Shown here: positions 1-64,000 of the stretch, one piece after another
Layout: every line of letters starts with the position of its first letter
Position numbering within the stretch: the stretch's first letter is position 1
Source of the DNA: an uncultured Pelagibacteraceae bacterium
Lineage (GTDB): Bacteria; Pseudomonadota; Alphaproteobacteria; Pelagibacterales; Pelagibacteraceae
Length of the DNA: 64,000 nucleotides
Assembly: GCA_902579465.1 (NCBI GenBank)
Contig: CACHGV010000006.1
Span: forward strand, 1 to 64,000
Direction: 5' to 3'
Made by a program: the position numbers and the translations under genes
Notes under the pieces: generated by a model
Seen by the model: the letters and a program-made list of their open reading frames with translations, nothing else
What the model was told of the DNA's origin: nothing
Database searches by the model: none

Positions 1-1440
1 AATTTTTTGTGATAAATTTGTTTTTTTTACTGAAAAATCTTTAATAGTAATAAAGAAAAGAAAAAAGCTTGCTATAAAAAGTGGGAGTGAAAGTAAATAG
101 GAAATTCCAACTCTTTTTAAAAAAATAAAAGAAACAATTATTGATAAAATGAAAAATAAAAGTTGCTGTAGATTAATTTTATTTATTTTATCTTTTATCC
201 AATTAAGATTTGGTCCAATTGCCATAAAAATTAAAAAAGGGATCATAAAAGGTACAATTAATTTGTGATAAAAAGGGGGACCAACTGAAATTTTATCATT
301 ATTTAATACCTCTAGAAATATTGGATAAACTGTACCAATTAAGACAACTGATAAAAAAAACATCATGAACAAGTTATTGACAAGAACTGCTGCTTCTTTA
401 CTAACTATATAAGTTTTTGAGAAATCGTTTTTGATTTTGTTTTGATAAAAAAAATAAATAAAAACAGATAAAGTAATTAATATAAATAAAAAACAAAGAA
501 TAAAAACTCCTCTTGATGGATCATTTGCAAAAGTATGAATTGAATTTAAAATACCAGATCTAACGAGAAATGTTCCACTCATACTTAATGAAAAAGTTGT
601 AATTGATAAAATTACTGCCCAAGACTGAAACATTTCTCTTTTTTCTAAAATTAAAACAGTATGAAATAAAGCTGTTAAACAAAACCATGGCATAAGGGAT
701 ACATTTTCAACTGGATCCCAAAACCAAAAACCTCCCCATCCTAACTCATAATAAGCCCAAATAGATCCTAATAAAATTCCAATAGATAAAAAAATCCATG
801 AAACTAGTACCCAAGTCTTTATATGCTTAGCCCAAGTTTTATTTATAGAACCTGATATTAAGGCTGCAAGAGAAGAAGAGAAAATAATAGATGCTCCAAC
901 ATATCCTAAGTATAATATTGGTGGGTGAATTGCTAGTGCAGGGTCTTGAAGTATTGGATTTAAACCGGTTCCCTCGTTTGGAATTGGAAATAAACTCATA
1001 AAGGGATTGGAAGTAAAAAGAATAAATAACAAAAATCCTAAAATTATTATTTCCTGAAAAAATAAAGTTAAAATTCTATATTTGTTTGAAAGATTTTTCG
1101 AAGTAATTGTAAAAATTAATAAAAAAATTGATAATACTAATAACCAAAGAAGTAAACTTCCCTCATGGTTTCCCCATGTTCCTGAAATTTTATAGAACAA
1201 GGGTTTAGAAGTATGAGAGTTATTATAGACTGTCTCATTACTAAAATCTGAAACTATAAAAGCTATTATAAGAGCAATGAAACTTATTATAATCATTAAT
1301 GATTGAATAGAAATTAGTGAAAAAATTCTTCCACTAACATTTATATTATTTCGATTTAATAATATTGGAGACTGAATGATTATCAAAATAGACGAGATTA
1401 ATGCAATATAAAGTGAATAATTTCCAATTTGATTTAGCAT
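1..1440 (-). CDS. ccmF: Cytochrome c maturation protein CcmF (C-terminus beyond window)
   Basis: CcmF is the inner-membrane subunit that, in system I cytochrome c maturation, passes heme from holo-CcmE to apocytochrome c with CcmH. The gene begins with ATG at 1438-1440 and runs off the left edge with no stop, so about 480 N-terminal residues are present. Readable landmarks in order are GTWGNHEGSLLLW, then AIHPPILYLGYVG, then the tryptophan-rich heme-handling motif GGFWFWDPVENVS near residue 240. Many hydrophobic helices are seen throughout. The start overlaps the ccmE stop by one base (TAATG), which indicates translational coupling in a ccmC-D-E-F operon. Family assignment is secure; only the end is missing. 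Confidence 0.95.
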   Translation of the reverse strand, partial: MLNQIGNYSLYIALISSILIIIQSPILLNRNNINVSGRIFSLISIQSLMIIISFIALIIAFIVSDFSNETVYNNSHTSKPLFYKISGTWGNHEGSLLLWLLVLSIFLLIFTITSKNLSNKYRILTLFFQEIIILGFLLFILFTSNPFMSLFPIPNEGTGLNPILQDPALAIHPPILYLGYVGASIIFSSSLAALISGSINKTWAKHIKTWVLVSWIFLSIGILLGSIWAYYELGWGGFWFWDPVENVSLMPWFCLTALFHTVLILEKREMFQSWAVILSITTFSLSMSGTFLVRSGILNSIHTFANDPSRGVFILCFLFILITLSVFIYFFYQNKIKNDFSKTYIVSKEAAVLVNNLFMMFFLSVVLIGTVYPIFLEVLNNDKISVGPPFYHKLIVPFMIPFLIFMAIGPNLNWIKDKINKINLQQLLFFILSIIVSFIFLKRVGISYLLSLPLFIASFFLFFITIKDFSVKKTNLSQKI

Positions 1441-1862
1441 TAATTACTCTCTTTTAATGCCTCTTCCACCTCGGGTGGCATATAATTTTCATCATGTTTT
1501 GCTAATATTTTAACTGCAGTTAAAAAATTACGATCTTTTAAAAAACCTTCAGCCACAACTCCTTTTCCTTCTTCAAATAAATTTGGAACGGAACCACTAT
1601 AATTAACGACTAATTCATTTTTAAAGTCAGTGATTACAAAGTTAACTTCTGACTGGTTAACATTAATTGATTTTTCTTTAACCATCCCGCCGACTCTTAT
1701 TTTTTTTGCTGTCAACTCTGTTAAGTTTTTTATTTCTGTAGGTGATTTAAAATAAACAACGTTTTCCTCAAGGGATTTAAAAACTAAAAAAACAATTAAG
1801 ATTGATGAAAAGAATATAGATAATATAAAGATGGCTCTTAATTTAACTTTTTTACCATACAT
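1440..1862 (-). CDS. ccmE: Cytochrome c maturation heme chaperone CcmE
   Basis: This is the periplasmic heme chaperone, which binds heme covalently and delivers it to CcmF. The 140-residue protein has one N-terminal membrane anchor (about residues 8-28) followed by a beta-barrel domain. The heme-attachment signature HDENYMPPE is present, with the covalent His at residue 123 and the axial Tyr at 127, the family's usual spacing. The acidic tail is short. It lies between ccmD and ccmF; the ATG is 11 bases from the ccmD stop. Nothing is missing for function. Confidence 0.96.
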
Positions 1863-1873
1863 GAAAATAAAAA

Positions 1874-2107
1874 TTAAATTTTAGATGTAGATGAAGTAGC
1901 TAGTATTTCTTTATAAGTTTCTTGTTTTTTTGCTATTTCAATTTTATCAGTCTCTAAACTTTCAAAACGAGCCCTAAATTTCTTTTGCTCTTTAACTAAT
2001 TGAAGTTTAATTACTGAATACAAAATACAAAAACAAGAAAGTGTAAATGCAAAAGAAGACCATACATAGAGACCATATCCATTCATGTATAAAACTTCGT
2101 TAATCAT
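1874..2107 (-). CDS. ccmD: Heme exporter protein CcmD-like small membrane protein
   Basis: CcmD is a small single-helix protein that helps release holo-CcmE from the CcmABC transporter. The ORF is 77 residues with [16 protein letters not shown] (residues 8-23), matching the conserved N-terminus of CcmD, one membrane helix, and a Lys/Glu-rich cytoplasmic tail that is longer than usual. The start used here overlaps the ccmC stop as ATGA; the internal ATG at 2084-2086 would start exactly at the conserved MNGYGLY and is an equally good choice. Position between ccmC and ccmE supports the call, since CcmD is weakly conserved in sequence. Confidence 0.85.
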
Positions 2108-2811
2108 AATCTATCTAATCCTTTATTTTTTATTTTTATCAGTTCTGTATTATATTTCATCAAAAATATCAAAAGCGAAAAAAGTGCAAATGCCGCAGTC
2201 ATTATACCTAAAGGTAACAACATGGATGTATGAATAGAAGTTTCAGTAAAAATATTTACTGAAGAAGGTTGGTGCAATGTTGACCACCATTCAACTGAAA
2301 ATTTGATTATTGGGACATTTATTAAACCTATTATTGCTATGTACGAACTAATCTTTATAGCTTTTTCGTCGTTTTCAGTTACCCTCCAACTTAGAAGAAA
2401 CATCAAATAGAAAAAAGCAAGCAATAACATTGATGTTATTCTTGCATCCCATGCCCACCAGGTTCCCCACGTAGGTTTACCCCAGATGGATCCTGTAACT
2501 AAAGCAATAACATTAAAGACAAAGCCAGATGGTGCTAAGCTTTTTGTTATTAAAGAAAGATTCTTATTTTTAAAAACTAAAATACCAAATGACAAAACAG
2601 CAATTAAAGAAAAAATTCCAAGAGAAATCCAAGCTGCTGGAACATGGACATACATAATTCTCACTGAGTCGCTTTGTTTATAGTCTTCAGGAGAAAGTAT
2701 TAATGCCTCAACAAGTCCAATTGTTATAATTACTAAAAAAATAATAAATACATACTTTTGTGTTTTATTTATTATTTTTAATAAATTATTTGGTTTTAAA
2801 TATTTAAACAT
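2104..2811 (-). CDS. ccmC: Heme exporter protein CcmC
   Basis: CcmC is the six-helix inner-membrane protein that presents heme to CcmE. The 235-residue product has the tryptophan-rich motif WGTWWAWDARITS at residues 115-127, flanked by candidate axial heme histidines at 56 (MYVHVPAAW) and 180 (LHQPSS), which is the family arrangement. Six hydrophobic segments are visible. It is the first ccm gene here. ccmA and ccmB are not next to it, so they must lie elsewhere or be absent. Upstream is a 182-base gap containing an inverted repeat. Confidence 0.96.
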   Translation of the reverse strand: MFKYLKPNNLLKIINKTQKYVFIIFLVIITIGLVEALILSPEDYKQSDSVRIMYVHVPAAWISLGIFSLIAVLSFGILVFKNKNLSLITKSLAPSGFVFNVIALVTGSIWGKPTWGTWWAWDARITSMLLLAFFYLMFLLSWRVTENDEKAIKISSYIAIIGLINVPIIKFSVEWWSTLHQPSSVNIFTETSIHTSMLLPLGIMTAAFALFSLLIFLMKYNTELIKIKNKGLDRL

Positions 2812-2867
2812 TTGCTGTTATCTATAACACAAATTTAAATTATGAAAATTTTTCTGGTGGGTTATTC

Positions 2868-2921
2868 TGACCAAGAACACAGAGGGAGATAAAATAAATG
2901 GGATTAAAGCATCCTTGGTCA
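2868..2921. other. Inverted repeat upstream of ccmC
   Basis: TGACCAAG at 2868-2875 is repeated in inverted orientation as CTTGGTCA at 2914-2921, giving an 8-bp stem closing a loop of 38 bases. It sits in the 182-base gap between hspQ and ccmC. No T-run follows on either strand, so it is not a normal terminator. It could be an operator, a leader structure of the ccm operon, or part of a small RNA. It could also be chance, and no function is claimed. Confidence 0.35.
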
Positions 2922-2993
2922 AAATATAATTTATTCTAGAAATAATCTATGACAAAGGTTTGCACGAAATGTGTTTAAATAATGTAAATTAGC

Positions 2994-3314
2994 TTAATTA
3001 GAAGGTTTAAAGTAACCAGAGCCTTTTTTTCCTGAAAAAATCTCGTTGATTAGAGGGTGTTTAATTGGTTCATCTGAATCATCTACTAATAGATTTTGCT
3101 CAGAAACGTATGCTTCGTAAGTGATTTCATCATTTTCAGCTAACAAATGATAGAATGGTTGGTCTTTTCTGGGTCTTACGTTTTTTGGTATAGATTGATA
3201 CCACTCCTCAGAATTATTAAATTCAAAATCAACATCATAAATTACACCTCTAAAGTCGAAGTGCCTATGTTTTACAACGTCTCCAATAGAAAATTTTCCT
3301 TTTTGAACAGTCAC
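2994..3314 (-). CDS. hspQ: Heat shock protein HspQ (YccV family)
   Basis: This 106-residue protein matches the HspQ/YccV (hemimethylated DNA-binding fold) family. FSIGDVVKHRHFDFRGVIYD at the N-terminus and QPFYHLLAENDE in the middle are the recognisable signatures. In enterobacteria HspQ is a Lon specificity factor and substrate, and it is also described as binding hemimethylated DNA; which role applies here is unknown. The gene stands alone, transcribed toward ccmC, with a divergent septation gene upstream. Confidence 0.9.
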   Translation of the reverse strand: MTVQKGKFSIGDVVKHRHFDFRGVIYDVDFEFNNSEEWYQSIPKNVRPRKDQPFYHLLAENDEITYEAYVSEQNLLVDDSDEPIKHPLINEIFSGKKGSGYFKPSN

Positions 3315-3391
3315 CTGATAAATATGGATATTATAAAATAAAAATCAATAAAAAAAATGTGAATGTTTTATTATTCTGCTATTATGTAGCA

Positions 3392-3943
3392 GTGAATAAA
3401 TCTGTTTTGAAATTTGTTACTGATTTAGGGCCTTTGGTAATATTTTTTTATTTTTATTATAACAATGATAAAAATTTAATTGTTGCAATACCTCCACTTA
3501 TAGTTGCAACAATAACAGCAGTTTTAATTATGTGGATTGTTGAAAAAACAATTCCAAAGGTACCATTAATAAGCGGAGTATTGATTACATTGTTTGGTGG
3601 TTTAACAATTTATTTTGATGATCCTATATTTATTTACATGAAGCCAACGATAATAAATATTTTGTTTGGTCTTGCATTAATGTTTGGCAAATACTTTACA
3701 AATGAACCAGTTTTGAAAAAATTGCTTGGAAAATCTATGCCCTTAAGTGATGAAGGATGGGAAATTTTAAATAAAAGATGGACGTACTTCTTTTTTGGAT
3801 TGGCGATTTTAAATGAAATAATATGGAGAACACAATCAGAAGAATTTTGGGTTAACTTTAAAGTTTGGGGAATGTTACCAATAACATTTGTTTTTACTGC
3901 TTTTCAAATAGGTTTAATAAACAAATACAAACTGAATGAATAG
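3392..3943 (+). CDS. yciB: Inner membrane septation protein A (YciB/IspZ family)
   Basis: This is a polytopic inner-membrane protein of the YciB/IspZ family, tied in other bacteria to cell-envelope integrity and septation. Hydrophobic helices fill the sequence. KFVTDLGPLVIFFYFYY at the N-terminus and GWEILNKRWTYFFFGLAILNE near the end are family landmarks. I chose the GTG at 3392 (183 residues) because homologs begin just before this conserved segment; an upstream GTG at 3359 in frame would add 11 residues. It overlaps the following DUF2794 gene by 8 bases. Role is known only from relatives. Confidence 0.87.
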   Translation: MNKSVLKFVTDLGPLVIFFYFYYNNDKNLIVAIPPLIVATITAVLIMWIVEKTIPKVPLISGVLITLFGGLTIYFDDPIFIYMKPTIINILFGLALMFGKYFTNEPVLKKLLGKSMPLSDEGWEILNKRWTYFFFGLAILNEIIWRTQSEEFWVNFKVWGMLPITFVFTAFQIGLINKYKLNE

Positions 3944-4274
3944 AAATTTAAAATTAGTAGTTAATAATACGAATAAAGAAGAAAATAAAAAACTTTTTTT
4001 TGAGAGAACTGAATTAAAAATTATATTAAATCTTTATGCAAAAATGGTTTCCTCGGGCAATTGGAAAGACTATGGTCTTACTATTTCGGGAAAGCAAGTA
4101 AGTTTTAGTGTTTTTAAAAATGCTGCTGAAAAAGCTGTATATAAAATTTGTAAAAATTTTAAGCCTTCAAACAAAAATCTTAAATATTTAATTACAGATA
4201 CTAATGGTAAGATACTAAAAAATTCATATGATCTTAAGATGCTCTTGAGTAAAGTTGATTGGAAAAAAATTTAG
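3936..4274 (+). CDS. DUF2794 domain protein
   Basis: This 112-residue soluble protein resembles DUF2794, a small alphaproteobacterial family of unknown function. The core reads ERTELKIILNLYAKMVSSG, then NWKDYGLTI and VSFSVFKNAAE, as in that family. There is no signal peptide, membrane helix or known catalytic motif. The start overlaps the end of yciB by 8 bases, so the two are probably co-translated. It is followed tail-to-tail by the BAX-inhibitor-like gene only 3 bases away. Confidence 0.75.
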   Translation: MNRNLKLVVNNTNKEENKKLFFERTELKIILNLYAKMVSSGNWKDYGLTISGKQVSFSVFKNAAEKAVYKICKNFKPSNKNLKYLITDTNGKILKNSYDLKMLLSKVDWKKI

Positions 4275-4277
4275 GTG

Positions 4278-5036
4278 TTATCTTCTTTGACCAAATAATC
4301 TTAAAAGCATTATAAATAAATTTATAAAATCTAAATATAAAGTTAATGCTCCCATAACAGCTTTTTTACCCATTAACTCACCACTGTCAGAGGCAGCATA
4401 CATGTTTTTAATTTTTTGTGTATCGTATGCAGTTAAGCCAACAAATACTAAAACACCGATTATTGATATTGCAAAATACATCATTGATGATTTTAAGAAT
4501 ATATTTACTACTGATGCAATTATAATTCCTATTAAACCCATCATTAAAAAAGATCCCATCTTAGTTAAATCTCTTTTTGTTGTGTAACCATAGATACTCA
4601 TTGCACCAAATGTTGCTGATGAAATAAAGAATACTCTTGTTACACTTAAACCTGTGTAAACAAGTAATATTGATGAAAGAGATAATCCCATTAATGCAGC
4701 AAATAACCAGAAAGTGGTCTGAGCTCTTGAAGCACTCATTTTATTAATTCCAAAACTCATGTAAAACACAATTCCTAATGGAGCTAACATTACAATCCAT
4801 TTTAAACCTGATAAATAAATCGCATTCCCAAATTCTGTTAATCCAACAATTGCTCCGTTTGGATCTGTTACAACAGACATTTTAAATGATAAAAGTGCAA
4901 TTATTCCAGTAAGCAAGACACCAGTTGCCATATAGTTATAGACTTTAAGCATGTAGGCTCTTAAGCCTTCATCCATTACAACAGTTTGCTTGGCTGTTGT
5001 TGCTTTATTTAAAATATTATCTTTATTGAATTCCAT
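4278..5036 (-). CDS. BAX inhibitor-1 / YccA-like multipass membrane protein
   Basis: The 252-residue product has a short soluble N-terminus (about 25 residues) and seven hydrophobic helices, typical of Bax inhibitor-1/UPF0005 proteins. LTAYDTQKIKNMYAA near residue 205 carries the conserved Asp of the family. In bacteria these proteins are linked to calcium/proton leak (BsYetJ) or to FtsH modulation (YccA). Which applies here is not decided by sequence. It is a single-gene unit divergent from the aldo-keto reductase. Confidence 0.9.
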   Translation of the reverse strand: MEFNKDNILNKATTAKQTVVMDEGLRAYMLKVYNYMATGVLLTGIIALLSFKMSVVTDPNGAIVGLTEFGNAIYLSGLKWIVMLAPLGIVFYMSFGINKMSASRAQTTFWLFAALMGLSLSSILLVYTGLSVTRVFFISSATFGAMSIYGYTTKRDLTKMGSFLMMGLIGIIIASVVNIFLKSSMMYFAISIIGVLVFVGLTAYDTQKIKNMYAASDSGELMGKKAVMGALTLYLDFINLFIMLLRLFGQRR

Positions 5037-5107
5037 ATTATTTATATAAGATTTTTTTTTAAGATTTTCAAGTCGTCAAAATAAATGTAACAAATACTAC
5101 GTAAATT

Positions 5108-6142
5108 ATGAATTATAAAAAACTAGGAAATACAGACCTAAATGTGAGCACAATCTGTCTTGGAACAATGACTTGGGGTGAACAAAATACCCAAAATGAG
5201 GCATTTGCTCAAATGGATTACTCTTTAGATAATGGAGTAAATTTTTGGGATACAGCTGAACTTTATGCAGTTCCACCAAGAGCTGAAACTTATGGTCATA
5301 CAGAGACTATAATTGGAAATTGGTTTGAAAAAACAAAAAAAAGAAAAGAAGTTATACTGGCATCCAAAGTGGGAGGCCCTAGTAGAAAATATATGAGAAA
5401 TGGAGAAAATAGTTTTACTGGTAAAAACTTAGAGAACGCTCTTCATGGAAGTCTAAAGAGATTAAAAACTGATTATATTGATCTTTATCAATTACATTGG
5501 CCTGAAAGAAACGTAAATAACTTTGGAAGATTGGGGTATGAACACAAAGAAAATGACTGGAATAAATTTGAAGATATTTTGGAAAATTTAAAAAAATTTA
5601 TTCAGGAAGGCAAAATTAGGTATGTCGGTTTGTCAAATGAAACCCCATGGGGAGTTATGAATTATCTTCAACTTGCTAAAGATAAAGATCTACCAAGAAT
5701 GATGTCCATTCAAAATCCGTACAGTTTACTAAATCGGTCTTATGAAGTTGGTTTAGCAGAAGTATCTATCAGAGAAAATATAGGGTGTTTATCATATTCA
5801 CCTTTAGCTAGTGGTTATTTAACAGGCAAATATAGAAATAAACAATTTCCAAAAGGATCAAGAATGGAAAGAGATTTTGATTTTTGGACAAGGTATAGAA
5901 AACCAAATATGGAAGAGGCTGTTGAAGATTATTACAAAATTAGTCAAAAATTTGATCTTGATATGAGTCAAATGTCTATAAAATTCTGTGAAGTACAAGA
6001 TTTTATGACTAGTGTAATTATTGGAGCAACAACTATGGAGCAGTTGAAAACTAACGTAGAAAGTGTAAAAGTGAATCTTGATAGTGAAGTAATTAAAGAA
6101 ATAAATAATGTGCAAAAAAAATATCCTAATCCATGTCCATAA
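5108..6142 (+). CDS. Aldo-keto reductase, Tas-like
   Basis: This is a cytosolic NADPH-dependent aldo-keto reductase of 344 residues with a TIM-barrel fold. The catalytic tetrad is intact: Asp48 and Tyr53 (DTAELYAVP), Lys87 (ASKVGGP) and His130 (YQLHWPERN). The early part closely follows E. coli Tas (LGTMTWGEQNT, YAVPPRAETYGHTE, IGNWF), so it belongs to that subfamily. The physiological substrate is unknown. Its last codons overlap the start of the IalB-like gene by 10 bases. Confidence 0.92.
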   Translation: MNYKKLGNTDLNVSTICLGTMTWGEQNTQNEAFAQMDYSLDNGVNFWDTAELYAVPPRAETYGHTETIIGNWFEKTKKRKEVILASKVGGPSRKYMRNGENSFTGKNLENALHGSLKRLKTDYIDLYQLHWPERNVNNFGRLGYEHKENDWNKFEDILENLKKFIQEGKIRYVGLSNETPWGVMNYLQLAKDKDLPRMMSIQNPYSLLNRSYEVGLAEVSIRENIGCLSYSPLASGYLTGKYRNKQFPKGSRMERDFDFWTRYRKPNMEEAVEDYYKISQKFDLDMSQMSIKFCEVQDFMTSVIIGATTMEQLKTNVESVKVNLDSEVIKEINNVQKKYPNPCP

Positions 6143-6645
6143 TTAAAAAATTATTTTTAAAAACACTTATATTGACAGTATTTCTAATGACATCTGTCCA
6201 GTCAGAAGACTTGACAAAGTTAGGAACTTTTAAAGATTGGAATGCTGTTGCAGTTTTTAATGAAACTGGAAAAATCTGTTTTGCTTATTCGGTTCCAGTT
6301 AGACAATCACCTAAAGCGAGTAATAGAGAAGCTAGACTATTTGTTTCATTTAGACCTGAAGACAAAATTTCAGATGAAGTGAGCATAACATCTGGTTACG
6401 ATTTTAATCCACAAAACACAATTTTAGCTACCTCAGGTAAATCTAAATTTGAATTTGATTTACCACAAAATAAATTTGCTTGGATTTCTAGTGGAAAAAC
6501 AGAACAAAAAATAATTAAAAGAATGAAAAAAGCATCTAGGCTGATGATAACAGCTTATAAACAAAGTGGTACTCAAACTACTGATGACTATTCTTTAATG
6601 GGATTTACAAAAGCTTATAACGCTGCAAAAAAAAGCTGCACTTAA
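6133..6645 (+). CDS. Invasion-associated locus B (IalB) family exported protein
   Basis: This 170-residue protein begins with a signal peptide (about residues 1-24, ending near SVQSED). Its mature domain has the pattern of alphaproteobacterial IalB-family proteins: LGTFKDWNAVAV, a Cys in GKICFAYS, and a terminal Cys. The two Cys residues probably form a disulfide in the periplasm. The family name comes from Bartonella; in free-living marine bacteria it need not relate to host invasion and its function is unknown. It is tightly packed between the aldo-keto reductase and argG. Confidence 0.82.
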   Translation: MSIIKKLFLKTLILTVFLMTSVQSEDLTKLGTFKDWNAVAVFNETGKICFAYSVPVRQSPKASNREARLFVSFRPEDKISDEVSITSGYDFNPQNTILATSGKSKFEFDLPQNKFAWISSGKTEQKIIKRMKKASRLMITAYKQSGTQTTDDYSLMGFTKAYNAAKKSCT

Positions 6646-7830
6646 ATGAAAAAACAAAAGAAGATTGTGCTCGCCTATTCAGGTGGTTTGGATACGTCTA
6701 TAATTCTTAAATGGCTTCAGGAAAATTATGATGCAGAAGTAATAGCCTACACAGCTGATGTTGGGCAAGAGATAGATAAAAAAAAAATTATTAAGAATGC
6801 AAAAAAATTAGGTGTAAAAAAAATTATCATCCAAGATCTAAAAAATATTTTTGTTAAAGATTATGTCTACCCAATGATAAGAGGTCATGCTCTTTATGAG
6901 GGTGTTTATTTGTTGGGTACATCAATTGCAAGACCACTTATTGCAAAAGACCAAATTAGAGTTGCAAAAAAATTTAAAGCTTATGCTGTCTCACATGGTT
7001 CAACAGGAAAAGGAAATGATCAAGTGAGATTTGAACTTGGATATCATTACTTTGGTCCTAAAATAAAAGTAATTGCTCCTTGGAGAATTTGGAAATTAAA
7101 ATCAAGAACTGATCTAATTAATTATGCAAAAAAACACGGAATACCAATTCCAAAAGACAAAAAAGGTGCACCACCTTTCTCAGTTGATGATAATTTATTT
7201 CATACCTCGACAGAGGGAAAAGTTTTAGAAAATCCTAAAAATTCAGCACCCGAATTTATTTTTCAAAGAACAACTTCCCCTGAAAAAGCTCCAAATAAAC
7301 CAAGCTTTATTACTATTAATTACAAAAATGGTGACCCTGTTGGTTTAAATGGAAAAAAATTATCTCCAGCGAAAGTTTTGGATAAACTTAATCAATTAGC
7401 AGGCAAAAATGGAATAGGGAGAGTAGATTTAGTTGAAAATAGATTTATTGGAATAAAATCAAGAGGAGTTTACGAAACTCCAGGAGGAACATTATTACTT
7501 GTTGCTCACAGAGCAATTGAGTCTGTAACTCTAGATAAAAATACAATGCATAAAAAAGATCAAATTATGCCTAGATATGCAGAACTTGTTTATAATGGTT
7601 ATTGGTATTCCAAGGAAAGATTTAAATTACAAAAAATAGTCGATCTAAAAAGAAATAAAGTAAATGGATTAGTTAAACTTAAACTTTATAAAGGTAATAT
7701 TACAATTCAATCGAGACAAACTTCAAGTAATGCTTACTCAATGAAAAAGGTCTCTTTCGAGGAAAATAAAACTTTCAATAAATCAAATGTAGAGAGATTT
7801 ATTAACTTTCACAAAAAAAAGTTGAGATAA
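6646..7830 (+). CDS. argG: Argininosuccinate synthase
   Basis: ArgG joins citrulline and aspartate using ATP, the penultimate step of arginine synthesis. It has 394 residues, near the usual ~400. The N-terminal PP-loop AYSGGLDTS (residues 10-18) binds ATP, and SHGSTGKGNDQVRFE is the citrulline/aspartate-binding signature. Its ATG follows directly on the stop of the upstream IalB-like gene with no gap. argH is not seen in the window. Confidence 0.97.
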   Translation: MKKQKKIVLAYSGGLDTSIILKWLQENYDAEVIAYTADVGQEIDKKKIIKNAKKLGVKKIIIQDLKNIFVKDYVYPMIRGHALYEGVYLLGTSIARPLIAKDQIRVAKKFKAYAVSHGSTGKGNDQVRFELGYHYFGPKIKVIAPWRIWKLKSRTDLINYAKKHGIPIPKDKKGAPPFSVDDNLFHTSTEGKVLENPKNSAPEFIFQRTTSPEKAPNKPSFITINYKNGDPVGLNGKKLSPAKVLDKLNQLAGKNGIGRVDLVENRFIGIKSRGVYETPGGTLLLVAHRAIESVTLDKNTMHKKDQIMPRYAELVYNGYWYSKERFKLQKIVDLKRNKVNGLVKLKLYKGNITIQSRQTSSNAYSMKKVSFEENKTFNKSNVERFINFHKKKLR

Positions 7831-7831
7831 A

Positions 7832-7966
7832 ATGAAGAAAAAAAAACAACCTACATTAGCATCAATGACAGCCTTGTATAAAAAACGTGGTATTAAAAGA
7901 CCAAAAGCATCTGCGAAATTATACATGCAAGGGTTTAGGGACTCAAAAAGATTAAAGACTAAATAA
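7832..7966 (+). CDS. Small basic protein, 44 residues, unassigned
   Basis: An ATG at 7832, one base after the argG stop, opens a 44-codon frame ending in TAA. The product is very Lys/Arg-rich (begins MKKKKQPTLASMTALYKKRG, ends RLKTK) with no hydrophobic segment. Immediate spacing to argG suggests co-translation. A short basic protein could bind nucleic acid or the ribosome, but that is a guess from composition. In A/T-rich DNA a 44-codon ORF may arise by chance, so existence itself is moderately supported. Confidence 0.55.
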   Translation: MKKKKQPTLASMTALYKKRGIKRPKASAKLYMQGFRDSKRLKTK

Positions 7967-8019
7967 TTAATATCATTAGTTTAACTTGAAATATTGAATT
8001 TATTTATTAAATAATTCTA

Positions 8020-8826
8020 ATGAATATTAATTCTAAGGCTCAACAAGAGTTTGATGTAAAAAGAAGTGCATTTGTAAAATATATAAAAGATAAAAAAATT
8101 AGTTTTTCAGAAAAAATTTTTGAGACAAAATATAGAAGTTTTTTAAGACTTAAAGATGGAGAGCCTGTTCAAAAAGATACTTACATTGGTATAATAAAAG
8201 AGATTGAAAAGAGTTCAAAAAAAATTGGTTCTAAAGTTTCAAGTGAGATAATCAACAAATTTAAGTTAAAAGAGAAACAAGATAAAAGTGAAATAATAAC
8301 TTTTCCATTTCAAAAAACTTCAGATTTTACAAATTATATTTATCATCAGTGGGAACAAGACCAAGAAGAAGATTTATACAATTACAAAAAAAGATTTTTA
8401 GAATATTTAAGGAAGATAAAATTTAGTAAAAATAAATTTATTAATGTTAATATGGACACATCCTTGATTAGTAAATGTGAAGAAAGTATTCAAAAAAATA
8501 ATGAAATAAGAAAAAAATTAGAGAACTTATTAGATATAGTAACAATAAGCTTTAGGTACAATCATCAAGGTTTTACCCTTAAAGAAAGAACATTTTTAGA
8601 GACCGATACAAAACCAATACTAGACTACCTTTTTAAAGAAAATTTGAAAATTTCAATTGGTTCAAAATCTATACCACAACCAATAAAACTAAAAGATAAT
8701 GAAATATTTTTACACATGAGATTTATTTGGTTAATTAAATTTGGTGATCCTCCTAAAGTAGAACTGAATAACGTTTTAAAAGAAGAAGATATTTTTAAAG
8801 ACTTTCAAAATACCTATTTGTCATAA
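8020..8826 (+). CDS. Hypothetical protein, 268 residues
   Basis: I do not recognise this protein. It is soluble, highly charged and Lys-rich, with no signal peptide or membrane segment and mostly helix-forming sequence. A Trp/Glu/Asp patch (YHQWEQDQEEDLYNYKKRFL, about residues 108-127) stands out. The frame is long and clean, so it is very likely a real gene. It opens the accessory block and is separated from the next gene by 118 bases. Composition is like the host genome. Confidence 0.6.
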   Translation: MNINSKAQQEFDVKRSAFVKYIKDKKISFSEKIFETKYRSFLRLKDGEPVQKDTYIGIIKEIEKSSKKIGSKVSSEIINKFKLKEKQDKSEIITFPFQKTSDFTNYIYHQWEQDQEEDLYNYKKRFLEYLRKIKFSKNKFINVNMDTSLISKCEESIQKNNEIRKKLENLLDIVTISFRYNHQGFTLKERTFLETDTKPILDYLFKENLKISIGSKSIPQPIKLKDNEIFLHMRFIWLIKFGDPPKVELNNVLKEEDIFKDFQNTYLS

Positions 8827-8933
8827 TAATTCGTTTTTTGTCATTTATACTCTTGTAGTGTCCGTGACTGTCAATAGTGGTGATGCTACTTCCTTAACAT
8901 CTTGAACATAAAGTTCAGATGTCATTTCAAAAA

Positions 8934-8941
8934 AAGGAGGT
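8934..8941 (+). promoter_or_regulatory. Strong Shine-Dalgarno site
   Basis: AAGGAGGT is a perfect match to the anti-Shine-Dalgarno core of 16S rRNA, four bases before the ATG at 8945. Most genes in this window have weak or no such motif, so this site fixes the start and marks the gene as atypical. Confidence 0.8.
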
Positions 8942-8944
8942 TAA

Positions 8945-9268
8945 ATGACAACAATAAACAAAAGAGAACAACTGGTAAATTTACCTGTACCAGTGAAAAG
9001 TAAAATAGGTATAAAACATGAAGGGATTTTAGATGTCATCAAAAAAACAGTCACTGTTTCGAAAGATGAATTCAAAAAACCTCAAGAATGGATGGAACAA
9101 CTCACAAGGTTGATAGAAGGTTCATTTGCTTGCAAAAGTGAATGTATTGCTGCTACTCCACCAATCATACGACACACTGATCCGTCAGATTTAAATAGTC
9201 AAATGGAAATAACTTCTATAGTTATAGATGTGTCTGATGTTATGAAGAAGGAGGGTTTATGTCAGTAG
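8945..9268 (+). CDS. Hypothetical protein, 107 residues
   Basis: I do not recognise this small soluble protein. It has no signal peptide or membrane helix and carries a CKSEC motif near residue 73. A full-strength ribosome binding site lies four bases upstream of its ATG. Its last 10 bases overlap the start of the GIY-YIG-like gene, so the two are very probably translated together and may act together. Base composition looks less A/T-rich than in surrounding genes, which with the strong ribosome binding site hints at phage or plasmid origin. Confidence 0.65.
   Translation: MTTINKREQLVNLPVPVKSKIGIKHEGILDVIKKTVTVSKDEFKKPQEWMEQLTRLIEGSFACKSECIAATPPIIRHTDPSDLNSQMEITSIVIDVSDVMKKEGLCQ
9248..9254 (+). 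promoter_or_regulatory. Strong Shine-Dalgarno site
   Basis: AAGGAGG lies four bases upstream of the ATG at 9259, inside the 3' end of the preceding 107-codon gene. It repeats the spacing of the site at 8934 and supports coupled translation of the two genes. Confidence 0.75.
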
Positions 9269-9987
9269 ATATAAATAAACTTACCTTTTTTAGAAGGCAA
9301 TCTCATGTATTAATGGATGAGCCTCAAACAGTGGTGCTGAAGCATGGATTAAGTTTCAATGCTGCCTTAAGTAGAAAAATAACTCAGAGTGGGTACAAAC
9401 GTTGCAAACTTGCTTTAGATATAAAAGATGATGACTATTCTTCAGCAAATAACTTATACATTGTACTTACTAATGAGGAAATTGAGAATGGAGGAACTAC
9501 TTTACCTCTTACTCATCCACAAAGAAACAACGGTGGAACGATTAGATACTTTGTTGCATGTAAAGAACTCATTGATAGAGTTCCAAGATTTGATGCAATG
9601 CGTAACTCATCGAGCCGATCAGAAAGAAGGTTGTTTGTAAAGCAATTACAAGAGAATATCTTCCAGGTAACTATAGAAGCTAATTTTGAAAATGAAGTTC
9701 AAGATTATAAGGATCTACCTAAAAAAGGTGGTGTTTATAGATATCTTAAAGATGGGTCTGTAGTTGAAATAGGTTCAAGCAATAATCTTAGAGTTAGAGC
9801 TTCTCAACATAAAAAAGATAATATGGAATTTGATCAAGTTCAATTTTCAATTATTGAGAATAAGGTTGAGAGACTTAAGGTGGAAAGAAAACACTTAAGT
9901 GCGTTTAAAAGTAAATATGGTGCTTTTCCAAAGTACAATAAAGTGCTTCCACCAATCTTAAAAACTGAGGGAGGTTTGCTCATATAA
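9259..9987 (+). CDS. Protein with C-terminal variant GIY-YIG nuclease-like domain
   Basis: The 242-residue product has an unassigned N-terminal region (about 1-150) and a C-terminal region resembling a GIY-YIG nuclease. Matching elements in order are GGVYRYL (157-163), EIGSSNNLRVRASQH (170-184) in place of YIG-x-S-x-NL-x-x-R-x-x-x-H, a Glu at 209 in KVERKHLSAF, and PKYN at 224-227. The second Tyr of the usual motif is replaced by Glu170. Arg178/180, Glu209 and Asn227 are kept, so metal binding is plausible but activity is uncertain. It overlaps the 107-residue gene upstream and ends just before a hairpin terminator. Identification is by motif only. Confidence 0.6.
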   Translation: MSVDINKLTFFRRQSHVLMDEPQTVVLKHGLSFNAALSRKITQSGYKRCKLALDIKDDDYSSANNLYIVLTNEEIENGGTTLPLTHPQRNNGGTIRYFVACKELIDRVPRFDAMRNSSSRSERRLFVKQLQENIFQVTIEANFENEVQDYKDLPKKGGVYRYLKDGSVVEIGSSNNLRVRASQHKKDNMEFDQVQFSIIENKVERLKVERKHLSAFKSKYGAFPKYNKVLPPILKTEGGLLI

Positions 9988-9995
9988 ACCCATTA

Positions 9996-10025
9996 CCCAG
10001 CAGCATTTATTGCTGCTGGGGGTTT
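9996..10025 (+). terminator. Rho-independent-like terminator
   Basis: CCCAGCAGCA (9996-10005), a 5-base loop, and TGCTGCTGGG (10011-10020) form a perfect 10-bp GC-rich stem, followed by GGTTTA. The T-run is short, so termination strength is uncertain. It closes the 8945-9987 gene pair. Confidence 0.75.
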
Positions 10026-10041
10026 AAAGCAAAAATATATT

Positions 10042-10761
10042 ATGAATAAAATATATAAATTAAGCCCTTCAGATTTTGGTTTTCTTTACGATGAGTGCAA
10101 GCGCTGCTTTGTAAAAAAAGTTAAATTTGGTTTCAATAGGCCTCGCAGCATTATGCCTTCTATATTTATTAAAATAGATTCAATTATGAAAGATCATTTT
10201 GAGGGCAAGTCACCTAAAGATATATCAACAACTCTGCCGGAGGGGAAAATAGAGTTTGGGTCCAAATGGGTTCAGTCTAAAAACTTTACTGACAGAAATA
10301 CTGGCAATAAATGTTATATCAAAGGGGTTACTGACACTGTTTTAGGATTCGAGGACAATACTTATGGTGTAATCGATTTTAAGACGAGTAGTGTTAAAGA
10401 ACAAAATGTTGAGAAATACAGCCGGCAGCTACATGCATATGCTCTTGCACTTGAGAATGCTGCTGATGGAAAACCAGCTCTAAAACCAATTTCAAGAATA
10501 GGTTTATTTGTTGTGGAACCTGAAAAATTTTTGAGAGATTCAAACAATGAGTATTTTTTTAAGAATCTTGTTAAATGGCAGGAAATTCCTAGAGATGACA
10601 TTAAGTTCTTCAAGTTTCTAAAGGAGGTTGTTTCACTGTTATCTGAAGAAAAACTTCCAGACGCTGGACACAATTGTTCACACTGTAAGTATATAAACGA
10701 TAATAAATATTTTTCTTCCACAAAAGATAAGATAGAAAAAAATAAAGAAATTATTCTTTAA
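10042..10761 (+). CDS. PD-(D/E)XK nuclease, Cas4/RecB-like, with four cysteines
   Basis: This 239-residue protein carries the PD-(D/E)XK nuclease core: Asp98 (KGVTDTVLGFED), Asp112-x-Lys114 (GVIDFKTSS) and the QxxxY motif at 129-133 (RQLHAYALALE). A CxxC pair near the N-terminus (Cys19, Cys22) and another near the C-terminus (Cys212, Cys215) bracket the core, as in Cas4/AddB-type nucleases that hold a 4Fe-4S cluster. The Cas4 pattern is usually one N-terminal and three C-terminal cysteines, so 2+2 is a variant. No cas genes or helicase are nearby. It probably processes DNA ends in repair or recombination, or derives from phage. It lies between two hairpin terminators, so it is its own unit. 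Confidence 0.75.
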   Translation: MNKIYKLSPSDFGFLYDECKRCFVKKVKFGFNRPRSIMPSIFIKIDSIMKDHFEGKSPKDISTTLPEGKIEFGSKWVQSKNFTDRNTGNKCYIKGVTDTVLGFEDNTYGVIDFKTSSVKEQNVEKYSRQLHAYALALENAADGKPALKPISRIGLFVVEPEKFLRDSNNEYFFKNLVKWQEIPRDDIKFFKFLKEVVSLLSEEKLPDAGHNCSHCKYINDNKYFSSTKDKIEKNKEIIL

Positions 10762-10766
10762 AATTA

Positions 10767-10807
10767 TAAGGGGCCCAATAAGGTTTTTTTGGCCCCTTTA
10801 CTTTTTT
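10767..10807 (+). terminator. Rho-independent-like terminator
   Basis: AAGGGGCC (10768-10775) pairs with GGCCCCTT (10791-10798), followed by TACTTTTTT. It lies directly after the nuclease gene and ends the accessory block. Confidence 0.8.
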
Positions 10808-10840
10808 ATAATTTAAATTATCTAAAATTAAATTATAATT

Positions 10841-11986
10841 ATGAATTTAAAACCAACAAGACATACAGCTATTGAAAATCTCAATATCTTTATTGAGAAA
10901 AATTTAGAAGAGTATTCAAGGCTAAGAAATTTTGATTTTGGACCCGATAAAAGATCTAATACATCTTGCTTATCACCATACATAACACACGGGGTGATTA
11001 ACGAAAAAGAAGTAATTAATAAGTCACTAGATAAATTTTCTTTCTCTAAAAATGAAAAGTTTATTCAAGAAGTTCTATGGAGAACTTATTGGAAAGGGTG
11101 GATGGAACTTCGATCTGGAGTATGGGATGACTATTTAATAGATTTGATAAGAATTAAAGAAGAATTTAAGGATAATAAGAGTTACTTAAATGCGATTGAA
11201 GGCAACACATCAATTGAGTGCTTTAATGAATGGGTAAATGAATTAAAAACCTTTAATTATTTGCATAATCATACAAGAATGTGGTTTGCAAGTATTTGGA
11301 TATTTACACTTGAATTACCTTGGCAACTTGGTGCTGAATTTTTTATGCAACACTTATACGATGGTGATACTGCATCTAATACCTTAGGTTGGCGTTGGGT
11401 TGCAGGTATTCAAACTCAAGGGAAACATTATCTTGCAAGTGAATGGAATATTAAAAAATTTACAAATAATAGATTTGAAAATATAAAACTTAACGAAAAT
11501 GCACCTCCAAAGGTAAACGATAAAAATTACATTATTCTTCATAAAACTTTTGAAAATCCAATAAATATTGAGGAGAAAAACTTACTAGTTTTTGAAAATA
11601 ACTTAGCATTTGAAATCACTGACTTTGCAATTCAAAAATTCAAAAAAATTCTACTTATTGCTAATAAAAATGAAAATAGAAAAATTAAACTCAGTGAAAA
11701 TGTAGAGAATTTTAAGGCTAGTTTAATTGAGGAACAAAAGAAAAGGTTACAGGAAAAATCAATTAACTGTGAGATTATTGATATTAGCGAAATAAAAAAT
11801 TTAGAAAGTGCTTATTGTCTTTATCCAACAGTTGGAGAAAATTTAGATTACATAAATCAAAGCTCTCTTAAAAATATTGAGTTTCTCTACAGAAGACTTG
11901 ATCAAAACTCATGGAAATTCTGTAATAAAGGTTTTTTTAACTTTAAAAAATACATACCTAAAATAGTTGAAGATCTTAAAAATTAA
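10841..11986 (+). CDS. Photolyase/cryptochrome-related FAD-binding protein lacking N-terminal antenna domain
   Basis: The 381-residue protein starts directly in the FAD-binding alpha-helical domain of photolyases, without the usual ~150-200 residue N-terminal alpha/beta domain. FAD-domain signatures in order are SCLSPYITHG (42-51), EVLWRTYWKGW (77-87), YLHNHTRMWFASIW (140-153) and DGDTASNTLGWRW (174-186). After about residue 230 comes an alpha/beta-looking region starting KNLLVFENNLAFE. It loosely recalls the start of a photolyase antenna domain, as if the domain order were permuted. Light-driven DNA repair or blue-light sensing is possible but not shown. It overlaps the convergent MBL gene by 11 bases. 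Confidence 0.8.
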   Translation: MNLKPTRHTAIENLNIFIEKNLEEYSRLRNFDFGPDKRSNTSCLSPYITHGVINEKEVINKSLDKFSFSKNEKFIQEVLWRTYWKGWMELRSGVWDDYLIDLIRIKEEFKDNKSYLNAIEGNTSIECFNEWVNELKTFNYLHNHTRMWFASIWIFTLELPWQLGAEFFMQHLYDGDTASNTLGWRWVAGIQTQGKHYLASEWNIKKFTNNRFENIKLNENAPPKVNDKNYIILHKTFENPINIEEKNLLVFENNLAFEITDFAIQKFKKILLIANKNENRKIKLSENVENFKASLIEEQKKRLQEKSINCEIIDISEIKNLESAYCLYPTVGENLDYINQSSLKNIEFLYRRLDQNSWKFCNKGFFNFKKYIPKIVEDLKN

Positions 11987-13037
11987 ATATATTTTTTAAT
12001 GATTGGAATTCTCCAATTTTAAAAATAATTGCATCTTCTTTTTTAAAACCATATTTTTCTGCATTATCTTTAAATCTAACTGGTGGTTCCATTATTGGCT
12101 CCAAAGATAAAACAAAAGTACCCCAATGCATTCCTAATACTTTTTTACTTTTTAAATCTCTGGCAATACTTAGGGCCTCTTCAGGATTAGTATGATAAGA
12201 AGATTTATCTTTATTTGGAGATAATGGATAAAAGTTATAAGCACCAATATTAATAAAAGTTAAATCAATAGGCCCATATTTTTCACCTAATTCTTTATAA
12301 ATATTTCCAACACCAGTATCACATGCAAAAAGTATTTTTTTATTTTTATATTCAATTAAGAAATTTCCCCATAATGTTTTGTTGGTATCTGTCAAACTTC
12401 TTTTTGACCAATGCACTGCAGGAACTAATGTTACTTTTAAATCCTCATTAATCTTAATTTCATCATACCAATCCATTTCGTTCACATCTTTATATTTATT
12501 TCTTGTAAAATATTTTCCAAGTCTTAAAGGAAGTAGAACCTTTGCATCTTTGTAAGGAAATTTTCTTATTGTTCTCATATCTTGGTGATCATAATGATTA
12601 TGTGTTAGAAGAAATAAATCAGTTTTTGGAAGTTCATTTAAGTTTAAGGCTGTTTTGGTAAATCTTTTTGGACCAAAAATAAAAGGTCCTGCATTTTTTG
12701 AAAATACTGGATCAGTTATTATTGTTGTATTTCCAAGCTTAATTAAGAAGGTTGCATGTCCTATCCAGCCAACATAATCATCATTTTTTAGATTTTCTAA
12801 ATCTGAGAGCACTTTTTGTTTTTCAATAATATGATCTTCGGGAATAGTCATATCAAGTTTTTTCTTTTCCTTATTAAATACTTTAAATGACCACTTAAAA
12901 TTTATGTTTCTTTCTGGAGATCCTTCAGGATTTCTAAAACTACCGTCAGGTAAATGATGATAAGGTGTTTTTTCCATAGCTAATGTTAAAGAATTATAGA
13001 TAAAAAATATAACAATTAAAATTGTTAACTTTGGCAA
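11976..13037 (-). CDS. Metallo-beta-lactamase-fold hydrolase, NAPE-PLD-like, exported or membrane-tethered
   Basis: The product (353 residues) has a hydrophobic N-terminal segment (about 4-20) that may be a signal peptide or anchor. The binuclear metal motif is THNHYDHQD with His146, His148, Asp150 and His151. Further ligand-type residues follow in VPAVHWSKRS, FACDTGVG and LGMHWGTF. This layout is that of the UlaG/NAPE-phospholipase D branch of the superfamily. Substrate is unknown; a phospholipid is a reasonable guess from the branch. The gene precedes folD in reverse order and its 3' end overlaps that of the photolyase-like gene by 11 bases. Confidence 0.85.
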   Translation of the reverse strand: MPKLTILIVIFFIYNSLTLAMEKTPYHHLPDGSFRNPEGSPERNINFKWSFKVFNKEKKKLDMTIPEDHIIEKQKVLSDLENLKNDDYVGWIGHATFLIKLGNTTIITDPVFSKNAGPFIFGPKRFTKTALNLNELPKTDLFLLTHNHYDHQDMRTIRKFPYKDAKVLLPLRLGKYFTRNKYKDVNEMDWYDEIKINEDLKVTLVPAVHWSKRSLTDTNKTLWGNFLIEYKNKKILFACDTGVGNIYKELGEKYGPIDLTFINIGAYNFYPLSPNKDKSSYHTNPEEALSIARDLKSKKVLGMHWGTFVLSLEPIMEPPVRFKDNAEKYGFKKEDAIIFKIGEFQSLKNIFNF

Positions 13038-13043
13038 TAATTT

Positions 13044-13892
13044 TTAATTGTTTAAGGTTCTTTTAAAACACTCAATTGTATTTTTTAATAAACAAGCAAT
13101 TGTCATTGGTCCAACTCCACCTGGAACTGGAGTTAAAGCTTTTGCAACTTTTGAAACTTCTTCAAAATCAACATCACCTACCAAACCATTTTCTGTTTTA
13201 TTTATGCCAACATCAATAACTATTGCATCTTTTTTCACCCAATCACCTTTTATAAGTTCAGGAATTCCAACTGCAGCAACAATAACATCGGCTTCTAAGC
13301 ATTCATGCTGAAGGTCTTTTGTTTTTGAGTGAGTAATTGTTACTGTACAATCTTCTTGAAGTAAAAGTTGTGCCATTGCCTTACCATTTAAATTTGACCG
13401 CCCAATCATTACAGCTTTTTTTCCTGTTAGGTTAGGTTCAATTTTTTTTAGTAAATAATAACATCCAAGAGGTGTACAAGGAATTGAACCTTGGTATCCA
13501 GATGAAAGATTACCAACATTCATTGGGTGTAAACCATCAACATCTTTATGTGGTGAAATAGTTTCTATAACGTGTTGCTTGTTAATATGTTTTGGGAGTG
13601 GCAATTGAACCAAAATTCCTGAAACAGTTTCATCTTTATTAAGTTCTTCAATTTTATCTAAGACTGTTTTTTCATCTACAGTATCAGGGTATTTAATAAC
13701 TTCAGATTTTAAACCAACTTCTGTTGCTGATTTTTCTTTATTTCTTACATAAATCTGACTTGGAGCAAGGTCCCCAATCAGAATAACGGTTAGTCCTGGA
13801 ACTTTTTTATATTTTTTTTTAAGGCCATCTACCTCTGTTTTCAATTCTTCTCTTAATTCAGCTGATTGTTTTTTACCGTCTATTAAAATCAT
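13044..13892 (-). CDS. folD: Bifunctional methylenetetrahydrofolate dehydrogenase/cyclohydrolase FolD
   Basis: FolD interconverts 5,10-methylene-, methenyl- and 10-formyl-tetrahydrofolate with NADP. The 282-residue protein has the family sequence YVRNKEKSATEVG with the catalytic Lys, the motif GILVQLPLP, GRSNLNGKAMA, and PVPGGVGPMT at the end. I chose the ATG at 13890-13892 (MILIDGKK) because homologs begin there and it avoids running into yggT; an in-frame ATG at 13934 would add 14 unlikely residues. Confidence 0.97.
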   Translation of the reverse strand: MILIDGKKQSAELREELKTEVDGLKKKYKKVPGLTVILIGDLAPSQIYVRNKEKSATEVGLKSEVIKYPDTVDEKTVLDKIEELNKDETVSGILVQLPLPKHINKQHVIETISPHKDVDGLHPMNVGNLSSGYQGSIPCTPLGCYYLLKKIEPNLTGKKAVMIGRSNLNGKAMAQLLLQEDCTVTITHSKTKDLQHECLEADVIVAAVGIPELIKGDWVKKDAIVIDVGINKTENGLVGDVDFEEVSKVAKALTPVPGGVGPMTIACLLKNTIECFKRTLNN

Positions 13893-13897
13893 GATTA

Positions 13898-14188
13898 TTA
13901 AAAAATAAGTGGTGCTATGTAGAGTTTCATACACATTTCTACAAACCAGATCAACAAAAGAAGAATGATAGGTGATATATCAAATGCACCTAGACTCGGC
14001 AAAAAACCCCTTATTTTATTAAGTATTGGATCAGTAAGCTTATAAGTAAACTCTAATATTGAATAAACAAATCTATTTGAAGTATTTAATACATTAAAAG
14101 CTATTAACCAGCTAATGACAACGTTAGCGATTACTACATAAGAATATAATTTTAATAATTGTAAAGCTAAGTAAAAAATAGCTATCAT
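13898..14188 (-). CDS. yggT: YggT family membrane protein
   Basis: This 96-residue protein has two hydrophobic helices joined by a loop containing TDPILNKIRGFLPSLGAFD, the recognisable YggT signature (a P-rich segment before the second helix). The family has been linked to osmotic tolerance and envelope function, but a mechanism is not established. It overlaps the start of the upstream mscS-like gene by 4 bases and is followed 5 bases later by folD. Confidence 0.9.
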   Translation of the reverse strand: MIAIFYLALQLLKLYSYVVIANVVISWLIAFNVLNTSNRFVYSILEFTYKLTDPILNKIRGFLPSLGAFDISPIILLLLIWFVEMCMKLYIAPLIF

Positions 14189-15270
14189 TTCTTCTCTACA
14201 TATACAGAAGTGCTTGGGAAAGCAAAAGAGGCTTTGTTACCTTCAACAATTTCTTTGATTTTAATTGCAAGTCTTTCTTTTACTAACAACATTTCAGTCC
14301 AACTATTTGTTTTTGTATAACATCTTACGTACATATCTATTGAGCTATCAGCAAATTTATCAACTCTAACTGAAACGCCAACTTTAGTATCATAATCTTC
14401 TGAACCATTTATAAAATCTTCTATCTCATTTCGTATAGTTTTTAATTGTTCAACTGTAGAGTCATACTGAAGAGTTATAGTCCAACTAATTCTCCAATTT
14501 GTAATTTGACTTTTATTAATCACAGCATTCTCTGCAAACTGGAAATTTGGAATAATTGCTAAAGACTTGTCAAATTTTCTTATAACAGTTGATCTAAAAC
14601 CAATTTTTTCAACTACTCCCTCGATTATTCCTTCTACTTCAATCCAATCACCCATTTTAAATCTTTTTTCTACAAGTACTAAAATTCCTGAAATTAAATT
14701 TTTGAATAAATCTTGAGCTCCTAGAGCAACTGCAACACCGAATAAACCAAGTCCAGCAATAATTGGACCAATTTTAATTCCCCATAATTCTAAAACAGCT
14801 GCAGCACCTAATATTATAATTAAAATTTTTAATGATTTGATGATCCAGCCAATTAGTTCTCTAGTTAAAATCTTATCGAATCCACTTAGTATGTAGGAAA
14901 TTGGTTCAATAATTTGATGAATAATCCAAAAGAGCAATATTGTTATCAAAGTTCTATTTACATTATCTAAAAATAACCTCGTATCCTCTGCAAAAGACAT
15001 ATAGTAACTTGCAAAAAATACTCCTAGCACAATTGGAAGAAATCTAGCTGGCCCCTCCATTGCCTTAACAAAAGTATCATCAAGTTTATTGGTTGTTCTT
15101 TTTGATATTAATTCTAATTTTTTAATAACTAATTTACTTATTAAACCTCTGAAAACTAGGAATATAAAGAATATTCCAAGACCAATTAAGATCTCTACAA
15201 AGTTGACGCCTAAAATTCCTTTTTGCCATACAGACAAAAAAAGTCCTGAAAAGTTCTCAAAAACACTCAT
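14185..15270 (-). CDS. Small-conductance mechanosensitive channel (MscS family)
   Basis: The 361-residue protein has four or five N-terminal membrane helices and the MscS pore-lining helix, recognisable as GLGLFGVAVALGAQDLFKN. It is followed by the beta domain GDWIEVEGIIEGVVEKIGFR and a cytoplasmic alpha/beta tail. Such channels open under membrane tension to release solutes after hypo-osmotic shock. It is the first gene of the mscS-yggT-folD run, with hemD ending just upstream; the overlaps suggest one transcript. Confidence 0.95.
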   Translation of the reverse strand: MSVFENFSGLFLSVWQKGILGVNFVEILIGLGIFFIFLVFRGLISKLVIKKLELISKRTTNKLDDTFVKAMEGPARFLPIVLGVFFASYYMSFAEDTRLFLDNVNRTLITILLFWIIHQIIEPISYILSGFDKILTRELIGWIIKSLKILIIILGAAAVLELWGIKIGPIIAGLGLFGVAVALGAQDLFKNLISGILVLVEKRFKMGDWIEVEGIIEGVVEKIGFRSTVIRKFDKSLAIIPNFQFAENAVINKSQITNWRISWTITLQYDSTVEQLKTIRNEIEDFINGSEDYDTKVGVSVRVDKFADSSIDMYVRCYTKTNSWTEMLLVKERLAIKIKEIVEGNKASFAFPSTSVYVEKK

Positions 15271-15272
15271 GA

Positions 15273-15971
15273 CTAAATTTTATATAGCAAAAACTCTTCT
15301 TCACCAGAGTTAAATAGAAAAATTTTTTTCCACTTGATCTCATTTAAAATTGCTGATGCTTTTTCACCCATACACATCAAATTGGTATCCATCCAACTGT
15401 CTAAAAGATCATACTTTTTAAGTAATTTTAATAAACTCTTAGCGCTATTTTCTGAGTAAACATAAATTATATCAGGGATTGAAGCTTTTAATTGTGCTCT
15501 AAATTCCTCTTTTATTTCTTGAATTGATAAAACCGTATAGTTAATCAATCTCTTTAAAGAATAACCTTCAGAAATAAGATCTTTATCTAATCTACTAGAA
15601 ACTGTCTCACCACTTACATAAAGAAGTGATCCATTCTTTGGGTCATAGTTTTGTAATATTAATTCTTTTAAATTATTTACGTTTCCTTCTGCAGAGATAA
15701 TATTTTGAAAACCGTTTAGCTTTGCAACTTTTTCTGTTGCAGAGCCAACACAATAACATTCAATTTTTTTATCAACTCTATTTAAATCTAAATTCTTAAT
15801 CGCATTTGAACTTGTAAATATTATTCCCTTAAATTGTCTATAGTCAGGTTCATCGTATTTAATTGGTTCAACTTTTATCACAGGTAAATGAGACACTTTA
15901 TGTCCCAAAGAACTAAATTTTAATATTAATTCTTTACTATCCTCTAATGGTCTTGTTAATAAAATATGCAT
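15273..15971 (-). CDS. hemD: Uroporphyrinogen-III synthase
   Basis: HemD cyclises hydroxymethylbilane to uroporphyrinogen III. The family is poorly conserved; here the 232-residue length, the start MHILLTRPLEDS, GIIFTSSNAIK and the later IIYVYSENSAKSL fit it. Position directly after hemC (no gap between the hemC stop and the hemD ATG) makes the call firm. Downstream is the MscS-like gene two bases away. Confidence 0.92.
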   Translation of the reverse strand: MHILLTRPLEDSKELILKFSSLGHKVSHLPVIKVEPIKYDEPDYRQFKGIIFTSSNAIKNLDLNRVDKKIECYCVGSATEKVAKLNGFQNIISAEGNVNNLKELILQNYDPKNGSLLYVSGETVSSRLDKDLISEGYSLKRLINYTVLSIQEIKEEFRAQLKASIPDIIYVYSENSAKSLLKLLKKYDLLDSWMDTNLMCMGEKASAILNEIKWKKIFLFNSGEEEFLLYKI

Positions 15972-16883
15972 TTACCTTTTATAAGATCCTTTTGAATCTG
16001 ATTTTAGTTTTTCTCCAATCTTAATGCTTAAATCTTTAACCATTTTTTTATTTTCACTTTCTTCAACAAAAAATCTTTGTTTGCCATCTACTGAAAAAAG
16101 TTCAGCTTTTATATTTACAAGATCTTTGTCAATCTTTGCATACACACCAACAGCTGTATCGCAGTCACCCTCGAGTATTTTTAAGATTTTTCTTTCAGCA
16201 TTTGCAATCATTCTCGATTGATCATCATTAATTTTTTCCAAGATATTGATTATTTCTTGATCGTTTTCTCTACATTGTATGGCGATAATACCTTGTCCAG
16301 CACACGGTATTAATTCTTCAGTATTAAATTCATGTGTAATTTTATTTGTTAAACCTAAAGCTTCAATACCAGCTTTAGAGAGTAAAATTGCATCATAATC
16401 TCCATTCTCTAATTTCTCTATCCTAGTATCCACATTTCCTCTTATTAGTTTATAAATCAGATCTGATCTAATACTTTTTAATTGGTATTCCCTTCTGTAT
16501 GAAGAAGTGCCTATTATCGAATTAGGTTTAAGGTCTTGAAAATTTATATTGCCGTTGCTAATAAAAATTTCATTAGGCGAATTTCTTTTTAAATAAAAAT
16601 TTGTTATTAGCCCCTCTGTTTCAATTGATGGCATATCTTTTAAAGCATGTACAGCTATATCGATATTATTATTAATTAATTCTATTTCAATTTTTTTTGA
16701 AAATAATCCTTTTCCTCCAATGCTTGACAGCCTATCCTTTTGATTTTCATCTCCACTTGTGACTATTTTTTTTGTTTCTATGTGGGTCGAAGAAACTTTT
16801 TTAAGATGGTTTATCACTTTTTCAGTATAAATTTGAGCTAACTGACTTCCTCGAGTACCAATAATAAATTTATCCCTTTTCAT
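15972..16883 (-). CDS. hemC: Porphobilinogen deaminase (hydroxymethylbilane synthase)
   Basis: HemC polymerises four porphobilinogens to hydroxymethylbilane. The 303-residue protein shows IGTRGSQLAQIYTEKV at the start, HALKDMPS, SSYRREYQL and the cofactor-attachment region LEGDCDTAVG, whose Cys carries the dipyrromethane cofactor. It forms a two-gene hemCD unit and diverges from tsaD over a 54-base gap that must hold both promoters. Confidence 0.96.
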   Translation of the reverse strand: MKRDKFIIGTRGSQLAQIYTEKVINHLKKVSSTHIETKKIVTSGDENQKDRLSSIGGKGLFSKKIEIELINNNIDIAVHALKDMPSIETEGLITNFYLKRNSPNEIFISNGNINFQDLKPNSIIGTSSYRREYQLKSIRSDLIYKLIRGNVDTRIEKLENGDYDAILLSKAGIEALGLTNKITHEFNTEELIPCAGQGIIAIQCRENDQEIINILEKINDDQSRMIANAERKILKILEGDCDTAVGVYAKIDKDLVNIKAELFSVDGKQRFFVEESENKKMVKDLSIKIGEKLKSDSKGSYKR

Positions 16884-16937
16884 AATTCTTATTTTTATTA
16901 CATTCTTATAGTTTAATTGTATTAATTATAAATATTT

Positions 16938-18011
16938 ATGAATGAAAAAAAAATAATCCTCGGAATTGAGACAAGTTGCGATGAAACTGCGGTATCAATT
17001 ATAGAAGAAGATAAAAACGGTAAGATAAAAATATTATCTAACGTAGTTTCAAGTCAATTTGATATTCATAAAGAATTTGGAGGTGTAGTTCCTGAGCTTG
17101 CAGCACGATCTCATGTTGAAAAAATTGATTTAATTGCAAAAAAAGCAATTAATGAAAGTGGTGTGAATTTAAATGATGTTTCTGCAATTGCTTCAACATA
17201 TGGTCCAGGGTTAATTGTTTGCCTTACTGTTGGTTTAAATTTTGGTAAAGCACTATCTGCAAGCTTAAATATACCTTTTATTGGTGTAAACCATCTTGAA
17301 GGGCATGCGTTAAGTCCAAAACTTAGCAAAAGCTTAGATTTCCCATATTTATTATTATTAATTTCAGGAGGACATACACAATATCTTAGTGTGAATGGAC
17401 TTGGAAAATATAAAAGATTAGGAACAACAATTGATGATGCTTTAGGAGAAGCATTTGACAAAACTGCAAAACTCCTAGGTATTGAATTTCCAGGAGGATC
17501 GAAGTTAGAAGATTTTGCAAAGCAGGGAGATGCAAATAAATTTAAACTTCCTAAACCAATTATAAATAAAGGGGGATGTAATTTATCATTTGCAGGTCTT
17601 AAAACTGCAATTTTAAGGATATCAAGCACTATAAAATCTAAACAAGAAAAATATGATCTTGCAGCATCTTTTCAAAAAACAATTGAAGAAATTTTAGAAG
17701 TAAAAACACAAATTGCATTTGATGAGTTCAAAAAGACCAACAAAAAGAAAAATAAAACTTTTGTAATCGCTGGAGGTGTTGCTGCCAACAAGGGTATTAG
17801 AAAAAAATTAATAAAAGTATGTAAGAAGAATGATTTCAGACCAATTTTTCCTGAACCAAAATTGTGTGGGGATAATGCAGCTATGATTGCACTAGTTGGT
17901 CTTAAAAAGTATAAAATCAAAAAATTTGATAATTTGGATCTTCCTGCGAGTCCAAGACTACCACTTGATGAAAATGCAAAGTTTTTAAAAGGCGCAGGTG
18001 TGAGGTTATAA
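16938..18011 (+). CDS. tsaD: tRNA N6-threonylcarbamoyladenosine transferase TsaD
   Basis: TsaD transfers the threonylcarbamoyl group to A37 of ANN-decoding tRNAs, with TsaB, TsaC and TsaE. The 357-residue protein has GIETSCDETA (9-18), the metal-binding HxxxH motif at His119/His123 (NHLEGHALSP), LLISGGHTQ and GGVAANKG. It is divergent from hemC, a common arrangement in alphaproteobacteria. A 38-codon basic ORF follows its stop directly. Confidence 0.97.
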   Translation: MNEKKIILGIETSCDETAVSIIEEDKNGKIKILSNVVSSQFDIHKEFGGVVPELAARSHVEKIDLIAKKAINESGVNLNDVSAIASTYGPGLIVCLTVGLNFGKALSASLNIPFIGVNHLEGHALSPKLSKSLDFPYLLLLISGGHTQYLSVNGLGKYKRLGTTIDDALGEAFDKTAKLLGIEFPGGSKLEDFAKQGDANKFKLPKPIINKGGCNLSFAGLKTAILRISSTIKSKQEKYDLAASFQKTIEEILEVKTQIAFDEFKKTNKKKNKTFVIAGGVAANKGIRKKLIKVCKKNDFRPIFPEPKLCGDNAAMIALVGLKKYKIKKFDNLDLPASPRLPLDENAKFLKGAGVRL

Positions 18012-18128
18012 ATGTCAAAAAGATATAGTGGTAAATCTTTCAAAGATGCTAGTGTGATGAAAAAAGCTAAATTATCTTTAAAAGAAAAAAGGATAATTAA
18101 AAGAAAAAAAAGAAAAATAACTAAATAA
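18012..18128 (+). CDS. Possible small basic protein, 38 residues
   Basis: An ATG immediately after the tsaD stop opens a 38-codon frame (begins MSKRYSGKSFKDASVMKKAK, then a Lys/Arg tail). The abutting start is typical of coupled genes in this genome. Composition is extremely basic, so nucleic-acid binding is conceivable, but it may be a chance frame in A-rich DNA. I have no family match. Confidence 0.4.
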   Translation: MSKRYSGKSFKDASVMKKAKLSLKEKRIIKRKKRKITK

Positions 18129-18146
18129 TCTAATACAACTTATTAC

Positions 18147-19097
18147 TTAATAATTAGAATTTTTTAGATAATATTTTATCATTAATTTAACCATTTTTTT
18201 TCCATATATATAGTTTTTCTTAACAATATTGTTTTTCACTAAACTCTCTCGGTATTTTGATGTTTTAATTTTAATATCTATAGGTCTTAAAAATTTCTTA
18301 TCTTGTATGATATATTTCTTATAATCTAATTTAAAATAATCAAAAGCAAACTTAAGCATTTTTTTTGCAGATAAACATTTTCCATTAGAAATAATAAAGT
18401 CTTGTGGTTCTTTTTTTAAAAATTTAAACAATAATTCACACTGATCGTCACACCAATTCCATTCCCTTTGAATATCTAAATTACCAAATTTAGTTTTAAT
18501 TTTATACTTATATGCATTGATTGCAGCCATACATACTTTAGGAATAAAGAAAGATTTATCTCTAAGAGTAGATTCTGTATTGAAAATTATTGCATTGTAT
18601 GCCTTTAAATTATATTTTTCTCTATAAAGTTTAGTTAAATTAAATCCTTTTAGTTTACTTATTCCGTATGGATTTACAGGATATTTTTTACTTCTAAGAG
18701 AAATTTTTCCTTTGAGATTACCATACATTTCAGATGAGGCTGCATAAATAAATTTAATATTTTTGTCAATTTTGTAGATACATTCTAAGACATTTTTGCA
18801 TCCAATAAAATTACTCCTAAATGTCTCTTTTTTTTTTACGAAGGAAATGTTTGGCGAGCTTTGACCAGCAAAATAAAAAATATTTTGTGGTTTGTATTTT
18901 TCAATAATCTTAATAATTTTTTCTTTGTTATAAATATCTAAAACAATTACTTCAAAAAAAAAATTTTTAGTTATAGATTTTTTAAATCTTGAAGTAATGA
19001 TTACCTTTTCTTTTTTTTTATTTAATAAATTTTTTAAGGAAATACCGAATTGTCCTGTACCTCCAATAATTAGTGAATGACATTTAGAATTAATCAT
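18147..19097 (-). CDS. NAD-dependent epimerase/dehydratase, GDP-mannose 4,6-dehydratase-like
   Basis: The 316-residue protein is an extended short-chain dehydrogenase acting on a nucleotide sugar. It shows the NAD-binding GGTGQFG (13-19), the catalytic Ser in YAASSEMYG, the YxxxK pair in PYGISKLKG, and GNLDIQREWNWCDD, which parallels the GDP-mannose 4,6-dehydratase signature. The order of motifs fits GMD, but residues around the sugar pocket differ, so the substrate is open. It is alone, unusually A/T- and Lys-rich, and inserted between tsaD and the EVE gene; a role in surface polysaccharide is likely. Confidence 0.8.
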   Translation of the reverse strand: MINSKCHSLIIGGTGQFGISLKNLLNKKKEKVIITSRFKKSITKNFFFEVIVLDIYNKEKIIKIIEKYKPQNIFYFAGQSSPNISFVKKKETFRSNFIGCKNVLECIYKIDKNIKFIYAASSEMYGNLKGKISLRSKKYPVNPYGISKLKGFNLTKLYREKYNLKAYNAIIFNTESTLRDKSFFIPKVCMAAINAYKYKIKTKFGNLDIQREWNWCDDQCELLFKFLKKEPQDFIISNGKCLSAKKMLKFAFDYFKLDYKKYIIQDKKFLRPIDIKIKTSKYRESLVKNNIVKKNYIYGKKMVKLMIKYYLKNSNY

Positions 19098-19317
19098 GTT
19101 TTTTTTTAAGATTATTTTTTAACATTTTTTTCAAATTTTTATTATTTACTTATATTGTAATATAACTTAAAAATAATCTCTTTAATTATGACTAAATTTT
19201 ACTTTCTGAGTAAACCAGAAATAAGAATTTGTCTAACAATCTGTGGTAAATATTTCATAAAAATATCATAAAGGAAAAATGTAAGTTATAATAACAATCA
19301 GTGAAATAAATTATTAA
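19098..19317. other. 220-base gene-free gap upstream of the EVE gene
   Basis: This stretch separates the divergent epimerase and EVE genes. It is A/T-rich with no hairpin terminator or RNA gene that I can see. A 27-codon frame at 19188-19271 is too short to trust. It must contain the promoters for both flanking genes; one TATAAT-like stretch is TATAAC at 19161-19166, which is weak evidence. Confidence 0.4.
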
Positions 19318-19734
19318 ATGAATTATTGGTTAATGAAATCTGAACCTGATGTATGGTCAATTGATCAACAAATCAGAGCTGGAGAAAAAGGAGCTAACTG
19401 GGATGGAGTAAGAAATTACCAAGCAGCAAGTAATTTAAAAAAAATGGAAAAGGGAGATCTTTGTTTTTTTTATCACTCTAATATTGGTAAAGAGATAGTT
19501 GGTATAGTTGAAGTTATTAAAACAGCATTCATTGATCCAACAGATAAGGAAAAAAGGTTTGTTGCAGTTAAAGTTAGATTTAAAAATAAACTTCAAAATC
19601 CTGTAACACTTGAAAACATCAAAAAAACAAAGGCTTTGGAGAACTTATCTCTAATTAGACAAAGTAGACTATCTGTCATGCCTATTGATACTAAAAGCTG
19701 GAAAATAATTTTGAAGATGGGTAGAATTAATTAA
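19318..19734 (+). CDS. EVE domain protein
   Basis: This 138-residue single-domain protein matches the EVE (PUA-like) fold. The start [14 protein letters not shown] and [25 protein letters not shown] and GIVEV are all family landmarks. EVE domains bind modified bases in nucleic acid; in alphaproteobacteria a stand-alone EVE gene often lies near tsaD, and the gene keeps that neighbourhood here apart from the epimerase insertion. No effector domain is fused. Confidence 0.93.
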
Positions 19735-19744
19735 AAAAAAATTC

Positions 19745-21727
19745 ATGCCTAAAAAAAAAGTTAAAAAAAAAGTAATCTCTAAAAAACCTAAAGAGACAGT
19801 TTATAAAACTAAGAAAGAATGGATAAGTAAAGCTACCGTTAATAAATCTCAATATCTAAAGAAATATAACGAGTCGATTAAAGACAACGATGGATTTTGG
19901 AAAAAAGAAGGAAAAAGAATTAATTGGATTAAACCTTATAAAAAAATTAAAGACGTTAAATATAGTAAAGATGATGTTCATATAAAATGGTTCTATGATG
20001 GTACTCTAAATGCCTCAGCGAATTGCATTGATAGGCATCTTAAAAAAAGTGCTCACAAAACTGCAATAATATGGGTAGGTGACGATCCCAAAGTTCAAAA
20101 AAAAATTACATATAAAGAACTTCATAAAGAAGTTTCAAAAGCAGCAAATGGATTAAAAAATTTGGGAGTTCAAAAAGGAGATAGAGTAACTATTTATCTT
20201 ACTATGATACCAGAACTTGCCTACACAATGCTTGCATGTGCTAGAATAGGTGCAGTTCACTCCATAATATTTGGAGGTTTTTCACCAGATAGTATTTCAG
20301 GTAGAATTAATGATTGCGAATCTGACTATGTTATAACTGCAGATGAAGGTGTAAGAGGTGGCAAAACAATCCCTTTAAAATCTATTACAGATGAAGCTTT
20401 ACAAAGCTGTCCAAACGTAAAGAAATGTATCGTTGTAAAGAGAACAGGTAGCAAAAAAATTGATTGGTACAATGATCGTGATGTTTGGTATCACAAAATG
20501 ATTAGTAAAGTTTCAGCAAAATGTGAGCCTGAGGAAATGAATGCTGAAGATCCATTATTCATTCTTTACACATCTGGTTCAACCGGAAAACCAAAAGGTG
20601 TGCTACATACTACTGGCGGATACATGGTTTATGCATCAATGACTCACCAATATATTTTTAATTATAGGCCAAAAGATATTTATTGGTGCACAGCTGATAT
20701 AGGTTGGGTTACGGGACATAGTTATATTATTTACGGTCCACTTGCTAATGGAGCAACCACAATAATGTTTGAAGGGATACCTACTTATCCTGATACATCT
20801 AGATGGTGGCAAATAGTTGATAAATATAAAGTAAATATTTTCTATACAGCTCCAACAGCAATTAGAGCTTTGATGAGAGAAGGGGATAAACCTGTAAAGA
20901 AAACATCTAGAAAAACTCTAAAACTTTTAGGCACTGTTGGTGAACCAATTAATCCTGAAGCGTGGGAATGGTATTACAAAACTGTTGGTGACAGTAGATG
21001 TCCGATTGTTGACACTTGGTGGCAAACAGAAACAGGCGGAATTTTAATCAGCCCTCAAACTGGAGCAATAGATTTAAAACCTGGTTCTGCAACAAAACCA
21101 TTTTATGGAATTAAACCAGAGATTCTTGACAAAGATGGCAAGGTTTTAAAAGGAGAAGCGCAAGGTAGACTTTGTATTTCACAATCATGGCCTGGACAAA
21201 TGAGAAGTGTATATGGTGACCATCAAAGATTTATAGATACTTATTTTTCACAGTTTGATGGAAAGTACTTTACGGGTGATGGCTGCAGAAGAGATAAGGA
21301 TGGATACTATTGGATTACTGGAAGAGTAGATGATGTAATTATTGTTTCAGGACACAATTTAGGTACTGCAGAAATTGAAAGTGCCTTTGTAGCTCATCCA
21401 AAAGTTGCTGAAGCAGCAGTAGTTGGTTATCCTCATGATATTAAGGGAAACGGGCTATACTGTTATGTAACTTTAAATGCTGGAGAGAAAAGCACTCTTG
21501 ATTTAGAAAGAGATTTGAAGCTATGGGTGAGAAAACAAATTGGTCCAATTGCAACTCCTGACTTAATTCAATTTGCCCCAGGTCTTCCGAAAACTAGATC
21601 TGGAAAAATAATGAGAAGAATTTTAAGAAAAATCGCTGCTAATGAGCATGGTCAGTTAGGAGATACAACCACTTTAGCTGATCCTTCAGTTGTTGAAAGT
21701 TTAGTAGATAACAGAAAAAATATTTAA
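19745..21727 (+). CDS. acs: Acetyl-CoA synthetase
   Basis: Acs activates acetate to acetyl-CoA through acetyl-AMP. The 660-residue protein is full length, with a Lys-rich N-terminal extension (about 30 residues). AMP-binding motifs are [20 protein letters not shown] and [20 protein letters not shown], and the regulatory lysine is Lys621 in [11 protein letters not shown], whose acetylation switches the enzyme off in other bacteria. Ten bases separate it from the EVE gene. With the DUF4212/symporter pair downstream it suggests an acetate uptake and activation module. Confidence 0.96.
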
Positions 21728-22350
21728 ATTTTTATTAATTTAGAGAACTCTTCTTTAATATTATCCCATTTCAAAATCATCGAATTGAGAACAATTTTTC
21801 TATCTAAAGTTTTTAATTCATTTGCTACAGGAGCCCAATTATATAAAGCCAAAGCACTCTCATTAAATGGCCAAGATTTATAATATTCCTCCCATTTAAT
21901 TTGATCTAATCTTTTTTTAAAACTTATTCTTGCTTCATCAACAATTTCTATTGGCATACCATTTGCCAGCTCGTTATCGAGAATATTATTGTAAATTTCA
22001 GAGGCTTTATTTGTTTCTTTATAATTAAAATAAACATTTAAATATGAAATTGTATAAAATGACAAATCCTGAAGCGAGATAGCATATATATTCCATTTAG
22101 CAGTGTTAATTGATTTTAAAAATGTTTCGTCGTCAAAATGAAGAACCCATTTAGTACCCATTCTTGTTTTCAAATAGTTATATAATGTAACTTGAGATAC
22201 CCATGCTGATTTTTGCTGAATAAATTCTTTAAGATCCTCAATATTTTTAATTTTTTTTTTAGGCAGAATACCTTTAAACATTGCAACTAAATAAACTTTA
22301 AAGTCCTCAAGTTTTATATCTTTCAAGTTGAATCTGTATTTAAGGGCCAT
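21724..22350 (-). CDS. Conserved hypothetical protein, 208 residues
   Basis: I do not recognise a named family. The protein is soluble, probably mostly helical and rich in Trp and aromatic residues ([35 protein letters not shown]). The pattern suggests a conserved protein rather than a chance frame. Its 3' end overlaps that of acs by 4 bases (convergent), and it diverges from the DUF4212 gene over 121 bases. Confidence 0.65.
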
Positions 22351-22471
22351 TTAGTTAACTAATATGATGATGTATAATGTAAAAATGACACAATATCGAG
22401 CATTTTTAGGGGTTTAAATATGTTTCATTATCGGTATGGTTATTTTTTTTAACCTATAGGAGAGAGAAAAA

Positions 22472-22738
22472 ATGTCAAAACAAGAACAACACTGGGAAAA
22501 AACCAGGAACTTGCTCTTTATTACATTAGCAATTTGGTTTGTTTTCTCAATTGGCATCTTTCTTTTTGGAGCCGAAATGCAAGAATCAAGCATTAGACCA
22601 TTTGGATATCCTTTAACGTATTGGTTTACATGCCAGGGATCACTTGCAATCTTCGTCATTCTCATTTTTTGGTTTGCAGGTCGACAAGAAAAAATAGATG
22701 ATGAATTTGGGTTCTCTGAAAGAGAGGGTGACAAATGA
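22472..22738 (+). CDS. DUF4212 small subunit of sodium:solute symporter
   Basis: This 88-residue protein has two hydrophobic helices (about 14-34 and 55-70) and follows the DUF4212 pattern: HWEKTRNLLFITLAIWFVFS and FGYPLTYWFTCQGSLAIF. DUF4212 proteins are encoded directly before VC_2705-type symporters and are thought to be their partner subunit. A good ribosome binding site (AGGAGAG) precedes the ATG. The coding end overlaps the symporter start by 4 bases. The 121-base upstream region must hold the promoter. Confidence 0.92.
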   Translation: MSKQEQHWEKTRNLLFITLAIWFVFSIGIFLFGAEMQESSIRPFGYPLTYWFTCQGSLAIFVILIFWFAGRQEKIDDEFGFSEREGDK

Positions 22739-24546
22739 TAAAAGGTAAATTTATTGATAATCTACCAAAAGTCTACGGAATATATACTGGAGGTTTCCTT
22801 GTATTTATTATTCTGATGGCTATAGCTGAACAAGCTGGAATGTCTGCAAAATTGATTGGTATCTTTTTTGTTGCCTTTACAGTTTTGATTTATGCTTTAA
22901 TTGGTTGGTTGTCTAGAACACTTCAAGTTGACGCTTATTATGTAGCTGGGAGACAAGTTCCGACTGTATTTAATGGAATGGCAACCGCCGCTGACTGGAT
23001 GTCAGGTGCATCTTTCGTTGCTATGGCTGGTGGAATTTATTTCAAAGGCTACGGATATATGGCTCTACTTGTTGGGTGGACTGGTGGATATGTACTAGTT
23101 GCTTCGTTGTTAGCACCGTATTTAAGAAAATTTGGATGTTATACAGTTCCAGATTTCATAGGAACTCGTTATGGTGGAAACCTAGCAAGATTTAGTGCAG
23201 TCATAGTTTTAACAGTTGCTTCATTCACTTATGTAACAGCTCAAATTAATGCAACAGGTACAATTGCATCTGTAGCATTGGATATTCCATTTGGAATAGC
23301 TGTGTATGTTGGACTAGCAAGTATTTTGATGTGCTCGATGCTTGGTGGAATGAGAGCTGTTACTTGGACACAGGTGGCTCAATATATTGTATTAATTATA
23401 GCTTACTTACTTCCAGTATTTTGGATTAGCAGTAAGTTGGGAGCAGGTTTCTTCCCACACTTTATGTTAGCTGATGAAGTTGCAAGAATTGCAGAACTAG
23501 AAGGTCAATTTGGTTTTGTTAAAAACTCTGCTGCTGATTTAGCAACAGTTCCAAAAGGTTTAGCTGGAATAACTAAAGCGCACTCATCAGTTAATGCAAC
23601 TCCTTGGGCGTTTATTTCATTAGCAGTGTGTATGATGGCAGGAACTGCATCATTACCTCACGTTATGATGAGATACTTTACTACTCCAAGTGTAAGAACT
23701 GCAAGAAGATCAGTAGGTTGGTCACTATTCTTTATTTTCCTACTTTATTCTTCTGCACCGATGTTAGCTACATTATCTAAACTGTCTTTAATAGACCCAA
23801 CACTACCGACAGGAATTATTGGTAAAACAATTGCGGAAGTTCAAGCTATTGATTGGTATCAAAACTGGAACCAAGCAAACTTAATGTTTATCAGTGACTT
23901 TAATGGTAATGGAACTCTTGAGCTTAACGAGTTCTTTATGGGTGGTAAAGCTGTTGTATTAGCAACACCAGAGATTGCCGGATTGCCTTATGTAATTTCA
24001 GGTCTAGTTGCTGCTGGAGGTATGGCAGCTGCAATGTCAACTGCAGATGGATTAGTGTTAGCAATATCAAATGCGTTATCTCATGATATTTACTACAAAA
24101 TAATTAATCCAAAAGCTGAGACAGCAAAAAGACTAATTGTTGCAAGGGTATTACTTGTATTAATTGGTTTTGCAGGAGCAACAATAGCCGCATTAGAGAT
24201 ACAAGGTATCTTAGGTTCGGTGATTTGGGCTTTTGACTTTGCTATGTCAGGACTATTTTTCCCACTTGTACTTGGTGTATGGTGGAAGAGAGCTAATGCG
24301 CCAGGAGCTGTTGCGGGAATGCTACTAGGGCTTATATCTGGAACTGCTTACCTAATATGGGTAAGAAGTGGAGGATCTGGTTTCTTAGGTATAACTCAAC
24401 TAACATTTGGAATAGTTGGATCAGCTGTGAGTTTAGTTTCTATGGTTGTTGTTAGTTTAATAACTGCAGCACCAGACGCAGCTACTCAGAAGATGGTTGA
24501 TGATGTACGTATACCAAGTGGTAAAACGGTACTAGCACAGAAATAA
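22735..24546 (+). CDS. Sodium:solute symporter, VC_2705/ActP-like
   Basis: The 603-residue protein is a multi-helix SSS-family transporter that moves an organic acid with sodium. Landmarks are DAYYVAGRQVPTVFNGMATA, ADWMSGASFVAMAG, GTASLPHVMMRYFT and AAAMSTADGLVLAISNALSHD. The DUF4212 partner and the acs gene upstream point to acetate or another short carboxylate, as for ActP. A soluble loop contains DFNGNGTLELNE (388-399), a canonical EF-hand calcium loop pattern. The gene ends at a strong terminator. Confidence 0.93.
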   Translation: MIKGKFIDNLPKVYGIYTGGFLVFIILMAIAEQAGMSAKLIGIFFVAFTVLIYALIGWLSRTLQVDAYYVAGRQVPTVFNGMATAADWMSGASFVAMAGGIYFKGYGYMALLVGWTGGYVLVASLLAPYLRKFGCYTVPDFIGTRYGGNLARFSAVIVLTVASFTYVTAQINATGTIASVALDIPFGIAVYVGLASILMCSMLGGMRAVTWTQVAQYIVLIIAYLLPVFWISSKLGAGFFPHFMLADEVARIAELEGQFGFVKNSAADLATVPKGLAGITKAHSSVNATPWAFISLAVCMMAGTASLPHVMMRYFTTPSVRTARRSVGWSLFFIFLLYSSAPMLATLSKLSLIDPTLPTGIIGKTIAEVQAIDWYQNWNQANLMFISDFNGNGTLELNEFFMGGKAVVLATPEIAGLPYVISGLVAAGGMAAAMSTADGLVLAISNALSHDIYYKIINPKAETAKRLIVARVLLVLIGFAGATIAALEIQGILGSVIWAFDFAMSGLFFPLVLGVWWKRANAPGAVAGMLLGLISGTAYLIWVRSGGSGFLGITQLTFGIVGSAVSLVSMVVVSLITAAPDAATQKMVDDVRIPSGKTVLAQK

Positions 24547-24558
24547 ATAATAAAACTT

Positions 24559-24589
24559 AGGGGGGGCGATTAAGTTCCCCCCTTTTTTT
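24559..24589 (+). terminator. Rho-independent terminator
   Basis: A run of G (24560-24566) pairs with CCCCCC (24577-24582) over a 10-base loop, followed by TTTTTTT (24583-24589). It is the clearest intrinsic terminator in the window and ends the symporter operon. Confidence 0.93.
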
Positions 24590-24597
24590 CTAAAATT

Positions 24598-24948
24598 ATG
24601 TCTGCTAACTTTCATCCTTTAGTTTATATAATTGATTACATTTTAGGTGTCATTATGTGGACATTAATTGGAAGAGTGGCAATGAATATATTTCAGAAAG
24701 AAGATTCACAATTTTTCTTTATGAAAGTATTTGTGAAACTTACAAATCCACTTATAAAAATATTTAAACCAATTACTCCAAGCTTCATTATAGGACCTTT
24801 AGTACCACTTTATGTGGCGTGGTTCTTTTATATGGGTCGTTTCTATTTAATGCCTTATTTACTTGGCTATTCAGTTATGGGTATGCTTTCTTTTCCTCTT
24901 GAGAGTGAAATAGCTCGAGAAATATATAGAATTTTTAGCAAAAACTAA
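24598..24948 (+). CDS. YggT-like membrane protein
   Basis: This 116-residue protein has three or four hydrophobic helices. It contains FVKLTNPLIKIFKPITPSFI, which resembles the proline-bearing loop of YggT proteins (compare the other YggT protein at 13898-14188, TDPILNKIRGFLPS). It is therefore a divergent, longer relative. It starts 9 bases after the symporter terminator and is followed by rpe after 43 bases. Function unknown. Confidence 0.7.
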   Translation: MSANFHPLVYIIDYILGVIMWTLIGRVAMNIFQKEDSQFFFMKVFVKLTNPLIKIFKPITPSFIIGPLVPLYVAWFFYMGRFYLMPYLLGYSVMGMLSFPLESEIAREIYRIFSKN

Positions 24949-24991
24949 TTCAAATAGAACAAAAAATTGATACTAATATTTTTAGTATCAA

Positions 24992-25651
24992 ATGAAAAAA
25001 ATTCAAATTTCTCCGTCTATATTATCTGCTGACTTCAGCCAGCTTGGTAGTGAAATTAGAAAGCTAGAAGAAGGTGGAGCTGACTTAATTCATGTCGATG
25101 TAATGGATGGTCACTTTGTTCCAAATTTAACGATAGGACCTCCAGTAATAAAGAACTTAAGAAAATACACCAAGCTTCCATTTGATGTACACTTAATGAT
25201 TTCTCCAGTACATGAATACATTGAAAAATATGCAGATGCTGGTGCTGATATAATAACTATTCATCCTGAAGCAACTAAAAACTTAAAAGAAACTGTAAGT
25301 TTGATAAAAAAATTTGGTAAAAAAGTTGGCGTATCTTTAAACCCAAAGACTGAAATAAAAACTTTAATAGATGAAATAGAAAATATTGATTTAGTTTTAG
25401 TTATGAGTGTTAATCCTGGATTTGGTGGGCAAAAATTTATGCCTGAAGTATTAGATAAAATAAAAGAATTAAAAAAAATAAAGGATGAAAGTAAATATCA
25501 CTTTGATATTGAAGTTGATGGAGGAATTAATTTTAGTAATTCAAAAATAATCTTAGAAGCTGGGGCAGATATTTTAGTATCTGGAACTACAGTTTTTAAA
25601 GAGAATGATGGTGATATTAAAGTTAATATTGAAACACTAAAATCAATGTGA
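24992..25651 (+). CDS. rpe: Ribulose-phosphate 3-epimerase
   Basis: Rpe interconverts ribulose 5-phosphate and xylulose 5-phosphate in the pentose phosphate pathway. The 219-residue TIM barrel has ISPSILSADFSQLG at the start, HVDVMDGHFVPNLT with metal-binding His and Asp, DVHLMI, VMSVNPGFGGQKF and EVDGGIN. All metal and catalytic residues are present. The heparinase-like gene begins one base after its stop. Confidence 0.97.
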   Translation: MKKIQISPSILSADFSQLGSEIRKLEEGGADLIHVDVMDGHFVPNLTIGPPVIKNLRKYTKLPFDVHLMISPVHEYIEKYADAGADIITIHPEATKNLKETVSLIKKFGKKVGVSLNPKTEIKTLIDEIENIDLVLVMSVNPGFGGQKFMPEVLDKIKELKKIKDESKYHFDIEVDGGINFSNSKIILEAGADILVSGTTVFKENDGDIKVNIETLKSM

Positions 25652-25652
25652 A

Positions 25653-27281
25653 ATGTTGTTTAAAAGTTCTTTTAATTATATCAATGAATTTTACTTTATT
25701 CTCAAAAACCAAATTAGAAATATTTATTTAAATTCATCAATTTATAATAAAAAAATTTCAAGAGTTGATGAAAATGTCTTAGTTTATCAACCAAGTCTTA
25801 ATATACTTAGTTCATTAATAAAATACGAAAAACAAAAAAAGAAGATTGAAGATTTTAATATTCAATCAATATGGGAAAATAAAGATTTAAAATATAACGA
25901 TTTTAGAAAACTTCATAGTTTTTATTGGTTGTTTTCAATTGATCTTAAATCTTCAAATGAAATTACTCAGTCAATTATTTCAAATTGGATTAAAAGAAAT
26001 AAAAATTATGAAAAAAAGAGTTGGGAAATAGATATTCTTTCTAAAAGAGTAATAGCTTGGATTTCAAATTCAAAAATAACCTACGAAGAGTCTGGAAATA
26101 ATTATAAAAATAGTTTTAATGAAATAATTAGTAAACAAGTAAATCATTTGATAAATGAAATTGATAGATCATTTAATTTAAATGATAAAATGGTCGGATG
26201 TACAGCAATAACACTTGCAGGAATAGCTTACAAAAACAGCAGATTTTTAGAGTATGGCTTAGATTTGCTTAAAAAAATTATTAATACTTCTTTTGATAAT
26301 TACTACTTTCCAAAATCAAGGAATATAAGACAGATGATATTTTATTTAAAATATTTTATTTTAATAAGAGAGCTACTAAAAGACTCTCTTAATGATATTC
26401 CAGATTACTTAGATGAAATAATTCATTATCTTGGCAAATCCTATGATTTTATTTGGGGATCAATAAAGCAAAATTTATTATTTAACGGTAACAGTAGTTC
26501 TGATAGCAAAGACTTTGATAAATATCTTTCTCTCTTTAGATATAAGTTTAAAAATGATAAGTTTGATATTTCAGGATATACAATCTTAAAAAGTAAAAAT
26601 GTAATCCTGGCAATGGATACGGGAAATAACCCATCAAAAAATTACTCCGAAAATTATCAAAGTGGACCATTATCATTTGAATTTTTTTTTAAAAATAGAA
26701 AACTAATTACAAACTCTGGTTATTTTCAAGATTATAATCATCAACTTAATTCGATTTCTAAATCAACTGCAGCTCACTCAACATTAATATTAGATAATTC
26801 TTCTGCTTGTAATTTTAAAAAAAATGATAAATGGCCAAGTACAGTTAATAAAGGATTTAAAACGTTTGATAATAAAGTAGCTTATGAAAAAAATTACTGG
26901 AGCATTAAATGTTCACATGATGGATATCTATCAAGATATGGGGTGATACATCAAAGAAATTTAGAATTTGATGTTGATAAAAATATTCTATTTGGAAAAG
27001 AAAAACTTATCAAAAAGAAAAATTTTAAGGTTACAAACTTTGAAATAAGATTTCATCTTCTTCCAAATATTAAAGTAACAAAACTTCAAGATAATAAATC
27101 TGTTTTAATAGAGTTAGAGAATTCTGGTTGGAGATTCTTTTCAAATGATGGATTAATAGGAGTTGAAACTGGACTATACTTTGGTAATAAAAATAAATAT
27201 ATTGAGAACCAGAATATTTTTATCTCGGGTGTAACCCAAAATAATGAACAATTAATTAAATGGCAGATTAATAAAATATGA
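25653..27281 (+). CDS. Heparinase II/III family protein
   Basis: The 542-residue protein has an N-terminal alpha-helical toroid and a C-terminal beta-sheet region, as in heparinase II/III-like polysaccharide lyases. The clearest motif is in the beta region around residues 340-380: LITNSGYFQDY and STAAHSTLILDN, matching the heparinase II/III-like domain. No signal peptide is seen. In alphaproteobacteria this gene sits between rpe and purH, as here, and its true substrate is not established. It overlaps purH by 4 bases. Confidence 0.87.
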   Translation: MLFKSSFNYINEFYFILKNQIRNIYLNSSIYNKKISRVDENVLVYQPSLNILSSLIKYEKQKKKIEDFNIQSIWENKDLKYNDFRKLHSFYWLFSIDLKSSNEITQSIISNWIKRNKNYEKKSWEIDILSKRVIAWISNSKITYEESGNNYKNSFNEIISKQVNHLINEIDRSFNLNDKMVGCTAITLAGIAYKNSRFLEYGLDLLKKIINTSFDNYYFPKSRNIRQMIFYLKYFILIRELLKDSLNDIPDYLDEIIHYLGKSYDFIWGSIKQNLLFNGNSSSDSKDFDKYLSLFRYKFKNDKFDISGYTILKSKNVILAMDTGNNPSKNYSENYQSGPLSFEFFFKNRKLITNSGYFQDYNHQLNSISKSTAAHSTLILDNSSACNFKKNDKWPSTVNKGFKTFDNKVAYEKNYWSIKCSHDGYLSRYGVIHQRNLEFDVDKNILFGKEKLIKKKNFKVTNFEIRFHLLPNIKVTKLQDNKSVLIELENSGWRFFSNDGLIGVETGLYFGNKNKYIENQNIFISGVTQNNEQLIKWQINKI

Positions 27282-28822
27282 GCGATAAAATTAAAAGAGC
27301 AATCATATCTCTCTCAGATAAGTCTAACATTAAGTTAATATTAAATACCCTTAAAAAATACGGAGTTGATGTCTTAAGCTCGGGAGGTACTTCTAAAGAA
27401 ATTAAAAAATTAGGCTTCAATTGTACTGAAGTGTCAGAATACACTAATACCAAAGAGATTTTGGATGGTAGAGTTAAAACTCTTCACCCGATGTTATATG
27501 CCGGTATTTTAAGTAAGAGAAAAAACAAAAACCATAAGAAGGAGCTTAAAAAGAATAATTATGATGAAATAGATCTGGTTATAGTTAATTTTTATCCATT
27601 TGAAGAAACATTAAAAAGTACAAAAAATCATCTTAAACTTATTGAAAATATAGATATTGGTGGTCCAACTCTTGTCAGAGCGGCAGCCAAAAATTATAAA
27701 CATATAACAGTACTAACTTCTCCACATCAGTACGAAGAATTTATTTTGGATTTAGAAAAAAATAGAGGTTCTACAAGTTTGGAATTTAGAAAAAAACTAT
27801 CTCAAGAAGCATTTAATTTAACAGCATACTATGACTCCGTAATCTCAGAATATTTGAATATTGAGAATAAAAATAATTTTCCAAACAAGAAAACTATTCA
27901 TGGAAATTTGATTGAAGTTTTACGGTATGGTGAAAACCCCCATCAACAATCAGCAATCTATAGCAAAAGTAATAGCCTAGATATTTTTCAGTTAAGCGGA
28001 AAAAAATTAAGTTATAATAATTACAGTGATATTTATGCAGCTTTGAATATATCTAAAACACTCCCAAACAACACTGGTACTGTAATAGTTAAACATGCTA
28101 ACCCATGTGGTGTTTCAGTGAATAAAAATAAAATAGAAAGTTATAAAGAAGCTTTATCATGTGATCCAATAAGTGCATTTGGAGGAATTGTTTCATGTAA
28201 TTTTAAAGTAAATAAAAAGATAGCCTTAGAATTAAACAAAATATTTTTAGAAGTAATTATTGGACTTGGTTTTGATAAAGATTCTCTAAAAATTTTAAAA
28301 AAAAAGAAAAATTTAAGATTAATTGATGCTTCTAAATTAAAGAGAGATAGTTTAAGCAATATAACAAGTAACTTTGACTCTTTACTAATACAAAATGTGG
28401 ATAACAAGATTTTTAGTAAAGATAATTTTAAAGTTGTATCTAAGATTAAGCCATCAAAAAAAATTTTTAATGATCTACTTTTCGCATTCAATGTGTGTAG
28501 AAATGTAAAATCTAATGCAATTGTTTTAACAAAAAATAGTTCAACTATTGGAATTGGGTCAGGTCAACCCAGTAGGTTAGATAGTTGTAAAATAGCAATA
28601 GAAAAAATGAAAAAATTCCAAAAATTTAATGATAAAGACATAATCATAGGAGCGTCAGACGCATTTTTTCCTTTCATAGATGGTATAGAAACTTTGGTTC
28701 AAAATGGAGTAAGTGCAATTATTCAACCATCTGGCTCTATAAGAGATAAAGAAATAATAAAATTTGCAGATAAATTAGGAGTTATATTAGTTTTTTCAAA
28801 AACAAGGCATTTTAAACATTAA
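27278..28822 (+). CDS. purH: Bifunctional AICAR transformylase/IMP cyclohydrolase
   Basis: PurH carries out the last two steps of IMP synthesis. The 514-residue protein has the N-terminal cyclohydrolase (ALSDKSN-type start, VLSSGGTSKEI, EVSEYTNTKEILDGRVKTLHP) and the C-terminal transformylase with KHANPCGVS and GSGQPSRLD. Length is normal. The ATG overlaps the preceding stop as ATGA. The gene converges on phhB with a 3-base gap. Confidence 0.97.
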   Translation: MSDKIKRAIISLSDKSNIKLILNTLKKYGVDVLSSGGTSKEIKKLGFNCTEVSEYTNTKEILDGRVKTLHPMLYAGILSKRKNKNHKKELKKNNYDEIDLVIVNFYPFEETLKSTKNHLKLIENIDIGGPTLVRAAAKNYKHITVLTSPHQYEEFILDLEKNRGSTSLEFRKKLSQEAFNLTAYYDSVISEYLNIENKNNFPNKKTIHGNLIEVLRYGENPHQQSAIYSKSNSLDIFQLSGKKLSYNNYSDIYAALNISKTLPNNTGTVIVKHANPCGVSVNKNKIESYKEALSCDPISAFGGIVSCNFKVNKKIALELNKIFLEVIIGLGFDKDSLKILKKKKNLRLIDASKLKRDSLSNITSNFDSLLIQNVDNKIFSKDNFKVVSKIKPSKKIFNDLLFAFNVCRNVKSNAIVLTKNSSTIGIGSGQPSRLDSCKIAIEKMKKFQKFNDKDIIIGASDAFFPFIDGIETLVQNGVSAIIQPSGSIRDKEIIKFADKLGVILVFSKTRHFKH

Positions 28823-28825
28823 GAT

Positions 28826-29164
28826 TTAGTCAATTCTGTCAATTTTTGCAGCAAGTACAAAATCACTTTCGTGAAGCCCGTTAATTGCATGAGTTTGTAT
28901 TTTTATTTTTGCATATCCCCAACCAAACCATATGTCTGGATGATGACCTTCTTGTTCTGCAATTTCGCCAACTTTATTGACAAATGATTGACTTTCTAAA
29001 AAACTATTAAATTTAAAATTCTTAATAATATAATAATCTTTTTCATCTTCAGACTTCACATCCCATCCGTCAACTTTTTTAAGATATTTGTGAATTTCCT
29101 CTAAATTAAAACTAGGAATACCTCCTTCGCAAGGAATACACTTTTTATCAGCTAAATCATTCAT
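28826..29164 (-). CDS. phhB: Pterin-4a-carbinolamine dehydratase
   Basis: This enzyme dehydrates 4a-hydroxytetrahydrobiopterin, regenerating the pterin cofactor of phenylalanine hydroxylase. The protein has the family pattern DLADKKCIPCEGG and the active-site stretch EQEGHHPDIWFGW plus a later His in THAINGLHESDF. I chose the ATG at 29164 (MNDLADKK), matching homologs (112 residues); an in-frame ATG at 29173 would add three residues. It overlaps the end of the sulfotransferase gene slightly. No phenylalanine hydroxylase gene is in the window. Confidence 0.93.
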   Translation of the reverse strand: MNDLADKKCIPCEGGIPSFNLEEIHKYLKKVDGWDVKSEDEKDYYIIKNFKFNSFLESQSFVNKVGEIAEQEGHHPDIWFGWGYAKIKIQTHAINGLHESDFVLAAKIDRID

Positions 29165-30002
29165 TAATCTCATACCCTAATTCATTTAATTCATTTTGCA
29201 AAGTATTATTTAGTTTATTTAGAACATTATTTGGTAAAATTTTTTGCCATCTATTATTAAACCCTAAATTAAAAAATCTTTTTTTTTCTCCGGATTTAGA
29301 ATATACACTTTCTTCAAAACCCTCATTTTCCTCTTTATTTTTTAAATTAGAAAAATTTGTAGAATTAATTGAATTAATAAATTTTTTTTCATCAATTGAT
29401 TGATTATCATTTTTCAAAGTGTTTATAAAATTTACTATTTTTTTAAAAGTATCAAATTTATTATTCTCTAAATCCTCATATTTTATAAATAAAATTTTAA
29501 AACTATTTGTATTTTTCCAAGACTTATAATGGCTCGACCATGATCCTAAAAATGTAAAATTGCTATAATCACCATCTGCAGATTTTTCTAGAAGTGTTTG
29601 ATTTTCATTTTTTATCTTAAAATATGCTTGGTCATAATTAATTGAGTAATGATGTTTCATTGATGTTATTAAATTTCTAGGATCTCTTACTATGTAAATT
29701 CCACCAAGTGATAAATTTTTTGTAGTAAAACTATTTCCCTTATATTCGTTAAGGTTACTGTGCGTTTTTATAAAATGTAATTTTTCTCCAGAAAAAAACT
29801 GCTGCTGATTATAAATCCAACTTTGACTCGCTTCTAGTTCTGAATTAATTTTTTTTTTTGAAAATTTTATTGATGGAAATTGAAGAATATTTAAAAGTAA
29901 ATCAAAATCAAATTTTCCTTTTTTTGAAAAATAATATGAAGAAATAAAAGATCTTAAATATGTATTTCCGCTTTTAGGATAAGAGGCGATCCAAATAATC
30001 AT
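29157..30002 (-). CDS. Sulfotransferase domain protein
   Basis: The 281-residue protein is a PAPS-dependent sulfotransferase by motif: SYPKSGNTYLRS (5'-phosphosulfate loop) at the N-terminus, and GIYIVRDPRNLITSMKHHYS (3'-phosphate binding) near residue 110. I chose the ATG at 30000-30002. An ORF reading from 30053 is an artefact, since its first 17 codons lie in the antisense-read tRNA-Gly gene. The gene starts 6 bases beyond the tRNA 3' end and may be read from the tRNA promoter. It closely resembles the pair at 59468-61186. Acceptor unknown; a surface glycan is likely. Confidence 0.88.
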   Translation of the reverse strand: MIIWIASYPKSGNTYLRSFISSYYFSKKGKFDFDLLLNILQFPSIKFSKKKINSELEASQSWIYNQQQFFSGEKLHFIKTHSNLNEYKGNSFTTKNLSLGGIYIVRDPRNLITSMKHHYSINYDQAYFKIKNENQTLLEKSADGDYSNFTFLGSWSSHYKSWKNTNSFKILFIKYEDLENNKFDTFKKIVNFINTLKNDNQSIDEKKFINSINSTNFSNLKNKEENEGFEESVYSKSGEKKRFFNLGFNNRWQKILPNNVLNKLNNTLQNELNELGYEINE

Positions 30003-30008
30003 AATTTT

Positions 30009-30083
30009 TGGAGCGGGCAATGGGACTCGAACCCACGACCTTCTCGTTGGCAACGAGACGCTCTACCACTGAGCTATGCCCGC
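30009..30083 (-). tRNA. tRNA-Gly(GCC), CCA encoded
   Basis: Read on the minus strand from 30083, the acceptor stem GCGGGCA pairs with TGCCCGC, the D-arm is GCTCAGTGGTAGAGC, the anticodon arm is TCTCG-TTGCCAA-CGAGA with anticodon GCC, and the T-arm has TTCGAGT. Discriminator T and CCA follow. The fold is complete. The first 41 bases of the tRNA (30043-30083) are duplicated exactly at 31690-31730, so the 5' half of this gene may have been supplied by an inserted islet. Confidence 0.97.
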
Positions 30084-30158
30084 TTGTTAAAAAATCATTA
30101 TAGATAGCGGTTTTTAGAAATGCAAGTATTAGTTAAATTAGTAAAATTTATCACCAAC

Positions 30159-30181
30159 TGTGTCGTGAGTGTGTCGAGATT
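30159..30181 (+). repeat. 23-bp direct repeat, left copy
   Basis: This 23-base sequence (starts TGTGTCGTGAGTG, ends TCGAGATT) recurs exactly at 31614-31636 in the same orientation. The two copies lie just inside the duplicated tRNA-Gly segments and flank the propeller gene. Its G+C content exceeds that of the surroundings. Confidence 0.9.
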
Positions 30182-30210
30182 TTTTTAAAACTTTACATGA
30201 AAGTTTATGT

Positions 30211-30228
30211 TGGGGGCTAACGCCCCCA
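30211..30228. other. GC-rich hairpin downstream of propeller gene
   Basis: GGGGGC (30212-30217), loop TAAC and GCCCCC (30222-30227) make a perfect six-bp stem 18 bases past the propeller gene's stop. An A/T-rich inverted repeat AAACTTT/AAAGTTT (30188-30206) lies beside it. No T-run follows directly on the minus strand, so it may be a weak terminator or 3' mRNA-stabilising structure. Confidence 0.55.
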
Positions 30229-30245
30229 CAGGCTTAATTTAGTTA

Positions 30246-31496
30246 TTAATCTAATCTATAAATTGTAACTGATTTTTCTTTGTCAACTTCATTAGCACTT
30301 ATAAATAAGTTCCGTTGTGGAATAGCAACCAAACCTTCTGGTCCAATACCCGTTGGTAAAATAGCAACTAATTCTGGGTTTTTCAAATCGTTTGCTTTAT
30401 AAACGCCGATAGCATTTGCTCTTTCAGCACCAACAAAGATATAACGTGTATCACCATATATTGCTACTTCAACTGACTCTGGTTCTACACCTTTTTTCTC
30501 TGCACGTTTTTCTGGCCAGTAACCTGCTGAAGCGAGTGCTCTTTCATATGACGAACCTGACTCGTATACCACCGAACCATTTTTATTGAAGATTGTCCAT
30601 CCACGACTACCACCACGTTTCGCTTGACCTGGTGCTTCATGTTTATAGTCACCTTCATTTGCAGTTGCAAAATGATCATCGTCAATCCACTTAACTGCGT
30701 CTGGTTCTCTACGAACATTCTCAATGGTATCAACCATCTTTAGTTCACCATCTTTTTTGTTATCAATACCTACTAATGTTACTAGTCCTGCATCAAACTC
30801 TGAAATTACTTTTCCACTTCGATCAATAACCGCCATCCAGTTATTCTCTTGCATAGTAACAACTATTTCACCTAAATTATTGATATCAACAAACTCAGGC
30901 TCTGGATCGTTAGGAGCAATAGTTGAAAAACCAACTAAGTCCGCTTTAGTAACACTGTTATCTGCTAAATTAATAATTGCCACAAAACCCCCTGGAAGTT
31001 GTGGAATTTTTTCATCGTTGATATCTTCGTTACGTTCATTTTCAATAGCTACTGCCACAAAAGTTCCATCTGGACTAACTGCAACCGAGTCTGGCTGTCC
31101 ACCTAGTTCTACTTTTGTAACTTCTTTTCCTGAGGCAAGATCAACAACTAATAAGTGACCACTTGGCTCTACATAGTTTGGAGAAGTATTGATACCTACA
31201 AATGCTTGTCCATTTTTGATTGCAACACTAGTTGGTTCACCACCTAAATTCATGTGGCCTAATGGTTTCGGATTTGCTGGATCAGTAATATCAATCATGC
31301 CTAATGCGTTTGCAGGGCTATCGCTATATACCAGTTTCATGCCATCTGCTGTTGCCGCAATTATTTCTGCTGATGTTTCTTCTGCACTAGGGTTATTTGC
31401 TGGTGTTCCAAATTTCCCAATTTCTTTAAAGTCTGCATTTACTGTGCTAACAAATGCGGTTGAGGCCAGAAGGCCTGCTAAGATAAATTTTATCAT
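30246..31496 (-). CDS. Exported beta-propeller-like protein (choice-of-anchor I / YVTN-type repeats)
   Basis: This 416-residue protein has a signal peptide (about 1-22, ending VNADFKEIG). The start ATG at 31494-31496 follows a ribosome binding site, AAAAGGAAT; an upstream ATG at 31532 is less likely. The mature part shows repeats of the type LGGQPDSVAVSPDGTFVAVA and GGEPTSVAIKNGQAFVG, as in beta-propellers. HFATANEGDYKHE resembles the NEGD motif of choice-of-anchor I/esterase-like proteins. Acidic and richer in G+C than its neighbours, it is the only gene in an islet between two tRNA-Gly segments. A periplasmic or extracellular role is likely; enzyme activity is not shown. Confidence 0.78.
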   Translation of the reverse strand: MIKFILAGLLASTAFVSTVNADFKEIGKFGTPANNPSAEETSAEIIAATADGMKLVYSDSPANALGMIDITDPANPKPLGHMNLGGEPTSVAIKNGQAFVGINTSPNYVEPSGHLLVVDLASGKEVTKVELGGQPDSVAVSPDGTFVAVAIENERNEDINDEKIPQLPGGFVAIINLADNSVTKADLVGFSTIAPNDPEPEFVDINNLGEIVVTMQENNWMAVIDRSGKVISEFDAGLVTLVGIDNKKDGELKMVDTIENVRREPDAVKWIDDDHFATANEGDYKHEAPGQAKRGGSRGWTIFNKNGSVVYESGSSYERALASAGYWPEKRAEKKGVEPESVEVAIYGDTRYIFVGAERANAIGVYKANDLKNPELVAILPTGIGPEGLVAIPQRNLFISANEVDKEKSVTIYRLD

Positions 31497-31613
31497 TATA
31501 TATTCCTTTTTGTTTTTATGGAAAGATATCAAAACAAGATGAAAAGTTTGTAACAGTTTAATTACAATTATATTTTATTCCACTCACCATAGTTTTTCTT
31601 TTCTGTGTCGAAG

Positions 31614-31636
31614 TGTGTCGTGAGTGTGTCGAGATT
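31614..31636 (+). repeat. 23-bp direct repeat, right copy
   Basis: This is the exact second copy of the sequence at 30159-30181, in the same orientation, 118 bases upstream of the propeller gene start. The whole 31497-31801 gap has no gene; besides this repeat it holds only the partial tRNA copy. Confidence 0.9.
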
Positions 31637-31689
31637 AACTAGACGTTGAGAAAGACTAAGATTAGCAAGGATAAAAAACCAAGGACTAC

Positions 31690-31730
31690 CTCGTTGGCAA
31701 CGAGACGCTCTACCACTGAGCTATGCCCGC
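31690..31730 (-). pseudogene. Partial tRNA-Gly copy (5' end to anticodon stem), probable attachment-site remnant
   Basis: These 41 bases are identical to 30043-30083 of the intact tRNA-Gly(GCC), covering acceptor 5' strand, D-arm and anticodon arm. The T-arm and 3' acceptor strand are absent, so no tRNA can be made. Similarity continues 3 to 5 bases past the tRNA 5' end (TGTT). The arrangement is what site-specific insertion into the tRNA 5' half would leave. The islet between the copies is about 1.6 kb and has no integrase. Confidence 0.88.
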
Positions 31731-31801
31731 CTGTTCTATAAGTGTTGAAACTAGTAGTTTTTTTATGATTAAGCAATAGTCAAATATTTCACTTAAGCCA
31801 T

Positions 31802-33442
31802 TTAATATTTTATTTTAGCACTATCTAGAGTTTCTTGCATTATTTTTAAATGATCTTGATATTTTTTCCACTCATCAGATGTATTTTTTTTTAATGTTCC
31901 TCGTACTTGTAAGAGAGAGGCGGTCTGGACGGGTCTGACATTTTTGCTATAATTTTTCAGATTCTCTTCCCACTTAATTCCAAGCTTTTTAACTAGACTG
32001 AATGTTTCATTTTCAAAGTCATTTACAAAACTTTCATATCGAATATGTATTATTTTTTCTTTAAGTTTGTCTGACCAAAATTTTATTAAATCGTCATATA
32101 ATATATAATATTTTGCAGTATCCTTTTGACTAAGAGAGAAATCCATACCAGGATCAGGAAAATTAATTCTGTAATTTGACCAACAGATAGCCATTGGATT
32201 TCTTTGAATATGAATAATTTTAGCCTCTGGGAAAGCTTTGACTATGAAACCTATCCATCTAAAATTCATTGGTAATTTATCAATAATAAATTTTTTATTA
32301 CTCAATAGAGATAACTTTTCATAATATTCTGATCTTATGGTTTTTATAAAATCTTCAAAATTTTGAAGTTTATCCAATTTGAACTTATCCATAATTTTAG
32401 GTAAATAATTAAGTTCACCAGCACCATGTATATTTGAATGAGATGAAAGAACTTGTTCTAAAAGAGTTGTTCCAGATCTTGGCATACCAAGAATAAAGAT
32501 AGGTGTAATATTGAGTTTATCTTTATACTTAGCTTGTTCATTTAAATTTTGTTCAAAAATATTTTTAATTTTTTCAAAGAGTTTTTTTTCTGTTTGAAAA
32601 CTAAAATTTGATTTTTTTTTTTTTATTTTATGTGATTCTTCCAGATATTTTAAAGCTAAATCAGATTGATTTAAATCAAAGTTACATTTACTTAAACTGG
32701 TATATGCGAATATTTTATCTTCATCAGAGGCTTTTGATAGATCAAGTTTTTCTAGTTTTTCTAAGAATTTATTATCTTTTTCTACTTTTGTAATTAAAAA
32801 ATAATTTTTAAAAGCTCTTATATGCTTATCATCAATATTAATTACTTTTTCAAATAATTTTCTTCCTTCATCTACATTTCCAAGAATTAAATTTAAATAA
32901 CCTAAATCATTTAAGGCTGTAGTATTATTTTCATCAAATTTTAAAACATCCAGAAGTACTTTTTTAAGATCATCAAAATTTTTTTCTTCACTATATGCAT
33001 GTGCTAAGTTGAAATATGCTGGGAAATTCTTTTTATTAAATTTTATAGCTTTTTTATAATTTTTAACTGCCTCATCGATAAATCCTAACCTAAATTTAGT
33101 ATTTCCTAGATTATTATAAGCTTCCGAATAGTCAAATTTGAGATTGATAGCTTTTAAAAAATACTCTGAAGCTTCATTATAATTTTTTAATTGTTTAAGA
33201 ATATTGCCATAAATATAATAATTTTCTGCATTTGGCTTTAATGATATAATACTTCTAAAAAATTTTTCTGCTTCTATATAATCTTTTAAAGTTAAATTTG
33301 TTACCCCTAATGCATACAATACTTGAAAATCATTATTTTTCTTTAAAAATTTCTTTCCTAATTTAATTACTTTTTCAAATTTTCCTTTATTAAAATTATC
33401 TAAAATAATTTTTTTGTTATTTAAAATAATTTCAGTATTCAT
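31802..33442 (-). CDS. TPR-containing sulfotransferase family protein
   Basis: The 546-residue protein joins about eight tetratricopeptide repeats (residues 1-250; repeats of the type NAENYYIYGNILKQLKNYNE and SEAYNNLGNTKFRLGFIDEA) to a sulfotransferase-like domain. The latter begins PIFILGMPRSGTTLLEQVL (about 308-326), the phosphosulfate-binding loop, and has IIHIQRNPMAICWS downstream. No signal peptide. This fusion family is common in marine alphaproteobacteria; the TPR part likely binds a protein partner or acceptor. It is the last gene of a cluster with a 2OG oxygenase and another TPR protein. Confidence 0.9.
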   Translation of the reverse strand: MNTEIILNNKKIILDNFNKGKFEKVIKLGKKFLKKNNDFQVLYALGVTNLTLKDYIEAEKFFRSIISLKPNAENYYIYGNILKQLKNYNEASEYFLKAINLKFDYSEAYNNLGNTKFRLGFIDEAVKNYKKAIKFNKKNFPAYFNLAHAYSEEKNFDDLKKVLLDVLKFDENNTTALNDLGYLNLILGNVDEGRKLFEKVINIDDKHIRAFKNYFLITKVEKDNKFLEKLEKLDLSKASDEDKIFAYTSLSKCNFDLNQSDLALKYLEESHKIKKKKSNFSFQTEKKLFEKIKNIFEQNLNEQAKYKDKLNITPIFILGMPRSGTTLLEQVLSSHSNIHGAGELNYLPKIMDKFKLDKLQNFEDFIKTIRSEYYEKLSLLSNKKFIIDKLPMNFRWIGFIVKAFPEAKIIHIQRNPMAICWSNYRINFPDPGMDFSLSQKDTAKYYILYDDLIKFWSDKLKEKIIHIRYESFVNDFENETFSLVKKLGIKWEENLKNYSKNVRPVQTASLLQVRGTLKKNTSDEWKKYQDHLKIMQETLDSAKIKY

Positions 33443-33477
33443 TAAAACAAATGAAATTAGTAATTTGAATATGTATT

Positions 33478-34074
33478 TTATGATGCAAAGTCAAACCAGC
33501 CAGTAATTATATATTTAGTTCCACTTTTCAGTACTGACCCTGTATGTGCATGTGTCCACTCTGCGGGCCAAATTAATGTTTTATTTTGTTGAGGCTTAAT
33601 TTTTAATCCATAATGATCGAAGTCGGTTGTTCCCCCATCATTGACATCATTTAAGTATGTCATGAAAGCAAAAATTCTATGTAATGTTGATAGTCCTGTC
33701 CTTTCAGAATGTAAGGCTGCAAAATGATCTCCTGGTAAGTATTTTTGTAAATTAAAAGGTCCAATATTAACTTTTGTTAAAAATTGTTTTACAAAGGGCC
33801 ATTGCTCTCTGTAATCCAAAAAACATTTTTGAAGTTCTGAGAAATAATCTTGAAAAACTTTATATTTTGGATCTGATAATTTATTTGGACTTATTGTAAT
33901 ATCTGTTGATTTTTTTCTGTTTTCTTCAACTCCTTTTGCTGTAGATCCTTTTTTTTGAAGAGATTTATTATTTTCAAAAAATTCAATTAAGTCATTGCTA
34001 ATATTTTTACCTTCAAGATGCCAACAGCCAATAAAATTTGGTGATTTACTATTTTTTATATCAATTCTTTTCAT
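33478..34074 (-). CDS. 2-oxoglutarate/Fe(II)-dependent oxygenase (prolyl hydroxylase-like)
   Basis: The 198-residue protein has the double-stranded beta-helix pattern of 2OG-Fe(II) oxygenases. The iron ligands appear to be His122 and Glu124 (LHSERTG, an HxE rather than HxD motif) and a distal His at 175 or 177 (WTHAHTG), with Lys187 (SGTKYIITGWF) placed to bind 2-oxoglutarate. GGTTDFDHYGLKIKP matches the P4H-type loop. It overlaps the TPR gene upstream by 4 bases (ATGA). Such enzymes hydroxylate protein side chains; the TPR neighbour could bind the substrate. Confidence 0.83.
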   Translation of the reverse strand: MKRIDIKNSKSPNFIGCWHLEGKNISNDLIEFFENNKSLQKKGSTAKGVEENRKKSTDITISPNKLSDPKYKVFQDYFSELQKCFLDYREQWPFVKQFLTKVNIGPFNLQKYLPGDHFAALHSERTGLSTLHRIFAFMTYLNDVNDGGTTDFDHYGLKIKPQQNKTLIWPAEWTHAHTGSVLKSGTKYIITGWFDFAS

Positions 34075-34823
34075 TTAAGTAAGTTAACTCCATTTTCGTC
34101 AAGTTGCAAAAAACCTGCCCCTTTCCTAATGTAAGATAAACCCTCTTTATGAAAATTTAAAGCTAACAATGATTGTCCTAATAAATTATTTAAAGTTCTA
34201 TTACTTGGGTATTTTGTGATTACTTTTGGAACAAAGTCTTGTATCTCATTTTTCTTACCTGTTTTAAATAAACATATTGTATATTTTTCACATATTTCTT
34301 CATGCCTTGCTTTTAAATTAATTATATTCTTATAGTAATCTAAAGCTTCAATATACTTTTCTAATAAAAAATACAGGCTTGCAAGATTGTAGCAAGCTTC
34401 AACATTATTTTTATTTAAATTTATAGATTTCTTATAATTTAGTATAGCCTCATCATATTTATTTAAAGCCTTTAGAGTACTTCCTAAATTATTAAATGCC
34501 TCAGAAAAATTTGAATTTAATTTTATAGCTTCTTCAAATGAGGTAACTGCTCGATTTAATTTTTTAAGCTTTTTTTGAATATTCCCTAAAGTATATAAAT
34601 TCTCTGCTGTCTTTTTAAATAAAATTAATTTTTCAAAGTAATTTTCTGCACCAGCAAAGTTTTGAAGATTTATAGACGCTAGTCCTAGCATAAATAATAG
34701 TTGTGCATCATTTTGTCTCTCTTTTAATAGATTTTCTCCGTCAACTATTACTTCTTGAAAATTTTTTTTTTTAAAAGAATTAAGAACTTTATCTTTTTGT
34801 TTTTCTAAATTATTTGAATTCAT
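34071..34823 (-). CDS. Tetratricopeptide repeat protein
   Basis: The 250-residue protein is made almost entirely of TPRs, clearest at SEAFNNLGSTLKALNKYDEA and VEACYNLASLYFLLEKYIEA, with consensus spacing of 34 residues. No catalytic domain or signal peptide. It resembles the TPR half of the TPR-sulfotransferase at 31802 and is translationally coupled to the oxygenase (4-base overlap). It diverges from the Lon-N gene with a gap of only 26 bases. Probable role is as a binding partner. Confidence 0.88.
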   Translation of the reverse strand: MNSNNLEKQKDKVLNSFKKKNFQEVIVDGENLLKERQNDAQLLFMLGLASINLQNFAGAENYFEKLILFKKTAENLYTLGNIQKKLKKLNRAVTSFEEAIKLNSNFSEAFNNLGSTLKALNKYDEAILNYKKSINLNKNNVEACYNLASLYFLLEKYIEALDYYKNIINLKARHEEICEKYTICLFKTGKKNEIQDFVPKVITKYPSNRTLNNLLGQSLLALNFHKEGLSYIRKGAGFLQLDENGVNLLK

Positions 34824-34849
34824 TGTTAAGATGTTATAATTTAAATTTT

Positions 34850-35491
34850 ATGAAAAAAGAAGATCTTCCAAAAATATTACCTGTTTTCCCTCTATCCAAT
34901 TTTATTATATTTCCACGTACTACTGTTCCATTGAATATTTTTGAACCTCGCTATATTCAAATGATAGATAAAAGTATGAAAAGTGATCGTATGATAGGCA
35001 TGATTCAACCAAAAAAAACTGGTGAATTAAAAAAACCTGATTTACATGATGTAGGTTGCGTTGGAAAAATAACTAGCTTTAATGAAACAGATGATGGGAG
35101 ATATTTAATAATTTTGAATGGCATATGCAGGTTTAAAATCATGAAAGAAGTAAATAATGGTAACTTGTATAGAGAATGTGAAGTTAAATATGATGATTTT
35201 TCTAATGATTTAATCGAAAAATCAGATGAAATAAAATTTTCAGATTTAAAGTTAATATTTCTGAATCTAAAAAGTCTTTTTAAAAAGCAAGGATACGAAA
35301 TTAATTGGAAAGAGATTGAAAAGCAAAGTTTAGATCAAACCATCAATACTTTGTCGATGGCATCCCCGTTTTCATTAGAGGAGAAGCAAGTTTTACTTGA
35401 AAGCAAAGACTTAAATTTAAGAAAAGAGAAGTTAGAAGAAATTTTAAATACTTATATTTTAGACAACTTTAACAATAAAACTTTACAATAA
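34850..35491 (+). CDS. Lon N-terminal (substrate-binding) domain protein
   Basis: This 213-residue protein matches the LON_substr_bdg domain without the AAA+ or protease parts. Family features are LPVFPLSNFIIFPRTTVPLN, IFEPRYIQMI and GCVGKITSF. Homologs start near MKKEDLPKILPVF, so I used the ATG at 34850 rather than one at 34814. Stand-alone Lon-N proteins occur in most alphaproteobacteria; their function is not settled. It converges on the UbiH-like gene. Confidence 0.92.
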   Translation: MKKEDLPKILPVFPLSNFIIFPRTTVPLNIFEPRYIQMIDKSMKSDRMIGMIQPKKTGELKKPDLHDVGCVGKITSFNETDDGRYLIILNGICRFKIMKEVNNGNLYRECEVKYDDFSNDLIEKSDEIKFSDLKLIFLNLKSLFKKQGYEINWKEIEKQSLDQTINTLSMASPFSLEEKQVLLESKDLNLRKEKLEEILNTYILDNFNNKTLQ

Positions 35492-35498
35492 TAAAAAT

Positions 35499-36560
35499 TT
35501 AATTAGACAAAATTGTTGCATATTTATTCAAAAGCTTATTTCCTTTTAACAGTTTAAAAATAGGCTCTGATAAATTATTTTTTAACTTACTATCAAGTTT
35601 AAAAAAAGTATTTATTGTATCTATTCCTAATCCATAGATAAAATTTAAATGTTTATTTTTTTCTTGAAATTTTTGAGCAATTATTTCACCATCGTTGATA
35701 CCTAATTTAATATTTTCATTTAAAATATTTGATAGAGATTTAATATCTCTAATCGTCATATTGAAACCTTGTCCTGCCAATGGGTGAACTTTATGTATCA
35801 AGTCTCCGAAGGATAGAATGTTTTTAAATATATAATCTCGAAGGACTAAAAACTTAATGCCAACAGACTCAACATCACTAATTTTATTTATCTTATATTG
35901 ATGATTATATTTATTAATGATTTGAAGAAGACTTAATTTGTCTATTAGTTTTGTTGAATTATTTGAGAATACAATTGAAGTTTGATAATTGGATAAAGGA
36001 AGGAATGCTATAGGACCTTTTTTTGTAAAAATTTGAGTTGCAATTTTATTTTCGATTTTTTTATGATCAATTATTGCTGTATGAGCTAAAGATTTATATT
36101 TTTTTTCTATTTTTTTTTGAAAATATTTTTTTGTTATTGGATTATTTTGTTCTGAGTTAATAATTAAATCATAGTTCAGTTTCCTAATAATGCCTAAATT
36201 ATAATTTTTAAGTTGAATAAATTTTAAAAATTTATTTTTTCTCATTAAATTATATAATGAACTATATTTTAATAAGTAGAAATTTCTTTGATTGTTATTT
36301 TTAAACTCAAATAACTCTGATGATTTTTTTTTATCAGAATAAATTTTAATTTTTTCTGTCGGCCATCCTAAGTTAGAAATTCCTTTTATATTTTCTTTTA
36401 AAAATTTATAATTTTCATTTGATATAGCAATTGTTCTAACTGTATTTGTTAATATTGATGGTTTAGCTTGAGAGACAATGTCAACATTGATCTTTTTCTT
36501 AAGTAATACATTTGCCAAAACTAAATTTGTTAAATTATTTCCTAATAGACAAATATTCAT
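35499..36560 (-). CDS. Divergent UbiH-family FAD monooxygenase (ubiquinone biosynthesis type)
   Basis: The roughly 353-residue protein aligns with ubiquinone-biosynthesis hydroxylases: LSFGDLIHKVHPLAGQGFNM (about 255-275) is the second FAD signature, followed by TIRDIKSLSNIL. The N-terminal dinucleotide-binding GxGxxG is degenerate (LLGNNLTN), and Lys/Asn dominate. It may still be functional or may have changed role. The ATG at 36560 begins MNICLLGNNL; an upstream in-frame ATG at 36584 adds eight residues. It diverges from ftsK. Confidence 0.78.
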   Translation of the reverse strand: MNICLLGNNLTNLVLANVLLKKKINVDIVSQAKPSILTNTVRTIAISNENYKFLKENIKGISNLGWPTEKIKIYSDKKKSSELFEFKNNNQRNFYLLKYSSLYNLMRKNKFLKFIQLKNYNLGIIRKLNYDLIINSEQNNPITKKYFQKKIEKKYKSLAHTAIIDHKKIENKIATQIFTKKGPIAFLPLSNYQTSIVFSNNSTKLIDKLSLLQIINKYNHQYKINKISDVESVGIKFLVLRDYIFKNILSFGDLIHKVHPLAGQGFNMTIRDIKSLSNILNENIKLGINDGEIIAQKFQEKNKHLNFIYGLGIDTINTFFKLDSKLKNNLSEPIFKLLKGNKLLNKYATILSN

Positions 36561-36623
36561 AATATTATTTAATTTTATCAACAAAAATTAAATGATACAA
36601 AGTGACAAATCATTAATAGCAAA

Positions 36624-38711
36624 ATGAAAATTAAAAATTTATTAGATAATACCACCAGTTTTCTATTTAAAAGATTATCTGAACTAATAGGTTTGGCTTT
36701 ATTTTGTTTATCTATATTACTCTTAGCATCATTATTAAGCTACTCACCAGAGGACCCTAACTTCATTTTTCCAGAGAATACAGAAATTAAGAATTTATTA
36801 GGTGCAAAAGGTAGCTATACCTCCGATATTTTATTTCAATCAGTTGGTTTAATATCATTATTAGTACCAATTTCTTTTTTTTTTATATCTCTCTCAGTAA
36901 TAATTGACAAAAAAATTTTACATATTTTTGAAAGTTTATTTTTTATAATTCTATATTCAATTACTGGAGCATTATTCTTTACAGTCTTCCATACAGAATC
37001 ATACTGGCTTACAATTAATGGAAATAATGGATTTTTAGGCAATTTATTTGAAGAGACTTTTTTTATAAACTTAATAAACTTAAATAATCAAGTAAGTTAT
37101 ATTATTTTAATAATTTTAATATTATTATTTTTTCTTCTAAGTATTAATTTTAAGTTTAGATATTTAAAATTTGTAATTACAATTTTCTCTAGATCTAAAA
37201 AATCACCTTCTAAAGGTGTTGTTGAAAATTATAGTGAGAATTTATTAGATGAAACTGAATATGTTAACACTGAAACTAGAATCCAAGAAAATTTTTCATT
37301 TGATAAAAATACTACAAGCTCAGATAAAAAAGTTATTAAATATAAATTACCTTCTTTAAATTTTTTGAATAGCCCTTCAAAAAAAGATAAAAATTTATCT
37401 GAAAATAAAATTGATGAAAAAACGTTAGAAAAAATTTTATTAGATTTTGGAGTAGAAGGAGAAGTTAAAAAGGTAAGTCAAGGTCCTGTTGTTACATTGT
37501 ATGAGTTTGAACCTGCTCCAGGTGTTAAAGTATCAAAAATAATTAATCTGTCTGAGGATATTGCTAGAAATACAAGTTCAGAGTCTGCTAGAATTGCAAC
37601 AATTCCTGGAAGCAATACTATAGGAATTGAATTACCTAAACCTCTTCGGGAAAATGTTTTCTTAAGTGAAATTATTTCTGACTCTAGTTATAAAAAGAAA
37701 GACATAAAGCTTCCAATTGCTCTTGGAAAAAGTATTTCTGGATTGCCAATAACTGGTGATTTAAGCAGTATGCCTCATTTGCTTATAGCTGGTACAACAG
37801 GTTCTGGTAAATCAGTTTGTATCAATACAATTATTTTATCCCTTTTATACAAACACTCCCCAGAAAAATGTAAATTTATATTAATCGATCCTAAAATGTT
37901 AGAATTATCAACATACGAAGGAATACCTCATTTACTTTGTCCAGTAATTACAGAGGCAAAACGAGCTGCTTCAGTTTTAGGTTGGGTTGTTAAAGAAATG
38001 GAAAATAGATATAAATTAATGACCAAAGTTGGTGTGAGAAATATTGATGGATATAACGAAAAACACAAGATTTCTATGCCTTATATCGTTGTAATTGTTG
38101 ATGAAATGTCAGATTTAATGTTAGTAGCCGGAAAGGATATAGAAAATTATATTCAAAAGCTTTCTCAAATGGCAAGAGCAGCAGGTATACATATCATAAT
38201 GGCTACACAAAGACCTAGTGTTGATGTAATCACAGGAACAATAAAAGCTAATTTTCCAACTAGAATATCATTTCAAGTTACATCTAAAATAGATAGTAGA
38301 ACAATTCTTGGTGAACAAGGTGCTGAGCAGCTTCTTGGAAGAGGAGATATGCTTTACATGACGTCTGCAAATAGAATGACAAGAATTCATGCACCATTTG
38401 TATCAGAGGGTGAAATCGAGAAAATAAATAATTTTTTAAGAAATCAAGCCGAACCTGATTATGTTGATGAAATTCTTAATTTTGCAGATGAAAAAGAAAA
38501 TAATGGTGACTCAAAAGATAATGAAAACCTTGATGAATTATATAATACTGCACTTGAAATTGTAAAATCTGAAAGAAAAGCATCAACATCTTTTTTACAA
38601 AGAAAACTTCAAATTGGTTATAATAGAGCAGCTAGAATAGTTGATCAAATGGAAGCAAACGGAGAAGTAAGTCAAGCAAATCATGTTGGCAAAAGGGAAG
38701 TTCTCAAATGA
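36624..38711 (+). CDS. ftsK: DNA translocase FtsK
   Basis: FtsK pumps DNA at the septum and activates XerCD at dif. The 695-residue protein has four N-terminal membrane helices (about 20-180), a short low-complexity linker (about 195-265), then the motor: Walker A GTTGSGKSVCIN, Walker B VVIVDEMSDLM, and the C-terminal gamma winged-helix (YNTALEIVKSERKASTSFLQ onward). The linker is much shorter than in E. coli, as expected for a compact genome. It overlaps the lolA start by 4 bases. Confidence 0.97.
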   Translation: MKIKNLLDNTTSFLFKRLSELIGLALFCLSILLLASLLSYSPEDPNFIFPENTEIKNLLGAKGSYTSDILFQSVGLISLLVPISFFFISLSVIIDKKILHIFESLFFIILYSITGALFFTVFHTESYWLTINGNNGFLGNLFEETFFINLINLNNQVSYIILIILILLFFLLSINFKFRYLKFVITIFSRSKKSPSKGVVENYSENLLDETEYVNTETRIQENFSFDKNTTSSDKKVIKYKLPSLNFLNSPSKKDKNLSENKIDEKTLEKILLDFGVEGEVKKVSQGPVVTLYEFEPAPGVKVSKIINLSEDIARNTSSESARIATIPGSNTIGIELPKPLRENVFLSEIISDSSYKKKDIKLPIALGKSISGLPITGDLSSMPHLLIAGTTGSGKSVCINTIILSLLYKHSPEKCKFILIDPKMLELSTYEGIPHLLCPVITEAKRAASVLGWVVKEMENRYKLMTKVGVRNIDGYNEKHKISMPYIVVIVDEMSDLMLVAGKDIENYIQKLSQMARAAGIHIIMATQRPSVDVITGTIKANFPTRISFQVTSKIDSRTILGEQGAEQLLGRGDMLYMTSANRMTRIHAPFVSEGEIEKINNFLRNQAEPDYVDEILNFADEKENNGDSKDNENLDELYNTALEIVKSERKASTSFLQRKLQIGYNRAARIVDQMEANGEVSQANHVGKREVLK

Positions 38712-39268
38712 AAAAATATTTAATTTTTTTTTTTATTTTATTTTTTAATTTAAATGCACAAAGTTCTATAAATCAAGAAATTATAAGTCACTTAAAAAAA
38801 ATAAACTCTTTAGAATTTAAATTTATACAAAAAATAGATAATAATAATATTGAACAAGGTGAATGTATTATTTTATATCCCAAAAAAATTCTTTGTAAGT
38901 ATTATGATATTTATAATAAAATCCTAGTTTCGAATGGTAAATCTTTAGTTATTAATTCAGATAAAATCAAAAATTATTATAGATATCCTTTAGATAAAAC
39001 ACCTTTAAATTTTATTTTAGATAAAAAGTTTTTAATTTCAAAAATGAAAGAAGTAGAAAATGACAAAAATTATCCTTTTTATTATGTATTCAATTTTGAA
39101 TTTGAAAATAATCTAATTAAAGTTTTCTTTGATAAGGGAAGTTTAGATTTAATAGGTTGGGAGACAAAAGACATATACCAAAATCTAATACAGACTTTTT
39201 TAAGTGATATTAATATTAATATTAATGTTGAAGAAAAAATATTTTCTTTGCAAAAATATATTAATTAA
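38708..39268 (+). CDS. lolA: Outer-membrane lipoprotein carrier protein LolA family
   Basis: LolA carries lipoproteins across the periplasm from LolCDE to LolB. The 186-residue protein has an N-terminal signal peptide (about 1-18) and a beta-strand-rich domain with KFIQKIDNNNIEQGECIILYPKK. Sequence conservation is low, but the position right after ftsK, as in many alphaproteobacteria, supports it. It overlaps the convergent GNAT gene by 8 bases. Confidence 0.82.
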   Translation: MKKYLIFFFILFFNLNAQSSINQEIISHLKKINSLEFKFIQKIDNNNIEQGECIILYPKKILCKYYDIYNKILVSNGKSLVINSDKIKNYYRYPLDKTPLNFILDKKFLISKMKEVENDKNYPFYYVFNFEFENNLIKVFFDKGSLDLIGWETKDIYQNLIQTFLSDINININVEEKIFSLQKYIN

Positions 39269-39773
39269 CCTCAACATTTATTTTTTCAGATTTAAATACC
39301 TGCATTCCTCTGGCTAAATAATTTTTAATTGCATTTTCATGATCTAGTGAACAAGTGTGGAGCCAAACTCTTGTCATACCTTCCTCAAATAATTTATGAA
39401 TAGCCTGAGTAAGAAGGTAGCCTCCACATTTCTTTCCAAAATATTCCTCCAAAATACCAAAATATGCGATTTCAGAATGTTTATGGTCAAGATCATGGAT
39501 AGTTTCATAATATCCAGCTAAGTTGTTATTATCCTTTAAAATAAAGGTTTTTATTCTAGGATTTTCAACATACTCAATCCATTTTTTATCACTCCAGGCT
39601 AATCTATCTATCCATCTATGCTTTCTTCCAATTTGCTTATAGAAAAATTTGTTTAGATGAAAATCTGGTGGGTCTACTTCAGTAATTTTAAAGTTTGAGC
39701 CTGGGCTTTTTGAACGGTTTAGATCACTTATTGAATTTATTTCTAAAAAACTTCTGTCTACATTTATTTTCAC
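39261..39773 (-). CDS. GNAT family N-acetyltransferase
   Basis: This 170-residue protein has the GNAT fold: AGYYETIHDLDHKHSEIAYFGILEEYFGKKCGGYLLTQAIH holds the acetyl-CoA loop (positions about 86-126; key GKKCGGYL), followed by RVWLHTCSLDHENAIKNYLARG with the later conserved NA-x-x-x-Y. The acceptor is unknown. It is the last gene of the run from hisB, overlapping the hinT-like gene by 4 bases. Confidence 0.85.
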   Translation of the reverse strand: MKINVDRSFLEINSISDLNRSKSPGSNFKITEVDPPDFHLNKFFYKQIGRKHRWIDRLAWSDKKWIEYVENPRIKTFILKDNNNLAGYYETIHDLDHKHSEIAYFGILEEYFGKKCGGYLLTQAIHKLFEEGMTRVWLHTCSLDHENAIKNYLARGMQVFKSEKINVEVN

Positions 39774-40135
39774 GAGACCATTTTACCTATTTTCTCTCCA
39801 CCAAACAAATGAAAATGCAGATGTGGAACTTCTTGTCCTCCATCTTCACTTATATTTGCTAGCGCTCTATATCCTTTGCCAGTATCAACAGATATATTTA
39901 ATTTCCTTGCTACAATATTTATACCTTTTAATAATCCAACCATTTCATCAGGAGATGCGTTTTGACTAAAATCATCTAAGTCAACATATTTTCCTTTTGG
40001 AATTACCAAAGCATGAATTTTTTTTTGAGGATTTATATCATAAAAAGATAAAACAAATTCATCCTCGTAAATTTTATTACAAGGTATTTCATTCCTTAAT
40101 ATTTTTGCAAATATATTATTATTATCGTAACTCAT
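39770..40135 (-). CDS. HIT-family nucleotide hydrolase (HinT-like)
   Basis: The 121-residue protein is a histidine-triad hydrolase: the active-site motif is VPHLHFHLFGG near the C-terminus, and FAKILRNEIPCNKIYEDE at the start is typical of HinT. Members hydrolyse purine nucleotide phosphoramidates such as acyl- and aminoacyl-AMP. It is 2 bases from mtkB; the operon position does not point to a specific substrate. Confidence 0.95.
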   Translation of the reverse strand: MSYDNNNIFAKILRNEIPCNKIYEDEFVLSFYDINPQKKIHALVIPKGKYVDLDDFSQNASPDEMVGLLKGINIVARKLNISVDTGKGYRALANISEDGGQEVPHLHFHLFGGEKIGKMVS

Positions 40136-40137
40136 GG

Positions 40138-41025
40138 TTACATTTTTTCTAAAACTGATTTAACTGTATCACCCATAACAGATGGATTTTTAGAAATCGT
40201 AATTCCACATTCTTTAAGAATTTCAACTTTTTCAATTGCACTTTCTCCATAAGCTGAAACTATTGCCCCTGCATGACCCATCACTCTTCCTTTTGGTGCA
40301 GTTAATCCTGCTATATAAGCAATAACTGGTTTCTTCATATTTTCTTTTGCAAATTCTCCTGCAGCCACTTCTTGTGGACCACCAATTTCACCAATCATTA
40401 ATATTGCATCTGTCTCATCATCAGTTTCAAACTTTTCAATTATATCTCTAAATGAGCTACCATTAATTGGGTCACCTCCAATTCCTACACTTGTTGAAAC
40501 ACCTATATTTAAATTTTTAAGTTGTTGAGCGGCTTCATAACCTAATGTACCTGATCTACTTATAATTCCAATTCTACCTTCTTTATAAATATGACCTGGC
40601 ATTATTCCTAGCATTGATTTTCCAGGACTAATAATTCCAGCACAGTTTGGTCCAACTAATGTCATTTTAGAACTTTTAGTGTATCTTCTCATGTACCTTT
40701 TTATTCTGATCATGTCGTGAGAAGGTATTCCATCAACTATAGCTACACATATTTTTATTCCGGCATCTGCTGCTTCCATTGCTGAGTCTGCTGCAAAAGC
40801 TGGGGGTACAAATAAAATTGAAGCGTCGGCACCTGTTTCGTTCACAGCATCTTTAACTGTATTAAATACAGGTAAATTTAAATGTTTTGAGCCTCCTTTT
40901 CCTGGAGTAACTCCACCAACTACATTTGAGCCATATTTTATCATCTCATCTGCATGAAAAGAGCCCATTTTCCCTGTAAAACCTTGAATAATTATCTTAC
41001 TATTTTTATCAACTAATACAGTCAT
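40138..41025 (-). CDS. mtkB: Malate-CoA ligase (malate thiokinase) alpha subunit
   Basis: The 295-residue subunit belongs to the succinyl-CoA synthetase alpha family but reads closer to MtkB of serine-cycle methylotrophs than to SucD. MtkB-like stretches are IKYGSNVVGGVTPGKGG, RIKRYMRRYTK, GPNCAGIISPGKSMLGIMPG and SVGIGGDPINGSSF, with a phospho-His in GRVMGHAGAIV. The enzyme makes malyl-CoA from malate, CoA and ATP. It follows mtkA by 3 bases and mcl is one gene upstream, a metabolic match. Succinyl-CoA ligase remains the alternative; a comparison with a second sucCD elsewhere in the genome would decide. Confidence 0.85.
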   Translation of the reverse strand: MTVLVDKNSKIIIQGFTGKMGSFHADEMIKYGSNVVGGVTPGKGGSKHLNLPVFNTVKDAVNETGADASILFVPPAFAADSAMEAADAGIKICVAIVDGIPSHDMIRIKRYMRRYTKSSKMTLVGPNCAGIISPGKSMLGIMPGHIYKEGRIGIISRSGTLGYEAAQQLKNLNIGVSTSVGIGGDPINGSSFRDIIEKFETDDETDAILMIGEIGGPQEVAAGEFAKENMKKPVIAYIAGLTAPKGRVMGHAGAIVSAYGESAIEKVEILKECGITISKNPSVMGDTVKSVLEKM

Positions 41026-41028
41026 GAT

Positions 41029-42192
41029 TTATTTGTTTAATGCTGCAACTGCTTTATTAGCTGCATCCTCTAGAGTATTTGCTTCTATATAATTTATTTT
41101 ACTATCTTTTAAAATTTTATTTCCTTTTTCTACATTAGTACCTGCTAAACGTATGACTAATGGAACTTTAATCTCAATTTTTTTAAGGGCATCTACAATA
41201 CCTTCTGCAACCCAATCACATCTATTTATACCAGCAAAAATGTTTACAAGAATTACTTTAACTTTTTCGTCCATTGTAACTAATTTGAATGCTTTAACTA
41301 TTTTTTCTGGTGTTGCGCCACCCCCAACATCTAGAAAGTTTGCAGGGGTACCTCCAGCTAATTTAATCATGTCCATGGATGCCATCGCAAGACCTGCACC
41401 ATTAATAATATTACCTATGTTCCCATCTAAACTGACATAGTTTAAACCTCTATCGGAGGCAAATATTTCTTTTGAATCTTCTTGTGTTTTATCTCTTAGT
41501 TCGGAAACTTGACTTCGTCTAAACATTGCATTGTTATCAAAACTCATTTTACAATCTAAAGCTAAAATTTGTTTTTGTTTAGAAATAACTAATGGATTAA
41601 CTTCTACCATTGTTGCATCTAATTCACTGAAAGCTTTATAACATCCAATAATAGTATCAGATGCTCTTCTAATTAATTCCGGTTCTATACCAAGACCAAA
41701 TGCCAATTCTCTAGCTTGGAAATTTTGCATCCCTACAGCTACTTCAATTTTTGATCTTATTATTGTTTCTGGTTTTTCCTTTGAAATTTCTTCAACACTC
41801 ATTCCACCTTCTGTTGAGGCTACAACCATAATACTCTCTGAACTTCTATCAAAAACTAATCCTAAATATAATTCCTTTTCAATATCTGTAGCTTCTTCAA
41901 TATAAATTCTGTTTACAATTTTTCCTTCAGGTCCTGTTTGATTTGTAACTAATTTTTTTCCTAATAATTTATCTGTTGCTTGAGCAACTTCTAATGGTGT
42001 ATTGCAAACAATTATCCCTCCAGCTTTTCCCCTAGCACCAGAATGAATTTGTGCTTTCACAACCCACCTTGATCCACCAATTTCTCTAGCTTTATTCTCA
42101 GCATTTTCTGGACTGTAAACTATTCCACCTCTAGGAATTGTTACCCCAAAGTTTGAAAGTATTTTCTTTGCTTGGTATTCGTGAATGTCCAT
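41029..42192 (-). CDS. mtkA: Malate-CoA ligase (malate thiokinase) beta subunit
   Basis: The 387-residue ATP-grasp subunit matches MtkA. It begins MDIHEYQAKKILSNFGVTIP, has VVKAQIHSGARGKAGGI for nucleotide binding, and SKEKPETIIRSKIEVAVGMQ followed by NFQARELAFGLGI. INGAGLAMASMDMIKLAGG and FAGINRCDWVAEGIVDALK follow. The pattern NRCDWVAEG matches MtkA as I recall it. It stands between mcl (8 bases upstream) and mtkB. With MtkB it forms the ATP-dependent malate thiokinase. SucC is the fallback call. Confidence 0.86.
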   Translation of the reverse strand: MDIHEYQAKKILSNFGVTIPRGGIVYSPENAENKAREIGGSRWVVKAQIHSGARGKAGGIIVCNTPLEVAQATDKLLGKKLVTNQTGPEGKIVNRIYIEEATDIEKELYLGLVFDRSSESIMVVASTEGGMSVEEISKEKPETIIRSKIEVAVGMQNFQARELAFGLGIEPELIRRASDTIIGCYKAFSELDATMVEVNPLVISKQKQILALDCKMSFDNNAMFRRSQVSELRDKTQEDSKEIFASDRGLNYVSLDGNIGNIINGAGLAMASMDMIKLAGGTPANFLDVGGGATPEKIVKAFKLVTMDEKVKVILVNIFAGINRCDWVAEGIVDALKKIEIKVPLVIRLAGTNVEKGNKILKDSKINYIEANTLEDAANKAVAALNK

Positions 42193-42200
42193 AATTTTAT

Positions 42201-43139
42201 TTATTTATTATGGATTAAGTTATCTATATTTACAATGTTTTCAGCCATTCTAGCAGATGCAGCATCTATCATCCTGCCATCAAGTTGAGCAGCTCCTTTG
42301 CCTTCTTTAGCAGCCTTTTCTAGCTCTTCTAAGATCCTTTTAGCTTTAGTAACCTCTGCCTCTGGTGGAGAGAATACATTGTTTGCCAATTCAATTTGCG
42401 AAGGATGTATTGCCCATTTACCCTCAATACCAATTGCAGCACCTCTTTTAGCAGCTGCTGTATAGGCATCTGGATCATTAAAATCTCCAAACGGTCCATC
42501 AATAGCTCTTATTCCATATGCTCTACAAGTCATAACTAGTTCAGATAAACCATGATGCCACTGATCACCTGGATAATTTTCATTAAGTCCACCTATAACT
42601 GTAGTTCGTGCTCTCAAGCTTGCTGCATAATCTGCTACACCAAAATGTAATGCCTCTAATCTTTCACTTGAGGTTGCAATTTCTTTAATATTCGACATTC
42701 CTAAAGCAGTCTCAATTAAACATTCAATTCCAATTTTATTTTTTATTTTTTTATTTGTTTCAATTTGAGTTAATAAACAATCAACCATATAAATATCACT
42801 TGCAGTTCCAGCTTTTGGAACTAAAATTGTATCTACGTTTTCTCCAGCTTGTTCAACAATCTCGATTAAATCTGAATACATGTAATGAGTATCTAAACTA
42901 TTTATTCTTACTGAAATAGTTTTGCCACTACCTCTCCAATCCATTTCATTTAAAGATTTAACAACATTTGCTCTAGCAGTAATTTTATCATTGGGAGAAA
43001 CTGCATCTTCTAAATCTAAAAAAACATAATCTGCTGCAGAACTGAGAGCTTTATCAAACATTTTAGGTGATGAACCTGGAACTGCTAATTCACTTCTTTG
43101 TAATCTAGATCTTGCAGGTTTATAAAATTTATGGCTCAT
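42201..43139 (-). CDS. mcl: L-malyl-CoA / beta-methylmalyl-CoA lyase (CitE-like)
   Basis: The 312-residue enzyme of the HpcH/HpaI-CitE lyase family cleaves malyl-CoA to acetyl-CoA and glyoxylate, reversibly. Recognised stretches are RSELAVPGSSPKMFDKALSS, DYVFLDLEDAVSPNDK with the metal-binding Glu/Asp, SVRINSLDTHYMYSDLIE, ECLIETALGMSN, and RAIDGPFGDFNDPDAYT. These match malyl-CoA lyases rather than citrate lyase beta. It overlaps hisE as ATGA, so it is co-translated with the histidine operon, and precedes mtkA and mtkB. Confidence 0.9.
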   Translation of the reverse strand: MSHKFYKPARSRLQRSELAVPGSSPKMFDKALSSAADYVFLDLEDAVSPNDKITARANVVKSLNEMDWRGSGKTISVRINSLDTHYMYSDLIEIVEQAGENVDTILVPKAGTASDIYMVDCLLTQIETNKKIKNKIGIECLIETALGMSNIKEIATSSERLEALHFGVADYAASLRARTTVIGGLNENYPGDQWHHGLSELVMTCRAYGIRAIDGPFGDFNDPDAYTAAAKRGAAIGIEGKWAIHPSQIELANNVFSPPEAEVTKAKRILEELEKAAKEGKGAAQLDGRMIDAASARMAENIVNIDNLIHNK

Positions 43140-43408
43140 TTTTTTCTTTTATCTAATTCACTCATTACATCTTCAATTTTTATATTATTAGCCTCAAGGT
43201 ACATAATTAAATGATAAAATACATCAGCTGCTTCATGGATTTTATTTGAATTTTCTTCAACTGCTTCGATAAGTTCATTTATTTCTTCAAGCACTTTCGC
43301 TTTACTCAAAGATTTATCACTCAAAAGTTTATTGGTATAAGAACCATCAACTGGAGTTGATTTTCTTTCTCGAGCAAGATTAAATAAACTTTCTAGGGTA
43401 TTTAGCAT
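43136..43408 (-). CDS. hisE: Phosphoribosyl-ATP pyrophosphatase
   Basis: HisE performs the second step of histidine synthesis, cleaving phosphoribosyl-ATP to phosphoribosyl-AMP. At 90 residues it is compact. EEINELIEAVEENSNKIHEA and ADVFYHLIMYLEA hold the conserved acidic EE...E and E-x-x-D-type metal residues. It is tightly packed after hisF and overlaps mcl by 4 bases. Confidence 0.94.
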   Translation of the reverse strand: MLNTLESLFNLARERKSTPVDGSYTNKLLSDKSLSKAKVLEEINELIEAVEENSNKIHEAADVFYHLIMYLEANNIKIEDVMSELDKRKK

Positions 43409-43409
43409 C

Positions 43410-44165
43410 TCAAATCCTAACAGGTATTCCTTTTGAGTCCAAATATTCTTTAGCTTCCTTCACAGAATATTTTCCATAGTGAAATATAGATGCTGCTAAA
43501 ACCGCACTAGCATTGCCCAATTTAATGCCATCGACTAGGTGATCAAGATCTCCAACCCCACCTGATGCTATTGTAGGTATGTTTACCATTGAAGAAATTT
43601 TAAACATTAAATCTATATCATATCCTACTTGGGTACCGTCTCTATCCATTGAGGTGATCAACAACTCACCTGCGCCACTCTCTTCCATCTTTCTTGCAAA
43701 CTCTAAAGCATCAATTCCAGTATTATTTCGACCTCCATGGGTATAAACTTCCCATTTCTCACCATTTTTTTTAGCATCAATTGCAACGACGATACATTGA
43801 GAGCCAAATTTTTTTGAACTTTGGACTACTACATCTGCATTTTGAACTGCAGCTGTATTAATTGAAACTTTATCAGCTCCACAATTTAATAGTTTACTAA
43901 TATCGTCCACACTTCTTACTCCACCACCTACTGTTAAAGGTACAAAACATTTTTTTGAAGTATCTTTCACAACTTCATAAATTGTATCTCTATTTTCATT
44001 TGAAGCAGTGATGTCTAAAAAACAAATTTCATCTGCACCACCATCACTATAGATTTTTGCTTGTTCAACGGGATCACCTGCATCTTGTAAATCAACAAAG
44101 TTTATACCTTTTACAACTCTTCCATTTTTAACATCTAAGCAAGGTATAATTCTATTTTTAAGCAT
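43410..44165 (-). CDS. hisF: Imidazole glycerol phosphate synthase subunit HisF
   Basis: HisF is the cyclase subunit, paired with the glutaminase HisH. The 251-residue barrel begins [20 protein letters not shown] and contains FLDITASNE with catalytic Asp, [25 protein letters not shown] and [10 protein letters not shown]. Both catalytic aspartates are present. It overlaps hisA by 8 bases. Confidence 0.98.
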
Positions 44166-44883
44166 CTATTTCTTTTGCAAGTTCATCTAATTTAATATCA
44201 CCATCATATATAGCTTTACCAACTATAATACCTTCAATGTTTTTATTTCCTAAATCTTTAGCTTTTTTAATATCATTAATTGATGAAACACCTCCAGATA
44301 TAATTACTGGACAGTTTGAATTATTAGCAACGTTTTCTGTTTCATCAAAATTTGGACTTAGTTTCATTCCATCACTATTTATATCTGTATAAATTAATCT
44401 ACTAGCTCCATAATCATTTACATGTTTTAAAAAATCTAAAGTTTTTAAATTAGAATTTTCTTTCCATCCAGATACAGATAAATAACCATCTTTAGCATCT
44501 AGACCTAAAGCAATTTTATCAGGAAATTTTTCACATGCTTCTTTTAAAAAATTTTTATCTTTTATTGCAGCACTTCCTAAAATTACTTTCTCAACTCCAG
44601 CATCAGTATATTTTTGAATACTTTCAAAGCTTCTTACACCTCCACCTATTTCAATTTTAAGATCAAATTTGTTAACTATTTCCTCAATAATATCTATGTT
44701 TACAGTCTCTCCTCTCAACGCTCCATCTAAATCAACTATGTGCAGATTTTTGAAACCATGATCTTTGTATTTGCCTGCTTGTTCAAGTGGTGACATTTTG
44801 TATACAGTTTTGTTATTAAAATCTCCTTTTACTAACCTGACACATTTTTTGTCTTTTATGTCTATTGCTGGAAATATTTTCAC
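44158..44883 (-). CDS. hisA: ProFAR isomerase HisA
   Basis: HisA isomerises ProFAR to PRFAR. The 241-residue TIM barrel, a paralog of HisF, starts [20 protein letters not shown] and contains [37 protein letters not shown] and YTDINSDGM. The catalytic Asp is in PAIDIK and the base in YTDIN. It lies 2 bases after the FkbM-type methyltransferase, which breaks up the usual hisH-hisA order. Confidence 0.97.
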
Positions 44884-44885
44884 TT

Positions 44886-45671
44886 TTAACTGTTTAATGT
44901 ATTAATATTTGTATAAATATAATCTGATCTATATTTAGATTTAAAAATTTTTTTATATTGAATCATTTTTAAAAAATTATCAACTTTACCATAATTTGGA
45001 TCAGGGATTTCAATTAATAGCAAACACTGATTATTCTTAAGATTTTTTATTAAGCCCTTTAAAGTATAGATCTCATGACCTTCTACATCAATTTTGATAG
45101 TAAGCATTTCATTTTTAAGACTAAAAATATCATCTCCAATCATAAAATTTGCGTCTTTAATTTCAAGATCTTTACAATTAAATTCACCATCTGAATATAA
45201 TATTGCTGTGTTTGAGTGTACATATCCATCTTTAATCATAGCTCTTACTTGTTTTTTTTGATTCATGTCAGATAAACCAAAATTAAACACTTCAATATTT
45301 TGAAATGAATTTTTTTCTAATGTTTTTCTAAATCTATTGTATGGATCTATATTAGGTTCAAATGCTTTTACTTTTAAATTTTTAAATTTTTTTGCAAAGT
45401 AAAAAGAATAATATCCAGAATTAGACCCAATATCAAAAAAATATGTAAATGAGTTTTCTTTCATTTTATTCTCCAAAAAATTCACTTGGTCATTTTCATA
45501 TTCTTGATGTAAAATTATATGCCTATCTATAGGATCTAAAAAATCTAAATAAAAATATATATTTTTTACTTTAAAAAAATTTCGATTTTTTTTAAAGATT
45601 TTGAAATATTTAACACTTAACGAAGGAATAAGTCTTTTAAAAAAAGGAAGTTTTAATAGAAACCTTATCAT
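44886..45671 (-). CDS. FkbM family methyltransferase inserted in the his operon
   Basis: The 261-residue protein has the FkbM pattern: YFFDIGSNSGYYSFYFAKKF (SAM-binding), VKAFEPNIDPYNRFRK (acidic residue), TIKIDVEGHEIYTLKGL near the end of the core and LIEIPD. Such enzymes methylate sugar or lipid hydroxyls. It has no connection to histidine synthesis, yet sits 2 bases from hisA and 24 bases from hisH in the same direction. It is very Lys/Phe-rich. It is probably a surface-glycan gene that landed in the operon. Confidence 0.88.
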   Translation of the reverse strand: MIRFLLKLPFFKRLIPSLSVKYFKIFKKNRNFFKVKNIYFYLDFLDPIDRHIILHQEYENDQVNFLENKMKENSFTYFFDIGSNSGYYSFYFAKKFKNLKVKAFEPNIDPYNRFRKTLEKNSFQNIEVFNFGLSDMNQKKQVRAMIKDGYVHSNTAILYSDGEFNCKDLEIKDANFMIGDDIFSLKNEMLTIKIDVEGHEIYTLKGLIKNLKNNQCLLLIEIPDPNYGKVDNFLKMIQYKKIFKSKYRSDYIYTNINTLNS

Positions 45672-45695
45672 TTTAAAGTTAAAAAATATTCATAA

Positions 45696-46322
45696 TTATA
45701 ATTTTATGAAATTATCGATTACTTTAAGACCAATTTTATCACTCTTTTCAGGGTGAAATTGCGTACCAAATATATTTTCTTTCTCAACAGCACAAATGAC
45801 AATAGATGAGTAATCAGTTGTAGCTAAAATTACAGATTTATCCTTAGGTACAAACTCATAGCTGTGCACAAAATACATGTGAGAATTATTTTCTATACCT
45901 TTAAAAATACTACTATTTTTTGTAATATTAATTTCATTCCACCCAATATGTGGAAGTTTGAATTTACCATTTTGATTATCCATTTTAGATACCTTTCCCG
46001 AGATCCAACCTAAACCTTTAGTTTCAGTTTCCTCATAGCCAATATCAGCAAACATTTGAAGCCCAACACAAATTCCAAGAAGTGGTTTTTTACTTTCTAA
46101 TGCAAATTCATTAAGAGTATCTATCAATCCGCTAATGCTATTGAGCCCATCAATACAGCTTTTAAAAGAGCCTTGCCCAGGTAATACAACCTTATCGCTA
46201 ATTTTTATTTTTGCAAGATCTGCTGTTACTTCAATGTTAACTTTGTCTTTTGCAACTTCTTTAAACGAATTAATTACAGAACTAATATTGCCTGAATTGT
46301 AGTCAACAATTGTGACATTCAT
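45696..46322 (-). CDS. hisH: Imidazole glycerol phosphate synthase glutaminase subunit HisH
   Basis: HisH supplies ammonia to HisF by hydrolysing glutamine. The 208-residue class I amidotransferase has DYNSGNISSV at the start, oxyanion strand VVLPGQGSF, nucleophile Cys in GICVGLQMF, and the His-Glu pair in TQFHPEKSD. Triad intact. It follows hisB by 5 bases. Confidence 0.97.
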   Translation of the reverse strand: MNVTIVDYNSGNISSVINSFKEVAKDKVNIEVTADLAKIKISDKVVLPGQGSFKSCIDGLNSISGLIDTLNEFALESKKPLLGICVGLQMFADIGYEETETKGLGWISGKVSKMDNQNGKFKLPHIGWNEINITKNSSIFKGIENNSHMYFVHSYEFVPKDKSVILATTDYSSIVICAVEKENIFGTQFHPEKSDKIGLKVIDNFIKL

Positions 46323-46327
46323 TAAAT

Positions 46328-46918
46328 TTATAAAGAACCTTTTGTAGAAGGTATTGTGGTTTTATTTCTTGGGTCCATTTCTAAAGCGTTCCGCAAAGAT
46401 CTTGCCAAACCTTTAAAGCAAGATTCAATAATATGGTGACTATTGTCACCATAAATATTTTCAACGTGCAAAGTAATTCCTGCAGCTTGTGAAAACGCTT
46501 GGAACCATTCTTTAAATAATTCTGTATCCATCTCACCTAATTTTTCTACTTTCAATTTTACTTTCCAAATTAAATAAGGTCTATTTGAAACATCGATTGC
46601 AACTCTAGTTAATGTTTCATCCATTGGAATCATCGCATGTGCATATCTTTTTATGCCAACAAATTTTTTAGATGCTTTTTTCAAACATTCACCAATTGCA
46701 ATTCCAGTATCTTCAGTTGTGTGATGAAGATCAATATGCGTGTCGCCTTTAGCTTTAATATTCATATCCATCGAAGAGTGTTTCGATAATTGCTCAAGCA
46801 TGTGATCTAAAAATCCTATACCTGTGTCAACTTTGTACTTACCCTTACCATCAATATTTAAATCAACGCTGATGTTGGTCTCTTTTGTTTTTCTACTTAT
46901 TTTGGCTTTACGTTTCAT
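46328..46918 (-). CDS. hisB: Imidazoleglycerol-phosphate dehydratase
   Basis: HisB (the monofunctional dehydratase) acts on IGP. The 196-residue protein has [35 protein letters not shown] and the second metal repeat [19 protein letters not shown]. Mn-binding His residues are all present. It is the first gene of the minus-strand run down to the GNAT gene and diverges from hslV over 91 bases that must hold both promoters. Confidence 0.97.
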
Positions 46919-47009
46919 AATCTGAAAAAGGTATATATCTATTATTCAATTATGGCAATATTTCTAGGCTTGGTCTTGAACTATTGTATTTAGTATCCAT
47001 CTATATCCC

Positions 47010-47525
47010 ATGACAACAATAGTATTAGTAAGAAAAAACAATGAAGTAGTAGTTGCTGGTGATGGCCAAGTTAGTATGGGAAATACAGTAATTAAGAAAA
47101 CTGCAAATAAAGTTCGTAAGATTGAGAAAAGAAATGTGATCGCAGGATTTGCTGGATCTACTGCAGATGCATTAACATTATTTGAAAGGTTAGAGTCTAA
47201 ACTAGAAAAACATGCTGGAAATCTAGCAAGAGCAGCTGTTGAATTAGCTAAAGATTGGCGCACAGATAAATATTTAAGAAGATTAGAAGCCTTGATGGCT
47301 GTTGGTGATAAAGAAAATAGTTTCATTATTTCAGGAACTGGCGATGTTTTAGAGCCGGAAGGAGATGTTATTGGAATAGGATCAGGTGGAAATTATGCAT
47401 TAGCATCTGCAAAAGTTTTAATGGATACAGATTTATCAGCAGAGGAAGTTGCAAAAAAAGCGATTAAAGTTGCATCTGAAATATGCGTTTTCACAAATGA
47501 TAATTGCAATATAGAAAAAATTTAA
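47010..47525 (+). CDS. hslV: ATP-dependent protease subunit HslV
   Basis: HslV is the threonine-protease chamber of HslUV. The 171-residue protein starts [20 protein letters not shown]; after Met removal Thr2 is the nucleophile. [15 protein letters not shown] and [14 protein letters not shown] are family landmarks. The hslU ATG is one base beyond its stop. The adjacent hisB and hslVU arrangement is common in alphaproteobacteria. Confidence 0.97.
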
Positions 47526-47526
47526 T

Positions 47527-48897
47527 ATGGAAAAATCAAACGTCACAACTCTCCCAAACGCAAAAGTAAAAAAAGAAAATAGTAATATTCAAAACTCATT
47601 ATCTCCAAGAGAAATAGTTTCTGAGTTAGATAGATTTGTTGTTGGACAAAATAATGCCAAAAGAGCTGTTGCAATAGCCTTAAGAAATAGATGGAGAAGA
47701 CAAGCTTTAGATGGTGATATGAAAGATGAAGTGCTTCCAAAAAATATTTTAATGATGGGACCAACAGGTGTTGGTAAAACAGAAATATCTAGAAGATTAT
47801 CAAAATTAGCTGAGGCACCCTTTGTAAAAGTTGAAGCAACGAGATTTACTGAAGTAGGTTATGTTGGAAGAGACGTAGAACAAATAATTAGAGATCTTTT
47901 AGAAATTGCTATTGCAATGGAAAAAGTTAAAAAAAGAAAAGAAGTTCACACTAAAGCACAAAAATTAGCAGAGGATAGAGTTCTTGACGCAATAGTTGGG
48001 AATAAAGCAAGTGTTGCAACACGAGAAAGTTTTAGAAAAAGATTAAGAGACGGTGATTTAGATGATAATGAAATTGAAATAGCTGTTACTGAAAGTGGCG
48101 GTGGAATGCCATCATTTGAAATTCCTGGTATGCCTGGTGCAAATGTTGGAATGATTAATATTTCAGACATGTTAGGAAAATCTATGGGCCAAAAAGCTAA
48201 GAAGAAAAAAATGTCAGTAAAAGAGTCTCATGAAATATTACTAAACGAAGAAGCTGATAAATTAATAGAACAAGATAAAATTATTAAATCAGCAAAAAAT
48301 ACGACTGAGAACAACGGAATCGTATTTTTAGATGAAATAGACAAAATCTCAGCAAGAACTGATAGAGTTGGAGGAGATGTTTCCAGAGAAGGTGTTCAAA
48401 GAGATTTACTTCCTTTAATTGAGGGGACAACTGTGAGCACTAAATATGGTCCAATTAAAACAGATCACATATTATTTATAGCATCAGGAGCTTTCCAACT
48501 AGCAAAGCCATCAGATCTTTTACCTGAGCTTCAGGGAAGACTTCCAATCAGAGTTGAGCTAGATGCATTGAATAGTGAGGATTTCAAGCGAATCTTAAAA
48601 GAGCCGGACAATAGTTTGATTAAACAATACAAAGCTTTACTTAAAACAGAAAATGTTGATTTAGAATTTACTGAAGATGGAATTGATACCATCGCAACAA
48701 TTGCAAGCGAAGTAAATACAACAGTTGAAAATATTGGCGCAAGAAGACTGCATACTATAATCGAAAGAGTTTTAGATGAAATTAGTTTTACTGCAACAGA
48801 CCGAGCTGGAGAAAAGATCAGTATAGACTCGGATTATATTAAAAAAAATATTGGCGAACTTGTAAAAGACGCTGATCTTTCAAAATTTATTTTATAA
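47527..48897 (+). CDS. hslU: ATP-dependent protease ATPase subunit HslU
   Basis: HslU unfolds substrates for HslV. The 456-residue AAA+ protein has [21 protein letters not shown], Walker [15 protein letters not shown], the intermediate I domain (about 140-250) with [20 protein letters not shown], Walker [12 protein letters not shown], and the sensor and C-terminal region ending DLSKFIL. Length is standard. It converges with the Smr gene after a 3-base gap. Confidence 0.98.
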
Positions 48898-48900
48898 TTC

Positions 48901-49317
48901 TTATTTTTTTTTTCTTAAAAAAATATCAAAATTTCCAACGGATGGATTTTCAACAGCCTCAAAATCAATACTTATAATTTTGTTCATTAAATGATCACTA
49001 CCTTTAATAAAATTAGGTACTGAGTATTTTAATATGCTCAAATTACTAGATTGATATGGGTCATTTAAATTTTTTGATCTTAAGCCCTTTCCTGTAATGA
49101 CATTAATTTTGTTAACTCCATTAATAAAACATTCTTCTATGTAGGAAGTCATCTTGTGATTTGCTTCCTCTAAAGTATATCCATGCAAATCAATAGATCT
49201 TTCAATATATCTATTAGGTGATGAAGAAATTTTTTGGTCTTTATTTTCTAATTTATCAGTACTATTTAAAAAATCTTGCCAGTCTTTTTTATCTTTGTCT
49301 GATATTTTTTTTATCAA
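48901..49317 (-). CDS. Smr domain protein
   Basis: The 138-residue protein is a compact Smr (MutS2-related) domain: SIDLHGYTLEEANHKMTSY with the DLHG motif, INVITGKGLRSKN (TGKG motif) and VPNFIKG later. Smr domains are nicking nucleases or RNA-binding in relatives. The upstream Tim44-like gene ends one base before it, so they probably form a pair. Confidence 0.9.
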   Translation of the reverse strand: MIKKISDKDKKDWQDFLNSTDKLENKDQKISSSPNRYIERSIDLHGYTLEEANHKMTSYIEECFINGVNKINVITGKGLRSKNLNDPYQSSNLSILKYSVPNFIKGSDHLMNKIISIDFEAVENPSVGNFDIFLRKKK

Positions 49318-49908
49318 CTAAGCCTGAGTGTCTACTATTAGCCAGTTAGGATTTTTTGAAGTACTATCTTTTGTAAATTTCCAAGTATCTAAAACTTTTT
49401 TAACTTTTTGGGCGTCACCAGATACAATTTTATTATCTTTATCTTTAATGCAAGATATAATTTCACTTACAAATTCAACGCTAACTTCAAGCATATTTTT
49501 ATTTTGATTGTGCTCTTTTATTTCTGCAGAATTAATACCGATAAAAGTGGTTTCAGAAGTTACATTTCTTGCCTTTTTGTCTTTGATGGCTTCATCAAAT
49601 TGATCATATACATTTTTTGCTAGAAGATTTTTAATTGATTTAAGATCTCCTTTTGAGAAGCTCGTGATAATACTTTCATAAGCGATCTTTGCACCGTTTA
49701 GAAAATCTTTTTTTGCAGCATCATCAAAAGTTTCAGCATTAAGAACAGGAGAAACTTTAGTCTCTTTAACTTCCTCGTGGGGAAAACTTGAATTAATATT
49801 TTCCTCAAAACCAGTTTTTTTTCCCAAAATCCCTCTTAATCTAAGGAAAATAAAACCAGCAATCATGGCTAGTAATATTATATCGATGTACTCGAAGCTA
49901 TAACTCAT
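49318..49908 (-). CDS. Tim44-like domain protein
   Basis: The product (196 residues from the ATG at 49906-49908, MSYSFEYIDIILLAM) has one N-terminal membrane helix and a soluble Tim44-like domain (about 60-196: LNAETFDDAAKKDFLNGAKI, AYESIITSFSKGDLKSIKNLL, and NWLIVDTQA end). In alphaproteobacteria this TimA-type protein sits near Smr, FxsA and SecB, as here, and may be a relative of the mitochondrial import motor component. An earlier in-frame ATG at 49950 is unlikely. It diverges from fxsA. Confidence 0.88.
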   Translation of the reverse strand: MSYSFEYIDIILLAMIAGFIFLRLRGILGKKTGFEENINSSFPHEEVKETKVSPVLNAETFDDAAKKDFLNGAKIAYESIITSFSKGDLKSIKNLLAKNVYDQFDEAIKDKKARNVTSETTFIGINSAEIKEHNQNKNMLEVSVEFVSEIISCIKDKDNKIVSGDAQKVKKVLDTWKFTKDSTSKNPNWLIVDTQA

Positions 49909-49966
49909 ATATTGATAATATTTACTATGTTGATTAATTTCAACCTGCAATTTACATTATAGACAA

Positions 49967-50395
49967 ATGAACACAGCAATAATTCTTATTTTAGGGATAC
50001 CTCTCATTGAAATCTATTTATTTATAAAGGTTGGATCAGAAATAGGAGCTTTAAACACTATTTTATTAATTCTTACAACGGCGATTGTGGGTATTTGGTA
50101 CGCAAGATACGAAGGATTTAACACTTTACGTTCAGGAATGTCTCAATTAGTCAAAAATGAGCTACCACTTTATGAAATAGTTTCGGGGGCGGCAATTGCT
50201 TTTGCTGCTCTCTTATTAATATTACCAGGATTTGCTACTGATATTATAGGTATTTTATTGGTTTTTCCTGTTACGAGAAAAATAATTCTTAGTAAGTATT
50301 CAAAAACATATGCATCTAAAAAAAAAGGTAATGATAAAAGAAAAACTTATATTGAAGGAGAATATGAAGATATAGAGGATAAAGATGGAAAATAA
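49967..50395 (+). CDS. fxsA: FxsA family membrane protein
   Basis: The 142-residue protein shows the FxsA pattern: an N-terminal helix IILILGIPLIEIYLFIKVGS, an adjoining helix LNTILLILTTAIVGIWYAR, and GAAIAFAALLLILPGFATDIIGILL. The C-terminal tail is charged. In E. coli FxsA overproduction relieves phage T7 exclusion by the F plasmid; in alphaproteobacteria its role is unknown. It overlaps the secB start by 11 bases. Confidence 0.9.
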   Translation: MNTAIILILGIPLIEIYLFIKVGSEIGALNTILLILTTAIVGIWYARYEGFNTLRSGMSQLVKNELPLYEIVSGAAIAFAALLLILPGFATDIIGILLVFPVTRKIILSKYSKTYASKKKGNDKRKTYIEGEYEDIEDKDGK

Positions 50396-50807
50396 ATTTA
50401 AAATGATTGTAAGTTATATTAAAGATTTATCAGTTGAAATTCCAAGCCCAGAAGCTTTGGTAACAATTAGAAATACTATTCCAGAATATAAGATGAAAGT
50501 TGATATTAATTCAAAACCTTTAAAAAGAAAAATGATAGAAGTTTTAACCACTTTAACATATGAGAATCCAAACCCAAAAAAAGAAAAGGGCTTTTTTCAA
50601 ATCGCATATGCAAATGTCATTGAGATACTTGATTTAAAAATTAATAAGGCAGATCTAGAAAAAATAATATTAAGTGATCTTCAAATAATGATGTATCCGG
50701 AGTTAGAGAAAAAGTTTTTGACTATATTACGATCATCAGGTTTGCCAGATTTAAAATTTGGCAATAAAATTGATTTTGAAAAACTATATAAAGAAAGATT
50801 AAATTAA
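50385..50807 (+). CDS. secB: Protein export chaperone SecB
   Basis: SecB keeps preproteins unfolded and delivers them to SecA. The 140-residue protein matches the family: YIKDLSVEIPSPEALVTIRN, IAYANVIEILDLK, and the C-terminal SGLPDLKFGNKIDFEKLYKER. The position beside fxsA and the Tim44-like gene is the usual alphaproteobacterial one. It converges on dnaQ with a 4-base overlap. Confidence 0.95.
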   Translation: MENKFKMIVSYIKDLSVEIPSPEALVTIRNTIPEYKMKVDINSKPLKRKMIEVLTTLTYENPNPKKEKGFFQIAYANVIEILDLKINKADLEKIILSDLQIMMYPELEKKFLTILRSSGLPDLKFGNKIDFEKLYKERLN

Positions 50808-51469
50808 AAGAAATTTTTTTTTAAATTTTTTTTAAGAAATTCTTTATGGCTCAGTAGTTCTTGTTCAGTTGGTTTTATCACTTTTTTAAAATATTCTACT
50901 CCACCTTGAGACAAAGAAATATTATTTTCACTATTCTCAACTAGATTTAGAGTAGGTTCTTTTTGATCAATTAAATTTATGTAAACTTTTGCAAGTAAAT
51001 CACAATCAATCAGGGCAGTATGTTTTTCTCTTCTTGAATTATCAATTCTAAACCTTTTGCATAGTGCATCTAAGCTTATTCCTGAGCCTGGAAATTTATT
51101 TCGCGCTAATTCTAGCGTATCAATCACATTTGCAGTACTTATCTTTGGCTTCCCAATTAAAGTTAATTCATTATTTAAATGACCAATATCAAATTCGGCG
51201 TTATGTATAATAATTTTTTTATCCTTAATAAAATTTATAAAATCATCAGCTATGTCAGCAAATTTTTGTTTGGTTGCTAAAAAGTCATCAGAATAACCAT
51301 GAACTTCAAATGCTTTCTCTGATACTTTTCTTTCAGGGTTTAAATAAAAATGGAATATATTTTTTGTTGGTATTAAATTATCTAACTCTATACAACCAAT
51401 TTCTACAATTCTATGACCATCTCTAACTGATAAGCCTGTTGTCTCAGTATCTAGAACTATTTCTTTCAT
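50804..51469 (-). CDS. dnaQ: DNA polymerase III epsilon subunit (proofreading exonuclease)
   Basis: DnaQ supplies 3'-5' proofreading. The 221-residue protein has Exo I LDTETTGL, Exo II HNAEFDIGHLNNEL, and Exo III HTALIDCDLLAKVY with His and Asp ligands. The C-terminal part that binds the alpha subunit is short. Its start lies 26 bases inside the end of coaE, a large overlap, indicating coupled translation. Confidence 0.95.
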   Translation of the reverse strand: MKEIVLDTETTGLSVRDGHRIVEIGCIELDNLIPTKNIFHFYLNPERKVSEKAFEVHGYSDDFLATKQKFADIADDFINFIKDKKIIIHNAEFDIGHLNNELTLIGKPKISTANVIDTLELARNKFPGSGISLDALCKRFRIDNSRREKHTALIDCDLLAKVYINLIDQKEPTLNLVENSENNISLSQGGVEYFKKVIKPTEQELLSHKEFLKKNLKKNFF

Positions 51470-52037
51470 TTAAAATTTTTTTTTTAATTAGTTTAACTTT
51501 TTTTTTCATCACATTTACTGAAAAATTATTATTAATGACATAGTCAGCTAATTTTTCTTTTTTAGATAAGATAACCTGATTTTCTTTAAGATTCTTTAGC
51601 AATTTTTCATTAAAGTTCGGCCTCTTTTTTAATCTGTTTAAAACTTTAGATTTTTTTGATTTTACAAAGATAATTATATCTTTTTTTTTATTGAGTTTGT
51701 TTTCTATTAATAAAGGGATATCAAAAATAATAACCTCACTCTTTTTATTCATTATTATGAATTTTTTCATTTTTTTTCTTACCAAAGGGTGAACAACAGA
51801 AGATATAATTTTAAGATTTTTCTTATTTGCGTTAATAGCCGATATAAGCTCCTTTTTTTTAATGGGAAATGTTTTTATAAATTTTGGTAATTTTTTTTTT
51901 AATTTATTAAAACACTCTTTATTATTTTTATAAATATATTTTACCTCATCATCTGCATTAAATACTGGATATCCAAAAAGCTTTGAAATAAAAGATTTCC
52001 CTGAACCTATGCCGCCAATTATTCCAGCTCTAATCAT
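51444..52037 (-). CDS. coaE: Dephospho-CoA kinase
   Basis: CoaE phosphorylates dephospho-CoA, the last step of CoA synthesis. The 197-residue protein has P-loop IGGIGSGKSFISK at residues 7-19, IFDIPLLIEN and VVHPLVRKK. It is unusually Lys-rich. Order dnaQ-coaE-aroE-maf is the conserved alphaproteobacterial oriC-proximal set. The annotated gene ends 26 bases past the dnaQ start. Confidence 0.94.
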   Translation of the reverse strand: MIRAGIIGGIGSGKSFISKLFGYPVFNADDEVKYIYKNNKECFNKLKKKLPKFIKTFPIKKKELISAINANKKNLKIISSVVHPLVRKKMKKFIIMNKKSEVIIFDIPLLIENKLNKKKDIIIFVKSKKSKVLNRLKKRPNFNEKLLKNLKENQVILSKKEKLADYVINNNFSVNVMKKKVKLIKKKILNERNSSRY

Positions 52038-52060
52038 ATTTAATTTTAAATCTCATAGTT

Positions 52061-52855
52061 TCATTTTTTTAGAAATTCAATTAATTCTTTATTAATTTCT
52101 GGTTCAACATTATGCCAAATATTAAAGGCTTGCTGGCCTTGAAATAAGAACATATTTAAACCATTTTCAATTACATTACCTTTTGCATTGCCTGCCTCAG
52201 AGAATTCTGTTTGAAATGGAGAGTATATAACATCATAAAAAAGCTTGTTATTACTAATCTGTGAAAAGTCTAAACCAAACTTATCATCTTTCTTCAAACC
52301 TAAAGTAGTTGCATTAATTATCATATCAAAATCAGGTAAATCACCCCAGTCTATAATATTAATCTCTTTGAAAAACTTTTTTAAATTATTAGCTTTTTCT
52401 TTGGTTCTATTACTCAAAAGTATTTTTGATGCTTTCATCCTTAACAGCGAAAAAATAATTGATGGTACAACACCACCAGCACCTAATATCAGAACTGTTT
52501 TGTCATTAACATCATAATTCAATTTTCTTATACTTAATTCAAACCCATTAATATCAGTGTTATCTCCAATTAAATGACCTTTATTTAACGATATAGTATT
52601 TACAGATTGTGTCCTTAATGCATTACTACTTAAAATATCTAGGTGAGGTATTATTGATTTTTTAAAAGGGACAGTAACATTTAAACCCTCCAAATCTCCA
52701 TTTTTGATAGATTTACATAGTTCAGACAAATCATTGTCATAGGTTTCCAATTTTCCATAAATTGCATCTAAATTATTTTTTTTAATCCAATAATTATGTA
52801 ACTTTGGAGATAAAGAATGTTCAATCGGATTCCCTATTACTAAAAATTTTTTCAT
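52061..52855 (-). CDS. aroE: Shikimate dehydrogenase
   Basis: AroE reduces 3-dehydroshikimate with NADPH in the shikimate pathway. The 264-residue protein shows VIGNPIEHSLSPKLHNYW, NVTVPFKKSIIP with the catalytic Lys, DNTDINGFE with catalytic Asp, GAGGVVPSI and LLSNRTKEKANN. It overlaps maf by 4 bases and is followed by coaE after 23. Confidence 0.96.
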   Translation of the reverse strand: MKKFLVIGNPIEHSLSPKLHNYWIKKNNLDAIYGKLETYDNDLSELCKSIKNGDLEGLNVTVPFKKSIIPHLDILSSNALRTQSVNTISLNKGHLIGDNTDINGFELSIRKLNYDVNDKTVLILGAGGVVPSIIFSLLRMKASKILLSNRTKEKANNLKKFFKEINIIDWGDLPDFDMIINATTLGLKKDDKFGLDFSQISNNKLFYDVIYSPFQTEFSEAGNAKGNVIENGLNMFLFQGQQAFNIWHNVEPEINKELIEFLKK

Positions 52856-53436
52856 TTTTGAAGTTCTAAATATTCCTTAATTTTTTTAATAGGTAAGCCC
52901 ATTATTGTATCTTCATCTCCATCAATATTTGAGAATAAAGCTCTTCCTTCTCCTTCAATTTGATAGACATTATAAGCATACAAAGCCTCATCGCTTATTT
53001 TATTTAGATAAGTGACTAATTCATTTTTAGAAAGATCCTTCATGGTTAAATAAGCTTTGTCGGTATAGTTCCAAACCATGGATCCATTTTTAGATATACA
53101 AACCGAACTGATCAAGGAATGTTTTTTTCCATTAAGTTTCTTTAAAATATTTAAAGCCTCTCCCCTACTTTCTGGTTTTGATATTAATTCTCCAGTTAAA
53201 TCGATGACGCTATCTGCTCCTAATACTAAAGTATTATTAAATTTTTGACTTACCTTGTTTGCTTTTAATTCTGCTAGATTTTTAGAAATAATTTCTGGTG
53301 AAGCTCCCTCTTTTAATAAACTTTCTTTTATTGGATCCTCATCCACATTTGATACCTCAACGTTGCAATCGATATTATGATTATCTAATATTTCTTTTCT
53401 GACTTTGCTTTTTGAAGCTAAAATAATCTTAATCAT
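52852..53436 (-). CDS. maf: Maf family nucleotide pyrophosphatase
   Basis: The 194-residue Maf protein hydrolyses non-canonical or standard NTPs (dTTP, UTP) to monophosphates. ILASKSKVRKEIL is the N-terminal substrate loop; VLGADSVIDLTGE carries the catalytic Asp; SKPESRGEAL and YQIEGEGRALFSNIDGDEDT follow. It overlaps the PEP synthetase regulator by 8 bases. Confidence 0.94.
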   Translation of the reverse strand: MIKIILASKSKVRKEILDNHNIDCNVEVSNVDEDPIKESLLKEGASPEIISKNLAELKANKVSQKFNNTLVLGADSVIDLTGELISKPESRGEALNILKKLNGKKHSLISSVCISKNGSMVWNYTDKAYLTMKDLSKNELVTYLNKISDEALYAYNVYQIEGEGRALFSNIDGDEDTIMGLPIKKIKEYLELQK

Positions 53437-54256
53437 TTTTTTTATTTTTTATTTCATAAATTTTAATTACAGATGCTGCTGTTTCTTCAACTGATTTTCG
53501 TGTTACATCTATTGTGGGCCAATTATTCTCTTTAAATAATTTTCTAGAACTATTTAATTCATCCCGAATCTTGTCTATATTTACGTATTCACTATTTTGA
53601 TCTTCTTTTAAAGAGTTCAATCTGTTTTTTCTTAAATCATATAGTCTCTCGGCTTCCGTCACTAAACCAACAACACATGGGGAAAAGTTTTTTTCAATAA
53701 CTTTTGATGGAATTGAGTTTTTGTTAACTAACGGGATATTTGAAGTTTTAAAACCTCTATTTGCTAGATAAATTGCTGTTGGAGTTTTACTTGTTCTGCT
53801 TACCCCCAAAAGAATGATATCGGATTTCTCTATATCATCCATTTGATTTCCATCATCATGGTTCATGGTGAATTGAATGGCTTCAATTCTGTCATAGTAT
53901 TCTTCATTTAGAATATGTTGCCCACTTGGTTGGTGAGAAGCTTTTTGATTTAAGACTTTTGAAAAGTTTAAAATCAGGTCTCCAAGAACTCCAAAACAAG
54001 GTATATTTCTTTCGTAGGCTTTTTCTGTAAGATATTTTGCTAATTTACTATTAACAATAGTATATAAAATAATAGAATTTTTATCTTTTTTTGCCTGTTT
54101 TAGTATAGCAAGAGTTTGACTTTCAGTACGAGTAAAGGAAAAATGATTTGTCTCGTATTCGAAATTAGGAAATTGTGCTTTTAAAGCTAAAAAAATTCTA
54201 TCAAGTGTTTCGCCCGTAGAATCTGATATTAAGTATATTTGATATAAGTTTCTCAT
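53429..54256 (-). CDS. PEP synthetase / pyruvate phosphate dikinase regulatory protein (DUF299)
   Basis: This 275-residue bifunctional kinase-phosphorylase modifies PEP synthetase or pyruvate phosphate dikinase with ADP/phosphate. YLISDSTGETLDRIF at the start and the P-loop-like GVSRTSKTPTAIYLANRG (about 150-167) identify it. The gene ends at maf and starts next to the candidate oriC, the same placement as in other alphaproteobacteria. It diverges from hemE over 284 bases. Confidence 0.95.
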   Translation of the reverse strand: MRNLYQIYLISDSTGETLDRIFLALKAQFPNFEYETNHFSFTRTESQTLAILKQAKKDKNSIILYTIVNSKLAKYLTEKAYERNIPCFGVLGDLILNFSKVLNQKASHQPSGQHILNEEYYDRIEAIQFTMNHDDGNQMDDIEKSDIILLGVSRTSKTPTAIYLANRGFKTSNIPLVNKNSIPSKVIEKNFSPCVVGLVTEAERLYDLRKNRLNSLKEDQNSEYVNIDKIRDELNSSRKLFKENNWPTIDVTRKSVEETAASVIKIYEIKNKKND

Positions 54257-54448
54257 GTATAAAATGTTTATAATCTATAAGTAAAATAAGAAAAATTCAG
54301 ATTTACCTCTATGGATAATAATAGTTAGTTTTTTTTCCATCAAATTAACTAAATTATAAAATGTTAACAAAGTTATACATAATATACATAAAATATGAGA
54401 AATCTTAATTAATCCTTATAAAATCAAAGTAAATAGAGATTTAAATTA

Positions 54449-54464
54449 TTAATAAAAAGTTAAC
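54449..54464 (+). promoter_or_regulatory. CtrA-type binding site
   Basis: TTAA (54449-54452), seven bases, TTAAC (54460-54464) match the alphaproteobacterial CtrA consensus TTAA-N7-TTAAC exactly. In Caulobacter such sites lie in oriC and repress initiation. Such a pattern can appear by chance in A/T-rich sequence. Its position 27 bases from a perfect DnaA box makes it worth noting. Confidence 0.5.
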
Positions 54465-54490
54465 AAAGTGTGATAATTGACTAATTTACG

Positions 54491-54499
54491 TTATTCACA
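54491..54499 (+). promoter_or_regulatory. DnaA box
   Basis: TTATTCACA fits the DnaA box consensus TTWTNCACA. It is the best of the DnaA-like sites in the candidate oriC and lies 42 bases upstream of the hemE start. Confidence 0.6.
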
Positions 54500-54540
54500 A
54501 TACATAATACTAATAAAGTAAATAATATATATCTATTTAT

Positions 54541-55542
54541 ATGAGTCCCTTAACTAACTGTATAAAAAATAAAGACACTAAAACCAATCCTATATGGTTA
54601 ATGAGACAAGCAGGAAGATATTTGCCTGAATTTCGAGAGATAAGAAAAAAAAATACAGATTTTATAAAACTTTGTTTAAACAGCGATTTAGCATCTGAAA
54701 TAACTCTTCAGCCTATAAAGAGATTTGGGTTTGATGGTGCAGTAATATTTTCTGACATTTTGATGTTACCATATGGTCTTGGTCAAAAGGTAGAATTTGA
54801 AAAAAATTTTGGACCAAAGCTTGGAGAAATAGAATTAGAAAATATCAGGAATGTTGATGAAATTAACTTTACAGAAAAAGTTTATAAAGTTTACAAAGCA
54901 ATTTCCAAAACTTCCCAGGATACTTTGATGAATAATAAAGACATGATAGGATTTGTTGGAGCTCCATGGACTATTCTTGTATATATGATTAATAGATCAT
55001 CACCAAAAAAAGGTCTAACAGGTGAATTCTTCAAAGATGAATTTCTAATAAATAGACTATTAGGAATTATTGAAAAATTTTTAAAAGTTCATATAAAAAA
55101 TCAAGTCGAGGCAGGAGCCAAAGTAATTCAAATTTTTGACAGTTGGGCAGGATTATTAGATGATAAAATTCCTGAATACATTTATATACCTACATTAAAT
55201 ATTGTAGAATATGTCAAACAATTAGGCATACCCGTAATTTGTTTTCCAAGAGGTATTAAAGATTATAAAAATTTCTGTGAAATAGTTAAACCGGATGCAG
55301 TAAATATAGATTATGATGTTGATCCAGAAAAAATAGTAAAAGAAATAAAAATTCCCATCCAAGGGGGACTTGACCCTAAAATATTATTGACTGATAAAGA
55401 AATTCTTAAAAAAGAAGTAGAAAAATATCTTCAAATTTTTAAGGATCATCCATACATATTTAATTTAGGTCATGGAATTCTACCAGAAACTAAAATTGAA
55501 ATGGTTGAAGACTTGATTAAAATCGTACGAAACTTTAAATGA
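54541..55542 (+). CDS. hemE: Uroporphyrinogen decarboxylase
   Basis: HemE decarboxylates uroporphyrinogen III to coproporphyrinogen III. The 333-residue protein has the signature NPIWLMRQAGRYLPEFRE near the start, FSDILMLPYGLG, GFVGAPWTILVYM and QGGLDP. It opens a hemE-hemH-hemJ unit. hemE next to oriC is typical of alphaproteobacteria. Confidence 0.97.
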   Translation: MSPLTNCIKNKDTKTNPIWLMRQAGRYLPEFREIRKKNTDFIKLCLNSDLASEITLQPIKRFGFDGAVIFSDILMLPYGLGQKVEFEKNFGPKLGEIELENIRNVDEINFTEKVYKVYKAISKTSQDTLMNNKDMIGFVGAPWTILVYMINRSSPKKGLTGEFFKDEFLINRLLGIIEKFLKVHIKNQVEAGAKVIQIFDSWAGLLDDKIPEYIYIPTLNIVEYVKQLGIPVICFPRGIKDYKNFCEIVKPDAVNIDYDVDPEKIVKEIKIPIQGGLDPKILLTDKEILKKEVEKYLQIFKDHPYIFNLGHGILPETKIEMVEDLIKIVRNFK

Positions 55543-56531
55543 GATCAGACCACCCAAAAGTTAATTATGGTAAAACAGGGGTTTTAATTATAAACCTTGG
55601 CACACCCAATTCCACTAGTTGGCTGGATATAAGGAAATATTTAAAGGAATTTTTATCAGATAGGAGGGTTATCGAAGTAAATCCTCTTATTTGGCAAGTA
55701 ATTCTTAACTTATTTATACTTACTTTTAGGCCATCAAAAACTGCTAAAGCCTACAAGGAAATATGGATGAAAGACAAGAACATGTCACCACTTAGATTTT
55801 TTACAGAGAGCCAAGCTCATAAATTATCCGAGAAAATTGGTAATGAAAAGTTGATTGTTGATTTTGCTATGAGGTACGGTAATCCAAGTATTAAAAGTAA
55901 AATAAATGAACTTCATAAAAAAGGTTGCGAAAATTTAATTGTGCTACCTCTTTATCCTCAATATGCTGCAGCAACGACTGCAACTGTATGTGATGAGGTT
56001 TATAGAACTCTTATGAAAATGAGGTGGCAACCAAATTTAAAAATAATTCCTCATTATGAGTCTGAACCTCTTTATATAGATGCTATTAAAAATAGTATTG
56101 TAAAAAAAATTAACGAAATTAATTGGAAACCAGACTTAATAGTAGCTTCGTATCATGGAATACCAAAAAAATACTTTGACAAGGGAGACCCTTATCATTG
56201 CTATTGTCATAAAACCACTAGACTTATCTCTGAAAAATATTCAGATATTAAAATTATGACAACATTTCAATCAAGATTTGGTCCTCAAGAATGGCTACAA
56301 CCTTATACAGACAAAACTTTTGAAGCCTTGCCCAAAGAGGGGAAAAAAAATATTCTAGTCATATGTCCTGGTTTTTCATCTGATTGTGTAGAGACTTTAG
56401 AAGAAATATCCATCCAAGGGAAAGAAAGTTTTATCAAATCAGGTGGTGAAAACTTTGAAATGATACCTTGCTTAAATGATAATGAAGATCATATTTCTTT
56501 ATTCAAACATCTTATTTCAAAAAATTTATAA
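55539..56531 (+). CDS. hemH: Ferrochelatase
   Basis: HemH inserts iron into protoporphyrin IX. The 330-residue protein shows LIINLGTPNSTSWLDIRKYL at the N-terminus, ASYHGIPKKYF with the catalytic His, FQSRFGPQEWLQPYT, and PGFSSDCVETLEE. The start overlaps the hemE stop as ATGA. A 3-base gap to hemJ. It gives the final step of heme synthesis. Confidence 0.97.
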   Translation: MRSDHPKVNYGKTGVLIINLGTPNSTSWLDIRKYLKEFLSDRRVIEVNPLIWQVILNLFILTFRPSKTAKAYKEIWMKDKNMSPLRFFTESQAHKLSEKIGNEKLIVDFAMRYGNPSIKSKINELHKKGCENLIVLPLYPQYAAATTATVCDEVYRTLMKMRWQPNLKIIPHYESEPLYIDAIKNSIVKKINEINWKPDLIVASYHGIPKKYFDKGDPYHCYCHKTTRLISEKYSDIKIMTTFQSRFGPQEWLQPYTDKTFEALPKEGKKNILVICPGFSSDCVETLEEISIQGKESFIKSGGENFEMIPCLNDNEDHISLFKHLISKNL

Positions 56532-56534
56532 TCA

Positions 56535-56969
56535 ATGAGTGGATATCTTTTATTTAAATCGCTTCATCTAATAGCGGTAATTTCTTGGATGGCAGGGTTA
56601 TTATATTTACCAAGAATTTTTGTTTATCACGTCGAAAATTTTGAAAAGGATCAAGCTACTGAAATTTTTGAAACGATGGAAAGAAAGCTTTATAATTATA
56701 TCATGCGACCAGCCATGATTTTGTCTTGGCTTTTTGGAATTATATTAATTTGGATAAATGGAATTGAAAGTTTCGCATATTTATGGTTACAGCTTAAAAT
56801 TCTGTCAGTAGTAATTTTAACAATTTACCATGAGTATCTCGGCAAATGTATGCGTTCATTAAAATCTAAAGAAAACTCAAAATCATCCAGATTTTTTAGG
56901 ATAATAAATGAAATACCCACAGTATTGCTTATTTTTATTGTTTTTATTGTGGTTTTTAAGCCTATCTAG
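56535..56969 (+). CDS. hemJ: Protoporphyrinogen oxidase HemJ
   Basis: HemJ oxidises protoporphyrinogen IX to protoporphyrin IX in bacteria lacking HemG or HemY. The 144-residue membrane protein has four helices and the family residues LFKSLHLIAVISWMAGLLYL with the His that is heme-ligand-like, GLLYLPRIFVYH, and EYLGKCMRSL. Position right after hemH supports it. A 59-base gap precedes rho. Confidence 0.93.
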   Translation: MSGYLLFKSLHLIAVISWMAGLLYLPRIFVYHVENFEKDQATEIFETMERKLYNYIMRPAMILSWLFGIILIWINGIESFAYLWLQLKILSVVILTIYHEYLGKCMRSLKSKENSKSSRFFRIINEIPTVLLIFIVFIVVFKPI

Positions 56970-57028
56970 GGTTGAAATTTTTACATCAGTATATATATTT
57001 AGAATATCACTAACAAAAACTTCCACAC

Positions 57029-58300
57029 ATGAATATTCAAGAATTAAAAGAAAAAAGCTCAGAAAAATTAATCACCGAAGCTGAAAAGCTAGGTATAGAA
57101 AACGCTAGCACATTACGAAGACAAGAAATTTATTTTGCAATTTTAAAAAAGCTTGCAGAAAAAGGTGAAGAGATTACCGGTGGAGGTGTTCTGCAATTAT
57201 TGCAAGATGGCTTTGGCTTTCTTAGAGCAATGGAGTCTAATTATTTACCGGGTGCAGATGATATATACGTAAGCCCAAGTCAAATCAGAAGATTTGGTTT
57301 AAGAACTGGTGATAGTGTTGAAGGACCTATTAGATCTCCAAAAGAAGGAGAGAGATATTTTGCACTTCTTCAAGTCAGCAAAATAAATTTTGAAGAACCA
57401 GATAAATTTAAACACAAAATTGCTTTTGATAACCTAACACCTCTTTATCCAAACAAACAATTGGGAATGGAAGTTGAAACAAACAAAGTTGAAAAAAAAC
57501 CTGATTTAACCCCAAGACTTATTGATCTTGTTAGTCCGATTGGAAAAGGCCAAAGATCTTTAATCATTTCACCTCCAAAAGCTGGTAAAACAATGATTTT
57601 ACAAAGTATAGCTAACTCTATCACAGCTAATCATCCTGAATGTTATCTAATGGTTCTATTAATAGATGAAAGACCTGAAGAAGTTACAGATATGCAGAGA
57701 ACAGTTAAAGGTGAAGTTATTAGTTCTACGTTTGATGAACCAGCACAACGTCACGTAGCTGTAGCAGAAATGGTGATCGAAAAAGCTAAAAGGCTAACTG
57801 AACATAAAAAAGATGTTGTTATTTTATTAGACTCTATAACTAGGCTAGGAAGAGCCTACAATGCAGTTGTTCCTAGTTCTGGTAAAGTTTTGACAGGTGG
57901 AGTAGATGCGAATGCTCTTCAACGACCAAAGAGATTTTTTGGAGCAGCTAGAAATATTGAAGAAGGTGGATCTCTAACCATTATTGCAACAGCTTTGATT
58001 GATACAGGTAGCAGAATGGATGAAGTGATTTTTGAGGAATTTAAAGGAACAGGAAATAGTGAAACTATTCTGGATAGAAAAATCTCAGAGAAAAGAATTT
58101 ACCCTGCAATTGATATTACAAAATCAGGAACAAGACGAGAAGAACTGATATTTGATAAAAACGATCTTCAAAAAATGAATGTTTTAAGAAGAATTATTGC
58201 TCCAATGGGATCTATGGATGCTATTGATTTTATAAATTCGAAATTAAAAACAACAAAAAACAATGCTGAGTTTTTTAACTCAATGAATAAACCAGCATAA
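57029..58300 (+). CDS. rho: Transcription termination factor Rho
   Basis: Rho is a hexameric RNA helicase that ends transcription. The 423-residue protein has the N-terminal Rho-N domain ([15 protein letters not shown]), the RNA-binding cold-shock-like domain with GFGFLRAME, then Walker [12 protein letters not shown], Walker [17 protein letters not shown] and the Q-loop and R-loop regions following. Length is standard. It lies in the alphaproteobacterial oriC-proximal order after hemJ. Confidence 0.98.
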
Positions 58301-58344
58301 ATCTTCCATAGAATATATTTTATTTTTTAGTAGACTAATGCCTG

Positions 58345-59466
58345 ATGCTTAGTCCAGAAATTATTAAAGAAGTTGAAAAAGTTAAATCTTTTGAGAGATT
58401 AGGAGAATATGTAAAAGCATTTAAGGTAAGTCAGTCATTAGTAGAAAATAATGAAAATAATTTTTTTTTACAAAACTTAAATGGTTACATTTTATTTAAA
58501 TTAAACAATTTTAAATCGAGTAAAAAACATTTATCTAAATCTATTGAACTAAACAATAATTTTGCAACTTCGTACTACTTGTTAGGTCTAGTTAATAGGC
58601 AACATAATGAGTTTGAAGATGCCCTAGAAAACTTTATAAAAGCTATTTCTTTGGATATAAATTTAAAGGACGCACATCACAATATCATAAAAATTTTATC
58701 TTCTTTTAAACCAAAAAAAAATTTAAATAATCCATATGTTTTGACTAACTCATTATTAGAAAAAATAAATTTTGATTACAGAGAAAATTTATACATCAAT
58801 GATTCTGAAGTGGTTAGTTTTATTAAAAACTCAATAGAAGTTTTAAAAAAAAATTTAACATACACAGATTTTCCACATATGCAAATCTACAGACATAATT
58901 CAGTTAATTTGAATTGTGATAGGCATTTCAAAGTATTTAATAGTCAAGCCATTATTCCAGAGTTCTGCTTTGAATGTTTTAAGATAGTCATAGAGGTAAA
59001 CAATATTTTAGACTTAATAAAATTGTATTTTGTATTTGATAACCTTTATGTTGGATTAAGAAATAATAGAAAAGTTATGGTTGAACAAAGACCTAATGTA
59101 TCTGGACAATATAAAGGTTTTGTTTACTCACAAAATTTACAAGAATTAGACGAGATTGCTAATAATCTTCAAAAGATAATAAAAAAAAATATTGGAGACA
59201 ATTTTACAATTACTAAGAAAAGAGGTTGCACAGAATTTAGTCAGAAATACCCAAACTATAAAGAAATCAAAAAAGATAAAATGATGAGTTTTAAAACTGA
59301 ATGGAAAGATAAGGAAAAGTATATAGATGGAAAAATTTATAACAAAAACTCAGAAAAAGCCCTTATTAATAAGTATTTAAGTGGTAATAAATTAAATGAC
59401 ATTTTAATAATTAGAAATTGGCTTAAATTTGCAAAAGCGAATGGTGATAAATCTATAGATTTATAA
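58345..59466 (+). CDS. TPR protein with unassigned C-terminal domain
   Basis: The 373-residue product has two or three TPRs in the first 120 residues (DNFKSSKKHLSKSIELNNN-like unit; ATSYYLLGLVNRQHNEFEDA). The region 150-373 is unassigned. It contains a Cys pair in PEFCFECFKIVIEV, a region VEQRPNVSGQYKGFVYSQNL, and a Cys in KKRGCTEF. No sulfotransferase loop is present, although three of this window's TPR proteins are linked to sulfotransferases. It lies between rho and two sulfotransferase genes. Confidence 0.7.
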   Translation: MLSPEIIKEVEKVKSFERLGEYVKAFKVSQSLVENNENNFFLQNLNGYILFKLNNFKSSKKHLSKSIELNNNFATSYYLLGLVNRQHNEFEDALENFIKAISLDINLKDAHHNIIKILSSFKPKKNLNNPYVLTNSLLEKINFDYRENLYINDSEVVSFIKNSIEVLKKNLTYTDFPHMQIYRHNSVNLNCDRHFKVFNSQAIIPEFCFECFKIVIEVNNILDLIKLYFVFDNLYVGLRNNRKVMVEQRPNVSGQYKGFVYSQNLQELDEIANNLQKIIKKNIGDNFTITKKRGCTEFSQKYPNYKEIKKDKMMSFKTEWKDKEKYIDGKIYNKNSEKALINKYLSGNKLNDILIIRNWLKFAKANGDKSIDL

Positions 59467-59467
59467 A

Positions 59468-60328
59468 TCAAATATATTTTAACTCTTTCATTTCTTTTTC
59501 AAATTTTTTCTCTATTTCGCTAGATATACTTTTATCTAAAATTTTCCTCCAATCATTCTTAGGCCCCAGGAAAAAAAATTTATTTCTATTACCATCTTTG
59601 TCGATAGTGCTCTCAGTAAATCCGTTCTCTTTTTCCATATTTTCTAACCTCTCAAATGAGCTTAAATTTATTGCATTTTCTATTTGCGCTTCAGTAAATT
59701 TAACTTTTAACAAACCTCCTATAAAACTTGAAATTTTAGTAAATTCACTTTTAGAATTTTCATACAGATCTTCATATCTTACTAAAATATAATTTTTCTT
59801 CATATTCTTCCAAGATAAATAATGAGTTTTCCATGAGCCAACATATTGTGTTAGTGGAAATTTTTTACTCTTTAAATACAAAGCTTTTTGTCTATCCGAT
59901 AAGGCTAAAATTTGATCATCTTTAAATATAAATTTTTGTGCTTCATCATAACCTGATAATGAATAATGGTTCTTTACTGATGTAATGACATTTCTCGGGT
60001 CTCTAACAATATAAATAGTCCCTAATGTATTTTGAGCGTCTGTAAAAGGATATCCCTTGTACTTACCAAGCATATTATGAGTTTTAAAAAATCTTAGTTT
60101 TTTATCAGAATTTATTTTTTCCTGAGTAGTTATCCAATTTTTTGATATTTCATCTAGATTAAATAAGTTAGAAACAAGATCATCAAAATGTGTAGAATGT
60201 GGATAATTCATTATAGCCCTTAGGTGATTTAAATTCAAATCAGTCTGTTTACCCAAAAGCAATGATATTATAAAAAATCTTAACCACGTATTACCACTTT
60301 TAGGATATGAAGCTAACCAAATGATCAT
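59468..60328 (-). CDS. Sulfotransferase domain protein (tandem copy B)
   Basis: The 286-residue protein has MIIWLASYPKSGNTWLRFFI at the start and TIYIVRDPRNVITSVKNHYS in the middle, so both PAPS-binding loops are present. It is a close relative of the neighbouring gene at 60332 (3 bases upstream) and of the gene at 29157; the same WLASYPKSGNTW start, FFLGPKNDWRK and related ends are seen. Its acceptor is unknown. It converges on the TPR gene with a one-base gap. Confidence 0.92.
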   Translation of the reverse strand: MIIWLASYPKSGNTWLRFFIISLLLGKQTDLNLNHLRAIMNYPHSTHFDDLVSNLFNLDEISKNWITTQEKINSDKKLRFFKTHNMLGKYKGYPFTDAQNTLGTIYIVRDPRNVITSVKNHYSLSGYDEAQKFIFKDDQILALSDRQKALYLKSKKFPLTQYVGSWKTHYLSWKNMKKNYILVRYEDLYENSKSEFTKISSFIGGLLKVKFTEAQIENAINLSSFERLENMEKENGFTESTIDKDGNRNKFFFLGPKNDWRKILDKSISSEIEKKFEKEMKELKYI

Positions 60329-60331
60329 TTT

Positions 60332-61186
60332 TTAAATATATCCGAGTTCACGCATTTCAGTTTCAAACTCTCTTTCTATATCCTCTTTTAACTTTATATC
60401 TAATAATTTTTTCCAATCATTACCAGGTCCTAGATTAAAAAATCGTTTTATTTCTCCAGTTTCTTTATCGTTTATAGCTTCAACAAAACCATTCTCTTTC
60501 TCTAACTTTTTAAGGTTTTCAAAAGAATTTGACTTTACTGATAAATTTACTTTTGTTGCGTCAATTTTAAGATTTAAATGTTTAGATAAATATTCTGCAA
60601 GTTTATTAAATTCTTTATGAGGATTTTGAATTAAGTCTTCATATTTAATTAGTAAATAATTTTTTTTAAATTGTTTCCATGAATTGTAGTGATTCTTCCA
60701 AGATGATATTACTGTAAAAATATTTTTATTTGCATTTGGGTCATTTAAATCAAATTTTTTACCTAGTGCTTTATTTTCATCAAATAAAAATTCTTTAGCT
60801 TCAATATAATTCTTTTTTGAGAAATGATATAGTATTGATGATATTACATTTCTAGGGTCTCTTACAATATGAATTGTTCCAAGTGATACCTCTCCGTTTG
60901 TAAAAAAAGAGTTTTGATATTTACAAAGAGCGTGGTGTGTCTTAAGAATTTTAATTTTATTATCTTTATTTAAAATTTTTTGTGACTCAATCCAATTCGA
61001 TGATAACTTTTCTAAATTATCAATCTCATTTACTAAATTTATAAAATGAGATCTTTTAGGATACTGATCTATTTTGCTTATTTCACTGAGATTCGCTTCA
61101 CTATTTTTATTAAATAACAGTGAATTCAAAAATGATCTTACCCAGGTATTTCCACTTTTAGGATATGAAGCTAACCAAATAATCAT
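60332..61186 (-). CDS. Sulfotransferase domain protein (tandem copy A)
   Basis: The 284-residue protein shows MIIWLASYPKSGNTWVRSFL and TIHIVRDPRNVISSILYHFS, both sulfotransferase loops, plus FFNLGPGNDWKKLLDIKL near the end. Its strong similarity to the 59468 gene and the 3-base spacing point to a tandem duplication. Two copies suggest divergence of acceptor specificity. Starts 48 bases before the divergent mnmE start. Confidence 0.92.
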   Translation of the reverse strand: MIIWLASYPKSGNTWVRSFLNSLLFNKNSEANLSEISKIDQYPKRSHFINLVNEIDNLEKLSSNWIESQKILNKDNKIKILKTHHALCKYQNSFFTNGEVSLGTIHIVRDPRNVISSILYHFSKKNYIEAKEFLFDENKALGKKFDLNDPNANKNIFTVISSWKNHYNSWKQFKKNYLLIKYEDLIQNPHKEFNKLAEYLSKHLNLKIDATKVNLSVKSNSFENLKKLEKENGFVEAINDKETGEIKRFFNLGPGNDWKKLLDIKLKEDIEREFETEMRELGYI

Positions 61187-61234
61187 TAAGATAAATATAT
61201 AATTTAGATGAATATAAAACTATAATAATTAGTT

Positions 61235-62566
61235 ATGACAATCTATGCTCTCTCCTCAGGACCTGGTATCTCAGGTATCGCAGTTATTAGAATATCAGGT
61301 GCTAAAGTTAAAGAGATTGTTAAATTAATTACAAACGGCCAACTTCCAAAACCAAGGCAAGCAACCTTAAAAAAATTCAGTAAAATCAACAATTCTGAGC
61401 TTATAGATGAAGGAATATTAATGTGGTTTCCAGGCCCTGAGAGCTATACAGGCGAGGATATGGCTGAAATACATGTGCACGGTAGCATTGCTGTTGTAAG
61501 GGCAATTTTAGATCAATTATCTAAAATTGAAAATTGTCGACTTGCTGAGCCTGGTGAATTTACAAAAATTGCTTTTCAAAATGAAAAAATAAATCTTCTT
61601 AAAGCTGAGAGCATATCCGATCTCATTTCTGCAGAAACAGAAATTCAAAGACAACAAGCTATTAAAATTATGAGTGGGAAAAGTTCAGATAAATTTAATT
61701 CAATAAGAGAAAAACTTTTAAAAATTCTATCAAACGTTGAAGCTAAAATTGATTTTCCTGAGGATGATCTCCCAGATGATGTAATTAAAAATATAAAAAG
61801 TGATACAAAAAAAATGAGATTAGAAATTGAAAAAATTTTGAACGATCAAAAAGTTGGTGAAAGAATTAGAGAAGGTTTTAAGATTGCGATTATTGGGCCA
61901 GCCAATGCAGGAAAATCCTCTTTGCTTAATTATCTTTCCAATCGTGATGTAGCTATTGTTTCAGAAATTGCAGGAACTACAAGAGATGTTATCGAAGCTC
62001 ATTTAAATTTAGATGGCTATCCTGTTGTGATTTCTGATACTGCTGGGATTAGAGAGTCGCAAGATGAGATAGAAAAAAAAGGAATTAAATTAGCTCTCAA
62101 ACGTGCTGAGGATGCTGATTTAAACATAATAGTAATTGAGCCAAAAAGTGTTAATTTTACTGGATTTTTGAACGATTTGGTTAGTGAAAAATCAATAATT
62201 GTAATCAATAAAATAGACCTTGGTTATAAAGATATTAATCAACAAATTGAAAAGTTTAATCCAATTTTTTTATCAATTAAAAATGAAACAAATTTAGATG
62301 AGTTAATAAATAGAATTAAAGATAAACTAAAAAATAAGTTTGTTAGTTCAAATGAAACTCTAATTACGAGAGAAAGACATAGACAAAGTTTAGAAGCTTG
62401 TGTTCAAAATTTAATCAACTTCGAGGAAAAAAACTCTCAAGAAGATTTTGATAAAGCTGCAGAAGATTTAAGATTGGCAACCAGACATTTAGGAATGATC
62501 GTTGGTAAAGTAGATGTTGAAGAAATATTAGGATCTATTTTTAATGATTTTTGTATAGGCAAATAA
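61235..62566 (+). CDS. mnmE: tRNA modification GTPase MnmE
   Basis: MnmE works with MnmG to add the carboxymethylaminomethyl group to U34 of tRNAs. The 443-residue protein has an N-terminal tetrahydrofolate-binding domain (TIYALSSGPGISGIAVIRIS), the helical domain, the G domain with GPANAGKSSLLN and the DTAGIR switch, and the C-terminal motif CIGK. All expected elements are present. It stands next to mnmG, its partner. Confidence 0.98.
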   Translation: MTIYALSSGPGISGIAVIRISGAKVKEIVKLITNGQLPKPRQATLKKFSKINNSELIDEGILMWFPGPESYTGEDMAEIHVHGSIAVVRAILDQLSKIENCRLAEPGEFTKIAFQNEKINLLKAESISDLISAETEIQRQQAIKIMSGKSSDKFNSIREKLLKILSNVEAKIDFPEDDLPDDVIKNIKSDTKKMRLEIEKILNDQKVGERIREGFKIAIIGPANAGKSSLLNYLSNRDVAIVSEIAGTTRDVIEAHLNLDGYPVVISDTAGIRESQDEIEKKGIKLALKRAEDADLNIIVIEPKSVNFTGFLNDLVSEKSIIVINKIDLGYKDINQQIEKFNPIFLSIKNETNLDELINRIKDKLKNKFVSSNETLITRERHRQSLEACVQNLINFEEKNSQEDFDKAAEDLRLATRHLGMIVGKVDVEEILGSIFNDFCIGK

Positions 62567-62642
62567 GTATTGAATTTACTTGGTTTTTTGACATTTTTAA
62601 GTGTTTTCTTGTAAAATTTAAGATCAATAATAAATTACAGCT

Positions 62643-64000
62643 ATGAAAAATGAGTTGTCATTTGATGTAGTGGTGATTGGCGGTGGGCATGCAGGATGCG
62701 AAGCGGCTGCAGCATCTGCTAGATTGGGAGTAAATACAGCCTTATTTACGCATAAATTCGATACTATTGGTGAGATGTCATGTAATCCAGCTATAGGAGG
62801 ATTAGGTAAAGGTCATCTTGTTCGTGAGATAGACGCACTAGACGGTGTAATGGGAGAAGTTGCGGATAAATCAGGAATACAATTTCGATTATTAAACAGA
62901 AGTAGAGGTCCTGCAGTGCGGGGACCACGTACGCAAAGTGATAGATCTTTATATAAGAAATATATGCAAGAAAAATTGGCAAACTATTGTAATTTAAGCA
63001 TTTTTTCTGATCCTGTAATAAAGTTCATTTTTAAAAAAAACGACATAATTGGTTTTATTACACAAGAAGGTAAAAAAGTACTCTCATCAAAAGTAATTTT
63101 AACAACTGGAACTTTTCTAAATGGGTTAATCCACATTGGTAATGAACAAACGCCTGCAGGGAGATTTAATGAAAAACCCTCAACTGGTTTAAGTGAACAG
63201 TTAGAAAAATATAATTTTAAAATTGGAAGATTAAAAACAGGAACACCTCCAAGATTGGATGCAACGACAATTAACTTTGAAAAACTCGAGGAGCAGCATG
63301 CAGATGAAGATCCGTATTTTTTCTCCTTCCTTACAAAAAAAAATATTAATAAACAAATTTCTTGTAGGATGACTTATACCAACCAGACAGTGCATGATAT
63401 AATTTCTAAAAATATTAAAAGTAGTGCTATGTACTCTGGAAGTATCCAGGGTGTTGGTCCTAGATACTGTCCTTCTATAGAAGATAAAATTGTAAAGTTT
63501 GCCGATAAACAAAAGCATCAAATATTTTTGGAGCCAGAGGGTTTAAATGATAAAACTATATACCCTAACGGAATTTCAACTTCTCTTCCTGCTGTTGTGC
63601 AGCAAGAAATATGTAATAATATCAATGGTTTAGAAAACGTAAAGATATTAAGACCTGGATATGCTATAGAATATGATTTTGTGGACCCAAGAGAGCTATT
63701 TTTAACATTAGAGACAAAAAAAATTAGAAATCTTTACCTAGCAGGACAAATAAATGGTACTACAGGTTATGAAGAAGCAGCCGCTCAGGGCTTGATTGCT
63801 GGAATTAATGCTTCTCTTTCTATATTAGGAAAAGAACCATTTATCCTTGATAGATCTGAGGCGTATATAGGTGTGATGATAGATGATTTGGTCACAAAAG
63901 GAGTTGCTGAGCCTTATAGAATGTTCACTTCAAGAGCAGAATATAGGTTATCTTTGAGATCTGATAATGCTGATCTAAGACTCACTCAAAAAGGAATTGA
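62643..64000 (+). CDS. mnmG: tRNA uridine-5-carboxymethylaminomethyl modification enzyme MnmG (cut by window end)
   Basis: MnmG (GidA) is the FAD partner of MnmE. About 452 of 600-plus residues are in the window. It starts ATG at 62643 ([20 protein letters not shown]), with the FAD-binding GGGHAGCEA, then [34 protein letters not shown] and [20 protein letters not shown]. The last bases lie in the helical part, with the C-terminus beyond 64000. It is 76 bases downstream of mnmE. Confidence 0.97.

Follow-up and report, generated by a model that had tools for sequence, protein, structure and literature searches.

Why does a SAR11 genome carry two sulfotransferase genes head to tail beside mnmE, and what would such enzymes do there? 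The source contig belongs to SAR11, which ranks with the most abundant groups of marine organisms. The window, by which we mean the whole stretch of 64,000 nucleotides that was analysed, is contig C6 of a 1.11-Mb genome that is 78.6% complete. The explanation that we consider probable is that the sulfotransferases (STs) are PAPS-type enzymes that sit in fixed slots, are swapped as gene-indel alleles by recombination in the flanks, and decorate the cell envelope.

The sulfotransferases of the window

A preliminary description of the window had reported the tandem pair between a TPR gene and mnmE, a third copy 6 bases after tRNA-Gly, a TPR-sulfotransferase nearby and four sulfotransferase domains in 64 kb, and this arrangement was recovered (Table 1). 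Both ORFs of the pair, ST-A and ST-B, exceeded the cut-off of Pfam PF00685 (22 bits) with 86 and 104 bits, respectively, and ST-C did so with 76 bits. ST-B is divergent to mnmE, with 48 bases separating the two starts. The ORF listing had put the start of ST-C at a TTG within the tRNA; after correction to the ATG at 30002, a 6-base gap to tRNA-Gly (30009-30083, minus strand) remains. The TPR-sulfotransferase near ST-C exists at 31802-33442, but it is a Sulfotransfer_3 protein (PF13469, 136 bits) and belongs to another Pfam family than ST-A, ST-B and ST-C, so that the four domains are three of PF00685 and one of PF13469. ST-A shares 48% identity with ST-B and 43% with ST-C, and a search of the 78.6% complete genome with ST-A as query recovered the three STs and no others at E ≤ 0.001. 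The location given for the pair, beside the replication origin in a usually conserved region, stood in part: a nearby origin is suggested by mnmG/rsmG/parA/parB-like genes (named by eye) that follow mnmE in the related locus L007, and the flanking genes rho and mnmE are conserved, whereas the gap between them is variable.

Table 1 Features of the window discussed in the text (S1 and S3, slots between core genes; ST, sulfotransferase)
Feature	Position	Strand	Basis
NDP-sugar dehydratase-like gene, in another variable gap (16938-18011 / 19318)	18147-19097	-	PF16363
phhB-like (pterin dehydratase), core flank of S3	28826-29173	-	ORF; flank in relatives
ST-C, Sulfotransfer_1, tRNA-Gly site (S3a)	29157-30002	-	ORF, Pfam
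tRNA-Gly(gcc)	30009-30083	-	tRNA search
Inserted cassette, ends approximate	30084-31676	.	Repeats, comparison with relatives
26-nt direct repeats in cassette	30156-30181 / 31611-31636		
Beta-propeller gene in cassette	30246-31532	-	PF22494
Truncated tRNA-Gly copy, far end of cassette	31677-31730	-	Exact 41 nt at 31690-31730
TPR + Sulfotransfer_3 protein, S3 cargo	31802-33442	-	Pfam
2OG-Fe(II) oxygenase, S3 cargo; also matches phrog_61	33478-34074	-	Pfam, phrog
TPR protein, S3 cargo	34071-34823	-	Pfam
rho, left core flank of S1	57029-58300	+	ORF; homologs flank slot in relatives
TPR-orf, TPR repeats + C-terminal domain, part of the window's slot cargo	58345-59466	+	Pfam TPR, alignment
ST-A, Sulfotransfer_1 sulfotransferase, 286 aa	59468-60328	-	Pfam, predicted fold
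ST-B, Sulfotransfer_1 sulfotransferase, 284 aa	60332-61186	-	ORF, Pfam
mnmE, right core flank of S1	61235-62566	+	ORF; marker for finding slot in 88 genomes

K10, K82-T83-H84, R109-D110-P111-R112 and S117 were invariant in all 131 full-length STs of the alignment (a set of 135, from which 4 under 255 aa were excluded); we take the P-loop lysine, the KTH histidine and RDPR..Ser to be the PAPS-binding and catalytic residues. An AlphaFold2 model of ST-A, built from a 67-row alignment, had a pLDDT of 95.5, and its best match in the PDB was Teg12 with PAP (Z 22.8, rmsd 2.8, 242 aligned). Further matches were other PAPS-dependent sulfotransferases, including many SULTs at Z 17-20, and the structures listed from the fold search have ~18-26% identity to ST-A. 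Between the window STs and their relatives, dN/dS was 0.07-0.17 in 14 comparisons (12 distinct, because L007 and L291 are evidently one genome and were counted once), which supports purifying selection. With their catalytic positions retained, the genes called paralogs in the preliminary description are real paralogs and look like working enzymes. Computation thus establishes the Sulfotransfer_1 family, fold and catalytic residues of ST-A, ST-B and ST-C; sulfotransferases of this fold use PAPS, and we infer a cytosolic location and PAPS-dependent activity for the three.

The window STs share with the Sulfotransfer_1, or cytosolic SULT-type, enzymes (PF00685) the fold, the 5'-PAPS loop ASYPKSGNT, the KTH histidine and the RDPRN..S motif, and the glycopeptide sulfotransferases Teg12 and StaL are their nearest solved structures. 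Unlike the wider Sulfotransfer_1 family, they are nearly confined to one genus: of 148 genomes drawn from across the order, 80 matched the ST family, 78 of them from the genus, 1 from another genus of the same family and 1, by a weak match, from another family.

Slots between core genes

The gap that holds the tandem pair is bounded by two ORFs that we take, by sequence, to be rho and mnmE (slot S1). Among the best 80 relatives from named genomes, a set biased by having been chosen by similarity, an ST lay beside mnmE and/or rho in 62, in one to four copies. A more even draw comprised the window genome and 100 genomes of the genus, each at least 70% complete, a level at which genes can be missed. 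The ST family was carried by 73 of these 101 genomes (E ≤ 0.001). mnmE was usable in 88, and an ST adjoined it in 47, as one copy in 39 genomes, two in 6 and three in 2, with a start mostly 39-67 bp from mnmE. The STs are therefore not fixed in all relatives at the same sites, one of the two conditions under which the preliminary description was to fall.

A census of the junctions covered 86 of the 87 relatives with a usable mnmE (G096 was omitted). S1 was filled in 64 relatives, holding an ST in 46 and other cargo only in 18; it was empty in 21, where rho lies 30-100 bp from mnmE, and ambiguous in 1. In the terms of the earlier proposed check on gene gain and loss, STs are thus present at this site in some relatives and absent from it in others. 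Counting as cargo every ORF that was at least 90 aa long or had a hit, we found 91 genes: 55 STs, 20 GT41, 12 TPR-Sulfotransfer_3, 1 GT2 and 1 carbamoyltransferase. Transferases made up 89 of the 91, and the remaining 2 encode TPR proteins that weakly resemble GT9 (Glyco_transf_9, 15.1 bits against a cut-off of 22, for one of the two at a loose threshold). The PF13844 cut-off was exceeded by all 20 GT41 genes, a PF13469 search re-found all 12 TPR-Sulfotransfer_3 genes at the same places, the carbamoyltransferase lay above its Pfam cut-off, and the GT2 gene barely did so (24.2 vs 23.3 bits). In the census, S1 holds one to three STs, which always read away from mnmE; three named relatives have four. 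The junctions were clean in all 14 loci inspected for this.

Two readings of S1 content were tried and dropped. TPR-Sulfotransfer_3 with an ST (1/45 vs 11/37, Fisher p 8e-4 with relatedness ignored) hinted at mutual exclusion, for which relatedness-corrected pairs gave no support. An apparently decayed ST in the slot of G048 was set aside because the rho gene of that contig (L176) is broken as well, pointing to sequence errors; the locus is still scored as an ST in the census and the trees.

The window's slot also holds the TPR-orf, found as well in the named relatives L007, L009, L012 and L052. Its cysteines C191, C208, C211 and C295 were invariant in 10 aligned sequences. The C-terminal domain had no match in Pfam or in a fold search whose list was filled by TPR matches, so that novelty is not implied. 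Homologs of the TPR-orf occur at S2 and S3 in relatives.

STs recur at S2 (hslU / Smr-like), S3b (lonN-like / tRNA-Gly) and S3a (tRNA-Gly / phhB-like), flanks whose gene names are our assignments by sequence (the ORF at 28826-29173 is presumably a phhB-like pterin dehydratase), and at no fewer than three further places beyond S1, S2 and S3. S3 additionally takes TPR-Sulfotransfer_3, 2OG oxygenase, TPR and GT41 genes. In genomes assembled as single contigs, the combinations differ: G009 has no ST at S1-S3, G065 has one ST, at S2, G103 has STs at S1 and at S3, G105 has ST and TPR-Sulfotransfer_3 at S1 and an ST at S3, and G115 has ST and TPR-Sulfotransfer_3 at S3.

Some further observations concern these gaps. 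The gap with the NDP-sugar dehydratase-like gene has the same two core flanks in the single-contig genomes G009, where it holds a GT41 gene, and G111, where it holds an ST. A heparinase II/III-like protein at 25653-27281 adjoins purH, and a homolog stands in that order in many S3 loci. In L224 and L225 (G088:C13), the flanks of S2 and S3 have changed places, as would result from an inversion of the intervening segment with both breakpoints inside the slots; this is known from one contig and may be an artefact.

History of the slot genes

The preliminary description had named distance in phylogeny of the three single-domain copies as a refuting condition, and by this test they are distant. The ST tree led us to reject a recent duplication, and a recent local expansion is not supported. 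ST-C fell within a 12-row clade made up exclusively of tRNA-Gly-site genes, every one of which, that of the window included, has the tRNA 5-28 bases upstream. ST-A belonged to a clade of 11 rows from the rho|mnmE site, whereas ST-B fell outside it and had a different gene of the rho|mnmE site as its partner. When chromosomal site was mapped onto the tree of 135 STs, 24 changes were required against a shuffled mean of 78.0, and eight site groups (with S3 divided at the tRNA, the S1 positions merged and five rows left out) required 13 changes, with a minimum of 7 and a shuffled mean of 68.3; none of 200 shuffles was as low in either test. STs that break the site rule account for 8 changes at S1, 3 at S2 and 3 at S5 (the labels S5 and S6 are based on flanking ORF lengths only). 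Each slot thus mostly has its own ST lineage, and the STs appear from this tree to be old, site-bound paralogs that cluster by chromosomal site and not by genome.

Are the slots landing sites of integrative or phage-borne elements that carry STs as cargo, tRNA-Gly being the site for ST-C? An insertion did occur at this tRNA. The first 41 nt of tRNA-Gly are duplicated exactly (30043-30083 and 31690-31730), and between the tRNA-Gly of ST-C and the TPR-Sulfotransfer_3 gene lies a 1.6-kb phage-related cassette. Its beta-propeller gene matches phage family phrog_23282 (E 1.6e-142) and, at 82% DNA identity over 984 bases, an IMG/VR contig. The cassette is 98-100% identical to that of G091, against 72-88% in flanking 200-base windows; G219 carries it at 99.7% over 1601 bases, and it is absent from G004 and G092. 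It is a recent insertion. At ≥ 80 aa it contains only the beta-propeller gene and shorter overlapping ORFs, with no integrase, and a test for an RNA fold of the tRNA remnant was negative (z 0.14).

The evidence from the STs themselves points elsewhere. No tRNA remnant adjoins ST-C, for which reason we rejected it as cargo of a tRNA-targeted element; when 349 loci were searched for exact matches to the 41-nt tRNA part, L229 was the sole one besides the window to have two copies, and these bracket the beta-propeller gene, not ST-C. The window has no second copy of the tRNA-Gly 3' part at up to 3 mismatches. No cargo gene of 90 aa or more in the 86 S1 slots is an integrase, and the window's own S1 is not at a tRNA and has no evident flanking repeat, the repeats within it being the paralogs themselves or weak AT-rich matches. 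A phage origin of the STs was likewise rejected, since viral contigs yielded two weak relatives of 25-30% identity (two patterns used). We therefore regard delivery of the STs by mobile elements as very improbable.

The main rival to exchange of slot alleles is differential loss alone, in which the genus ancestor had STs at all sites and independent losses followed without exchange between strains. Clustering of the STs by site and the near-minimal spacing in empty slots agree with it, and gene loss is a known feature of streamlined genomes. With the best rho tree, of 82 rows, however, S1 requires 19 changes in ST presence, 11 in GT41, 7 in TPR-Sulfotransfer_3 and 15 in emptiness, and the first three also demand gains of unrelated cargo. 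These counts are to be read with the tree, in which 26 of 79 inner branches are weak, the starred branches force only 8 changes (plain-ST state) and rho itself may recombine. Close pairs also differ, for example L226 (ST) and L259 (empty), and dS between the window and L130 jumps between neighbouring genes: 0.24 in mnmE, 0.60 in ST-B, 1.55 in ST-A, 0.95 in rho and 1.51 in hemH. We consider loss alone unlikely.

The clean junctions, the patchy distribution over the rho tree and the dS jumps suggest instead that slot alleles are exchanged by homologous recombination in the core flanks, which would be the simplest reading. Because the slots mostly keep their own ST lineage, presence or absence would spread as an allele through the conserved flanks and not by jumping between sites. 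Exchange within populations is not visible here because the genus set holds one genome per species.

Sulfate donor and possible role

Where would the STs obtain PAPS? The parts of Smith et al. (2016; PMC5069961) available to us report that SAR11 strains lack assimilatory sulfate reduction but possess AprBA; the text counts cysC among the missing genes, yet Table 3 has one in 5 of 7 strains, and cysQ in all 7. The words "sulfotransferase" and "PAPS" are absent from those parts of the text. In the genus set, CysD was found in none of 101 genomes, ATP sulfurylase in 5 and AprA above its cut-off in 93. The APS-kinase profile PF01583 matched in 82, nearly over its whole length in only 16; the remaining matches were mostly a frame of 130-176 codons that covers about the first 60% of the profile. 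Most genomes are therefore without a recognised PAPS route. Full-length APS-kinase occurred in 10 of the 73 ST carriers and 6 of the 28 non-carriers, which indicates no positive association with STs. Among six single-contig genomes with STs, G065, G105 and G111 have the short form alone, and G103, G113 and G115 have a full-length match as well. In G128, which is 98% complete and matches the ST family twice, neither the short nor the full-length APS-kinase form was found.

Compared with longer kinases, all 13 aligned sequences of the short form (from 11 genomes, G009 and G065 being entered twice) are missing some 30 residues of the C-terminal half; of 10 loci selected to supply longer kinases for this alignment, the motif filter took 6. 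In all four loci read, it adjoins a small nucleotidyltransferase-like gene. One such pair, at 4471-5249 of L091, comprises a 135-residue APS-kinase homolog and a 123-residue nucleotidyltransferase-like protein; the pair is widespread, and in L091 its neighbourhood is dioxygenase/M24-like, as named by eye. The missing residues and the presence of the short form in G009, which is without STs, led us to reject it as an established PAPS source and to keep that role as a speculative reading only. PAPS chemistry without sulfate assimilation could run from sulfite to APS by AprBA, the short kinase homolog would phosphorylate APS, the swappable STs would spend the PAPS on the cell surface, and CysQ would recycle PAP; alternatively, the short kinase and the small nucleotidyltransferase might together make a different 3'-phosphonucleotide donor for the sulfotransferase-fold enzymes. 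We give such schemes a small chance.

As to the acceptor, the slot cargo of known family consists of transferases able to decorate glycans, lipids and proteins, and the glycosyltransferases and carbamoyltransferase among it favour decoration. From these cargo classes, an envelope role is the most likely one. The STs occupy swap slots at fixed places between the genus's core genes, and S1 takes STs and/or GT41, TPR-Sulfotransfer_3, GT2 or carbamoyltransferase genes, or nothing. Presence or absence would pass as an allele by recombination through the flanks, and the STs would add sulfate to an envelope glycan, lipid or glycoprotein whose synthesis is encoded elsewhere; a swap of one slot gene would then change the surface decoration. 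The preliminary description had read the four domains as an investment in sulfated surface products, possibly against phage or grazers; such products would fit the envelope role, and defence would be a speculative further step. The STs could instead act on a small metabolite in detoxification, storage or signalling, as the closest folds, those of glycopeptide-antibiotic and small-molecule sulfotransferases (Teg12, StaL, SULTs), would allow; nor does any polysaccharide or glycan operon adjoin the slot in the window. The slot partners, glycosyl- and carbamoyltransferases of kinds that decorate glycans or proteins, speak against this, and we hold a small-metabolite role to be somewhat unlikely.

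Variation by single genes has precedents in this group. Wilhelm et al. (2007; PMC2217521) describe polymorphic gene indels of SAR11 in an otherwise syntenic core, and the tables of that paper give SAR11_0312, with a potential sulfotransferase domain, as never on syntenic fragments and SAR11_1215, a sulfotransferase, in HVR4. The likeness is gene presence or absence within a syntenic core; unlike those indels, S1 takes several unrelated transferase families and site-specific ST lineages, and the sections of that paper available to us describe no such slot. The open-licence PubMed Central literature on SAR11/Pelagibacter sulfotransferases yielded no description of the rho|mnmE slot. The replacement flexible genomic islands of the Pelagibacterales O-chain cluster (PMC11898729, as far as available) have different genes of similar function at the same place. 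In the 86-locus census, S1 likewise has conserved core flanks and interchangeable content of similar function, but it holds 0-3 genes in mixed combinations and not a multi-gene cluster replaced as a whole; unlike the O-chain cluster, the slots hold one to three genes and are spread over several core gaps. The accessible parts of that study argue against a fast phage arms race by whole-cluster exchange and leave room for single-gene swaps, which the slots would fit.

The slots bear on the question of how strains come to differ at the surface despite the tiny SAR11 genome, and the missing PAPS route raises the further question of how STs are supplied in cells without sulfate assimilation. Slot state gives exact predictions of which strains should differ. 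If the reading of envelope decoration is true, single-gene decoration slots would be a cheap means of surface variation besides the known O-chain cluster.
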